A stretch of DNA of 64,000 nt from Odiellus spinosus (lineage: Eukaryota; Arthropoda; Arachnida; Opiliones; Phalangiidae): the NCBI GenBank assembly GCA_963920705.1, contig OY987236.1, positions 13,282,886 through 13,346,885 on the forward strand, read 5' to 3'. Numbering within the stretch: the stretch's first letter is position 1; every line of letters begins with the position of its first letter. The position numbers were made by a program, and so were the translations under genes. Shown here piece by piece: positions 1-64,000 of this stretch. The notes beneath the pieces were generated by a model. That model ran no database searches and had not been told where the DNA came from. It saw nothing but the letters and a program-made list of their open reading frames with translations.

Positions 1-892
1 TTATTAAATTCTAGACGACATTTTAGCAACAGACTTTTAAAACGTTGAATAAAATCACCTACTCAAAAGAGGAAGCCGCAATATTATCTGCTTCTTAGGG
101 TCGAGAAGGAACATCATATAAGACTAAGCCTTAAAGCTAAGCCTTGGCTTATAGCCGAACTGTTTGGGCCTTCCAAGCAATACTATTTACAATATTTATT
201 TAACAAATTTTATTATTTAAAAACAAATGAACTAATTAAGTTCAAAGTCTCCACAAGTTATAGGAATTATAGATTTATCTGAAACTCAATTTTAGAATGG
301 TCGACTATATTTTTAAGTATAAGTATTTAAAAGTATTTGAATATTTAATATTATCTAGTGTGAATGTAGCTTGTAAGAGCCGCGAATAGAGTTACGAACG
401 AGTCGTAAAAGTGGGGGAAGAAACTGTACGCTCCATGCCTTCTATTGTTCCTCGTAGAATTTTAATTAGAAGAGCGACTCCGAAGGGGGAAGGGATGGAC
501 ACGCAATCTTCAATTAGCCAGACCCATTACGTTGTCATGGTTACCACTCTTCTCCAAAAATCCCTCTCTCTTAGATCCACTCAGCTTATATATCCTTCTT
601 GTATTGAAACCAGGAAGAGAGAAATTCGATAAACGAACACAAATTAAAAGTCTAGTTGCGAGATAAAATTGTTACACGAATATATATTCGATTATTATCT
701 TAGAATGAACTTAATTTCTAATTGAAATACTGGTTTTTCTTGGGAAATTTTAGTCTTTTCCATATGGATATAATTGAATAGTAAATTATATTAATAAAAC
801 GTTTCTAGCTTAAAGAACAAGTCTTGTAAAAATTAACATTTTCGACTAACAGATTCTAGTAGAGCTAGATTCCGACATCCAATTACTTATAC

Positions 893-985
893 GCGAGGAA
901 ATCAGGGTCTCCATGAATCCAGCTAAGCCTATTTTCTTTGTAAGTTTTAAAGGCATATTTAAACGATAAGGAATCTATATAAAAT
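893..985 (+). mobile_element. MITE family A, right-arm fragment
   Basis: This piece contains the family's inner segment with ATGAATCCAGC, the GTAAGT donor-like motif and the outer ACGATAAGGAATC block. The left arm and the outermost end are missing. It is an old, truncated relative of the full copies at 12531, 15174 and 53039. Confidence 0.7.
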
Positions 986-1554
986 CAAATGTTATAGTGC
1001 TGCATGCTCCCTTTATAATAAGGTATGTAATCGGACCTCTTAAAATTCACTTCGACGCTAGGGAGTTACTTCGAAAAACTAAACTTTTTCGTATTTATCC
1101 CTTTTTCTCCAATACCTTTCATTCTTGGGGGCGAGCCGGAAACAATGGCTCAAGTTTTGCGGCCCAAGAAGAAAGAGGTTGGTTGGAAGAAAAGGATGCG
1201 AGTTTAATACGAGATACTCTTTTAATTAATATTCAAAGCTCCGCGCTCACCGCAGGGGCTCGAACCTTATCTTCTGAAAGGAAAACCATCTGGAGTTGTG
1301 TATACCTAAGGAGTTGGGATATATATAGTCGATTCCACCTTGATTTAGCAGCGCACGCAAATAGCTAGGAAACCCGTTACTTCTATTGTTGGAAAAAGGA
1401 GGAATGAAGAGTAGCAACGCTTTATTTATAATTTAATCTTCATCATTGAACTATAGGCGCAATTAAATTATATATTAATTGAAACCCCGAAAGAAAGAGT
1501 GCTCAGGAAAACAAAACAAAAATATCCGATTTCTAGCTTTAAAATGCCAAGACA

Positions 1555-1712
1555 ATTGATATAGAAGGCCATGGATAAAGAATAGGCAGCCATTCTCGTG
1601 TGTTTTGTTACTTACTACTTTTTCATGCACTGTTTGCCGTTAGAGTACGCTTATGAACGCCAAGTTTTGTTATTTATATTTATCTTTTAAGATAGGTGTC
1701 CATTTTGTTAAT
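1555..1712. mobile_element. MITE family E, copy 1
   Basis: It shares GCACTGTTTGCCGTTAGA, ACGCTTATGAACGCCA and the end motif AAGATAGGTGTCC with the clearer copy at 10984-11202. Only one arm is well preserved. The superfamily is not assigned because I saw no target duplication. Confidence 0.55.
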
Positions 1713-1821
1713 AGTCCTATAGTAGAAATGGCTTCGAAAGAGTTATATTTCGTAATTTTTTTCTTCTGGCAATTGTACTATTATTAAATGTCCCTGTTAT
1801 ATCTTGTGCTGTCTGCCTGTC

Positions 1822-1831
1822 TGTCTCTCCA

Positions 1832-1884
<53 letters not shown>
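1822..1884. repeat. (CT)n microsatellite
   Basis: An almost pure CT dinucleotide run, interrupted a few times near its 5' end. Confidence 0.95.
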
Positions 1885-1887
<3 letters not shown>

Positions 1888-2496
1888 CATAATATTTAAA
1901 TCTTTTCAAAATATATCAAAGACATTTCACACTATGGGAGTGACGTGGTCCTATTATCTTTTATTGTTTGGGAATCAGTGATTTAGGGTTTCATTCTCTA
2001 TTTAATTATATAATATTTGATTTTCGCGTGCGTGACGGTGCTGCCAACCTGAGGTGGAATCATTTACATTATCCCTGTTTTCTACATATTAGTTTTCAAT
2101 CTACTTTAGTTTCAAATGAGGTTTAACACATTGTGTTATTACACCTCAACTTTCTCCCTGTAGCTTGCAAGCTCACATTGAAACCTTCATAGGCGTAGTT
2201 TTGGTTCTATTTTGGTGATATAATAAGTTGTAAAGACGTATTAATTATATATTCGTGACATAAATGTCTAGGTTTTTAAAATTCGTAACTATATATCAGC
2301 GGTTTGATAGTTTTAATATATTAAGTTACTTTAAAGAGAGCTTCAAATGTATTTGAATTATCATCTCATTCAATCGTTTTTAACATTTAATTCGAATAAA
2401 ATGGTACTACAATTACGAAATAAAATAATTAAGAACAATGAAAAAAAAAATGAAATTACAATAAATAAGAAAATTAAAAAAAAAATTTACGTAAAA

Positions 2497-3199
2497 CTAC
2501 ATGGTAAGAAATTTAAATCTTTGTCTGGCTGGAGACATTACGGGCTGCGACATCAACCACTTCCGGAAATTAATTAAAATCCCGCCTATCGTGACTAGTA
2601 TCGCGCCGGAAATGCTATAAGCGTCCGCGCGTTCGCCAAAAAATAATATTTGCCAGAAGAACGCCAGTACAATGTCCGAGCCTGATCTAACTATTGAGAT
2701 TGGTCCGGCTTGCTCCAATTGCAAGGCTTTAGTTAGGAACATTTGACCGAGAATACTAAGTACTCCCAAGGATACCAAGACTAGCGCTTCGTGGTTGCAG
2801 CTAACGCGATACGCGAAACCCTCGACGATGGCGGTGATAATGGCGGTGAAGATAGCGGACATCCAACCCAAGTACAAGATGATGATGGTGTGGTGAACGT
2901 CCTTGATCTTCCGGATGAAGATGTAGCAAAAAGAGTTGAAAAAGACCGAGGCTAAACCGTACAAGGTGCCGGCTAATCTCGTCGGGTCACTCAAATCGGC
3001 CACGTTGTCACCCGAAATTAACATGGCCGGTAACTTGACTACCAATAACAGACCAAGCATGGTTAATAGCAAGGAGACTATGGTGACGGAGCTGCATTTC
3101 TCCTTCAAGAATATACGAGCGAAGATGGCGACGAAGACTGGACTGCTGAAGATAATGACGTTCGCCTCGGCCAACGGTAGGGTCTGGACGCAATAGTAT
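2497..3199 (-). CDS. SLC35G1: SLC35G1-like transporter, last exon
   Basis: C-terminal two-thirds of a drug/metabolite-superfamily (EamA-type) membrane transporter of the SLC35G group. SLC35G1 family members are ten-helix proteins of about 340-370 residues; their substrate is not settled. On the minus strand a pyrimidine-bearing acceptor (CACTACAG) ends at 3200 and the exon begins at 3199, completing an Arg codon begun in the previous exon. It then reads YYCVQTLPLAEANVIIFSSP, followed by a LKEK segment after a helix; LAEANVIIFSSPVF and ALQLEQAGPISIV are strongly family-like. About seven hydrophobic helices follow, and the frame stops at 2497-2499. Together with the exon at 6325-6697 this gives 345 residues if translation starts at 6659, the usual family length. 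I see no frame disruption, so it looks intact. Family recognition is from memory, not a search. Confidence 0.88.
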
Positions 3200-4131
3200 C
3201 TGTAGTGATAAAGAACTTGCCGTTAGTGATAACTATATAATATTTAAATTACGTAAGAAGTGGATTAAAAGGATCACGTGATATGGCCTCATAACGTTTT
3301 AAAATGATTATTTTCATCAACGACAGAAGGGGTTAAGTTCAATTTTGCCAGTGGGATATGCGCTAGAGAAGATGACGGCAACCTTCTCATGAAATGCTGT
3401 AGTTCCAACATGACGCTAAATTTTAATAACTACGTGTTTTATACGAATTCAATATAAAAATGGAATTTTGACGTTCGTGTTAACATCCTTTAAATACCAT
3501 GATCAATATTAGGACCATTGAAAGCCTTTCTCCGAAGGATCTCGATTAGGGTGAAGCCCAATTCCTTTCACTCCACGTACTACGCGGCTTCAAAAACTAG
3601 CCATTGCTAGCTCCTTATACCCACCCAGAACATATTCCTCGATTTCTGGCTAGGCTTTAATTTTATGAAGAAATGGGCATTCCTAGTGCATCATTTTTAA
3701 TCAAGTATTTGTCATGAGCAACTTCTTGGAAATAATTTACTTTATTGATGTTTTGAAACAGAAAAATATCATAATTGAAAGTCTTGAAACTTAATTCTCT
3801 CCAATACTTAAAATTTGGGTTATAAATTTTTCTATCACTTATTACTTTCCATTCATTAAAAACTTGGCAGGCTCTTGGTATCGCAGTTTGGATCATTATC
3901 AGTTAATTTCCACCTTTTTCCTCTACGCTTAATGTTTAGCTCCTGAAGGTTTATATTGACATTGTTTTAAATTCAGTTCACTGACATAAGGGGAGTATAT
4001 ATATAAAGATAAGAGTAAGTACGTCATTAAACTTATCTATTTCTATATATACACTGTCTTTCTCTCAATTAACCTGATTCCTTGAAACGATTATCTATTA
4101 ACTATAAGGAACGTTAATAGTTTCCCTTTAA

Positions 4132-5001
4132 AGGGAGGGTGAAGAGGAAAATCAAGTTATCTTTGTTGATTCTCCTATTAGAAATAAGACTTGTTCGCTT
4201 ATTAAAGGGCGAATGCAACCTAACAACCAGTGATTTTTCATCGATTCCTTATAGTTTAAGTACTCCTAATTCACAAGAAAATTTAATTAATAACAAATAT
4301 TAAACTAGAGAAAAATTTAAAACTTACCATCAAAATAGGCTTAGCTGGATTCATGGATATCCTGAATTTCTTCGCATAGAAGCGTCAGCATAAGCCCGTC
4401 GTTTAGACGAGATCTCCACGAGACTTACAATAGCCTACTCGATTAGTCACTAACTCATCAATCCAAAGAAATTCAGGATATCCATGAATCCAGTTAAGCC
4501 TGTTTTTAAATTGATTCCTAGTTTAATATTTGTTTGTAATTTTGTTTACTGGTGGATTAAACCTATTTAAACGACAATGAATTGATAAAAAAAGTTACTT
4601 GTTGTCAGGTTGCATTCTCCCTTTAAGACATTAGGGAAATGTATCTGAATTGCGCATAAAATTGGGATAGAATCACATTTTGGCATTTAATTAAATTTGA
4701 AACTTCCATGAAGTAGCAATTCTTTTTTTTTTAAATAAAACCTTTTAATTAGAACTTCCAAATAATCAAGAACGTGGTTTAGCTTGATTCACGTATCGCG
4801 GGAATTTTACTAAGCTAAAGTGTGGGCGTCTTTTGATTAATCGGAGGTTTTCCTTTTAATTGAATGCCAAAATCGATAGGTTTTTCATTTTTTGTACAAT
4901 TCAGAGACATTATCTGATTGATTTACCGCGTAAACATGTAATAGTTTTAGAAACAGCTATATAATCATTAAAAAATCTATTTATTTTCCTCTTCACTCTC
5001 C
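4132..5001. mobile_element. MITE family B (Kolobok/T2-like), interrupted copy
   Basis: The left end reads AGGGAGGGTGAAGAGGAAAA after a TTAA. The right end carries the inverse, TTTTCCTCTTCACTCTCC. The core near 4780-4870 (Cys-free AT/GC mix with ATCGCGGGAATTTTACTAAG and TTTTGATTAATCGGAGG) matches the core of the copy at 55918. A family A element is inserted at 4206-4622, so this copy is the older of the two. The TTAA flank and AAAGGRR-type end are those of T2/Kolobok MITEs. Confidence 0.75.
4206..4622. mobile_element. MITE family A, full copy nested in family B
   Basis: A 417-bp element flanked by TTAA on both sides (4202-4205 and 4623-4626), with inverted arms of about 150 bp starting AGGGCGAATGCAACCTAA and ending in the inverse. 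The arms meet around a variable core containing short hairpin-forming segments. The left arm keeps the outward-facing GTAAG donor-like motif; in the right arm that motif is lost. Confidence 0.9.
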
Positions 5002-5574
5002 AATTAATTTAGAATCGGCCGGTAATTTTATATCGAAACCGATAAAAACTTCTACACTGTGATTTCCTCTTATTATTCGTAGTTGAAAAAACCTCAACCT
5101 ACTTAGGGATTGCTGGATATAATTATCTAAATAAACTCAAGGTCTAATATGCTGTAATAACTATACATTTATAATATAAAGGGGTAATATAAACTTTTGA
5201 TTAAAATTAGCGACAAAATAAAACTTATATGGTCATTCATATTTTCGAATTTTTCCAGAATAATAATCTTGACATTCATTATACTCCCCCAAAATATCAA
5301 AATGTTTGACACCCTCTCAATCGTTAATCTCTATATTTGGCAGAAGTTTTGTGGATGGTAAAGATGGATCATCCTTAAAATTATGGAACGCCATGCATGC
5401 AGGTTATAATATTTAATACTTTTTTTTAAAGATTTTTCAAAACTTTACCATTTCCTACTGCATTAAATAAAAAATTCACCGAAGTTAATAAACATGATAA
5501 ATCAATCCCATGAGTCTCAGTAGCTGTTATATTAATGATGTACTAAGTTTTGCACCAAACTACATATTGTTTTT

Positions 5575-6270
5575 GCACCGAACTACACCATGTTTTTGGA
5601 CCAAACTACACCATGTTTTTGTACCAAACTACACCATGTTTTTGTACCAAACTACACCATGTTTTTGTACCAAACTACACCATGTTTTTGTACCAAACTA
5701 CACCATGTTTTTGTACCAAACTACACCATGTTTTTGTACCAAACTACACCATGTTTTTGTACCAAACTACACCATGTTTTTGTACCAAACTACACCATGT
5801 TTTTGTACCAAACTACACCATGTTTTTGTACCAAACTACACCATGTTTTTGGACCAAACTACACCATGTTTTTGGACCAAACTACACCATGTTTTTGTAC
5901 CAAACTACACCATGTTTTTGTACCAAACTACACCATGTTTTTGTACCAAACTACACCATGTTTTTGTACCAAACTACACCATGTTTTTGTACCAAACTAC
6001 ACCATGTTTTTGTACCAAACTACACCATGTTTTTGTACCAAACTACACCATGTTTTTGTACCAAACTACACCATGTTTTTGTACCAAACTACACCATGCT
6101 TTTGGGCTTATATACACCATGTTTTTGGGCTTATATACACCATGTTTTTGGGCTTATATACACCATGTTTTTGGGCTTAACCACACCATGTTTTTGGGCT
6201 TAACCACACCATGTTTTTGGACCAAACTAAAACATTCTTTGGACGAAACTACACCATGTTTTTGGACCCA
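5575..6270. repeat. 23-bp minisatellite, about 30 copies
   Basis: The unit is CACCATGTTTTTGTACCAAA plus CTA. The left and middle parts are nearly uniform. Two adjacent copies near 5850-5890 carry GGACC instead of GTACC. From about 6095 the units change to GGGCTTATATA, then GGGCTTAACCA, and the array decays after 6230. The unit has no stop codon and 23 is not a multiple of three, so all three plus-strand frames run open and give look-alike peptides of 196-266 residues. It lies wholly in the transporter intron, so I read these frames as non-coding. Confidence 0.95.
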
Positions 6271-6324
6271 ACTACCAAAGGCTTTGGACCATATTACAAT
6301 AGATTTTTAAAATTTATATCTCAC

Positions 6325-6697
6325 CTGAAAAAAATACTGCCGGACTCGAAAACACCTCTCGCGACGAAAAGCCAAAAAAACGTCTTATTCCAAATTTTTT
6401 CTCGCTCGTATATGACTAAAGGTAGTATGAAAATGGTTATGGCGAGGAACCGAAAGAAAGATAACTCGCCGGGATGAATTTCGGTCAAGAATTTAACGGT
6501 GACTGACGTCAAGGAGAGAAGTAGGCCGGACATGAACGCGAAAAACAATCCTTTGAAGAGATTGATGTTCCTCCTGAGAAAGGATTCAACTTTGGGACTA
6601 GGTCTTCCCACATCCTTCACTCTTAAATCGTCCAACTCTTCGAGTTCCTGTTCCTGCATTCGTTCGAATACTCGGAAATTCTCAAAATCGTCGAAAT
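6325..6697 (-). CDS. SLC35G1: SLC35G1-like transporter, first recognised coding exon
   Basis: N-terminal part of the transporter. The likely start is the Met at 6659-6657 (MQEQELEELDDLR), an acidic cytosolic tail followed by helix 1 (LFKGLFFAFMSGLLLSLTS), helix 2 (FFRFLAITIFILPLVIYE) and the start of helix 3 (FWLFVARGVFESGSIFF). The exon ends at 6325 with AG joined to A of the next exon to make Arg; the donor is GTGAGA. Upstream of the Met the frame stays open for 12 acidic codons to a TAG acceptor-like site at 6700-6698, preceded by a long T tract, so the exon may begin at 6697 with another exon further upstream; an in-frame TAA lies at 6704-6702. I did not find such an upstream exon. With the Met at 6659 the protein is 345 residues. 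Confidence 0.85.
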
Positions 6698-7463
6698 CTA
6701 CTTATAAAAAAATAAAAAAATATCCGCTTTGTTTACTTTATCTCAGTTTTCTCGCGATGATCGATTATTTTAATTAAAACCCGAGACGGTTCGATACCAT
6801 GCCGACAACTAAGCCTAATCCTAAATGCGCGGAGAAAATTTAAGAGGAAATTCTACACGCGCGGTTTATCGTTAGATAAGAACCAGCAGCCTCAAGGCTC
6901 AACTTAAAAAAAAAATAAAAAAAATTGGATGTTCTAAAGGCGATAGAAACAGGTTTCGTTTGAATATAATGTCCACGTGGTACGATTTCCTCGAAAACTT
7001 TATTCTTAGACGAATTCACCTTAAGTTTTCAGCGACTGTTTTTTTGGTTTTAAGAGAATTAATACAAACGTATTCGAACGACGTACTGAAATTGTAACCC
7101 AATTCAATTCGAGAACTTTGAAAATAACTTTCAATTCTAGATTTCTGAACGTGCAAAGCATACAGGAATCGTTATATATCTTAATATAATACTTATAGAT
7201 TGAGAGTAAAACTAGCTTTCTTTCTGATGCAAATTCCCGCTGAATTTCATAAAAATCCAGGTGCTAAATCGAAGCAGGTGTGTTAAATTTTATTTAACCT
7301 TGATTTGACAGTACGCGCGAAGGAGACCTCCCTATAGATGCTAGTAAACATCATTACAGTAACGGGGAAACTGGGTTTGTACGCGCTAACAATTTAAGGT
7401 GAATTTTTCCGTGATATCACACGCTCCATTCCATTTTAAATCTACTTTCATCCTATATACAGA

Positions 7464-7494
7464 TTTAATATTGCGTATTAATCCGCATTAGCTT
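7464..7494 (+). repeat. Dispersed motif G, copy 1
   Basis: The 31-bp motif begins TTTAATATTGCGTATTAATC and continues CGCATTAGCTT. It recurs four more times in this window, always on the plus strand (23585, 31860, 51760, 59832). Confidence 0.6.
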
Positions 7495-7703
7495 GCGCGA
7501 GGCTGCAAATTCTATAAAACTTTACAGTTTATATGAATTTAAAAGGAAGGGGGAATGGAAACGAAATAATTATTACATTCCCCGTTTATTTTCTACTGAA
7601 TACAGTCATGGTACAGTACAATACAGTTGTATTTGATAAGTGTACACGCTTCAAAGCATTTATTTTTTATTTTCAATAGTTGTTTGCAAAACTTGCGTAA
7701 CTT

Positions 7704-8037
7704 GAAGCCCGGTTTAGACGAGGCGAACGTGGAACATAACTCTATGTATAGATATAGTCAAATACCTTTTATACCAAGTCGTATTGCTTCGAAATGAATA
7801 GTTAAATTTTATTACTATAGTGTGTAGTGTCTCGTTGTGAATATATTTATAGAATTTTTCATTATAGCTTGAAGTTGAGCCATGACTAAAAACCTCTGAT
7901 GGCAACATCGGGTTTTTTTTTTTTTTTTTCGTTTTTTTTTGTCAATTAAAAGTGAGATGCGCCCCAATTAAAAAGATATCCCATTGTTATTGCTTCACCT
8001 TTACTCCCGAGTTCGCCTCGTATGTACCAGGCTTTAG
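7704..8037. mobile_element. MITE family H
   Basis: Imperfect terminal inverted repeats: left AAGCCCGGTTTAGACGAGGC then GAACGTGG, right the inverse of AAAGCCTGGTACATACGAGG then CGAAC. The interior holds a long T run at 7912-7930. No target duplication was recognised, so the superfamily is open. Confidence 0.6.
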
Positions 8038-8497
8038 GTTCAGGTAAACCGTAAATATATGTTCGCGAAATACTCCCGGGCTCTCTATTCAAAATTTAAA
8101 TATAGAAAGTTTTCAAAAACACTATCAAATCGAAAAAGAAAAATCAAGCGTTTTTTTTCTTTTAAATCGCTATAAATTTTGTTTTAATCAAGATTTTTTA
8201 CCGAAACTCTTGATTAATAATTATTTTGAGTCCATAAAAAAGTGTTCAAAGTTGCATTGTCTATTTTGTGATTTTAGTGAATCGCTTAAAAACGTGTCTA
8301 AAACTTGCCAGATAAAAGTCTTGATCGTTCCATTTGGGTCTTGCAAAACTTAAATTTCCATTTCTCTTGATAATTGTTTGCGCGTATAAGTAAGCCTTAG
8401 GTACTTTTCGGTTCTTTGCTTCAAATGGTTGATTATGACTTTTTCATGACGATGAAAGCAGGTGGTTTCGAATAGCAATGCCATGTAGGCCTAATAC

Positions 8498-8834
8498 CAG
8501 AAGCCGATGAAACCCTCCTTTGAAGTCTACTACTCCAATGTTCCATATAGCGCTCCTCTCTGTATGGGTAAAATTCCCAATTTTACGAGATCGGAGGGGT
8601 TCTACTTCATCCCCCCTGTCTACGGAAAATTGGAAATTCTCTCTCTCCACAAACGACGACGTTTTTTGGACGAACTCCAAGGCTGCTAGAAATATTCGCT
8701 CGACGAGCTCCCGCTCCGAAAACATCTACCGTTAGGAGGCGTACGAATCGCGCCTTTTGAGAATAACCCATACAGAGAGGGGTAGAAAAGACCCGGGAGT
8801 AATAGACTTCAAAGGAGGGTTTCATCGGCTTCTG
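8498..8834. mobile_element. 337-bp MITE, hAT-like, with 7-bp target duplication
   Basis: Termini CAGAAGCCGATGAAACCCTC and its inverse are exact, and the inverted similarity continues inward through CTTTGAAGTCTA and the CTCTCTGTATGGGT segment. The direct repeat CTAATAC flanks it at 8491-8497 and 8835-8841. CAG termini are common in hAT elements, whose duplication is normally 8 bp, so the assignment is tentative. The arms create open frames on both strands that I do not regard as genes. Confidence 0.85.
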
Positions 8835-9069
8835 CTAATACTAAGTGTATACAATAATCACCTCTTTTCAACGACTACTTTTACTTTACGACGGTTTGCG
8901 TTTTTATCCCTCCTCCTTAGCTTTTACCGCGCTGTAAGCCCAAGACTCATTTACATCAAAACAAATGTTTTACTTGAAAGATAGGTGTGAAGTGTGTTCG
9001 GTTCGAATATGAAACTTTTTTTGAGCGGAAATGAAAAAAAAAGTTGCGAAAATGCTTAGGTTAGGTTAT

Positions 9070-9255
9070 ACCATGGATCAAATAAACTTAGGTTATTTGA
9101 TCCGATTTGGGTCGAAATGGTCGAATTTCATATGATCGATTGAGTTAAAAAACTAACCTAACCTAACCTAAATATTTCGATCATTTAATCCAAAAAAAAC
9201 TGGTTTCGATCACTTAAAAGTCGATCAATTAGGACGATACCATTTGATCCATGGT
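9070..9255. repeat. Inverted repeat with ACCATGGATCAAAT ends
   Basis: ACCATGGATCAAAT at 9070-9083 is matched by its inverse at 9242-9255. TTAGGTTAGGTTA just outside the left end and CTAACCTAACCTA near 9155 are also inverted. It is probably a small foldback or MITE that abuts family C on its right. Confidence 0.55.
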
Positions 9256-9762
9256 TTCAGACGAGGCGTAATGCAACCTAATTACCGGTGATTTTTTTAT
9301 CGATTCCTTATCGTTTAAATAGGCCTAATCCAACAGTAAAAAAACAAATAAAAACAAATATTAAACTAGAAATAAATTTAAAACTTACCCGGAAAATAGG
9401 CTTAGCTGGATTCATGGAGATCACCTGAACTCCCATATAAGGACTAGCGACCAATGACATTGATCGATGGCTCTTAGATGGGGTATGCAGGATCTCCATG
9501 ATCAATGTCATTGGTCGCTAGTCTTCATAGGGGATATCTCCATGAATCCAGCTAAACTTATTCTGACGGTAAGTTTTAAATTTATTTCTAGTTTAAAATT
9601 TGTTTCTTAACCTTTTTACTGTTGGATTAGGACTATTCAAACGATAAGGAATCGATAAAAAATCACTTTAATGAGATATAACCGAGGTTAAAGTAGCCTT
9701 ATCAGTTCAATAAACCTCGGTTAAATCTAAATTAAAACCGGCTAATTATGCCTCGTCTGAAG
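9256..9762. mobile_element. MITE family C, interrupted copy
   Basis: The ends TTCAGACGAGGCGTAAT (left) and ATTATGCCTCGTCTGAA (right) are inverse of each other. The right arm also contains CCGAGGTT and its inverse AACCTCGG. The left arm is interrupted at once by a family A element (9269-9665). A partial relative of the right arm lies at 55130-55250. Confidence 0.65.
9269..9665. mobile_element. MITE family A copy inside family C
   Basis: Both arms are present, from AATGCAACCTAATTACC to the inverse ACGATAAGGAATCGATAAA block. The outermost TTAAAGGGAG and its partner are missing. Both arms keep the short segment ending in GTAAGT. The core contains GACATTGATCGATGG and its inverse. Confidence 0.8.
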
Positions 9763-10804
9763 GGGGTATTAATTATACTATGTTAGGTAAGGTCAGTTTT
9801 GTCCAAATTTCAAAAAATCATCAACTTTTTTATTTTTCATTTCCGAATAAACATTTTTCCATATTCGTGATTAGCACACTTATGTTAGTCTTTAAAATGT
9901 TTTTTAGTATAATCGGGACTAGGTACGGAAGCTGTCGCCATCTATAAGGGCGCGTTGAGTTAATTATATCCTACATGAAATTTAAAGAGTAAACTTGCCA
10001 GACAAAAGCGATGATTTCTCCATGGAATTATCTAGGTGTGTGGAATCCCCAATGACAATTCCAAGGATTGGTTTATAGTTTGTTCCAAGTACTTAGCTCT
10101 GTTATTTTCTTCACCGCTTAATAACCATTTAAACTTTAAGACTAAGTAATTAAGATGAACTAAAAACACGCGTTGGCATGTCTCAATATATACATTCTCT
10201 ATAGGAACGAAGTACGACAGTTTTGACACTATAACATTTGAGATATCCATTTTCATATAGATATGATATAATATCTAAATGGGATAAGCGAGTATAGTGA
10301 TAAAACCAAAACCACTAAACTGTTCAAATTCCTTTTAATACCAAGTTGCAAAACCGAAAATCTCCGCCTTTTAGAATAGACTGATATACTCGTGTTCGAG
10401 TGGAATTGACAAATACTACGAGTTCGTAAAAAATCTGTGTCAGCCTCACTTCAAATAACAATATTATATTCGAGTTTATGAATATATTAATTTTGTAAAT
10501 TAGCGTAAATAATTTATTATTAATATAATTATATGTACACAAATTTTTGGAATTGATATTATTTCAATTATTTGCGTAGTTCAACTTTTATTACCAAGAT
10601 GTCGCTCAAATCTGTTAAAAAATCGGTCATTTCATTGGCGCGAAATATAACACGCAAGTTTCTAAACTACACTCGTGTTCACGAGGAGTTAACACTGAAT
10701 ACTATCTTTCGCGTGAGATTGAACATTAGATGTCATTCCGCCAAAGTTTTTCCCATTACGCAAATTCGTCTTGAAACTAAAGCAATGGAAATATTCCAGA
10801 GACT

Positions 10805-10925
10805 GATCAATCCACGTAATCGATGTACAGACCTGTAGCTTTGACTATACTAAATCGATTCCGTAACTGAATACGTATTTAGCACTATAAAGGCGGTAAT
10901 CAGTTACGTTATGTTGTAAAGATTT
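10805..10925 (-). repeat. Dispersed repeat family D, copy 1
   Basis: Read on the minus strand, it shares GCTAAATACGTATTCAGTTA and the TAGTCAAAGCTACAGG segment with copies at 17665-17770 and 47140-47250. It may be one arm of a MITE, but the full element was not delimited. Confidence 0.5.
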
Positions 10926-10983
10926 CACAGAAGTAATTAATCTCTCTGAATCTTATGAGATTAATATTTGAAAAATGGTTTAG

Positions 10984-11202
10984 AAGACACGATGGACACC
11001 AATCTTAATAGATAAAGATGAACAACAAAATCTGGCGTTAATAAGCGTCCTCTAACGGCAAACAGTGCATGCAAAGTATTAACTAATCAGCCTATTATTT
11101 ATCCATAACAGCCACGCACTTGGTTTTGTTAATTATTTTTGCCACTGTTTGCCTTTAGACGCCAGATCTTGAATCTTTATCTATTAAGATTTAGGTGTCT
11201 TA
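10984..11202. mobile_element. MITE family E, copy 2
   Basis: A 219-bp inverted repeat. The left arm runs AAGACAC, CAATCTTAATAGATAAAGAT, a CTGGCGTTAA-type segment and GGCAAACAGTG; the right arm is the inverse in the same order. The core is short and AT-rich. The target site is not clear. Confidence 0.75.
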
Positions 11203-12530
11203 TATGACGTCATTAAAACTTCTTTAGTACAGGTACAAGTCCCAATTAAACTATTTCTTTTCATCATGATGTCATATTGATTAAAATCTTAACCGAATTT
11301 ATCTTATAAAAGCGATAAAACGAGAGATTTTTGATTGAATCTCCGAAAATTGTTGTTTTAACTCTTACGCAGTTTGAATTAGCTACAGCGCATGCCTGAT
11401 TAGGTGAAAACATAGAGTGGAAGGGGGAACGGGGAATTCACTAGAGTGGTTGTTTGGTGGGAAGGGCGGAAAATATTTGATTACCGTCTCGTGGACCTCA
11501 ATTCCGAAAAAGAAAAGAAAAAATAAAATCGAAAAAGTAGATCGAGTATTGAATTAAAAAGAGCTCTACGTATACAACAATCTAAATCTCAATATTTAGT
11601 CTCTCTTAAAGCGCAAGTCTCGCGAAATTATCCGTTTGTTAAAGGGATAATGAAATCTAGTAAAGTGTTATAATTTTAATCGAATATGAGCTTTAAAATA
11701 TTCATAAAATCATCAAAACTCGCCAAAGGATTCAAGTTAATTTAAAGTTAATTTACAAAGCAGAGTAATTTTTCTTACAAAGTACGCGAGGATGGGACGA
11801 GAGACTAATCATGTTTTCCAAGTTTTTACTTGAATAAGTTCTTATATACGCAGACTTTTTATCTTATCTCTGTAAAAGGGATGAGGGAATGTTTCTAATT
11901 CATGCAGAAGCATTTTTAATATTATGAAAAAAATATATATAATCTATAGCCCTATTAAAACCATATTATTTCGACTTTCATTAACTGCCGTTTACGATTT
12001 AAAGAATCTTTTAAGAAAAATACGTAAAAATTGAAGAGTTAATGTCGAATGTAGGTGTAGAAAATTCGATCGGCTTCAAAAAATCGTAAGTAGAGTTTAA
12101 GGGCGACTTAATTTAATGGTACTCAAGAAGTTGGACTTGGATATAAACGAAAAACGGTTTTTAAAAGGCTATACAAGTGCACGGGCCGGTTATTAAGAAG
12201 TAGGCCCGGGCCTCATTCAATAAGATATTTTCTGATAAGATTTTTTATTTTTTTTTTTTTTTTTTTTTTATAATTCTCTTTCACGCCGGTATCTGGTCTA
12301 TTTAACGGTCATCCATGCTGGATTTTCACTTTTTTTCTTCTTCCCCTAAATTCTTGATTCATTGCGCAATTTTTACCGATGACCCTTCTAACTCATTTTT
12401 TTGAGGTTAAGTTGTTAATCAATTGGTGAGGGCGAGCGGTGAGGGTGGCATTTCTTAGGGCTAAATTGCTTTAACTTGGTTTTTTGAATTGAAACTGTAC
12501 AAAATAATATACTGAATCTATAGAGGTTTG

Positions 12531-12917
12531 AAAGGGAGAATGCAACCTAACAACAAATGATTTTTTATCGATTCCTTATCGTTTAAATAGGTCTAATCCA
12601 ACAGTAAAAAGATTTACAAACAAATATTAAACTATAAATAAATTTAAAACTTACCATCAAAATAGGCTTAGCTGGATTCATGGAGATATCCTGGATTCCC
12701 CATATAAGAGCCATCGATCAATGCCATTGGTCGCCAGTCCTTATATGGGAAGGTCGGGTTATCTCCATGAATCCAGTTAAGCCTATTTTCCATGTAAGTT
12801 TTAAATTTATTTCTAGTTTAATATTTGTTTTTAAATTATTTTTACTGTTGGATTAGGACTATTTAACCGATAAGGGATCGATAAAAAATCGCTTGTTTTA
12901 GGTTGCATTCTCCCTTT
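12531..12917. mobile_element. MITE family A, full copy
   Basis: Left terminus AAAGGGAGAATGCAACCTAA, right terminus TTGCATTCTCCCTTTAA. The right flank is TTAA and the left flank is a one-base variant (TGAA). Both arms preserve the ATG-containing segment followed by GTAAGT facing outward. The core carries CATTGATCGATGGCTCTTAT-type and GACCAATGGC-type pairs that can fold back. Confidence 0.9.
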
Positions 12918-13668
12918 AATAGGACTGCTATATGATTACTATAATCTTAGGTCAAAATTAAAATGACTTATTTGATTTTGACGTCGAATCTATTTTTCAA
13001 CTAAAGAACAGCTGTCGAAATTATTATGTGTATGAGAATATATAGATCGAAAGGTTTTTTGATTGGTCTATACGAAAATAATATAAATATTTTTACCCCA
13101 TAATTATGAATATAAAAATGATTTGAAATTAAAAAAAAAAAAAAAGATTCATGTTTATGCGATGTTTTAGATGTCAGTAAAAGTGCTTAATAGAATTTGA
13201 CACAATTTTCCCAAAATTTAGTTGTTCGTTGATGATCTTAGCCCTTAAATTCTGTATAAAAAAATAATAATAACAACATTTTTGATAATAATAATATTAT
13301 AATAATTGGAACAGGTTTTTGAAAGTTCATAAACTTCATAGCCATGCTGAAATGCGCCCTTAAATGTTTTTTCAATAAAAAAGATACAAAGATTTAAACT
13401 AGGCTTTGTAGCTCTTTTATAATTTGAATCATTTCTTATATTCAGAAAACATTTAATTTTTTTTAGTTTTTTTAGATCCAATCCAATTTTTTTTTATTTA
13501 AAAGATACTTTTGCAAAAATAATTAAAGGAAGCTTAAATTATAACTTGAAAATCTCACAACCCAATTAATTTTTTCATGGATTCTTTAAAATTAAATTAA
13601 TAATTTAATTTAATTAAATGTAGCCTCCTGATTCTTTTACACATTTTTAAAAAATATTTCAACAAGAA

Positions 13669-13708
<40 letters not shown>

Positions 13709-13875
13709 CTTAATTAGGCTTAGGAATTGAGTTTAAATTTTAGCAAAGTTACCTCTGAACCAATCGGAGCCAAGAGCCAATCCCGCTCTAGAACCGCTTC
13801 TAAACGTTACAAGCCTTGGCTTAAATTTAATATTTGATTTAGATTTTAACTTAAAATTTATCTTCGATTGAAGAT

Positions 13876-14289
13876 AAAAAGGGCTTCACCAGTTAATAAA
13901 TTCCGTTAATTTTGATGATAATTTAAATAGGCCTAATCCACCAGTAAAAAATTTACAAATGAATATTAAACTAGAAATAAATTTAAAACTTACCCAGAAA
14001 ATAGGCTTAGCTGGATTCTTGGAGATATCCTGAACTACCCGTATAAGCACTAGCGACCAATGACATTGATCATGAAATCCTGCATTCCCCATATAAGAGC
14101 CATCGATCAATGTCATTGGTCGCCAGTCCTTATATGGGTAGGTCCTAGCTAAGCCTATTTTCCTGGTAAGTTTGAAATTTCTTTCTAGTTTAATATTTGT
14201 TTTGTATTTTTTTTTCCTGTTTTATTAGGCCTATTTAAACGATAAGGAATCGATTAAAAACACTAGTTTTTAGTTTGCATTCTCCTTTT
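13876..14289. mobile_element. MITE family A, degraded left end
   Basis: The right terminus (TTTGCATTCTCCTTTT) and both inner arms are clear. The outer left end is diverged, so its boundary is approximate. The GTAAGT motif is kept in both arms (GGGTAAGTTTT and GGTAAGTTTG). Confidence 0.75.
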
Positions 14290-15173
14290 CAAACAGAAGT
14301 CCCACCCTACAAAATTTTAAATTTTTTATTTAGATTAGATGATGCCCTGAAAAATAATGAGGTGTGAAATTATAATAATAATAAAAACCATAGAATTTTA
14401 ATAGTTTCAAAATTAACGTAAGTAAAACTAGATTTAATTCAAATCGTAAGATTCTTAGTAAGCACTAAGCAGCATTGAAATAAAAAGTCAATTTCTACGC
14501 ATGCTCCTGCCTTACGCAAAAAAATTAAAAAAAACTAACCGTTAAGAGACAAATAATTAGCCCATTTACAATTAAAGCAATTAAAGCATGAGGTAGAATA
14601 TTGTATATAGAGGGAGAAAATATGAAACGAAGAAAAAAAATGGTGTTTCCAGGTCTGGGAGAAAAACTTAAATTGGGCATTATCTATGACAAAGTTATTT
14701 AATAGGCCGTATATAAGTCGAAAAAATTTTGAACCAAATTATACCCGGGTGTTTGAGTATGTTTTTAACAATGCTAATTGTAATTTTTATCCCCTTTTTT
14801 TTGCAAATTTAGTTTTGGGTGCGTGTTCTGGGCCTTTTGTCCAAAATGATTTGATATTTTAATAATTAAATAATTGTTACGTTCAAATATCTACAACCGA
14901 AAATCACTAGGGTTAATTATATCCAAATATCGTTTTCTAGTTGATAATATACTTATGCTCTTTTACATATGTTCTAACCTTAGTTAACATTAGCGAACAT
15001 TCTTATTGAACCTATATACCTATCAGGGGTAAGAATAATGGAAATAGGTCTTAATTTCCAAGTAGGATTCTAAAAAAGTACTTATTTTTTCGGAATTTAA
15101 CTTTATCAGATATTTTTTTTTTTTTTTTGTACTATAAATAATATACTTCATGGTCTAAGAAAAAAAAATTTAA

Positions 15174-15615
15174 AGGGAGGATGCAACCTAAAACAAAAAA
15201 GATTTTTTTCTATTGATTCCTTATCGTTTAAATAGGCCTAATCCATCAATAAACAAAATTAAAAATTAATATTAAACTAGAAATAAATTTAAAATTTACC
15301 CGGAAAATAGGCTTAGCTGGATTCTTTGGAGATCACCTGAACTCCCCACATAAGGACTAGCGACCAATATGACATTTATCGATGGCTTCTATATGGGGGA
15401 TGCAGGATCTCCATGATCAATATCATTGGTCGCTAGTCATTATACGGGGAGTTCAGGATATCTCCATGAATAACGCTAAGCATATTTTGATGGTAAGTTT
15501 TAAATTTATTTCCAGTTTAATATTTGTTTGTAAGTTTTTTTACCGATGGACTAGGACTATTTAAACGATAAGGAATCGATAAAAAAATCACTTATTGTTA
15601 GGTTGAATTCTCCCT
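15174..15615. mobile_element. MITE family A, full copy with TTAA target duplication
   Basis: TTAA flanks both sides (15170-15173 and 15616-15619). Termini are AGGGAGGATGCAACCTAA and the inverse with one change. The right arm keeps GGTAAGTTTT; in the left arm the motif has become GGTAAATTTT. The right arm and its flank were later duplicated in tandem (15656-15853). Confidence 0.9.
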
Positions 15616-15853
15616 TTAAATCAACGGCATTATTATCCTAAAATGTAATGTAATATTCAGGATATCTCCATGAATAACGCTAAGCATATTTTGATGGTAA
15701 GTTTTAAATTTATTTCCAGTTTAATATTTGTTTGTAAGTTTTTTTACCGATGGACTAGGACTATTTAAACGATAAGGAATCGATAAAAAAATCACTTATT
15801 GTTAGGTTGAATTCTCCCTTTAAATCAACGGCATTATTATCCTAAAATGTAAT
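15452..15853. repeat. 204-bp tandem duplication of a MITE right arm plus flank
   Basis: The sequence from TTCAGGATATCTCC at 15452 through CCTAAAATGTAAT recurs from 15656 at a constant offset of 204 bp. I saw no difference between the copies over about 195 bp, so the event is recent or an assembly artefact. Confidence 0.9.
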
Positions 15854-16817
15854 ATTAAATTATTATAAATTCGTAATTATGAACGATAATTAATGAGTTG
15901 ATTCGAATAGAAACTGTAAACTATTCAATAAGTTCTTGCCTATTCAATGAATATGTTTTTATTGCTATTCTAATCAACATCAACGCCTGTAGAAATGTTC
16001 TCTCCTTCAAATACTTTTGGTTATACTAAGGTATCATTATATGCTAGCGGATTTACCGGTTCCATCAGTAATAATTCGCTAATGGAAGTTTCAAGTACCT
16101 TTTTACATTTTATACTGCATTGGGGTGGGGGTCTTTTTCTGAGGGAAACACTTATTACGTTTAGTCAGGTTCTTTTAACTTATACACCTACTCTTGTTTA
16201 AACTCTTGTGGAAACTTCCTGTAGATGTCACTCTCTACGCTGTAAAGCCTGTAAAATGTCTTAATATCGACAAGCTCGAGAGCTTAGTTAAGACGAGTTT
16301 TCACTTCGTTTCCTTGAAATCGAATTTTTGTCGCGAGTAAAAAAATAAAATTAATATATTAATATTTAATTTAATGTAATTTTGAGAGATATACTAGTAT
16401 TATACTGTCAAAATAACTTGATTTAAATATATCTAGACCGTTAGAATATAATTTAAAATATTACTAAAACTTACCAAAAGTTTCACGGTAATTTAAAGTT
16501 AATTACCGTTAATTGATAGGTCTAATGTAATTTCATTTTAAAACTTATTCTATATATACAAGTTCAGGAAATACTATGATCAGTTCTAGCCTTAATGAAG
16601 GGATTTAAATTCACTTATAATTTTTCAACGTTCACCTAATCTTATTGGCAAGAGCTCTTGAAATAACGTTGCTGACGTGAGCGGCAAAATCGTATTTGGT
16701 TGCCCCGTTTACGACCCAGTCGGAGGAAAATAAAACCCACCTCATCTTTCGTACCCTTTCCCATAGAAAGAAGCCGTGAACTATGACACGCACTCACTAA
16801 AGCCAGAAAAATATTCC

Positions 16818-16893
16818 TTCATTCTGTTCACACTAGAGATTTTTAAAACTTTTTGAAAACGGTCGCAAAGTGTTAAGTGTGAACGTAGCTTAA
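16818..16893. mobile_element. MITE family F, short fragment
   Basis: It has CTGTTCACACTAGAGATTTT at one end and AAGTGTGAACGTAGCTTAAG at the other. The same ends bound the larger element at 24546-24841. The interior is only about 40 bp. Confidence 0.55.
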
Positions 16894-17483
16894 GACTCAA
16901 AGGAAAGATTGAGCATAATAAATGAAAACGCGTCTTAATAGAGATTATTGAACTTTTTAAAGCAATAACCAAGTTTTTGGTCGATCGTTTAAAATTTTTC
17001 GCTCGTGCTGCTTAGCCAAATTACCAAAGACTTCTTTCCAACGAGCGAGGAAAGTTTATAAATCCCAGGAGCAGAGGAAAGGGCACGAAGATGGATAATT
17101 CCAACCTCTGCAGCTCGGGGATTATTAGCATTTAATAGCTTTAAAACGACCGCGAAGCCACACGAATTACAAAGAGGCCAAATATTAATTTAGAAAAAAT
17201 GGTTTTTAAATTACGCTATGATCACTTCACACACGCTTTATTATGTAAATTTAATTCTAATTAGCATAAAGAGTTTAGGGATGATAATGAAGTATATATA
17301 AAGGCCTGTTTCGTAAAGTTTTAAATTTATTAGCTTAAAATTTGAAGAAACGTGTTGTTCAATAAAGGTTCGTATGAAGGGATCTTACTAGACTCTGAAA
17401 TTGAGATATTTTTAATCGATTCCAACTGTTAAAATATCCATTAAATCATTATTAAATATCATCAAACGTTTCGCAGTAATATC

Positions 17484-17619
17484 GACAACTTCGATTAGAA
17501 ATACACCTCCTGGCAACGAATTTAAGTATTATGTAAACATCATTTACCAGTCGAATCTCTTAAAGTTTACGTAGTATTTCAGTTCGTTGCCAGGGGGCGC
17601 ATTTGTACTTGAAGTTGTC
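17484..17619. mobile_element. 136-bp inverted-repeat element (MITE)
   Basis: GACAACTTC and GAAGTTGTC form the ends. Inside, CTCCTGGCAACGAA pairs with TTCGTTGCCAGGGG, and TATTATGTAAAC with GTTTACGTAGTA. The arms are about 55 bp, leaving a small core. Both flanks include TAT, but no clean duplication is visible. Confidence 0.8.
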
Positions 17620-17664
17620 TATTCATTAATTTTGCGAACTTGAACCACTAAGCCTAATTCTCCG

Positions 17665-17770
17665 ATTACAGCCTTTGGTAACGCTAAATACGTACTTAGT
17701 TACCTAATCTATATAATACAGTCAAGCTTCTAGCTTTTGCACCGATTTCATGAAGTGATCAGCCATTCAT
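17665..17770 (+). repeat. Dispersed repeat family D, copy 2
   Basis: Contains ACAGCCTTTGGTAACGCTAA, TACGTACTTAGTTACC and TACAGTCAAGCTTCTAGC, in the same order as in the copy at 47140-47250. Confidence 0.55.
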
Positions 17771-19890
17771 GTAACATGCACGTTGTAGCCCAATTTCATT
17801 AAATACTTTTTTTGATTTACGAACTATTTCAAGGGCGAACTATTTCCCTATAATTTAATTTGTAGGCTTCTAAAATACCCTAAAATTGTAACTTGGTCCT
17901 AAAGTACCATTTTTTTCTATAATTCGAGATAATATATCAATATTCTAAATTTTTCCACTTTCGGTGGGTTAAAATATTAAAATTTCTTGTAATTTTGTAT
18001 TTAAATCTTCAATTTTTTGCTTGGTACCGAATTTCGCACAGAGAATTTCGGAAAAAAATTGGTCGAGTTTGAATAATGTTTTTAGTCATATTTCTTCTCA
18101 TTCTTTACATTTCATTGGCCCTTTAGTTTTGTTATCGCGTAGTGCACCTTGAAAAAATAATTCAAAATACCCTTCTGCTTCTTTGACTGAAACTACCAGC
18201 ACGTGTAGGTTTTACAAAGAAATAAATCTGGGTAAAATATGCTAAAGAATTGTAACCAAATATTTAAGCGAGGGATATAGTGGTCAAGATTTCCACTTTT
18301 TCATTGTGACCCCATATATCCTTCTGGCTATAATCCTCGAAGTAAGGGTGCTCCGTTTTCTACATAAAAACCACTTAATATCGGTGCAAGATACGGCGTA
18401 TCGATACACAACGTTAAATACCATAAATAATAAAGTAGTTCGCCTCTTCTTGGATATGTCAAAATGGTCGGTCAACAGTTGTTTGACCCCTTTCCCACCT
18501 TTGATACCACACCGGGTAATATCTTGATCCCTTAATTTCGAAACGGTTTCACCGGAACGAGGACATAAATCTCTTCTTTGTAGCTGGCCAACCGAAAATA
18601 GAAAAATTCTCCCACTTTCTGCTAAAAATTGCATACTTTTACTAGATATTTGCACATTGTGTATTTGTGTGTAGTTTGCGTAGCGAATGTTTAGAATTGG
18701 TTTGGTGAGGGTTTTAAAGTGCAAGCCTTTAGACAATTTTCGTTTTTTAAATTAAATATGAATCCAGATTATAGTTACGCTCTGCCGGAGGTTTGCGGAT
18801 TTCTTTTTCAAAATTAGGCTTATTTTCTTTAAACTAGGTTGTAGATATATAGATTAGTTAGGTAAGGTTCGTTGATTTAGTTTGCAAATTATCTCCGACC
18901 AAATTTGGTTTTCCAAATTCCTTTGGGTAAACTAGGAGGTTGTGGATATATGCTTTAGGCAATATTCGTAGGTTATTGCTAATATGCATAGTTAGCAACT
19001 CAGCTTGGACTGCTTTGCCAACAGGATCTATGTAATTAGTATTTAACTACATTTATAAATTATTATTTTGATGTTCTTCAGTTTTTATTGTTCGATTTTT
19101 GTAATTATTGTTGGCCAAATGTTCTTACCGAATTAATTTTTATTCTAGCTAATGGTGTTCGCGGCAGGGTTGAGTTGAGTAGTTTAACACTGTTTGTGGC
19201 CAATAATTTACGCTGTTAAAAAAATCAGGTTCTACTATAGTTGATTTAGTGTATAACACTGGGCAAAAGTGAAGCTTTTTTGAAGCCAATGGTTTCTCAC
19301 TAATATGCTTGTTTGCAGTACCTATTTATAAGGTTTCTTCGAACCTTGCATGCTTACGATACCCAAAGTTCATGGTTAATTTCGTGAGACGTGTCCTTGA
19401 AATGGACCCACGCGTTGTTAATATAGCCACTGCGCGCCGTGTGTAGATATAAAATTGTTCCCTGTACATAGGTGTATAGCTATATGCCTACCGATAAAGG
19501 AAAATGTATTGTATTTCGCGTATTTTAAAACGGGGTTTTACAGTATGGATTACCACTTTTTGACTGCGCCCCTCACAATGACGATTCGTCTAACGGAGGA
19601 TTTATTTTTGACCAAATTTATCAATGGGTGTAGTAGGTGTATGCCGTATTTTTTCGGGATTTTTTTCTTCTTTTCAAAGGGATAGCAAAGCGTCTAAAAT
19701 CCAATTCTTTGGAACTTAATGCATGTTATTGACCTTAAACAGACTGAACATTTTAAAAGAACTAAACTATAATTTAATAATAATTTAAAAAGCTTTAATT
19801 GGAAACCGATATTAATTAATAAACACACCTCTACTCGATATTCAAAGTTGCGCCCAACGACTTTGAGTAATTACATTTAAGGCGGAAGTT

Positions 19891-19990
19891 TTCTAGAATT
19901 TTCCTGACCTTTCTAGAACTTTCAAGCCCTTTCCAGAATTTTATAGACTTCTCCAGACTTTTCTGGAAACTTGTAGAATATTCTCGAGAA
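19891..19990. repeat. 20-bp tandem repeat with heat-shock-element geometry
   Basis: Five units start at 19891, 19911, 19931, 19951 and 19971. The first two each contain a perfect TTC-NN-GAA-NN-TTC triplet (TTCTAGAATTTTC, TTCTAGAACTTTC), the three-unit form that heat shock factor binds. The others are one or two bases off, and TTCTGGAAACTTG lies at 19961. No chaperone gene or coding exon was found within several kilobases, so the array may be a chance minisatellite. Confidence 0.65.
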
Positions 19991-20036
19991 AGTTACGAAC
20001 TTACACACGTACGGACATTGTAAATTAATAGTGTTT

Positions 20037-20400
20037 GATTAGTCTTTTTGGGAGATATTTTAGAGATTAGTCTTATTGGAAGATTTTAGAGATTAGTCTT
20101 ATTTGAAGATATTTTAGAGACTAGTCTTATTTGAAGATATTTTAGAGACTAGTCTTATTTGAAGATATTTTAGAGACTAGTCTTATTGCGAGATATTTTA
20201 GGGATTAGTCTTATTGAGAGATATTTTAGGGATTAGTCTTATTGGGATGTATTTTAGAGATTAGTATTATTGGGATGTATTTTAGAGATTAGTCATTTGG
20301 CGATATTTTAGAGATTAGTCTCATTGGGCGATACTTTAGAGATTAGTTTAATCGGGCGATACTTTAGAGATTAGTCGTATTGGGAGTTATTTTGAGATTT
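20037..20400. repeat. About 29-bp tandem repeat, 12 or so copies
   Basis: Repeats of GATTAGTCTTATTGGGAGAT plus ATTTTAGA, with ACTAG, GGGATGTAT and GGGCGATAC variants grouped in adjacent units. Confidence 0.9.
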
Positions 20401-20625
20401 GAAAACTCTTAAATTGGAAGAGATTTTTGGATTTGAAAATTCATATCATGAGAAATTTTAGAAATAAGGCTTAGAGATTTAAATATTTTCCAAGATTTTA
20501 TCAAAGTGTGCAACATTATTATGCTATGATTCCAATGTTGTGTTCCTAACATCGTTAAATTAAAATTATAGAAAGAAATACGTTTCGCCATATGATTGAT
20601 GCATACAAATCAATCTTAAAAGAAT

Positions 20626-20717
20626 AATCTAGTTTTATAAGAGTATTTTAAAGGGAGTATAACCTCCTATCATTTGGGTGTTATACTTCATTTAAAATAC
20701 TCTTATAAAACTAGATT
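20626..20717. repeat. Near-perfect 92-nt hairpin
   Basis: The arm at 20626-20652 (AATCTAGTTTTATAAGAGTA then TTTTAAA) is exactly inverted at 20691-20717. The stem continues 11 bp inward with two mismatches, leaving a 16-nt loop. TTTAAAGGGAG in the left arm resembles the Kolobok-type terminus seen elsewhere, so this may be a minimal foldback MITE. Confidence 0.85.
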
Positions 20718-21145
20718 TTTCTTTTCATAAATCTCTACAGAACATCCAATCATTCGAGCCATATGCGCGCTAAATCATCCAGCATATACAATTCCATCAC
20801 TTCCACCCCCATCGTGGACGAAACCCTAAATAAACAGTCATCCGAGCGTATAAATGTATCAAAGTGATCACCTATATTTAGCTGCGGGCCTTCAAAATGT
20901 CCAACTGTCCGAAAAACTATTTTTAAAAGCCCATTGTCCACCCAGACTCGTAAAGTCCAGACTTCTTTCGCGAAAGAATAACTTTAGGAGTAAAAATTCT
21001 ATTATTTTCTCGCATGATCAAACCTTCACATCGAAATAGTCAACCGGGGTTAAATTAAGTGCTGTCCGAAGAAAAAAAGGGGTTCGGCAGTTCAGGACGA
21101 TCAAAAATACTCCTTTGAACCAGGCGGCCTTATACCAACTCTTAA

Positions 21146-21833
21146 AGGGAGGCTAAACAGGAAAATAAGACATAATTATCGATTCTTTATACTAGATTTT
21201 AAAAATTTGAATTCTAAATTGCTAGAAAAAAACTAGGGCAATGGTAATATACGGTTTACTATGGTTAAATTAATAAAAATAAAAATTAATAATTTAAAAC
21301 TTTTTGAATTAAATTAAAAAGTGAACAAATTGCTATTAAAAAAGGTCAAAGTTTAAAGCTTTAAATCGTCCAGAAGTCTATATTTTTCAATTGTTCGTGC
21401 TTGGCGTCGTTAAGGACATGTTAATTTAATTTTTCATGTCTAATTCATTTTTCACTATCAATGCAAAATCAACAGAATAAGCGTAAATATTAAAATTCCG
21501 ATCCATGGTGCGCCTTAAATACTTAAAATTAATAAAATGGGATAAGATACTTCATGGAATAAACTATAAAATATATAAATGGAATCTATAAAACAATAAA
21601 CTATATTGAAATTAAAATTCAAGAAAGAATAAGTCTATCAGGAAAAACATGTCATTTTTGACGAGTGTGCAAGGGGATTGTTTAGTCATAAATAAGAATT
21701 TTGAAGCATTTGAATTCATACAGTATGTGTTAAATATGCTATGTGAAACTAAATTAAAATACGAACAGGCCTTATATTTGATTTAAATGATCGATTAAAT
21801 TGATAAAAATAATAAATCTCTTCACCCTCTCTT
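21146..21833. mobile_element. 688-bp Kolobok/T2-like element, family B-related
   Basis: TTAA flanks both sides (21142-21145, 21834-21837). The left end AGGGAGGCTAAACAGGAAAA and the inverse right end (AGAGAGGGTGAAGAG) resemble family B. An inner block, including CGTCGTTAAGGACATGTTAA, recurs diverged at 27240-27500. No transposase frame is present, so it is non-autonomous. Confidence 0.7.
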
Positions 21834-23584
21834 TTAAATATTTGAAGAAAGTAAACTACTGAAAAGAGTTTTTGGGACTTATGGAAGAGAACCTATAAAG
21901 GTCGCTAAACGTTTTTGGCACCACTTTGTTCGTTTTTTCAAAGTTAAGAATAAACCACGTTTAAAGGCAGGGATCTTGTAACTTTAAAAGCAATACATCA
22001 GCCTTTTTTCTCAGTCGTTTCTGAGCGTTGACAATATCATATTTGTATTGTTACTGTATCTCCCTGTTTTTTTAAACAAACTTCAAGCTTGCTTCTAGTA
22101 TATTTTATATCCCACCTGCCTATAGATGTTCTTCCAGTAATGGCACGTTGCAATATTTTCCCATACGTAAAAATAATGGTTAAGGCGTATTACTGCCATC
22201 CCTATCTCTATTTTCCGGAACGAAAGGTTCCCGTATACAAATCACTTTTCAAATCTTTCGATCCAATGCCCATTTTTTGTCCTCTTGGAAATATAAAAAT
22301 ATCAAAGTAAACTTGTTACTAAAAAGAAGCTTAAATCTTATATCGTTCAGATACTGGAACTTGAAGTTAATCTTACTCTGTAACGTATATGCCTTAACCC
22401 TTCTAGCACTCTTGACACACGCTCTTAGGATAGTTATAAGTATTTTTGGAGGAATGGGTGGGCAAGGGGGGTTCTAGACCCTTTTCAGACAGAGGGGGTT
22501 TTCTGATTTTGATGGAAGCCCTTGGTGCGGACGACCAATCCATCTTTTTAGGTTCCTTGAGCCATGGTGGGCTTTGTAATAAACGAAGGAGTATATAAGC
22601 ATACAGAGATGATTTGTTATATATTTCCCTCCCATTTTATCTATCTTTATAAATATCAGACGTTATTAGTCAGTGCGAGTTTTCTGTGTAGTTATAAGTT
22701 AGATTGGATTGAAGATATAATGAAAACGAGTTATACGATATTTTTAATCAATTGAAAGAGTTAAAACATTCTTTAAAACATTATTAAAAACTCACCAAAT
22801 GTTTCTCGTTAATTTACAGTTAATTAAGTTGTGATTTTAACCCACTAAGCCTAATTCCATGCTTAGGTACCTTTTTTTTTCAAATTCTGCTGGGCTCATT
22901 CAGTTAAGCTCGCAGTTTTAGCCTGTTTTTGGTACTACCTCACTCAAGATGAGCTCGGGCTCATGGCAATGAAGTGAGCCCCTCACAGATACGACTAACT
23001 GTAACTTAACTTCAAACTCTAGAGGAATTTAATTAATATATTGATTAAAAATAACATATTACTAATCTTCATTATCCCTTTTAATATCTTCGAAATAAAC
23101 CATTAAATAATTACGAGTGGCTTGGATTATATTTCTAGTAAAACGAAAAATTTGTATTCTGACCATTGTCTAGATATATTTATCATTCCTTGACACCAGA
23201 ATTTGCAAACCAAGGCTTAGTTTAAAATCAACGATTTTATGCCTAGTTCTTTACTTATTGAACGCACAAGGTGGTTCGGACTTTATATATACTACCCCAA
23301 TGTATAACGGGTTGTGTGTGAGTCGATTTTAATCGTTGTGCTCAGATTGGAGATCATAGCAGGGTTTCTTTGTTGGTTTAAGGAAATAGGAAGTCTATGT
23401 CATGTTTCGATGAGAGTTTGAGTAAATATTTGGGGGGTTTATATACATTGGTTATCTTTAAGAATATATATTGATCTATATCGAAGTACGTTATGAACCT
23501 TTAATATTGGTAGATCCTATTATATTCCTATTCATATCCATCGAGAAATCAAATGAAATTTAGCTTTTATTTCATTCTTTGGAG

Positions 23585-23615
23585 TTTAACATTGTGTGTT
23601 AATCCGCCAGAGCTT
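23585..23615 (+). repeat. Dispersed motif G, copy 2
   Basis: TTTAACATTGTGTGTTAATC followed by CGCCAGAGCTT. Confidence 0.6.
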
Positions 23616-23780
23616 TCGCTTCTTTGTAAACTGCTTTTGAAGTAAATTATTAGAAGCATATGGAAGAAATGAATGTTGATGAAATCCTTCGAAAAAAAAC
23701 TTTAGGGTTATTAGTGCAATTTCTTCTGTACATTTAAAATGAAAAGGGAACGTTAATAAGGGGAATGTGTAGAAATAAAT

Positions 23781-23900
23781 TGTGCAGACAATAATATCGT
23801 GCAAACAATAATATCGTGCAAACAATAATTCCGTGCAGACAATAATTTCGTGCAGACAATAATTTCGTGCAGACAATAATATCGTGCAGATAATAATATC
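23781..23900. repeat. 18-bp tandem repeat, about 7 copies
   Basis: Unit GTGCAGACAATAATATC, with GCAAAC and ATTTC/ATTCC variants. It produces a short minus-strand frame rich in Cys-Leu-His that is not considered a gene. Confidence 0.9.
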
Positions 23901-24545
23901 CTAAATTTCTGTGTTAATTTCTATGTTAAATTTTATCCCAAGCAAGGTTGTGGAGAAACCTTATATTTTACATAAAATAAAATAAAAAAAAACATGGCAA
24001 CATTAAACTAAAGTTCAAAAATAACATTAAGGGGTTTCTAGGGAGATTGGGGAGTTTGTCCCTGGGGTTATATATGAGGACAGGGTGAGGGGTATAAAAA
24101 AGAAGGTTTTAAGAGTGTACCGCGAGCTTTTTAGAGGTCAACGGCCATAAGACTCGGCGCTTCGACAACGCTAAGGGTCCCAGCTAAAAAAATCAGGAGG
24201 GGGTATATAAGACCCCTTTGAGATATTTTTTTAAATCTGAAAAGGCAAGAAAAAATTGGTGTGGGGAGTTTATCGGTGGGGTAGATATACCCTTATGCCT
24301 ACATTGGTGGAAAAAATACTTTCTCAGATCTTATATACGAGCTAGCCCACCGATTCCCCCGTCATCTTAGTTACTATAGACGCTATTATCATTTAACCCA
24401 TAGAAGTCGTGGGACTTATTGCTGTAAGGATGATATTTTTTCGGTCATTTTAATATTACTCTTGATGAAAGTAAAAATATGACATGATTCGATTTAATTT
24501 AGGGTTTAATATTGAGTGGTCAGTGTTACGTAGTGTATAATCATA

Positions 24546-24841
24546 AGCTGCGTTCATACTAGGCCTTGGAATCGATTTGAACCGCTTCAAAACGTTTCGC
24601 TAGAGTCGTGTGAACGGGAAACCGTCTTTTCTCGAATCGATTTGATTCGATTTCTCGAAACTGCTTCGGGAATCAGTTTCATACCGATTCGGTTTCAACA
24701 ACCGATAGATGAAGCTACAATAAATCGATTTTTAAAGATAATGCGTGAACGCCTGACGCTTAAATCGATTCCTGGCGATTTGAATATCGGTTTGACTTTA
24801 CCGTTTCAAATCGATTAAGAAATGCTAGTGTGAACGTAGCT
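24546..24841. mobile_element. MITE family F, full copy
   Basis: A 296-bp element with ends AGCTGCGTTCATACTAG and CTAGTGTGAACGTAGCT in inverted orientation. Further inside, ATCGATTTGAA-type segments are repeated in both orientations. GTTCACACTAG-type ends are common in insect MITEs, but I cannot assign the superfamily. Confidence 0.8.
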
Positions 24842-25130
24842 ATATATTGTATACCTTGTCCGAGCTTCTCGCGGAGTTGCAGTTTGTTCACTTTTAATCC
24901 AAAAAGTTTTAAAATTATATATTTTATCTTAGAAAACCGTAAATTTCCAATAAGCGATTTAGAATAAGGATGTTTCTCTTCACAATTCAAGTCCATGATA
25001 GTTTTTGATTTAAGTTATCTATGTATACCAATATTTCGTTATAGAAGAACCCCGAACTTGGCTGTAAAATCTGAATTCCTAATTTTTAAATAATGGAGAA
25101 AACATCTGTTAACGGGAATTTTGGAGCTAA

Positions 25131-25347
25131 TTAGACACGTTTTTAGTGTTTAAATTAATTTCGAAAGTTCAGCTAACAACAGCGCTTGTAATGTCCAAAC
25201 ATTAAAATAATAGACAAGGTCTTAGTCATCAAACGCTGGCCTATTCTATTAATGTTAGGACATCACAAGCGCTGAAATAATATGATTTATGTTTAATTTG
25301 ATTTACCAAACTTTAGAAATTAATTTAAACACCAAAAACGTGTCTAA
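25131..25347. mobile_element. 217-bp MITE with TTAGACACG ends
   Basis: The left arm TTAGACACGTTTTTAGTGTT then TAAATTAATTTC is inverted at the right end with one or two changes. An inner pair, AGCGCTTGTAATGTCC and GGACATCACAAGCGCT, is also inverted. The end motif AAAACGTGTCTAAAA also occurs alone near 8290, probably a relic of another copy. Confidence 0.8.
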
Positions 25348-26060
25348 AAATTGTGGAAAAAATTGTCGTAGTGATTCCGAAAATAAATTCAAAAACATTT
25401 TTAACTCCACGTTTCCCTTTAAAAAAATCCCAAAAATATCCCAATAAATTGAAAAATTCAAAATTAGGGTTACAATCATATATATTTTTTAGGCATAGAC
25501 CTATTTTCCGATACTCTATAAAACTCTCAAACCAAACTGGGATTTTGAGGGTGTTAAAAAACCCGATATCAGAGCCATCATTTCTCATAGCGATTGGCAA
25601 CAAAACGACATCAAGTAGCTCGATCTTTCTCTTTTTTGGAGCGAATCTGGAATTGAAATCTTATAACTAGAATCTATCGGGAACGAATGGAAATATCTGC
25701 AGGTTTTCTAGAGAAATATATGGTAAGAGATTGAGGGAGTCCGTATGAGAAAAAGTATAGACTAGAGAGAAAGAGAGGGAGTCCCCATGGGAAAAAAAGG
25801 ATGGTTGATATAGTGGGCCCGAGCATCAGAGGTCAACAACAGGATGCTGACCAAATAATATATAGAGATCGAGAGAGAAGAAGGATTCGAAATCTATCGA
25901 TATCAATATTTTTAAAGACCACACGTGTGCTTGGAAAAGTAGTTTCAACTATCTTTTGATAAAATTATCAAAATATAGAACTACCATGGAGTCTTCTCTG
26001 TATTTGTCGAATAATTCAAAATATACAGAGATTAATTTCATCTAAAATATTGAATAATAG

Positions 26061-26308
26061 CAGGGCCGTTTGAAGTTATTTTGAGGTGGCTGGGCTGAAC
26101 AAGTTGACTAGGGCCAAATTATATAGGTACAGGTCGGGGTTTGGACAAGATAAATCCAATGTAATCGCGAATAATTTTCCGATTATTTTTTATGATTAAC
26201 TGATAGTTGTGGATTATTTTGTCCAAACCCCGATCTCTATATATAGGGATCACTTACTCCAGCAACAACGGTCGAGGGGGCTTGAGCCCCCCGCTTCCAA
26301 CGCCCTTG
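26061..26308. mobile_element. 248-bp hAT-like MITE
   Basis: Starts CAGGGCCGTTTGAAG and ends CCAACGCCCTTG. Inside, GGGGTTTGGACAAGATAAAT and ATTATTTTGTCCAAACCCC form a strong foldback. CAGGGCCG termini are typical of hAT-derived MITEs. The flanks are AT-rich (AATAATAG and GATAATAA), so an 8-bp duplication is possible but not exact. Confidence 0.7.
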
Positions 26309-27239
26309 GATAATAATAGAATATTATTTTTGGAATTATGCTGATTTTAAATCAATTTTTAGATTTTTAAAAATGCTTTTGAATATTTATTCAAGAAATC
26401 ATAAAATGGAGAAAACCGTTATATTGATGAAATATTGCTTTTTGATTAGAGTTTTAAGTCTTTATTAAAAATATTTCCATTTCCATCGGCTTCTTGTGGA
26501 CTTTAAGAAAAAGGGGACAAAAAATCTCCCGTTGATTTGGGGTACAATGACAACTTTTGACGGGAAAAAACAAACTTTGGCGCGTCTGAGAAAGGTCGCG
26601 ACCCCACCCCCTTACTTTGCTCGATCTGAATCGGGTACCATTGTAGAAGGGGCGGACTAAACGCGGTATTAGCCGGGCTTTTAACTATTGTATCGGTTAC
26701 GGAGACCTTTACACAGACCCACGGAGAAACATAAAAAAGGAGGTTTTTTATTTTGGCCAACGGTGAAAGAAACTTCTTTCAATACTTGGTGGATTTTAAG
26801 GATTAGAGAGAACTGAGGAGAGTGAGTGCTAAAAAAGCTCTGAGAAGGAGGATTTTTTTATTATTGTGTTGTAAAAACATCGTCCACTATTATGTGTACG
26901 CGACTTCTAAAAAGCTTTTTCTTTTTAAGGGGATTTAGGAGGATGTTTACGATACAGGGGCGGAAATAGGACCCGAAGAGGTTAAGTTTTTTTTTTACCG
27001 ATTAGTCACGTAGGGTTAGGTTAGGGATAGTTTTAGTGATAGGCCTAAATACAATTTTTAGACCGCATTGGCTTAATTATATTTAATTGTATTCTTATAA
27101 TGATCTAAATCAATAGTATATTTCTCCTCGTCGGAATTACGACAAACTCTATTTGTAAAACATTTCATTTTGAAATTAGACCTTCAGTCGAATGCTCACA
27201 ATATTAATTTGGCGGAGATATGCTCAATTTAATTAATGA

Positions 27240-27500
27240 CGTTCGACTTAAGTTCTAAATCGGTATAGGAAATTTATGGTTTGCTCTGGTAAAACTACCA
27301 AAATCTTAATTATTATTTAAAACTTTTTGGATTGAAAGCAAACAGACTGCAAAAAGAGGTAAGAGGTAAAAGTTTAACATTTCAAATCGTCTACAAGTCT
27401 ACTTTTCGATAATTATTCGTGTTTGATGTCGTTAAGAACATGTTAATGTCATGTTTCATGTCTGAGTCACTTTGCCCTATCAATGCAAAGCCAACTAGTT
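27240..27500. repeat. Diverged relative of the 21146 element interior
   Basis: Shares TTAAAACTTTTTG, TTTAAATCGTC/TTCAAATCGTC, GTCGTTAAGRACATGTTAA and CTATCAATGCAAARYCAAC with 21290-21480 in the same order and orientation. The ends were not found. Confidence 0.6.
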
Positions 27501-28565
27501 AGAAACAAGAATTTTTAAAGCGTTTGGAAGAGGTATTTTGCATTTAAAGTAACCGAAATTTAAATACGAATCATTTTGCGAATACCAGAAAATTACCGTG
27601 AGACTGTAAATTACCATGTAATTTAGTAATTTCTGAAGTTACGGTACACAGTCCAATTTCACCCAAAATGATTGGATTTCCTTAATTCAATTCCATACCT
27701 TTTTGTGGAAGAATAGAAATTGGGGCAATAAATTGTTTTGGACTTTGGAGAAATGATAATAATTTGGGCAAATGACATTAGGAGAAATGGGGCATGAAAC
27801 AGCCCTCGGAAACACTATAATATATTTAAATTTATTAATTACATTTATTGATAGAAACTAACTTTAGGCGGTATTCGTTAGCTCATCAATTATACTTACC
27901 TGGAGAAGTACGCAGTTAGTGTTCGCGTGGTATTATTATAAGTTAAAAGTTAATCCTCCTTGTAAGAAGTCTTTAACAAGCTTAACAGACTTACGGGAAA
28001 CTTGGAGAAATATATTTTATATAAATATATCCACGAGGAATCCTTTCACCTTAAAACGGGTGTAAAATGACTCTATTCTACGCTATACGACTTCCGATTT
28101 CATTCTTTATTCCTCCCGTAAAGGTATATCGGACTATAGTGGAAAGGGTTCTTACCAAATTGATCTTGAAATTTAATGTCCAAAAGATGATAAAGAAGAG
28201 AGAATATGAGAGAAAAGTCCAGCCCCGTAACGGGTCATAACTTCAGAGAAAACCCTCTTCTCTTCGGGACTCTCTATAGCTCTTTCCCTCTCTTATATAT
28301 ATTCACTATTCTTTTCACCCTTAGCCTACAATGTCGCTTTGCACGACTTGCTAAACCTTATTTCGTCCCAAAATGAGCTATATTTACTGCAAGGTTACGC
28401 CAGTTTCAATCCCATTAAATTTTCACCCTTGGATAAATAGTTTTCCTGTTTACCCGCTTGACTGACCGATTAGTTAAAATTTATACCCGTCCCTATAGAG
28501 CTAACTATTAGCGTGAAAGTTATAGGGTACATATTCTTTACTAATAGAGGGAAGTACGGATTCAA

Positions 28566-29520
28566 CTGTTTTCGTTATTAATAACGTAATTTAATTATTA
28601 ATACCGTAATTTTGTTCTTAATACCGTAATTTTGTTCTTAATACCGTAATTTTGTTCTTAATACCGTAATATTGTTCTTAATACCGTAATTTTGTTCTTA
28701 ATACCGTAATTTTGTTCTTAATACCGTAATTTTGTTCTTAATACCGTAATTTTGTTCTTAATACCGTAATTTTGTTCTTAATACCGTAATTTTGTTCTTA
28801 ATACCGTAATTTTGTTCTTAATACCGTAATTTTGTTCTTAATACCGTAATTTTGTTATTAATACCGTAATTTTGTAATTAATACCGTAATTTTGTTATTA
28901 ATACCGTAATTTTGTTATTAATACCGTAATTTTGTTATTAATACCGTAATTTTGTTATTAATACCGTAATTTTGTTATTAATACCGTAATTTTGTTATTA
29001 ATACCGTAATTTTGTTATTAATACCGTAATTTTGTTATTAATACCGTAATTTTGTTATTAATACCGTAATTTTGTTATTAATACCGTAATTTTGTTATTA
29101 ATACCGTAATTTTGTTATTAATACCGTAATTTTGTTATTAATACCGTAATTTTGTTATTAATACCGTAATTTTGTTATTAATACCGTAATTTTGTTATTA
29201 ATACCGTAATTATGTTCTTAATACCGTAATTATGTTCTTAATACCGTAATTATGTTCTTAATACCGTAATTATGTTCTTAATACCGTAATTATGTTCTTA
29301 ATACCGTAATTATGTTCTTAATACCGTAATTTTGTTCTTAATACCGTAATTATGTTCTTAATACCGTAATTATGTTCTTAATACCGTAATTATGTTCTTA
29401 ATACCGTAATTATGTTCTTAATACCGTAATTATGTTCTTAATACCGTAATTATGTTATTAATACCGTAATTATGTTATTAATACCGTAATTTCGTTATTA
29501 ATACCGTAATTTCGTTGAAA
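28566..29520. repeat. 20-bp minisatellite, about 48 copies in variant blocks
   Basis: Unit TTCTTAATACCGTAATTTTG. The period stays exactly 20 for about 45 units with no indel. Variants lie in blocks: TTCTTA/TTTTG to about 28855, TTATTA/TTTTG to about 29205, TTCTTA/TTATG to about 29455, then TTATTA and decayed GAAAACGCTACAAATTCG-type units to about 29590. Confidence 0.97.
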
Positions 29521-30060
29521 ACGCTACAAATTCGTTAAAAACGCCACAAATTCGTTGAAAATACAAGAAATTCGTTATAAACACCATAACTTCGTTATAT
29601 TTCGTACTATATGCTCACTCTTTTAGCTGCAAAACCCACAAACATCCTATAAGCCCCTTTAGCCCCCAACATTCAGTCAGAATTACATTAATAGTACGTG
29701 TACCAAAAAACACTTCCGGCGTATTACTAGCGATTCTGAAAAATTATAAATGGTTCGTAATATTTCATCCCTTTTACTTTAGTTCGCCTTCTTCGGTATC
29801 TTGTTACGTATATAAACGTCTCGGCCAAAAAATATATCGAAAGGGACGGTGAAAAAGCTAGAAACTTATTTAGACCCCTAAAGATAGATATATACCGAAC
29901 AAACATTTCGCACCAACAAATGCCTTATAAAATTATAATTACAAATAATTGAATAATAACGAGCTGAATATTAAAATCGTCTCTAAATTAATGTTAAATA
30001 TTATGAGAAATTAATTACTTTTTAGGCATTGTTAGCAACAGGCCCGACTTAAGAAAGGCG

Positions 30061-30340
30061 CAGGGCCGTAGGTAGCGAACAAATGTTTGTGATGCCACCT
30101 AATATAACAAAGCCAGACCAATTTTGGCGACCCTATATAGTCTTTTTGCGGATGGGCGTGTCTTCCCCACTCTTTTCGCGGGAAGAAAAATTCCCTACAC
30201 GGAGTAAAGCTAGAAAAGGTTAGAAACGTCACCTTTATCCCATTGGTTGTGAGGTAATGGCGGCCCCCAGTCGACAATATCCGGCAAACAGTCAATACCC
30301 TATGGCCCTGGGGCGGCGCCCCTGCGTAGCTACGGCCCTG
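30061..30340. mobile_element. 280-bp hAT-like MITE
   Basis: Ends CAGGGCCGTAGGTAGCG and CGTAGCTACGGCCCTG are inverted. The interior is GC-rich compared with its surroundings. The flanks GAAAGGCG and GAAGCGGC are only partly alike, so the 8-bp duplication expected for hAT elements is uncertain. It sits inside a wider GGCCCG...CGGGC-bounded segment that may be a second element. Confidence 0.7.
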
Positions 30341-31246
30341 GAAGCGGCACTTGCCCGGGCTCACAAAATGACCTTTTAACGAAGCCCCTTGACGTTTATT
30401 TTATACTTTTATAAGGGGCCCCAAAATGTTTCTTAGGGGTAGGCTTGTATCTTCTGTATGATAAATTTAGACCAAGTATATCTTTCTTTTTTATCTACCC
30501 TTTAACGTATGAGAAATAGGATTGATACCGATACACGTTTCTCCTTCGCCGCTCTACTTTATGTCACTCGATCTCAACCCATTCTCCTTCTTACTCGACT
30601 CGGACCCCAGCCCAGCCTGCGTGGTGTCCTGTCGCGGACCTGGGCCAGAACGAATTGTGTATTGCACAATTGTATAATATAGGTTGTTGCCTATAATATG
30701 TGACGTGATACCCGGCTTTATATAATAGTGTACTACTTTTGCTACCGCTACTGCTATAGGCGTTGGGCAGATGTTGTAAGGGGCTCTATCGTGTCGCGAT
30801 TCGCACGCCTTCTCATTTATTACAATTTCCCCTTTTTAAAGGGATTGAAAGAAACACGGTAGCGCCCTAAAGAATCGTCGAAACAGAAGCCAGGGGTGGT
30901 CAGTTTAGCGCGCGTATATAGTGTCGACGAACCAAAAAACGGATGAAACAAGAACACGCGTTATATACTTATTTAGGAGTACTAAATAGCAGGATAATTT
31001 GTTGTAAGTATAAGAATACGATATATAATTACAGTAGGAGTGCCCAATTCTGCTGTAAGACTTTTACTCAAACAACCGTCAAGGGTTTAACCCAACTCCT
31101 TTTCCAACGTCATTCAACGCGACAGCTAGGCTTCAAGTCGTCGCGAACTCAAAATTCCACCCACTACCGGTTCTTAATTTAGGGCTAGATTTTAAGAAGA
31201 ACGCGTGTTCTTATAGTGTAATATCTATCATATTCTTAGTGCTATC

Positions 31247-31400
31247 CATGTCGGTGTAAGACGCACTTTAGTGTAGCCGTTTCGGTGTTAGACGCACTTC
31301 AGTGCAATCATTTCGGTATAAGTCACTACAGTATCACCATTTCGGTGTAAGACACTTCAGTGTTGCCCTTTCGGTTTATGGACAGTTCTTTTCGATGTAG
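31247..31400. repeat. About 42-bp degenerate tandem repeat, 4 copies
   Basis: Units contain TTCGGTGTAAGACGCACTT then AGTGTAGCC, each slightly different in length. Confidence 0.8.
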
Positions 31401-31859
31401 GACTGAGTGGATATTACTCTGTATAAAGATATATTGGTAAAGAGGATTACTTCAAGTTAGCTTAAGTTACCGATCCAGATTAGATCACTGTCAACAAAAG
31501 AAATGATTTGTTATTAACATTTTTTTTTAACCAAGTCAGAATTTATTTGCCATTCCTTCCAAACGGACAGATCTTTTAACAGTATCTCATAAGCCGTATA
31601 ATTTCTCTTTCGATCGCATCATATATGGTGGATGTCTATAAGGCGTATAATAGTCTTTTCTGAACGTATACCCTTTTATTCGTGACGTTTTTTTGGGCAC
31701 CCTGATTTATTAGAGTTAGAAACTGTTATCTAATACTGGTTGGCGACTATGGCCGATGCGGGCTTATCTTTCATTCTTTTTAAATGATGAAAGAACCGAT
31801 ATAAAGAATTTTTTTTTCTCTCCCCATACGTTCTCCTACTTCTTTTCATTTTGTGAATG

Positions 31860-31890
31860 TTTAATATTATGTATTAATCCGCGTTAGCTT
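31860..31890 (+). repeat. Dispersed motif G, copy 3
   Basis: TTTAATATTATGTATTAATC followed by CGCGTTAGCTT. Confidence 0.6.
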
Positions 31891-32489
31891 TATATTTGTT
31901 GTAAATTTATGTTGGAAATGAGCTACATTTCGAAGGAAATGTCTGCATGCTCTTATAAGTCGCCATTGACTTTTTATTTTGCTCTAAATCAGCTCGTATT
32001 CAACCATTTTCACCCTTTTTTCAGAATCGAATGAGTTTTCAATTCGTTCTAAATTTGGTTCTTCTCTGCTATAGCTCTGTTTGTTGCTTCCTCGCTCGCT
32101 TAGTGATAAGGGGTAAATTAGATTTGAACATGTTGAATTCTCTAACTGCTCTAATTCCCACAAAGCCTGTTACGTTAAAAAATATGACTTCTATGAAGAA
32201 GTCGGTCCAGATAAACAACGGCTGTTTTTTTCAAAGTTACCGTTATGTAGGATTGTAGGTTGACGTTTTGGATTACTTGTTCTAAAGTTTTTAATATACT
32301 TAAATTACGTATTGAAAACTTTTGAATTGCAGATGAGATTATTTAATAGCTTAAAAGATTGAATAGTGTTCTCAATATCTTAATATATTTTTTAGTTTAA
32401 GTTTGAATATGTACTTAAAATTGTTCAGTATTTGTTTAACCCAATATAATTTTTTTATTGTTATCTTATTTTTAAAAATAATGATCGCA

Positions 32490-34700
32490 GTTCTAAAAAT
32501 AATAATCGTATAGTTCTGAAAATAATAATCTCACTTCTAAAAGTAATCTCACTTCTAAAAGTAATCTCACTTCTAAAAGTAATCTCACTTCTAAAAGTAA
32601 TCTCACTTCTAAAAGTAATCTCACTTCTAAAAGTAATCTCACTTTTAAAAGTAATGTCACTTTTAAAAGTAATGTCACTTCTAAAAGTAATCTCACTTCT
32701 AAAAGTAATCTCACTTCTAAAAGTAATCTCACTTCTAAAAGTAATCTCACTTCTAAAAGTAATCTCACTTCTAAAAGTAATCTCACTTCTAAAAGTAATC
32801 TCACTTCTAAAAGTAATCTCACTTCTAAAAGTAATCTCACTTCTAAAAGTAATCTCACTTCTAAAAGTAATCTCACTTCTAAAAGTAATCTCACTTCTAA
32901 AAGTAATCTCACTTCTAAAAGTAATCTCACTTCTAAAAGTAATCTCACTTCTAAAAGTAATCTCACTTCTAAAAGTAATCTCACTTCTAAAAGTAATCTC
33001 ACTTCTAAAAGTAATCTCACTTCTAAAAGTAATCTCACTTCTAAAAGTAATCTCACTTCTAAAAGTAATCTCACTTCTAAAAGTAATCTCACTTCTAAAA
33101 ATAATCTCACTTCTAAAAGTAATCTCACTTCTAAAAGTAATCTCACTTCTAAAAGTAATCTCACTTCTAAAAGTAATCTCACTTCTAAAAGTAATCGCAC
33201 TTCTAAAAGTAATCTCACTTCTAAAAGTAATCTCACTTCTAAAAGTAATCTCACTTCTAAAAGTAATCTCACTTCTAAAAGTAATCTCACTTCTAAAAGT
33301 AATCTCACTTCTAAAAGTAATCTCACTTCTAAAAGTAATCTCACTTCTAAAAGTAATCTCACTTCTAAAAGTAATCTCACTTCTAAAAGTAATCTCACTT
33401 CTAAAAGTAATCTCACTTCTAAAAGTAATCTCACTTCTAAAAATAATCTCACTTCTAAAAGTAATCTCACTTCTAAAAGTAATCTCACTTCTAAAAGTAA
33501 TCTCACTTCTAAAAGTAATCTCACTTCTAAAAGTAATCGCACTTCTAAAAGTAATCTCACTTCTAAAAGTAATCTCACTTCTAAAAGTAATCTCACTTCT
33601 AAAAGTAATCTCACTTCTAAAAGTAATCTCACTTCTAAAAGTAATCTCACTTCTAAAAGTAATCTCACTTCTAAAAGTAATCTCACTTCTAAAAGTAATC
33701 TCACTTCTAAAAGTAATCTCACTTCTAAAAGTAATCTCACTTCTAAAAGTAATCTCACTTCTAAAAGTAATCTCACTTCTAAAAGTAATCGCACTTCTAA
33801 AAGTAATCGCACTTCTAAAAGTAATCTCACTTCTAAAAGTAATCTCACTTCTAAAAGTAATCTCACTTCTAAAAGTAATCTCACTTCTAAAAGTAATCTC
33901 ACTTCTAAAAGTAATCTCACTTCTAAAAGTAATCTCACTTCTAAAAGTAATCTCACTTCTAAAAGTAATCTCACTTCTAAAAGTAATCTCACTTCTAAAA
34001 GTAATCTCACTTCTAAAAGTAATCTCACTTCTAAAAATAATCTCACTTCTAAAAGTAATCTCACTTCTAAAAGTAATCTCACTTCTAAAAGTAATCTCAC
34101 TTCTAAAAGTAATCTCACTTCTAAAAGTAATCGCACTTCTAAAAGTAATCTCACTTCTAAAAGTAATCTCACTTCTAAAAGTAATCTCACTTCTAAAAGT
34201 AATCTCACTTCTAAAAGTAATCTCACTTCTAAAAGTAATCTCACTTCTAAAAGTAATCTCACTTCTAAAAGTAATCTCACTTCTAAAAGTAATCTCACTT
34301 CTAAAAGTAATCTCACTTCTAAAAGTAATCTCACTTCTAAAAGTAATCGCACTTCTAAAAGTAATCTCACTTCTAAAAGTAATCTCACTTCTAAAAGTAA
34401 TCTCACTTCTAAAAGTAATCTCACTTCTAAAAGTAATCTCACTTCTAAAAGTAATCTCACTTCTAAAAGTAATCTCACTTCTAAAAGTAATCTCACTTCT
34501 AAAAGTAATCTCACTTCTAAAAGTAATCTCACTTCTAAAAGTAATCGCACTTCTAAAAGTAATCTCACTTCTAAAAGTAATCGCACTTCTAAAAGTAATC
34601 TCACTTCTAAAAGTAATCTCACTTCTAAAAGTAATCTCACTTCTAAAAGTAATCTCACTTCTAAAAGTAATCTCACTTTTAAAAGTAATAATCGCCCTTA
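32490..34700. repeat. 18-bp minisatellite, about 120 copies
   Basis: Unit AATCTCACTTCTAAAAGT. The period is constant from about 32530 to 34676. Because 18 is a multiple of three and the unit lacks stops in two frames, it yields frames of 689 codons (plus) and 727 codons (minus) made of LLKVIS and LLEVRL repeats. These are by-products: uniform hexapeptides on both strands with no start context or splice evidence. Rare variants (AAAATAATC, AATCGCAC) recur at fixed spacings, showing duplication of multi-unit blocks. Both edges decay gradually. Confidence 0.97.
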
Positions 34701-35962
34701 TAAAAGTAATAATACACTTTTAAAGCAATAACGCCCTTTAAAAAGTAATAACGCACTTCTAATAAAAATAATCGCAGTCTTAAAACAATGATCGCATTTC
34801 TAAAATAATGATCGCATTTTTAAAAAGTATGATAGTCTTTCTAAAAATAATATCTATGTTTTTATTTTATATAAATAAATTACTCGGTGCGCTAAGAATG
34901 ACACGTTTCTTGCCGTAATTAACCCCTTCAATAAATCCATTTAATTTAAATTAATGATATTTCAATCTGACGCGTATGTAATGTTCTGATATTGAAATAA
35001 CACGTTTAAATGGTATTCATTACCAATAAAAATCACTTTTTAATACCATGACCCCCAGCTGTACCATCAAACACCAATATTATACCTTAAAATTATAACC
35101 TGTAAAAAATGCTATTTTAAAATAAGGTAGTAACTCGTGTTAAACACGATAGGGTGCGCCTCTGGGACGTTCTAGGGGTTTCTTGTACGCTTAAGCGCGT
35201 TCAATATATATATCTCATCCTTTTTTCCACGCGGTTAACTTTCTCCTTTATATCCTAGTTGCAAGAAAAAATTTATATTCATGATTGCCCGTTATATAAA
35301 CGCGCGAAAAAGAATTAAAATCAAGTTTTTGAACGATCGTTTTCTCCTAACATTATACAAAATCAATTGTCGTGTTACGAGCAGCGTTTGCCCCATGTCC
35401 CCTCGTGTTCTCGCTCCTCTTAGTGTCATTGCCTTTTTATCATGACGACATGATTTATTACACCCCATTGTTACCCATTTTTTAAAAAAATATGTATCTT
35501 TAGCCACCAAAAAAAAGTTCCTAAGATAGATGGAAAAGTTCCGATTGAGATTTAAATTTAGGTTTTTGAAAGATTTATTAAAGGGATAGTATGATTTTCA
35601 ACATTTTATTTAATATTTTTATGTTTAGGAAAGGTTTGATCACTCCATTGTACTAAAGTGACTACGTAATAGTCACCGTAGGTGTAACTTTGATGGAAAT
35701 TACTTGTGATATTAGATAAATAGGGTGTGTAGTGTATTTTGCTTGAAGATGCACTCGATTATTAATAGAGATCTTTTCATTTCGTCTGTTTGGTCGAATT
35801 CTGATGTAATTTTTCCAGTTTTGACCATTTTTGATCAAATTAGAAGATTTTTTCCTTCATTGGAAAGGCCGATTTCTTTCTATGGGAGCATATTGAAAAT
35901 TAAAAGTAATATCGACGTCACGCGTATGTAAAAATAGCCTCGCGGAATTATTTCAGAAGATA
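34701..35962. other. AT-rich DNA, no feature seen
   Basis: It starts with the decayed tail of the 18-bp array to about 34850. Beyond that I see only short open frames without domains and no clear element ends. Confidence 0.5.
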
Positions 35963-36445
35963 AAATTCGCGAGATTTGTGCGAGATCAATTTGACAAGGC
36001 CCGACAATCGCCAGATTGACGGGAGATCAATTTGACAAGGCCCAAAATTCGCCAGATTGGCGCGAGATCAATTTGACTAGCCCCAAAATTCGCCAGATTG
36101 GCGCGATATCAATTTGACTAGCCCCAAAATTCGCCAGATTGGCGCGAGATCAATTTGACTAGGCCCAAAATTCGGCAGATTGGCGCGAGATCAATTTGAC
36201 AAAGCCCGAAATTCGCCAGATTGGCGCGAGATCAATTTGACAAAGCCCGAAATTCGCGAGATCAATTTGACAAGCGCCGAAATTCGCCAGATTGGTGCGA
36301 GATCAATTTGACAAGGCCCGAAATTCGCCAGATTGGCGCGAGATCAATTTGACAAGGCCCGAAATTCGCGAGATTGGCGCGAGATCAATTTTACAAGGCC
36401 CGAAATTCGCGAGATTGGCGCGAGATCAATTTAACAAGGCCCGAA
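35963..36445. repeat. About 41-bp tandem repeat, 11-12 copies
   Basis: Units contain CGAGATCAATTTGACAAGGC, CCGAAATT and the near-palindrome CGCCAGATTGGCG. One unit near 36250 is shortened. It is GC-richer than its surroundings. Confidence 0.92.
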
Positions 36446-38284
36446 TTAAGTCATTTTTCGTGTCTATTACCAACTCATGCAATGAAGCTCTATGGAGTAG
36501 ACTTGACCTTATATTAATAGAATTTAAAAATTCTTAATATCATACCAGGGGATTCATAATATAAAGTACGAACGGGATTCCTTTACGTTTTTTGGTAGGT
36601 TTAGACACGGTGGTGATGTAGATTAATTTAATAATAATAATATCTATGATAATAAGAGGATGACATTGTAAAGAAGGGGATGGGGGTATAGGGAAAAATG
36701 TCTCACGACCATCTATCATATAGTCTGTTGCGCATGTTTGAAGAGATTTTACATGGTCGGTTTTTCGGTTGAATTTTAACTGGTTACATAGGAGCTTACC
36801 CCCGGTTTTCTTTTGTTATTACAACCGGTATTAACCATACTTTCGACGGTACATGAAGATCTTCTTCGACGCGTGTGATGTTTAATAGTTAATCGGTTAC
36901 AATATTGTTATGTATCAAAATTCCGATTGAAAAACCATTTTCCAATCGTAATTTAGGAACATCCAAGATTGAAAACTAAGTATATTATCTTAGCAAGATA
37001 TTTTATCATAAAAATATCTTTAGCGCATTGAGTTGTTAATATTTAAACTATAGTTCCTTAAATTTCATTTCCCGACAATTTAATCTCGCGAATTAGTAAA
37101 CTAATTAGGTAAGTGAAATCTTGCCTTTCTCTGAATAAGTGAATAATTGATAAAGATGTATGTCCGTTCGTTATTTAAAAAAAAGGATTCTCGATCTGAA
37201 AATCTTATACTTGATCTCTAAAAGGAAATATATTTCCAACTCTATGAATAATCCTATAACACAAGATTAAAGATTTGTAGATTTATAATTTGTTTTAGCT
37301 ACGTTTAACAATTGAAGAATTGATTGAAAATAATAGAAATTTTAGTAATTTGATTGTGAGATTGCCACATAACCAACAACTATTTAATATCGGAAGAAAA
37401 ACTTAATTTTTGACGGTTAATAGCTAGTTTATATATAAATTATAAGGTATAAGGGTAAGATCTTTGAACCTTATATAATCGCGTACTCCAAAAAAAATAA
37501 TCTTTGACACTTTCTCATTGCGGCGCCCAGTCGAAGAAATATTTTTATTTTTTTATCCGGTCATATGTGTAAAGTTAACTGTTCGGCAGTTAAAACTATT
37601 TTTACTACTTTCATTCTTATTGTCCACGCAATAATGTAAAGAACGGATTTCCCGTCTTGTTATTGGTCAGTTCCTCGCGTCTAAAACTATTTTGTTGAAG
37701 AATAATTGGCGAATTGATACATAATGTTAAACGTGATAGGAATAAAAAGTAGTCTATGCCAACATTCGAATAACCTATTCTACTACTTCGGACCTTCCCA
37801 AATCGTAACTTTTTTTTTATTTTCCCGCAATAAGATTCTTTTATTATTTTTATTGGGCCGGTAGTTATAAAAATCTCTTCTTTTTTTTGTATTTGCTCTT
37901 TGCTTTTTCCAAAATCGAAAGATCGGACTCGTAACTATACAACGGTGATTTCCACAGCGATAAATAAACCATAAAACCCAATTCTTTAACTAAACTTTTT
38001 CCCCTCGCGTGATACGTACGCGGTTTCAAATAAATGTTCCCGGTTTCAAATTAATGTTCCCATATGATTGTAATGTGGAATAGATCAAAACCTCAAATAT
38101 ATTCTATTTGGAGGAAAAATGCAATTGAAAATTTATTAAAGTTGCCCCCCTTTGTGGAATTTGAAGTAGTTGAATCTCACTCTATTTAGATTTTTAAAAC
38201 TAAGCTCAAAGAGCATTTTTCTGTCTCAATTTAAAATTTAAACTTAGTTCTTTCAATCTCTTAACTTCCTATATTTCTAAATCC
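36446..38284. other. AT-rich DNA, no feature seen
   Basis: No coding frame, element end or tandem array could be supported here. Confidence 0.45.
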
Positions 38285-38925
38285 TATATCCTATCATTTG
38301 CTATTTTTCTACAAAGATTATTCATATAATTTTATTTCTAAAAATATAATTATTATAATTTGCTATATTTCTAAAAATATAATTATTATAATTTGCTATA
38401 TTTCTAAAAATATAATTATTATAATTTGCTATATTTCTAAAAAGATTATTACTATAATTAGCTATATTTCTAAAAATATAATTACTATAATTTGCTATAT
38501 TTCTAAAAAGATTATTACTATAATTGGCTATATTTCTAAAAAGATTATATTTCGTATAATTTCCTATATTTCTAAAAAGATTATAATTCGTATAATTTCC
38601 TATATTTCTAAAAAGATTATAATTTCCTATATTTCTAAAAATATTTTTTCTATAATTTCCTATATTTCTAAAAATATTTTTTCTATAATTTCCTATATTT
38701 CTAAAAATATTTTTCTCTTAATTTCCTATATTTCTAAAAATATTATTCTCTTAATTTCCTATATTTCTAAAAATATTTTTTCTATAATTTCCTATATTTC
38801 TAAAAATATTTTTCTCTTAATTTCCTATATTTCTAAAAATATTATTCTCTTAATTTCCTATATTTCTAAAAATATTATTCTCTTAATTTCCTATTTTTCT
38901 AACAAGATAATTCCTTAAAATTCCT
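38285..38925. repeat. 33-bp minisatellite, about 19 copies
   Basis: Unit begins CTATATTTCTAAAAATATAA. It changes from an ATTATTATAATTTG version to TTTTTCTATAATTTC and TTTTTCTCTTAATTTC versions across the array. A 206-codon plus-strand frame of YISKNI repeats results from the period being a multiple of three and is not annotated as a gene. Confidence 0.93.
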
Positions 38926-39849
38926 ATAAATTGATGGAAATTTTTCCTATAATTTTTTCGGGTTTCTGTTGCAGTCATTCTGATAATTGCATTATTTAAT
39001 TTTATCAGTTCCATATGAATAAGGGTTGTTAATTTGTATTCGACCCGAAGACATACATATTACCGAGCAAGTTAGTCCCGTCTTTGATTCCGTACACGAA
39101 TAAGTACCAATCAATTCAATTTAACAAAAATATAACTGTATAACCGTTGTATAATTGTTAAATTATTACTTCCGCTCAAATGATTCGTGGTCTTTTTTTA
39201 TCTCCCTAAACAAATTCCTTCAATTAACAATCAGACGCGTAAGAGCTGTAAATTTATTTTTCTATAATATATATTAACCGTTATAATTTGAAAGGAAATT
39301 GCGAATCCGCGTTTAATGACTTCCCGGTATACTTGAAAGTCGAATTCCGTTTTTATTTAATTTTTGAAGGGCAATTTTTAAATAAGTTTTCCCTTATACG
39401 TTGTACGCGGATCGAACTTGGCCGTGGGGGGTGTTTTCAATGTTTCTTTTCCTTCCTAACTTCCTCGATTCAAGATGATCTTGGATTCTTTTCTCGATCG
39501 CGCACCGAATAAAAAATAAAAGTAAATATATGTCTTTTTTTCAAGTTCGGATTTTTTTTTTTTTTTTCGCTCTAGGGACAGTATCTTGTTCATACATACA
39601 ATGTTTTTACCGCCCGGTTTACATCTAAGTCAGTGGATTTTTGAAATTGCAGAGAGCGAAAAGTTAAGAATTTTTTTATTCTTTTTGGGTTTAAAACAAA
39701 GAAATATATTAAACAAGGTCACAAGGTTATAGTTTTGAATTAGATAATAGGTCAGTGAATTTTAGATTTATTGAACTATACGTCACGGGTAATCTTTGAA
39801 ATAATTAAACTAAAAGCCACATAGCACTTGAAATTATGCTGATAGTTGT

Positions 39850-39990
39850 ACGGGATCTTTAAATTGGCTAAAAGTGACCTGTGAACTTCAATTTGGCTAA
39901 AAGTGACCTGTGAACTTCAATTTGGCTAAAAGTGACCTGGGAACTTAAATTTGGCTAAAAGTGAACTGGGAAATTAAATTGGGCTAAAGG
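39850..39990. repeat. 29-bp tandem repeat, 5 copies
   Basis: Unit TTGGCTAAAAGTGACCTGTG plus AACTTCAAT, the last units changed. Confidence 0.9.
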
Positions 39991-40046
39991 TCGCTTGGCC
40001 TAACATTAAGGCACCTGCAGAATTTAAAATTAATAGAGCTTAAAGT

Positions 40047-40587
40047 TGTTAAATCACAACTTTTATTTATTTTCGTGTCATTATACCTTTAAAATCATGT
40101 ATACTCTTTAAGATATTATTTTTTATTCTTGTGCCATAACCCCTGACCCTAACCAAAATCTTGGTCCAAAAAATGTAGCAGTAGAGGACTGCACCTGCGT
40201 TTTAGGTTTTTCTTCCCCTTTTTTTAACCTTTTGTTCGCCCCTCTGACCAAAGTATAAAAACCCTAATTTTCTTGAAAAAAGGTATCTTTCGCTCCAGAT
40301 CATCGCCGTCGCAGTCGCAGTAGAAGTCCGGTTAACCAACCATGCAGAATAGCCCCCATCGTCTTTAACTATAACTTAGTAAAAGTTTAAACTTCCTTTA
40401 AACTTAGTAATTTTTATACCAGTACCCTTTAATAATTTTAAAACTTGCAATAAAATTTAGTTATTGTTTTTCTTTAAATCGTGTCGAGTCTTTAAAAACG
40501 CGTCTTCTACGTTAAACGAACCAGCTTCGCACCGTTCCGGAACCCAAAACCTTTAGACGATCAGTAACCGGCCGCAAAACCCCCACA
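40047..40587 (+). repeat. 5' LTR of the BEL/Pao element
   Basis: Begins TGTTAAATCACAAC and ends CCCCCACA. AGTATAAAAACC (about 40251-40262) is a plausible TATA box, followed by a GC-richer transcribed part and AATAAA near 40449. Downstream, TGGTGCCGACC (about 40592) could serve as a primer-binding site. Confidence 0.93.
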
Positions 40588-40659
40588 TTTATGGTGCCGA
40601 CCAACCCGGGACTAATTGGAAACGCATTTTTTTACATCTCGAACGAGTAAAAAAGCATC

Positions 40660-43302
40660 ATGGACGAGCTTCTCAGCTTAAAAGCTAAAAGAACTGGTAT
40701 CAAACAATCTGCCACCCGGGCAAAGAACAACTTGGAAACGGAGATGACAAAACCGAATCCCGACTACGCAGCCATCGAAGGGTACGTGACCGTACTTCAG
40801 AGGAAAGAGATCTTGCTGATAGAACTCGACACAAAGATGGAGACCCTTTTCACAACGGAAAAGGAGCTGGAGAAAGATCAACAAACTTCACAAGATTACG
40901 TTGACGACCTCGTCATTTCCCAATCTCGTGGGAAACGAGCCGTCGAACTAGCCAACCAAGCCGCATCGCTAGCGGCAGCAGCAAGCCTCGCACTCGCAGC
41001 ATCCTCGTCCACTACAGCCTCGCAGAGTACTAGCGGTACATCCACGCCAAATTCAACGCCATCCGGGAGCGGGATCTCAAACCCGACCGGGAACGCGACG
41101 CAGAATACAACGGCAGCCGCAGTAGCTTCGCAGAACTCTACGCAATCCGGGAGCGGGAGCTCAAACCCGACCGGGCACGCAACGCAGAATTCAGCCGCAG
41201 CTGGAAATCAGTCCTCTCCGCCAAATAGTCTCGCACCGGCCGTGAGACTACCCAAGCTGGAAATCCGTCGCTTTACGGGAAAAATCAGCGAGTGGCAGAA
41301 CTTTTGGGCGCATTTCAATAGCGCAATTCATCTAAACCCGCACCTAAACAAAACCGACAAGTACAGCTATCTACTCTCGTATTTGGACGGGTCAGCCTTG
41401 AAATCAATCGAAGGTCTATCACTATCTGACGCTAATTATGATACCGCAATCACTACGCTAAACACACGGTTTGGGCGCAAAGAAATCATCATAAGCGAGC
41501 ACATGAACAATCTACTCAGTCTTCCCGCCGTGAAGAAATCGAGCGACGTTTTCGGCCTAAGAAAACTACACGATTCCTGTATGACGCAAATCCGAAGCCT
41601 AGAAGATTTGAAAGTCATTGACCAGAACTATGGGAGCCTACTTTGTCCCATCATCACGCAACGCCTTCCTGAAGATATCACGCTAGCCTTCAGTCGAGAA
41701 TTCGCCGCAGTCGAACAATTAAAAATCGCAGATTTGATGACATTTCTTCAAAAAGAAATCGCAAGCAGAGAACGGGCCTCCGCCTTAACTCGAGCTACCG
41801 AGTCAGAACGCAAACCCGCCGAACCGGAACGCCGACCACCGGAGAGATTTTCACTATCACGGGATTCAAGCAACGATCATCAAAGATCCAGACCACCTTT
41901 CGGAGCCGCAGCACTTACCGTAAACGACGAAAATAGATCCTGTCTATACTGCGAGAAAAACGAACACACTACCACGCAATGTAACCAGCTAACAGTTACC
42001 GAGAAGAAAGCCCTGCTAACCAGAAAGAAACGCTGTTTCATCTGTCTGAGAGAGCACCATCAAGCCCGAGATTGCACTTCTAAATTTCGCAATTGCAGAA
42101 GATGTAACAACCGCCATCACTCAAGTATTTGCGATCAAATGGACACAGCCGCGCCCGACAACTCATCTAGCGGAGTAGCTCAAATGGCCGCCGGAGTCCA
42201 AAAGAACAATAAGGGAGCCGTATTCCTGCAAACCGCATTAGCTCTAGCGCAACGACCCATGGGAGTCAAACAGAAACCGGTCCGATGCCTACTTGACAAC
42301 GGGAGTCACGCAACCTTCATCAAGGAGAGCGTATCCAGAGAACTTGGGCTACAAATTCTATGCGAAGAATACTTGGAAACCACTAGTTTCGGAAGCACGA
42401 GGCCTGAACGAGCACTAAGAAGAAAAGTCCGCTTGGATCTTAGAAGTCGCCATAATCCCGAGGACACCGTCGTCATCGAAGCATACGAAACGCCCGAAAT
42501 ATGCGGTTCCGTATTTTCCATACCCGGAGCCGAACTCGCTAGCGAATTTAGCAATCGAAACCTCCTGATGGCAGACGCAACCATGACCGAAATAGGAAGA
42601 CGAGATCCCCACGCAATCGACATACTCATTGGCGCTGATTACCTTTGGGCCGTTACGAGTGGAAAAAGCGAGCGTTTCACTCCTACTCTGACCGCATTGG
42701 AAACCATCTTTGGTTGGACTCTTCAAGGTCCCGCCACCGTCGCATCACGTAAAGTAGGCGTAAACGCAATCGCCACTTTACATATTCATGGACCTCGCGA
42801 AGAAGAAATTCCCTCCCGTCAACTACGCATGCACGATCCCGACCGAGACGCAGAATCCGACAACGAAATCATGGAGAAATCCGGGCAAACTCCCTCATTC
42901 CAAGATGGCCGCTACACAGTTGCACTACCGTTTAAACCTGGCAACCGCAATTTGGGAGATAACTACGCAGCAGCCGCCAGACATACGTCAAATCTCTTCA
43001 AACCTCACAAGCATCCCGCCACCTTCAAGGAAAAACGCCCTCCGAAAGATCCTTGGACGCGCCAAACTATCTTTCGAAGGAATCTTAACGACATTAGAAG
43101 AAACCGTAGCCGAAATCAATTGCCGCCCAATCACTTTCGTTTTCGAGGATGCCAACGAGCCAGCGCCGGTCACGCCAAATCACTTTCTCATCGGAGACCG
43201 GATGACCAGCCTACCATCGTGAGAGACATCTACCCCGCACAAAAAAACCGGCAAAGCCGCACTACAAGACCGATACAGCTCCTCTACAATTTAGAACTTT
43301 AA
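40660..43302 (+). CDS. Gag-protease open frame of the BEL/Pao element
   Basis: A long open frame starting MDELLSLKAKRTGIKQSAT. Residues 1-80 are charged and helical. About 95-195 is an Ala/Ser/Thr/Gly-rich linker. About 195-365 is the Gag core typical of BEL/Pao (FTGKISEWQNFW, then LLSYLDGSALKSIEGL). Residues 428-441 and 459-472 are CX2CX4HX4C zinc knuckles, with a third Cys/His cluster at about 478-490. About 543-700 is a retropepsin-like region with LLDNGSHATF at its active site, the Pao peptidase type. GC content is well above the neighbouring DNA. The coding part reflects a retroelement, not a host gene. Confidence 0.9.
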   Translation: MDELLSLKAKRTGIKQSATRAKNNLETEMTKPNPDYAAIEGYVTVLQRKEILLIELDTKMETLFTTEKELEKDQQTSQDYVDDLVISQSRGKRAVELANQAASLAAAASLALAASSSTTASQSTSGTSTPNSTPSGSGISNPTGNATQNTTAAAVASQNSTQSGSGSSNPTGHATQNSAAAGNQSSPPNSLAPAVRLPKLEIRRFTGKISEWQNFWAHFNSAIHLNPHLNKTDKYSYLLSYLDGSALKSIEGLSLSDANYDTAITTLNTRFGRKEIIISEHMNNLLSLPAVKKSSDVFGLRKLHDSCMTQIRSLEDLKVIDQNYGSLLCPIITQRLPEDITLAFSREFAAVEQLKIADLMTFLQKEIASRERASALTRATESERKPAEPERRPPERFSLSRDSSNDHQRSRPPFGAAALTVNDENRSCLYCEKNEHTTTQCNQLTVTEKKALLTRKKRCFICLREHHQARDCTSKFRNCRRCNNRHHSSICDQMDTAAPDNSSSGVAQMAAGVQKNNKGAVFLQTALALAQRPMGVKQKPVRCLLDNGSHATFIKESVSRELGLQILCEEYLETTSFGSTRPERALRRKVRLDLRSRHNPEDTVVIEAYETPEICGSVFSIPGAELASEFSNRNLLMADATMTEIGRRDPHAIDILIGADYLWAVTSGKSERFTPTLTALETIFGWTLQGPATVASRKVGVNAIATLHIHGPREEEIPSRQLRMHDPDRDAESDNEIMEKSGQTPSFQDGRYTVALPFKPGNRNLGDNYAAAARHTSNLFKPHKHPATFKEKRPPKDPWTRQTIFRRNLNDIRRNRSRNQLPPNHFRFRGCQRASAGHAKSLSHRRPDDQPTIVRDIYPAQKNRQSRTTRPIQLLYNLEL

Positions 43303-43340
43303 TCATATTATTGAACTTCCTTGTTCAATCGGGGGGAGCC

Positions 43341-43881
43341 TGTTAAATCACAACTTTTATTTATTTTCGTGTCATTATACCTTTAAAATCATGTATACTC
43401 TTTAAGATATTATTTTTTATTCTTGTGCCATAACCCCTGACCCTAACCAAAATCTTGGTCCAAAAAATGTAGCAGTAGAGGACTGCACCTGCGTTTTAGG
43501 TTTTTCTTCCCCTTTTTTTAACCTTTTGTTCGCCCCTCTGACCAAAGTATAAAAACCCTAATTTTCTTGAAAAAAGGTATCTTTCGCTCCAGATCATCGC
43601 CGTCGCAGTCGCAGTAGAAGTCCGGTTAACCAACCATGCAGAATAGCCCCCATCGTCTTTAACTATAACTTAGTAAAAGTTTAAACTTCCTTTAAACTTA
43701 GTAATTTTTATACCAGTACCCTTTAATAATTTTAAAACTTGCAATAAAATTTAGTTATTGTTTTTCTTTAAATCGTGTCGAGTCTTTAAAAACGCGTCTT
43801 CTACGTTAAACGAACCAGCTTCGCACCGTTCCGGAACCCAAAACCTTTAGACGATCAGTAACCGGCCGCAAAACCCCCACA
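43341..43881 (+). repeat. 3' LTR of the BEL/Pao element
   Basis: Same length as the 5' LTR. It follows the purine-rich run GGGGGGAG directly and is followed by the AAAGT target duplication. Confidence 0.93.
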
Positions 43882-44110
43882 AAAGTCATGGAGTTTGAAA
43901 TTAATAGAGCTTCAAGTCAGGGAGTTTGAAATTAATAGAGCTTCAAGTCAGGGAGTTTGAAATTAATAGAGCTTCAAGTCAGGGAGTTTGAAATTAATAG
44001 AGCTTCAAGTCAGGGAGTTTGAAATTAATAGAGCTTAAAGTCAGGGAGTTTGAAATTAATAGAGCTTAAAGTCAAGGAATTTGGAATTAAAAGATGTTTA
44101 AATTAATAGA
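43882..44110. repeat. 31-bp minisatellite split by the retroelement
   Basis: Unit AGGGAGTTTGAAATTAATAG plus AGCTTCAAGTC, about seven copies right of the insertion and part of one unit at 40020-40046 on the left. AAAGT at the junction comes from the unit itself. The array decays to about 44220. Confidence 0.9.
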
Positions 44111-44883
44111 ACTTTAAGCAAGGAAAATTGAAATTAATAGCTTAAATCCAGGGAATATGATAATGAGCTTAAAAGTCATATAATTTGATAATGATCGAGC
44201 CAAAACTCAAGGAATTTTGAAATGAGGTTAAAAGGAAAGCTAAAATAGTTAATTTACTTGGCTGTTCTTGAAAACCGTTTCGAAGTTTATAACTATAGTG
44301 TGAACTTGACTACCTCAGATTCCAATTTGGTACGTATCTCTCGCGGTTGCTATAGGGAAATAAATTTACGTTGTCTTTTTGCCGCCGGAGATGTCTCGTC
44401 ACTGATGTCTTGATAATAATATTATATTTCTCAATCGGGATTGTGGGTTTAAAGCCCTGTGTGGATGAATAATGCCTTCCAATTTAGTGCAAGGATGTTT
44501 TCTTTGTTTTGTCTCGATTGTATACACCGTCTCACGGGTATTTCAAGGGATTGATTGTTTTCCGTTTACAAAAACGAGCTGTTTTGAAGATCGCGTGGCG
44601 CGTCAATTTCGGCCGATTTCGCCTCATGAGAATCATACGTTTATCATCTCTTTTATACGGTTAGGTGAACGGAATTTTATCAGCTTTGATGCTATTCCTC
44701 AAAGTGTATTGACTTCCCCGTGGTGTCCATTGTTGACCAAATTCATGTCCTTGAAGCTGCGAAAATGCAAATGCCTTTTTGGATGTGCTGAGATTTTGGT
44801 CGTATACTAATTCCTGATTAGGTTACGCCCAAATTTTTGTTATGGTGGAATTACATCTTACTGGGTATTGTCAAATGGTTTTG

Positions 44884-45165
44884 AATTGGACAAATTCCAC
44901 CTTGGAATATATGCAGAATGTTTTGTCTTGGAAAAATTCCAACTTGGATATATGCTGAATGTTTTGTCTAATTGGACAAATTTCAACTTGGACGTATGCA
45001 GAATGTTTTGTCTTGGACAATTTCAAACTTAGATATATTTATAATGTTTTGTATTAGAAAAGTTCCATCTTGGATATATGCAGAATGTTTTGTCTTGGAC
45101 AAATTCCACCTACGATGTATGCAGAATGTTTTGTCTTGGACAAATTCCATCTTGAATAATGGCAG
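44884..45165. repeat. About 41-bp tandem repeat, 6-7 copies
   Basis: Units contain TTGGACAAATTCCACCTTGG and ATATATGCAGAATGTTTTGT with small length changes. Confidence 0.85.
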
Positions 45166-45599
45166 AGTTGTATTAACGCCAAATTTTAATTACGTCCCTA
45201 ACTTAACACTCCACCCATTGACGCCTCCATTTAGATATATAGGCCTATAGCATAACCAGTAACCCAATAACAACGTACAATCCTTTTTGCTCAAAATACT
45301 GCATCAATTATCCGTCGTTAGAGATATACAGACTATTAAATCTAAAAAAAAATCCATCAGCACTAGACACCTGCAGCCTTTACACCCAAAATAAATTTAG
45401 CATAAGAGAATCTTATCTCTCCTCCAGATCATTAAACCAAGTCCCTTTTACGGTCATCTTTATACACTTTCATATTATTAAAATAAAACTCTAATAAAAA
45501 AAAGTGGTCCCGTTTTTCGCCCCCGGGTGGAAGGCATCTACTCCGTACACCACCAGTCCTAAGATTCATGATACAAGACCATTCTCAGTTTTCAGTTCA

Positions 45600-46419
45600 T
45601 CCTAAACGAGTTTCATTTTACTTAAAAACCAAGAAGTTACGCGAGCTAGCCATTCAACCAACCAAAACCGTCCAAAAACCGGGTCGGGACTAGAAACTCT
45701 GGTAAGAGTTTGGAAAAAGGGGGGGATGGATAGAAAGTTTTGTAGAAAGAGACCCCTTTCTCCCGAATTCGCCACTTCACCGCACCACCGTAAAGTTCTT
45801 CTCCCTTCCGCGCGGAACCACTGAAAATCCGCGCGCTCGTTGCCAGCGCGGATTTGGTTCATCGACCTACAGGTAAACATCGGCGAAAGAGGGGGTCCAC
45901 CGTAGCGCGGCTTTTTTTTTGTGACGACGATTGGCCCCCGTCCGGAACTAGTCTCGTTCAAGCAGTCGATGGAGAAAGTTTGATCTCGCGGCGGAAAGCG
46001 AGCGTCCCGTATCGGAACAGGCTAGCGTCGTCGTACGGTGGGTTTCTCGTTACGATTCCACGGTTTCTCGACGTAGTCTCGTCCCGTTGAGAGAGTGATT
46101 TCTTTCACCGTCCTCGTTTTTCCTTTACATTCGCCGGAATACCGGTTCCTTCGGAGGAAGAAGTTTTTATCCAACCTTTTGAAACGAACCCTCGAGCCTA
46201 GGATCGGTCCGTTAAACGTCGTTACAGGTGTATTTGCATGGTGCGCGAAATATTCGGAGGAGTTAATTTCTATTTAAAAAACATCAAAACGGTGTTAAAT
46301 TTCAAAATGTGGGAAGGTCACGCTCCTAAACATCGGTTTAACATTCGGTAAACTTTTGACATCGTGTTGAATTTTTATTCGTGTTTATAAGATTTGGTTT
46401 TCAACGTTTATTTAAAACT
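45600..46419 (+). promoter_or_regulatory. Probable promoter and 5' leader of the 46420 gene
   Basis: This stretch is clearly GC-richer than the DNA on either side and leads directly to the start codon at 46420. CTACAG/GTAAAC at 45867-45878 could be a leader-exon donor, and TTTATAAG at about 46384-46391 could be a matching acceptor, but neither is certain. Frames on both strands in this block (45602-45961, 45854-46090) have no recognisable domain. No TATA box was identified. Confidence 0.5.
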
Positions 46420-46921
46420 ATGGATGTCTTTAAAATGGAGGATTGCGGGGTTATGACCCCACCCGTAAGTTCAACCGTCGGTACGGCCGAAGCCCCCAAA
46501 ATGACCGAATTGACTTTTGACCCCAATGTACCGGAGTTTATAACTTTTTACGACCCTTCTTTAATTAAAAAGGAAAGTTACGAGGAGAAAACGTATTTCG
46601 ATCCCATGAATGAAAATTCTTACGGTGGTCCCAAGGAATTTACTAACTTACCTCCCTATCCCGGGACCGATCGTTCCGTCGTTAGTCCCAACTCGTCCGT
46701 CCATACATCGACCGGTTATGCCCCTTTAACCCCTGGTAGTTTGTCCCCTTGTAGTCCGGTAACCACGGTCTCGTCTAACGGAACTTTATCGAGTCCTCCG
46801 CGGTCTATGCAAGGTGGTCCCTCCATGATGGGTCATTTCGAAAAACTGGGACCACCTTTGCCCGAAAGTACCGTCGGTATGCACATTATTAAAGGATCAC
46901 CGCAACTCAAAAAGCCTAATG
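46420..46921 (+). CDS. First coding exon of an unidentified transcription-factor-like gene
   Basis: The exon starts with an ATG (MDVFKMEDCGVMTPPVSSTV) and ends after 167 codons plus one base at a consensus donor, G/GTAAGG. Beyond the donor the frame runs on through intron-like sequence to a stop at 47059. The protein is acidic at the start (FDPNVPEFITFYDPSLIKKE, including IKKE, a sumoylation-type motif), then Pro/Ser/Thr/Gly-rich (residues about 80-150, with SPNSSVHTSTGYAPLTPG), and ends GSPQLKKPNG. Such N-terminal regions are typical of activation domains in nuclear receptors and other DNA-binding factors, but I cannot name the family; no zinc finger or other DNA-binding domain is in this exon. 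The clustered nuclear-receptor sites 3.2-4.6 kb downstream would fit hormone regulation. Codon use and GC differ sharply from the flanking DNA, which supports real coding. Confidence 0.72.
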
Positions 46922-47139
46922 GTAAGGAGTTTTATTGTTTTATACATTTTTCAAGCGAGTTCGGTGTCTCATTTCGACCCTTGAACCAAGTAAACGATGA
47001 CTGCGTATGTTGCTATAGCTGCTTAGCCATGAAACCTTGTCTCTTCAGTACAAGATGTTGAAGTTATATAACATTGAATTAAAATAGTAATTAATCATAG
47101 AAACTTCCGTAAAATTAGTACACCGACTGTACGAGATTA

Positions 47140-47250
47140 CGTAATTGTGATACAGCCTTTGACAACTCTAAGTACGTACTCAGTTTAGTACAGTCATAGC
47201 TACAGGCTCGTCCTCCGATTACGTGAAGTGATTAATACCTCGTGATATTT
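47140..47250 (+). repeat. Dispersed repeat family D, copy 3
   Basis: Contains GATTACGTAATTGTGATACA, CAACTCTAAGTACGTACTCA and TACAGTCATAGCTACAGGC. A fourth, partial and inverted match is near 55250-55310. Confidence 0.55.
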
Positions 47251-48351
47251 GCATGAGGATTAATTGTACATAATATTGGTGTTTTTTATTTAAATGGGGG
47301 TTGTGTAAAAATAATTAATTGCCGTACTCTAATTTTAATTTAGTTATTGACCTTAGTTTTAATAATTGTAAGACCTCAATCTGCTAAAAGTATAATAACC
47401 CTATAGATATACCGTTTAGTACTGTACAAAAAATTCAGTAAGATATTTTATGCTGTGGCTGTTCGAACAATTTCTTTTAAAAGCTAATGATATTGCATAA
47501 TATAGTCTTTTAAATTCTTAACCGGTAAGATTATACATTTTGAGCCACCCACTGGGCCGTTGACGCGCGTTTTGTGCCTCACCGTGAAGCTACCCATCAA
47601 GGTATATCGGAGGTCATTACACTTAGGGACGGTTTTTAAAATTTTTAACTTCATAATTTTTTTACGATAAATTAAAAAGATTTTAGGTGATTTTTATTTG
47701 ATTAAGTTGAATTTATTATTTTAATGACAAGGATACGCGTCAAAAAAAAAATTATAATTTTAAATTAGGTAAGTTTTTTTTTTTTTTTTATTTGGTGTTT
47801 GATTGGTTTATTTCGTGGTGTTAATATTACGTAATTAGTTAGTTTTTATTGAATATTCGTTTTGAGAGTGATTTGAAGGTTTTTGTGGTGATTTTGATAC
47901 GAAATTTTAGCGAAATTGCTACGTTTCTCGTGTTGATGATCGGAGGTCATTTACCTAGGTATCTCGGAAGTGTCTTTGCTCTTTTAGCCTACTCCTTAGC
48001 TACGACTCGCTTCGTGGGGTCTTCGGCTTTCTTATACGTTAAAATCTTAGCATTTTTATAAAGGCGATGTAGATATTTGAATTACTTGTTTTTGGTATTT
48101 GAATTTTTTGGTGGATTATTTTTTGTTTAAATTTGTTTTAATATTATATTTAAAGGATATGGGTATTGAAATTTAAATATTTTATTACCTGTATTATGAC
48201 GGTACTAATACTTAAATTTAGTATTATCTTTTAAATTTATAGAAATACGAATTTATAATTCAAATTATTATTTGGTGCTTATGAATGTTATTTATAGAAG
48301 TCGCACACACTTTGTTAGGCATTTTATTGCACAATTTTATAATGTTTCGGG

Positions 48352-49385
48352 GTGAATCAAATTTTTTATTAATTAAACTATGAATTTTAAAATACATTAA
48401 TTTAACTATGGAATTTAGAATGTATTAATTAAACTATGAATTTTAGAATACATAGATTAATTAAACTATGAATTTTAGAATACATTAATTAATTAAACTA
48501 TGAATTTTAGAATACATAGATTAATTAAACTATGAATTTTAGAATACATTAATTAATTAAACTATGAATTTTAAAATACATTAATTAAACTATGCGTTTT
48601 TAGAAAAATTAATTAAACTGAAATTTAGAAAACATTAATCTATTAATTTTAGAATACATTAATTAATCTGAATTTTAGAATACATTAATTAATTAAACTG
48701 GATTTTTGAATAGATTAATTAATTAAACTGCATTTTAGAATAGATTAATTAATTAAACTGCATTTTATAATACATTAATTGATTAAACTGGATTTTAGAA
48801 TACATTAATTAAACTGCATTTTATAATACATTAATTGATTAAACTGGATTTTAGAATACATTAATTAAACTGGATTTTAGAATACATTAATTAAACTGGA
48901 TTTTAGAATACATTAATTAAACTGGATTTTAGAATACATTAATTAAACTGGATTTTAGAATACATTAATTAAACTGGATTTTAGAATACATTAATTAAAC
49001 TGGATTTTAGAATACATTAATTAAACTGGATTTTAGAATACATTAATTAAACTGGATTTTAGAATACATTAATTAAACTATGAAATTTAGAATACATTAA
49101 TTAAACTATGAATTTTAAATACATTAATTAAACTATGAAATTTAGAATACCTTAATTAAACTATGAAATTTAGAATACCTTAATTAAACTATGAAATTTA
49201 GACTACCTTAATTAAACTATGAAATTTAGAATACCTTAATTAAACTATGAAATTTAGAATACCTTAATTAAACTATGAAATTTAGAATACATTAATTAAA
49301 CTATGAAATTTAGAATACATTAATTAAACTATGAAATTTAGAATTCATTAATTAAACCATGAAATTTAGAATACATTAATCATAC
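48352..49385. repeat. 26-bp minisatellite, about 40 copies
   Basis: Unit AATTAAACTGGATTTTAGAA plus TACATT. The outer units read AAACTATGAATTTT or AAACTATGAAATTT, while the central 48.8-49.07 kb units are uniform AAACTGGATTTT, showing that homogenisation is strongest in the middle. Confidence 0.95.
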
Positions 49386-49736
49386 TTTAAAGCTTCAAAC
49401 GAAATTAAAATACACCGTTTTCTGAAAAATAGATATATATATTAGACAAATCAATTGATCAGCACCAATTTTATTCCAAATTGATATAAAATTCCTATTC
49501 TCCGGCTACTTAACTTAAAACGCGATATACCTCGAGCATAACTTACTTTAAAAAAGCATTGTGAAATTGATTTTTTTTTTATTCAAAATATTTTAAAAAC
49601 GGTTGGTGACTCAAGTCTGCTGGAATGTTTCCCCTTTTATATTGTTAATGTCATTTTTTTACACTGGCTATACTTTTTAATGTGAGGAGGAGAGGAGAGC
49701 GGGAAAACAGGCTGCTCTGTGCGCTGTAACCATCCA

Positions 49737-49766
49737 GAGAGAGAGAGAGAGGGAGAGAGATAGAGA
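49737..49766. repeat. GA-rich microsatellite
   Basis: A run of GAGA repeats with single interruptions. It marks the end of a slightly GC-richer patch at 49.68-49.85 kb with no coding frame. Confidence 0.8.
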
Positions 49767-50125
49767 AATCCACGTGGTGTTTGGCGGGAAAGCCCTACCA
49801 CTCGCGCGAATAACCTCGTGGAGATTCTACAGGTGGTTGAACTTTTCGAGCTGGTAAAACTAAAAAAAAAATGACAACACTACGTTCGGTTGATTCTACG
49901 CGCATTCGCGAACCCAACTAAGTTTTTAAAAACTTTCACGTTTCCACGTTCTTTCAGGGAAAGGAAACCTTGAAATTTTGAAGGTTAAAGAAATTAAGCT
50001 ATTTTTTAATTTTACCGGTAATTATTTAAATTATTATTAGGTTAATCAATTTTTTATTTTATTATTATTTACTTTACTATTAGAATTAATTTGGTTAGTT
50101 TTAATTTAATTAAATTAATTGGTAA

Positions 50126-51504
50126 AGGTTAATGACCTTCGATTGATTTTTATGATAATTTCGATATTGGAAAATAAATTTCGATTTTGGTGGATTTTTA
50201 TGGTTTTTAAATTAATTTTTGCATTTTTTAATGCATTGGGTTAATGACCTTTTAGTATAGTTAAGTTTTGATAGTTAAAAGTTGCTTAATTGATTAATTT
50301 ACGATGATTTAGTAGGTCAATGATATTTCTAGATTTAAATTAAAATTTTATTTTATTAAGTTTTAATTTGTAGATTTCTAAATGTTGGTCTATATCCACT
50401 TGGTCAATGACCCTGGTAGTTTAAAACCAGAAATTTTATATCAGGTTTTAATTTAATTACTAGTTTATGTAATTAATTACTAGTTTATGTAATTAATTAT
50501 TAGTTTATGTAATTAAATTAAAAAAATATAATCATATTTTTAAAATTTCTTATTTTTGATGTTTCTCGAATTTTGCTCTATGTTCATTATTACAAATATT
50601 TAATTAGTTTCTCACAAAATTTAAAGTTTTAATTGGTTCTTGACCATTTAGTTTAAAAATTGTTTTATTAAATTATAGAAAAGTTATGAAATAGCAAAAT
50701 TTATCTCATTAGGTCAATCAAAGGTCAATGACCACAAAATCATTAATGTTTTAAAATATTTAAAATTTTTCTTGAATGAAGTATTTATTACTGTAGAAAA
50801 AAACAGTTTCATTCAATTGGTAAACTGTAGGTCATTAACCTGTGGTGTAAAATATATTAATCAAAGCGCAAACCAAAATTAAAAAACTAATCAATTTAAA
50901 ATTAGTTAAAATAACCGAAATAAATTCATTTCAATCAAATATAAAAATATATATATATAAAATAAAAATGAACTCAATAGGTCAAGCAGAGGTCAATGAC
51001 CCCGCCACCTAATAATCATTAAATTAAAAACTAACCATAAATTAGTAAAAATATAGCATTTTAATCAATTTTATCACCAAATTTCTAGATTTTTAACCAA
51101 AAATCAAAATTGACTCAATAGGTCAATCATAGGTCAATGACCCCACATTATAATATTCATAAATCAAGAAAAAATCATAAGTTATTCAATTAATGCAAAT
51201 TAATTGTTTTTATTTATAAAAATAAAATCACTCTATAGGTCAAACATAGGTCAGTGACCCCATACAATCAAAATCAAAGAATAACCATAAAAATGCCAAA
51301 AAATAAAGAAAAATTAAATCAATTTTATCGAAAATTTTAAAAAATATATCAAAATACCAAAAATAACTCAATAGGTCAATCAAAGGTCAATGACCCTTTA
51401 AAAAATTAAACTTTCAAATTAAATTAATAACTCTCATAAAATCGCGAAGTATCTACCCAAAAATTAGATTTCAAATTAAATCTAAATTATAAGGTCATTG
51501 ACCT
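50126..51504. promoter_or_regulatory. Cluster of nuclear-receptor IR1 sites (ecdysone-response-element type)
   Basis: Inverted AGGTCA half-sites with 1-bp spacing start at 50126, 50238, 50314, 50401, 50722, 50829, 50990, 51131, 51248, 51384 and 51492. The last is perfect (AGGTCATTGACCT). Those at 50990, 51131, 51248 and 51384 read AGGTCA-N-TGACCC; 50722 ends TGACCA. The first three and 50829 have one or more mismatches. Five (50722, 50990, 51131, 51248, 51384) have another AGGTCA exactly 11 bp upstream, making a direct repeat with 5-bp spacing fused to the inverted repeat. IR1 of this consensus is the classic EcR/USP site, and DR5 is bound by RXR-type dimers. The rest is very AT-rich. It lies in the putative intron of a regulator-like gene, so an enhancer is a reasonable inference, but occupancy is unproven. 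Confidence 0.7.
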
Positions 51505-51759
51505 TTTAATCAAAAATTAGTCGTAACTAAATTCTTATATAAACCTTGACTATAATCATTAAAATAAAAAATATATATATTTAAAAAATCTGTTAAAATA
51601 ACTAATTTTTCCTTAATTCATCAATTAAATCAACCAATTAAATAACCGAAGGAATTTTGACTTCGGTATTTATCAAACTTGTCCCAGCGTGCAAGCAATG
51701 GTAGCCATGAAACTCGAATACAGTCGAAAAAGCTCCTTACTATTTTGTTTTCTATTTAA

Positions 51760-51796
51760 TTTAACATTGCGTATCCATCCACCGTAGCGTAACGCT
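51760..51796 (+). repeat. Dispersed motif G, copy 4
   Basis: TTTAACATTGCGTATCCATC then CACCGTAGCG, the most diverged copy. Confidence 0.5.
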
Positions 51797-52969
51797 TTAA
51801 GCTTTTATTGGAATGGAACTAAGAGAGGAGAAATATAGGCGGAATTTGGGTGATTGAACTTTCGCTTAGCGGGCGCGGAAGCATCTCCTGTTAGTGTGTC
51901 TTCGCTGTCTAGCTGGTGGCATTGACTTATTTTGGCACAATTTCCGATTTGTTGCCATCTTTTGCTTTCATTGAACCCTCGCGCGTGCGCGCTCATTCGT
52001 TCGATAAGCCTAACTTTAGGGATGTTTAATTTAACGTTTAATGATTTAAACACCAGTTCCTGAACCGTTTTTGCCGCTTCCTATGCACATATTGTTAATA
52101 ATTATTATTATAATCTTATTACTCATTCGATAGATGAATCGCGTGATTGATTTGAATTGAATGGAATTATATAATAGTTGATTGAACAATATTTTTAGCT
52201 TGGTTTTTATACACTCTTAAGATATGTATTTATTTATACATATCCTTAACGTGTAATTTTGCTTAATGGTGTAAGATTACGTAAATTGTAGATAGGCAAA
52301 ATAATTGTTGTTAATAAGCGTTGAACTGAGAATTATTTGCTTGGCTTTATATTTTAGGATCAATCATTTTACGATTTTTTAGAATTATTGGGACGTTATG
52401 GATATCTCAAGTTTTTTATTTTGGAATTAAAATTTTATTTGATTAATTTAAAATTAATTTCAATAGGATAGTTTTTTTTAGAAAATATCGTAAGTTATTG
52501 TTATTTTGATGTCCATACACTTATTTTAACTTCTGAATATTTACTTAGAAACTAATCTAAAATTTTACTTTGAAAAATGTTTTTTTATTAATTTACTTAG
52601 AGACTAATCTGAAATTTTAATTTCTAATTTACATTGATCAAAAAACTTTCTCGCTGCAACACTATAGAAACACGTTGCATTTTTTTTTTTTTTTTCTGGT
52701 TTCACCCTGAATATTTGAGGAATTCGGCCAATATCCAATATTTTAGATAATTATAAAACAAATAATTTTTAACAAACACAAAATCAGATTCAAAAATTAA
52801 ATTAAAATTCAAATCTTCGACGGTTCAAACATAGCGAAATATATTCAAATTTAAGACATTCACAAAAGTAGGCGTCTTATTCCCACAAGGATAAAAAAAT
52901 AAGCAGTAACACCCATCAAACTTAATTACAGGCATAGTGAGTGACTAATTCCCATTCGGGTTGTAACGC

Positions 52970-53004
<35 letters not shown>

Positions 53005-53034
53005 AACCCCTTCTTCTTCATAACTTTTCCCCCA
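51797..53034. other. Intronic or intergenic DNA, little recognisable
   Basis: A GC-richer patch at 51.83-52.08 kb gives an 82-codon minus-strand frame without a recognisable domain. The rest is AT-rich and ends in an A run at about 52976-53002. Confidence 0.45.
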
Positions 53035-53038
53035 TTAA

Positions 53039-53401
53039 AGGGAGAATGCAACCTAACAAGTGTTTTTTTATCAATTCATTATTGTTTAAATAGGCCTAAT
53101 CCACTAGTAAAAAAAAGAACGAACAAATATTAAACTAAAAATAAATTTAAAACTTACCATCAAAATAGGCTTAGCGGGATTCATGGAGATTCTGATTTCT
53201 TCGCGTGTAAGGTCTACCGACCAATCGAACGGAGGCAATTTAGGATCTCTATGAATCCCGCTAATCCTATTTTCCGGCTACGTTTTAAATTTATTTCTAG
53301 TTTAATATTTGTTTTATAAACCTTTTAATAGTGGATTATACCTATTTAAACGATAAGGAATCGATAAAAAAAAAAAATTGTTATTAGGTTGCATTCTCTC
53401 T
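53039..53401. mobile_element. MITE family A, full copy with TTAA target duplication
   Basis: TTAA at 53035-53038 and 53402-53405. Left end AGGGAGAATGCAACCTAACA, right end the inverse with one change. The left arm keeps the outward GTAAG motif; in the right arm it has become GCTACG. Confidence 0.9.
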
Positions 53402-53405
53402 TTAA

Positions 53406-55129
53406 AAAAACCACACCGCGAAAGCAAGAATTTCCAAATCATCTTAACAAAAATTCCCTGCCCAAAAAACTACGCAAAGGGATATTTCAACCCTTTTTCC
53501 CTCATAAATTCTCTTAATCACTCTCAAATAGCGAATGTCACAACGAGTTAAGGAGGAAATCACTGCGCATGTACTCGAACCTTCTATCTTTACCGGCGCT
53601 AGTGTCTTTGCTCTCTGTTTCTGTCTAGCGAATAGAAGCTTATTTTACGATTATACAAAGTGGGTGAAGCATCCCTCAGATTTTAGTTTGACAGGAGGAG
53701 AAGTCTCTCGCGTAGGGGTTTTGGTTCAATGCCCTTGAATGTAAACGTTAGAATTTTTTTTTTTAATTTTTATATATTTTTTTACGTTTCCTCCCTGACA
53801 TTGAAACCTGTTAGTGGGATTTTTTTTAGTCAATCATTCCATATCTTTGTAGCTCTTCTATATCTATGTAGCTATTTGATGATATTAAATTAATTATTTA
53901 AAATTAAATAGCTTTGTCGAAATTATCGTAGTTAATGATTTTTTTTTTTTTTTAACTAAAAACTATTTCATTAATTTTTGTTGCAACTATTGAAAGGATC
54001 AAACTATTGAAACTAACCAAACTACCGCGGAGGGATATTTTAATGCGAATTACTTTAATTTAGTTACTTCCAAGAGTGCTGTAGAACTCTTTAATGTAAT
54101 GAGGTTAAATAATTAAATTTTATTAACTGTAGATGGTGTAGAAGTTATAGAAATATTTTTATTATGGTGTTTAATTAAGTTTATTTAAAATTAATAATTA
54201 GTTAAGATAGTGTGAATTTTTAGAAGAGGTTTTTAACGTTTTGATATTTAACAAGAGTTTTAATATAAATAGTTTAGTTAATTAAATTTTTTAAGTTTAG
54301 GAAGTTATCGATGATAATTTTATAAAGAAAACTGAATCGAAATAAGAGAAATTTGAGTAATATTATAATAATTATTATTCTATTATGAAATTATACGACG
54401 AATTTCAATAATATAAGTATTATTATTATAATTACATTTGTCCGTCATTTTTGATGGGTAATCTTATCCAATTAACAAAAAATTATACAAAAACTAGGTA
54501 TTATTCTTGAGACTAAATTAATAAAACTTAATCATCTTCATTCGATTTTTCTCTTCCGTCATATTAATCTTTAGTAGGACATGAAATAAATGTAAGAGAC
54601 TTCTCCTAAAAGTCCGTTTAGTAGCTATTAGGTACATACGTAACTTTGTTGTGGTTGGAAGGCCATTCACCTATCGCCTGTTCGAGTGTTGCGGTAGTTT
54701 TCTAGTTGGTTTTTTTATTATATATATAATTTTTTATCTTCTGTGGAATTAATTTCTGCATGGGGGAGAATTCGCTATAGATACAGTTTTATTTTTTTTT
54801 AATTAAATATGAAAAACAAGTTTCTAATTTCCGATCAAGTTTTCTCCGTTTTGATGCGTTTGTGTGTGGCTATTGAATATTTATCTTGTATTTATTTTTC
54901 GGGCGTATCTCGTGAGAACTCGATATTATAGGTTTAAATCTAGTTTCGACTTGATTGAACTTTTGATCAAATTTGAATAAGGTTTATGACTATTTAATTA
55001 TGATCCCAAAATTGAACTTAATGATATAGGTACTTAAAATTATATTTTGATTAGGACATAATCTATTTTTTACCAGGACCCCTAGATTTGTTACTAAAAT
55101 GATTAACACCCTTTTCACATGAGAAGTAA
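53406..55129. other. AT-rich DNA, no feature seen
   Basis: Only homopolymer T tracts and short frames without domains were seen. Confidence 0.45.
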
Positions 55130-55250
55130 CTAACCGGTTTAATCAGATTTAACCGAGGTTTAATCACAATTAACTAAGGTTTATTGAACTGAGAACGGTT
55201 AAATCTTATTAAACCACGGCTAATTACGCCTCGTCTGAAGAGGGTATTAC
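55130..55250. mobile_element. MITE family C, partial copy
   Basis: Shares TTTAACCGAGGTTTAA, GTTTATTGAACTGA, CGGCTAATTACGCCTCGTCT and GAAG-GGGTATTA with the right arm at 9670-9765, in the same order. Confidence 0.6.
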
Positions 55251-55917
55251 TGAGTATGTATTTAGCATTACCAAAGGCTGTAATTACTTACGTAATCGTG
55301 TATAAAACTGCCTGATTAACGGTATAGAAACGCGTTGAAATTTTTGCAAAATCCAAATGTTTCGTGTTCAATCTTAATATTTTCTGGATTAAATTCATAA
55401 TCCAATTTTATTGGATTTTCGTCAATTTACTCTATGGAAAATTTACAAACCTCGCAAAATCTTTCCTATTATAAGCATAGAAATCTTAAAATCTCCCCAA
55501 TATCTCATAAAACCAAAAATGCCACACTCGTATCTTTTAAATTGCAAATTTAGGATTTAGCTCGGGATTTAGTCTCAAATTACTTACAATTTTACACTGT
55601 TAAAATTACTGTAGCTTTTAGTTTTGTATTCCTATAACTTAACTAGTAAATTTCAATATAAGATGTTTTTAAGTGAAAGAAACAGTAATTTTCCATGCTA
55701 CTTAGTGTTATAAAAGTTAAACAAATCATGTTGCATATTCTTGCAACTTTACAGGAAGTTCCCATGCAATTTTCTGACTGATAAATTTCCTTAATTTTAA
55801 TAGTTATTTTAATAATAACTTTATTCTGGTCGCAAAACTTATTAATTAACTAGTTTTTCGAGTAACTAATATTAAAAAATTGATACATTCGTATCTTTTA
55901 ACGTCTTTAATAGTTAA

Positions 55918-56345
55918 AGGGAGGATGAAGAGGAAAATCAAGGGATTTTTTTTTTTAATCGATTTTACTATGAAAAATAAGAGTATTCGTGTATTAGAGC
56001 CAGAATTGGCCAAAAAAATTTTAAATAATCATATTTTGGTATTCAATTAAGAGGAGAACCTCCGACTAATCAAAAGACTCCCCTGTACCTTTGGCTTCGT
56101 AAAATACCCGCGACACGCGCTGTTGTACGCACGATTGTGTGCGAGGAAAAAATCAAGAACGAGATTTAATGCAATTCGAAGAGTTTGCCGCAGCACGTGT
56201 CGCGGGGATTTTATTAAGCCAAAGGTACATGAGCGCCTTGATTAGTCGGAGGCTCTCCCTTCAATTCTATGCTAAAATTAAAAGGTTTCCAATTTTTTTG
56301 GCAAAAAAATAATTAATTTCAAATAGAAAATTCAGAAATTAATTT
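55918..56345. mobile_element. MITE family B, copy with intact left end and core
   Basis: TTAA at 55914-55917, then AGGAGGATGAAGAGG-type end (AGGGAGGATGAAGAGGAAAA). The core is a long foldback: CTCCGACTAATCAAAAGACT pairs with GATTAGTCGGAG, and ACCCGCGACACG with CGTGTCGCGGGG. The right terminus is not preserved, so the end coordinate is approximate. Confidence 0.75.
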
Positions 56346-58211
56346 TTTTTTAAAAAAATCAGGGAAAGTTTAAGAATTATCCATTAATGTTAGACCTGAA
56401 ATGCTAGAACTGAACTGAACCGTTAATAATTTGATAAGACGCATCACGTGGTCTGAAAATGAAACGAGAGCGAAGTGAACAATTAACACGTCTCTCTTTA
56501 ATAAAAGTGTTATTGTTTAAAGCTAGGTTGTATCTTATTAGTAACAAAACACACATCGGAAGGGAGAGTTAGGAGAAAAAAATATTCACACAAACTTGAT
56601 GTGCAAACTATTTAAAAATTCTAAAAATAATCAACCTTACAATTCTGCTGAGCATAAAAAATTAAATATCTCGGGAAAAAAGTGTAGGCAAGTGAATTTT
56701 GACATTGAAATCTTCGTACGGTTCCTCGTTTCATACCTTAAATATATAACAATTACTAAAAATAATATAAAAAACAGTATAAAAAAGTAATCTGTTGCAT
56801 TGGGGGGAATATTGCGTCACAGAAAGCGATGAGAGAGAGATGAGAGAGGTACAGGTCTTTTTCCCTCCATAGGCTCCGTTCCTCCAATCCACTGATTTCA
56901 ATATCAAAACGTAAGAGAGAAAGAGGCATAGTATAGTATTGTCGCTCCCTATATGTTGGGGTGAGCGGCCGAGAATCTAGGCCAAGTTCACGCTCGTATA
57001 GGAAGCTGTAACAGCGGAAAATAGCTTTTCCGAATAGAGAGGAGAGAGGGAGATGAAATTCTGCTTTTTCAAGTTCATTGCCCCGTCTAGAGAGAGCTTG
57101 AAAACTCCTTACACTCTTATTCAATAAAAGTTTTTCGGAACTATTTTATCATCAATTAAGTTTAATTTTACGTAACAATCCGCTCTAACCTTAACTACAG
57201 TGCCAAGTACTGTTGAACAAAATTATACATATCTTGGTCTTAAATTTTTATTATTTTTTTTCCTATCCTTGAGATATGGAATAGGGAAATTTTTTGGTAT
57301 TTTATACCTGTTATAGGAGTTTATAGTTTCGCACACCCCCCACATATCTGGTTTCTGATTGGTTGATTGGATCATTTCATCATCATTGAAATTTGTATTC
57401 GTTTTTTTTTTTTTTTTTCACATCTCATATTCTACGTGGCGTTTATATTTTTATTTCTATCAGGTTTATCATTATGTATTCATGCTCCATAGCTATCGCA
57501 ATTGTGTCAATTTCTCTTGAAATTTAGAATCGCTTACAACCGTAGAAATAATATAAATTACGTTAAAAAATATTTTTAATGAGAATTTATATCTTTTAAA
57601 AGATTGTGAAGTGTGTATAGTTAAATTATTCAAGATACGTTTGCAATATAACCAAAACTGAGGCGTATTCATACGCAATTATAAACCACATATGGAAAAA
57701 GTAGTCCTAACAGTTAATTATAACTCTATTTGGTATTTATTCGCGTGATTTCTTAAATATTTGGAATGAAAAGTAAAAAAATATAAATTTATTTAGGGAC
57801 GGAGTGGGAGGTAAATAATTTCAATGTCGATTTTTTTTTCTTTTTATTTTTGTTCTTCCGCGTTTTTTGCGGAAGTTTTGAGGGGGTTTTTCTTTTTGGT
57901 TTTGTTAATATAATGTATTGGGAATATTTATCGTTGGATTCTCGTTTACCATGTTTTATTACTATTCTATTGTTTGTTTCGGTCGGATGTTTATTGAAAG
58001 GGCGGCAGTAATTTTGGATTAAATGTACCATACCGTACCATAAAGGAAATTTTATTTTTAAAATATTATTATTACTGATTGAACTTGAATTTAAATTTAA
58101 ACACGAAATAATATCGTTTCTTTTGAGAATTAATTGAAGAGAGATTAAAACCTGGCATTTGATTATTATCTATATAGGAAGAAAGGATATGGAGCTTACC
58201 TTGGGAATTCT
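56346..58211. other. AT-rich DNA with a GA-rich patch, no gene supported
   Basis: The patch at 56.8-57.1 kb is GC-richer and opens a 122-codon minus-strand frame with no recognisable domain. Other frames here are low-complexity. Confidence 0.45.
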
Positions 58212-58215
58212 TTAA

Positions 58216-58455
58216 AAGGGGGGATGCAACTTAATAACCAGTGATTTTTTATCGAATCCACCAATAAAAAGTTTACAAAACAAATATTTAACTAGAAATA
58301 AATTTAAAACTTACCCGCAAAATAGGCTTAGCGAGAATCCATGGAGATTCTGAATTGCCCCTATGTAAGGTCTAGCGACCAATGAACGCCCGTCGTTCAC
58401 GCGAAATCTCCACGAGACTTACAATCGCGTTCGATTGGTCGCAGAACCTTATCTT
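58216..58455. mobile_element. MITE family A, right arm truncated
   Basis: Left end preceded by TTAA, then AAGGGGGGATGCAACTTAA. The left arm keeps the outward GTAAG motif. The core (GGTCTAGCGACCAATGAACG, then ATCTCCACGAGACTTACAAT) is the type found in the 4206 and 63727 copies. The outer right arm is missing. Confidence 0.8.
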
Positions 58456-60424
58456 TAATTTTTTGCCTAAAATTATTTGCGTTTCTGTTGATGAAATCAC
58501 TCGGGTTTAAGTGATGATGAATCGGAATTGTGCAAAAACAATTTTAGCCACCAAATGGAACAAATAGGAAGCTTCTATAATTATTTACATAAATCATTGA
58601 TGCTATCTACACAATACAATTAAATCAGTTTCCTTAGGTTCCGTCTTATCATAAATTAAATATACTGAAGAAAAAAAAAGTCACAAATATGATGAAATAG
58701 CATTCTTCGAAATCATCAAAATATTTTCCTATTCATAATCATAATAACAAAAACCAGTTTCCCATTCCAAACTTAAAAACTTACTTCAAGTATTATATTC
58801 ATTTTTTAACCTTACGCTCAATTACCGTCAAATATACCCAGTTCATAAATAATAAGTTTTTTCCTAATCCCCCCTCCAGTAAAAACGGATAGCTTTTGTT
58901 CAAGAATGCTTGACAATCAAGAGAAAGCTGGGGTGGAATAATATATAAGATTAAACATAAGTAGAGAATCAAGTAGTTTTTAAAAACTACTTTTGAACAA
59001 TAGTGTATAATACGTAAAATATCCACGCCCAATGACATCAAAGTATAAAATAGTGATGGAAGAATGCTAGCATATTCAATATTAAATCCTATAGTCAAAT
59101 AGCGTAAAGTGCCACAAGTCCTATAATGATTAAACCAGTTCTTATAGTTCCTACCACACATTTACGTTTCAAAGAAAAATTATGAAGAAACTAAAAAAAA
59201 GACCATTATAAAACATACTGTTTAGTTTTATTTTAAAGAACAAGTCTCGTTATAATATAATTTTTTTGCTTAATTATATATTGATTAATGGAATTTACGA
59301 ATAATTAAATTTAAATAACATTGAAAATTAAAATAACAGAAATTTTTCGTTTAGGAATGAAAATTAATCCAGAATTTTTAATATTAATACGAAAGTAATA
59401 ATTAAAAAAATTAAATCTAAATTAGATTAATCCCACGACAAATTTGATTTGGGAATAATTTCATGGGATTTGAAAAATGCCACAGGAAAATAATTTTGAT
59501 TTGAAACATATCACAGAAATTTGAAAAAGTCCATACAGTAAATTTAACTAGAAATTAAAAATCTCTAAGAAAATTAGAATAAAAATTGAAAAATATCCAA
59601 GAAAATTAAAATAGAAATAAAATTTTCACAAACCACAAACAAATTATCGGGGTTTGCGAAAAAATCCCTGAAATCTTTACTAGTATATACATTTCAAATT
59701 AAAACCTTGAATAAATTAAGTTTAAAAAAGATTCTCGAAATTGCAAAATCTCGCTATAGTTTAAAAGTTTCAAACCAATACTCGTAAGTTGAAGAGGCGT
59801 TTTTAACATATTAATTCTTATATGGTAAAAGTTTAACATTTTGCGTTAATCCGCCTGAAATTTCGCTATTTTGCGTTATCCAAAAAACTCAGTTATTCAT
59901 GATCATAAGGCTTATCCTTTAAAAGTAATAAAAAACTTCAAAACCCCTTCGTGACTAAACCCCCTCATATTTCTCTCCCCTATTCATAGTTGTTTAAAAC
60001 AATGACAAAACTCTCACCGCCCTTTAAGTCCCATAGAAATATACAGTATTCTTCCCCCTTGTTCTCCACCTTCTATTAAAGAAATTTACGTATTCATCTC
60101 CGCTCATCTTCTTCTTTGGAGCGAACGTTGACCTTGCGCCGAGGAGAACATTTCGTCTCTTTTGCCTACAGCGCCGTACACTTTCTTCAAACACTTCTCT
60201 TCGCTCGTGGTCGTGGCTTTAACCACCGGTGAAATAGCCACCGTTATGTTCAGCCCCCTGCGCAATTTTTTTATTCGAAATTTCGAATACTCCCTATACT
60301 ATAGTTGAGATTAAATCAGATTTTACCAAGCGTTGTAATCAACATGGTGGAAGCTTAGATAATTTGTTAGAAACCTAGAGGCAAATCTGTTTTAATGTAG
60401 ATAATTATTGTACTCAAGAAGAGT
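58456..60424. other. AT-rich then pyrimidine-rich DNA, no gene supported
   Basis: Includes motif G copy 5 and a GC-richer block at 60.07-60.27 kb that stays open for about 50 codons on the minus strand. I recognise no domain in it, and it could equally be regulatory. Confidence 0.4.
59832..59862 (+). repeat. Dispersed motif G, copy 5
   Basis: TTTAACATTTTGCGTTAATC then CGCCTGAAATTT. Confidence 0.55.
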
Positions 60425-60640
60425 AAAATTTTGCTTACTCTTTGTCTTTGGTTGCTTTCGGTGCAAAATCTTGCTTACTCTTCGATTGTTTTCAGTGCAA
60501 AATCTTGCTTACTCTTCGAATGCTTTCAGTGCAAAAACTAACTTACTCGTTGATTGCTTTCATTGTAAAACCTAGCTTACTCTTTGATTGCTTTCAGTGT
60601 AAAACCTAGCTTACTCTATGATTGCTTTAAATGCGAAATC
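60425..60640. repeat. About 34-bp degenerate tandem repeat, 5-6 copies
   Basis: Units contain TTGCTTACTCTTTGATTGCT and TTCAGTGCAAAATC with substitutions and small length changes. Confidence 0.85.
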
Positions 60641-61016
60641 TAACTTCCTTATTCTTTGTGTGTAATTTACAGATTCTACTTATTCATATAGCATGTGTCT
60701 CACGAAACCTTTCTGCCTCGTAGCATGCACTCAAATAAGCAAAACATATGGTTCTTATTCATGTCGTAAAGTACGCAAATCTCTCTTAACACAAATATAC
60801 AAAACATTTATTATATAACTTATAGTCGAAATTGCAAAAACTTTCTTACTCTAAACGTGACACGTGTACTCAGAAATGATATACGTAATTCTTTCAATTC
60901 CTTATTACAAGCTTCTATTAATTAATCTTTACATTTAATCAAAATCTCCTCACGTATCACGTGATTTATAAAATTTGCAATTTGTACACGTAGAAGTCGA
61001 AAATTTGGGATGAAAC

Positions 61017-61076
61017 ACACCCTCTAGAGTCTATCCACTATGCAAAAGCGTATATTGTATAGAGTCTCGAGGGTGT
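61017..61076. ncRNA. Pre-miRNA-like hairpin, unproven
   Basis: ACACCCTCTAGAGTCTATCC then ACTATGC pairs with the inverse CGTATATTGTATAGAGTCTC then GAGGGTGT: about 27 paired positions with five mismatches and a 5-6 nt loop. The size and spaced mismatches resemble a microRNA precursor, but the loop is short and no known microRNA seed was recognised. A decayed foldback element is an equally good explanation. Confidence 0.25.
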
Positions 61077-62261
61077 ATAGATAGTGTTTCCTAGCTATAA
61101 AGCAGGCACCTTTTACCGGTTTCTCTTCTCGCTTTCACGAGTTAATTCAGTCTATATCCGTGTATAAACCAGCAAACTCTAGAGAGTAATTTTTTTTACC
61201 AATCTCCCCCGTGGTAAAAATCTCTTAAATCTACTCACGAAAAGTTTAATCGCTACTCCTCCCCCCGTTTCTTTCATTATAAGAAATCTCTGGCCCGTTT
61301 TTTTTCGCGTTCTCTCTTTTTCTCTCCTCTCTTCGGGCCGCCGACTTTCTCAGAGATTTTTTAGATTTTTCTTCTTCCTATATTGGGGTGCTAGGGGTGC
61401 TATGACTACCATCTCTTTCGTTGCTATGGTTACATTCTTTTCCTTCCTAGTTTTTCTCTTTTTCTCCATTTACTCCCGCTTTCTATCGTGCACCTTCTTC
61501 CCCTTGTCATAAATTTTTTTCGAATACCAATTTTGAAGTAAAAGTAAAAAAACGTGAGTTTTTTTAACTTTGCTGGGAACATTTTTTTTTTACATAGACC
61601 ATTATTAGATTGTATTGTTATAATATACAAGTTTTGAGGGTTTTTGGTGTATGTACTGTTTATAGCTTCCTTTATTGGTGCGTATTGTATTTAATTTTGT
61701 TAAGCCTAACTTGATATTAAGATGAAAGGTGGAGTAGGTTGACTACATTGCAACTATAGCGACTAATTCCATCGGGTTAGTTACTTCAAGAGTTCTCTGA
61801 ATCTTGCTAAAAACATAATTTCTCTGCTCTTCTCTTGCTATAGAGAGAAAAAATGCTCTTTTTCGATTGCCCTTCGAAAAAGACGAAGCAATAAAAGTTG
61901 CTTGCTTTACAATGACTCACAAAACTTGCTCTCAGATTGATTTTTCTTGCTCTGAAGCACCCAAATTAATTCGCTAAGTTTCAACGATATCTATAATTTT
62001 TTCACAAAATTCAAAACCTTTTCCCTCCCCCCATAAAATTTCGTTACATTCACACTAATTAGCACTTTGAAACAATTTTCAAGCTAATAATTTAATTATT
62101 TTACTAAATAAAGATTTTTTGAACCCAGTATTCTATAATTTGAGCTTTGTTCAAAAGTTTTAAAGTATCTAGTGTAAACTCTACTCTAAGGAATTACCTC
62201 ATGCTTTAAAAAAAATTTGTCCTCTGGTTTCTTGTTTAAAATTCAAAAAATGACTCAAGGA

Positions 62262-62580
62262 GTCCAAATAAATTATATCTTTATTTAAATGTCGACAGTT
62301 TACATCCCTCTGTCGGGTAAAATCATAACACCATCAAATCTCATTATCATCAATTATCCTAAACTCCCATTACATCATTCGCCTCTAAACAAAGTTAAAA
62401 CAATACTCTATTATTAATAACAATACAACTTAAATACCCCCTTGTCAAAACGAGCCAATCTTCGTCGCGTCAAGGAGCCATGGGCCGTGACAGCGTCTGC
62501 TTGCAATGTACATAGAAACTCGTAAGAATTATAATACTCAAATTCCGGGTGCATATTTAAACATAACGGTGAATCCCAAA
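62262..62580 (-). other. Possible 3' UTR with poly(A) signal on the minus strand
   Basis: Following the stop codon at 62583-62581, the minus strand runs through moderately GC-rich sequence to AATAAA at 62285-62280. This suggests a transcript end, but could be chance. Confidence 0.25.
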
Positions 62581-62676
62581 CTAAGTCGTTTTAACGCATG
62601 CGTGAATCTGTTCTTTAAATTCTCTTGTGTATTCAGCATGGACCCAGCCTATCTCTCGGCTCAGCACCCCGGCCAT
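62581..62676 (-). CDS. Possible small terminal exon or microprotein
   Basis: A 31-residue minus-strand frame, MAGVLSREIGWVHAEYTREF then KEQIHACVKTT, in a locally GC-rich patch. The ATG is preceded by CAACA, a fair start context, and by a pyrimidine-rich stretch that could also hold an acceptor, in which case this is the end of a longer protein. The charged, helix-compatible composition looks more like protein than the opposing frames. I do not recognise it. Confidence 0.25.
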   Translation of the reverse strand: MAGVLSREIGWVHAEYTREFKEQIHACVKTT

Positions 62677-62699
62677 TGTTGAAAATCAGATTGCAATAT

Positions 62700-63726
62700 A
62701 AGAAAAACAGGGGCAACTTGATATACAATATAAAACCTTGTGGTAAAAATTTGTTTTTTGCAAATTGAGTTTTACCACGAGTATAGTTTGTGTCAATTTA
62801 ACTTATCAGTACGTACAATCATATACTGATTTTGAAAGCTATAGTTTAGTTATTTAGATGTACAAGGAAGTATGGATGTGTACTTAATGAATACATAAAC
62901 TGAGATGGTCTTTATAGTTTAAAAGAGATAATAGATCATGGGAGGTAAAGTTTTTTTAAAGAAAAAAAGCCATGGGAACTTTATTATTCGGCTTGTAAAA
63001 ATTCTTTCACTTCCGCTTGAATGTACAGATGATATAATGAACAAAAAAAGGTAAAATGAGAGAGAAAGAATAGAGATGCAGTCCTTTTGTTTGTAATTTT
63101 CGTTGGGGGATGAAAAGTTTTGAGTAAATTCAGAGGGATGTTTTTGTTGTAGTTTAATTCTTTTATGCTGTAATTCGGGGTATTTTTTTTGTAGTAAGGG
63201 CGATTTTTAGCAGGAAGAGAATGTTTTTATCGCCTATTTATCGTCGCTAATAGATTAGTATTGTCAATGATTATGCGAGCGCTGTGCGTGGGTTTGGTCA
63301 TAATATAATAATATGTTATTGAAATGACGTGATTTTAAAAATTGGAATCGCAATTTAATTCAAGTTTAGGACTAAATTTATAATTTTAACTGGTATTTGT
63401 AAATTAAAATTATAATCTTATAACGATATAATTATGGTTTTGAAAAGTTCAAATTTAGTATTTTAAATATATTATAATTTATTAAACTTCAATTTCACTA
63501 GATATCTGTAGCAAAACTCGTTTATTTAATGTTAATTTTATTCAAATTTTTTATTTTAAACTTGAATTTAATTGATTTTATCATGAAACTTTTTGAAATT
63601 ATTTAATTATGTATTTTAATTTATATTTTATAATTATAAGAATTAGTTATAACTCAGGCTACAACCCGTACAAATTATGTATAATATTCAAATTATTATA
63701 CTGAAAAAAGCTCTTGAATTCGATTA
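62700..63726. other. AT-rich DNA, no feature seen
   Basis: No coding frame, array or element end could be supported. Confidence 0.45.
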
Positions 63727-64000
63727 GGGTATAATTAAATTAAATAGGGCTAATCCACCGTTAAAAAAATTTACAAACCAATTTTAATCTAGAAATCAAT
63801 TTAAAACCTACCTTGAAAATAGACTTAGCTCGATTCATGGAGATCCTGAATTTCTTCGCATTGAAGGGTCAGCGACCAATGAGCAAAGGCTCATCTTTAA
63901 GGGGAGATCTCCACGAGACTTCGCTGACCCTTCAATCGGAAGAAATTCAAGATCTCCATTCAAGAATCCAGCTAAGCCTATTTTCCGGGTAAGTTTTAAA
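63727..64000. mobile_element. MITE family A, cut by the window end
   Basis: The left arm lacks its outermost TTAAAGGGAG. The core (GGGTCAGCGACCAATGAGC and ATCTCCACGAGACTTCGCTG) and the start of the right arm up to GGGTAAGTTTTAAA are clear. The rest lies beyond 64000. Confidence 0.8.

Follow-up and report, generated by a model that had tools for sequence, protein, structure and literature searches.

We found that an AT-rich block within the 64-kb stretch of DNA analyzed here (the window) carries eleven inverted AGGTCA-type repeats with a one-base spacer (IR1) at positions 50126-51504, five of them embedded in a conserved 31-bp composite core. On balance, the array is probably a homotypic cis-regulatory cluster of nuclear-receptor-type sites, for which the ecdysone receptor heterodimer EcR/USP would be the likeliest reader. 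The coordinates of the individual elements are given in Table 1.

Table 1. Elements of the IR1 array and the upstream open frame (positions in the window).
Feature	Position	Strand	Remarks
IR1 site AGGTTAATGACCT, 1 mismatch	50126-50138	.	adjoined by a weak inverted remnant of the composite core
IR1 site GGGTTAATGACCT, 2 mismatches	50238-50250	.	motif scan
IR1 site AGGTCAATGATAT, 2 mismatches	50314-50326	.	motif scan
IR1 site TGGTCAATGACCC, 2 mismatches	50401-50413	.	motif scan
Composite 31-bp core	50705-50735	+	half-site 50711-50716, DR5, IR1 50722-50734
Degenerate composite core	50812-50842	+	IR1 AGGTCATTAACCT (1 mismatch) at 50829-50841
Composite 31-bp core	50973-51003	+	half-site 50979-50984, DR5, IR1 50990-51002
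Composite 31-bp core	51114-51144	+	half-site 51120-51125, DR5, IR1 51131-51143
Composite 31-bp core	51231-51261	+	half-site 51237-51242, DR5, IR1 51248-51260
Composite 31-bp core	51367-51397	+	half-site 51373-51378, DR5, IR1 51384-51396
Perfect IR1 AGGTCATTGACCT	51492-51504	.	motif scan; without upstream half-site
Diverged tandem repeat tract (self-matches)	50670-51396	+	IR1 start-to-start distances 107-161 bp
Open frame, candidate first coding exon upstream	46420-46921	+	GT donor 46922-46923 by eye

The IR1 sites were collected with the motif AGGTCANTGACCT, that is AGGTCA-N-TGACCT, allowing at most two mismatches over the 12 specified bases. Seventeen matches occur in the window, of which 11 belong to the array (scan of 50000-51650); the remaining 62,349 bases contribute six, somewhat more than shuffled sequence does (mean 1.4, maximum 3 in 10 shuffles). 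One of the eleven array sites is perfect, seven deviate at one base and three at two. Dinucleotide shuffling of the array region yielded a mean of 0.007 sites and a maximum of one in 300 shuffles, as opposed to the 11 observed. The classical degenerate consensus of ecdysone response elements (EcREs) is RGKTCANTGAMCY. Exact matches to it number five in the window, each of them inside the array, versus 0.06 expected, and none of 100 shuffles reached five; with one mismatch allowed, 10 of 19 matches in the window fell within the array (1.08 expected). The first-pass annotation had proposed eleven near-AGGTCA-N-TGACCT sites within 1.4 kb of AT-rich DNA, argued that such palindromes should be rare by chance, and suggested scoring them against shuffled sequence. 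All eleven sites were indeed present with at most two mismatches each, their rarity was borne out by the shuffles, and the array scored far above chance with both motifs.

All eleven sites consist of two AGGTCA-like half-sites in inverted orientation separated by 1 bp, and the half-site pairing is specific for this spacer. Inverted pairs with at most two mismatches numbered 11 at spacer 1 versus seven at all other spacings from 0 to 15 combined, and five of those seven involve the outer half-sites of the composite cores. By eye, the remainders by 10.5 of the ten distances between IR1 sites revealed no helical phasing. Outside the array, just one further site of the window, AGGTCATTTACCT at 47944-47956, deviates from AGGTCANTGACCT at a single base; it lies between the open frame at 46420 and the array.

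The composite core, with the majority form CTCAATAGGTCAATCATAGGTCAATGACCCC, is common to five units and places a further AGGTCA 11 bp upstream in direct orientation (DR5), followed by the IR1. This upstream half-site, which had escaped the first-pass annotation, was found at the five units and at 50829 when at most two mismatches were allowed over both half-sites. The core also contains a conserved CTC that the half-sites do not explain. The element at 50829 is perhaps a sixth member of the tandem repeat: its upstream part ranks in the top 0.5% of the 17-mers of the region, but its whole-core score of 16.2 lies inside the range of best scores from 20 random 64-kb sequences (9.9-18.4). After the five training sites, it was the next-best core in the 64-kb window, followed by scores of 12.8 and less, and no composite remnant was found beside the sites at 50238, 50314, 50401, and 51492. 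We also considered inverted composite units in the left half of the array and rejected them; the site at 50126 alone is suggestive, as its minus-strand upstream part ranks in the top 2.7% of the 17-mers of the region. An exact scan of viral and prokaryotic genome collections with the degenerate core gave no match, as expected for an animal sequence.

The composite units are tandem copies of one unit, as judged from the residual homology across 50670-51396, which matched itself with 67% identity over 406 columns at an offset of one unit and with 73% over 224 columns at two units, the cores being included in both comparisons. No array at this position appeared in the output of Tandem Repeats Finder. 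Since five of the sites were copied from one tandem unit, the eleven do not represent independent events. The cluster seen in the first pass is thus real as a set of sites, but five of its members are copies of a single diverged repeat; even without these five, six IR1 sites remain against the shuffle mean of 0.007.

The cores and the spacers of the five units differ in how well they have been kept. The mean pairwise identity of the five cores is 0.887 (minimum 0.806). The aligned spacers reach 0.547, compared with shuffled spacers that averaged 0.495 and did not exceed 0.543 in 30 runs, which indicates that the homology left in the spacers is slight. Invariant columns make up 24 of 31 in the core versus 13 of 66 in the gapless spacer (Fisher p 7e-8); the test treats columns as independent, which they are not, and the core served as the anchor of the alignment. 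Columns with a G or C consensus were invariant in 12 of 14 cases in the core and in none of eight in the spacers. A single spacer pair out of 21, that of the units at 50990 and 51248, beat all of its 200 shuffles and is the sole pair with clearly homologous flanks; here, 27 of 31 core positions were identical versus 64 of 99 spacer positions (p 0.023).

The best-conserved quarter of the array was not equaled in any of 1000 permutations. None of five control tandem arrays of the window contained an exceptional conserved block (366 to 993 of 1000 permutations were as good), although these controls, hand-picked from the 41 rows that Tandem Repeats Finder listed for the window, match the array weakly, having short units (28-41 bp) and a better overall conservation (0.90-0.96 versus 0.78). 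The control array at 20037 was unusual by its range of conservation (12 of 1000). Conservation in the IR1 array is not spread over the whole unit as in a satellite; the block sits in the core. Among the tandem units of this one sequence, the sites are therefore kept better than the DNA between them, a contrast to which copying of cores from unit to unit may have contributed. Preserved cores amid decayed spacers are what would be expected of protein-binding sites, and with its five 31-base cores retained in this manner, the array looks like a real regulatory element.

The main rival to this interpretation is a decaying local satellite or minisatellite, in which the palindromic core persists by chance or by short-tract copying without any receptor function. 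The right half of the array is a diverged tandem repeat and the window is rich in tandem arrays, both in keeping with such an origin. However, it is the cores that were kept rather than whole units, above all at their G and C positions, and the five chosen control arrays lack a comparable block. Moreover, five IR1 sites (50126, 50238, 50314, 50401, and 51492) lie outside clear composite units, and no second copy of the array exists within the 64-kb window. We thus regard the satellite as somewhat unlikely. It is somewhat less plausible that the array serves a DNA-binding protein other than EcR/USP, be it an RXR/USP dimer, SVP, HR38, HR3, or E75 on half-sites, or a non-receptor protein occupying the whole 31-bp core. 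Such a factor would account for the conservation extending past the IR1 as far as the CTC and the upstream half-site, and two units (at 50720 and 51382) contain AAAGGTCA, the site of HR38-type receptors. Yet in six of the eleven sites, namely the five just listed and partly also 50829, the IR1 persists although the upstream part has no good counterpart, which suggests that what the sites share is the IR1 itself.

The strand composition of the region bears on another origin. Near 50.8 kb, the composition of 50000-51650 flips: the left part is T-rich and has more G than C, and the right part is A-rich and has more C than G. In addition, the ends of the AT-rich block (50001-50076 and 51560-51638) match each other weakly in inverted orientation (66% over 79 columns). 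Both features would suit a fold-back element or non-autonomous transposon whose two halves carry repeated transposase-binding motifs. However, the inverted homology was not significant: with the motifs masked, 23 of 200 shuffles were as good as the two halves under a scoring that is too permissive for AT-rich DNA, and under two other scoring schemes, 66 and 19 of 200 shuffles equaled the unmasked halves and 81 and 42 of 200 equaled the block ends. The terminal inverted repeats of such a transposon thus found no significant support at the block ends, which makes a mobile element very improbable, and inverted homology does not explain the composition flip. Even more remote is a function of the palindromes as small RNA hairpins. 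Together with its flanks, the perfect palindrome at 51492 did fold more favorably than most of its shuffled versions (z -3.2; one of 200 did as well), but three composite cores folded no better than expected (z -1.0, -0.6, and -0.9), and the search of the 64-kb window against Rfam returned no family at the gathering score. A tRNA scan of the window found none, and a scan for bacterial promoters and terminators remained at chance level, being uninformative for an animal sequence.

The AT-rich block that the array fills has a G+C content of 0.207 over 49990-51650 and is flanked by G+C-richer blocks at 49650-49960 (0.453) and 51680-52060 (0.423). The left one contains five GAGAG matches and one CACGTG, and the right one contains one GAGAG and two GCCAT. 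These flanking blocks might belong to a single regulatory module or serve as alternative promoters.

With the GT donor located by eye at 46922, the array would sit 3.2-4.6 kb into an intron of the open frame at 46420. The frame is possibly a transcription-factor-like first exon, as the first-pass annotation had assumed in suggesting autoregulation. Searches of the frame against Pfam (E 1) and PDB (E 10) gave no match, so that the transcription-factor-like reading and autoregulation are no more than possibilities. Among 20 downstream plus-strand frames compared with Pfam, there were two matches (E 0.21 and 0.17), both below the curated cut-offs. Between the frame and the IR1 array lies a 28-bp tandem array of about 36 copies (48368-49380), and farther upstream an 18-bp repeat of about 120 copies with 98% match (32526-34689). 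The gag-like open frame at 40660-43302 matched DUF1759 (Pfam, E 1.8e-35), a part of the BEL/Pao retroelements of animals, and gave a weak aspartyl-protease match; it is likely a BEL/Pao-type retroelement and points to an animal as the source of the DNA. On the minus strand, 2497-3222 and 6321-6701 matched the EamA transporter family (E 3.4e-18 and 1e-5) and are presumably exons of one SLC35-like gene.

How could a receptor-site cluster of this kind have arisen and functioned? A receptor dimer would occupy each IR1, most likely EcR with an RXR-type partner (EcR/USP), on the assumption that the source animal possesses EcR, and in the composite units a further receptor might sit on the upstream half-site at a distance of 11 bp, or about one turn of the helix. 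Local tandem duplication would have multiplied a unit of roughly 110-160 bp, after which the spacers would decay toward AT-rich random sequence while selection retained the 31-bp cores and the single IR1 sites. The many adjacent sites could then confer a steep response to the hormone level at a nearby promoter, perhaps that of the frame at 46420. In a bolder version, which we consider rather unlikely, the 31-bp core would be a new composite response element, in which three half-sites, a DR5 fused to an IR1, together with the flanking CTC would let a dimer and a third receptor cooperate as one unit, and the enhancer grown by tandem duplication would act as an unusually sharp hormone switch of its target gene. 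If the cluster is real, the history of an enhancer could be read in one sequence from its duplicated units, decayed spacers, and kept cores. It would also provide a natural setting in which to examine how a hormone response depends on receptor-site number and on a third half-site, and the neighboring gene would become a candidate direct hormone target.

The assignment to EcR/USP agrees in part with the literature. The canonical EcR/USP element is AGGTCA/TGACCT according to the accessible text of PMC4777130, which supports the earlier proposal that the array is read by this heterodimer. In yeast, as reported in PMC5494300, Drosophila EcR-USP activated strongly via ER6, IR0, IR4, DR1, DR4, and DR5, with IR0 performing best, and the accessible text of that paper does not name IR1 among the human-type elements assayed. 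As far as their accessible portions go, the EcR regions and EcREs in PMC8411571, PMC5501803, and PMC8435907 include no cluster of such kind. A search of titles in the open-licence literature found no tandem EcRE array either, which is weak evidence of novelty. The IR1 strings AGGTCAATGACC, AGGTCANTGACC, GGTCAATGACC, and AGGTCATTGACC appeared in the context of FXR in six of 11 papers listed, none of which had an insect in its title. Because the same IR1 string is an FXR site in vertebrate papers, insofar as their text was accessible, the motif by itself does not identify the receptor.

Among known systems, the closest is the EcRE of the IR1 type, to whose consensus five sites of the array correspond exactly. 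Half-site, orientation, and palindrome are likewise those of the canonical element, as described in the accessible part of PMC4777130. The array differs in comprising many sites, five of which have the DR5 upstream half-site and the conserved CTC. The IR-1 element of vertebrate FXR/RXR shares the identical IR1 string in the accessible literature and illustrates that the motif is non-diagnostic for a receptor; nothing suggests a vertebrate origin of the window itself. Homotypic enhancer clusters resemble the array in assembling many copies of one site, here within about 1.4 kb, whereas the array described here has partly grown by tandem duplication, with its decayed spacers still visible.
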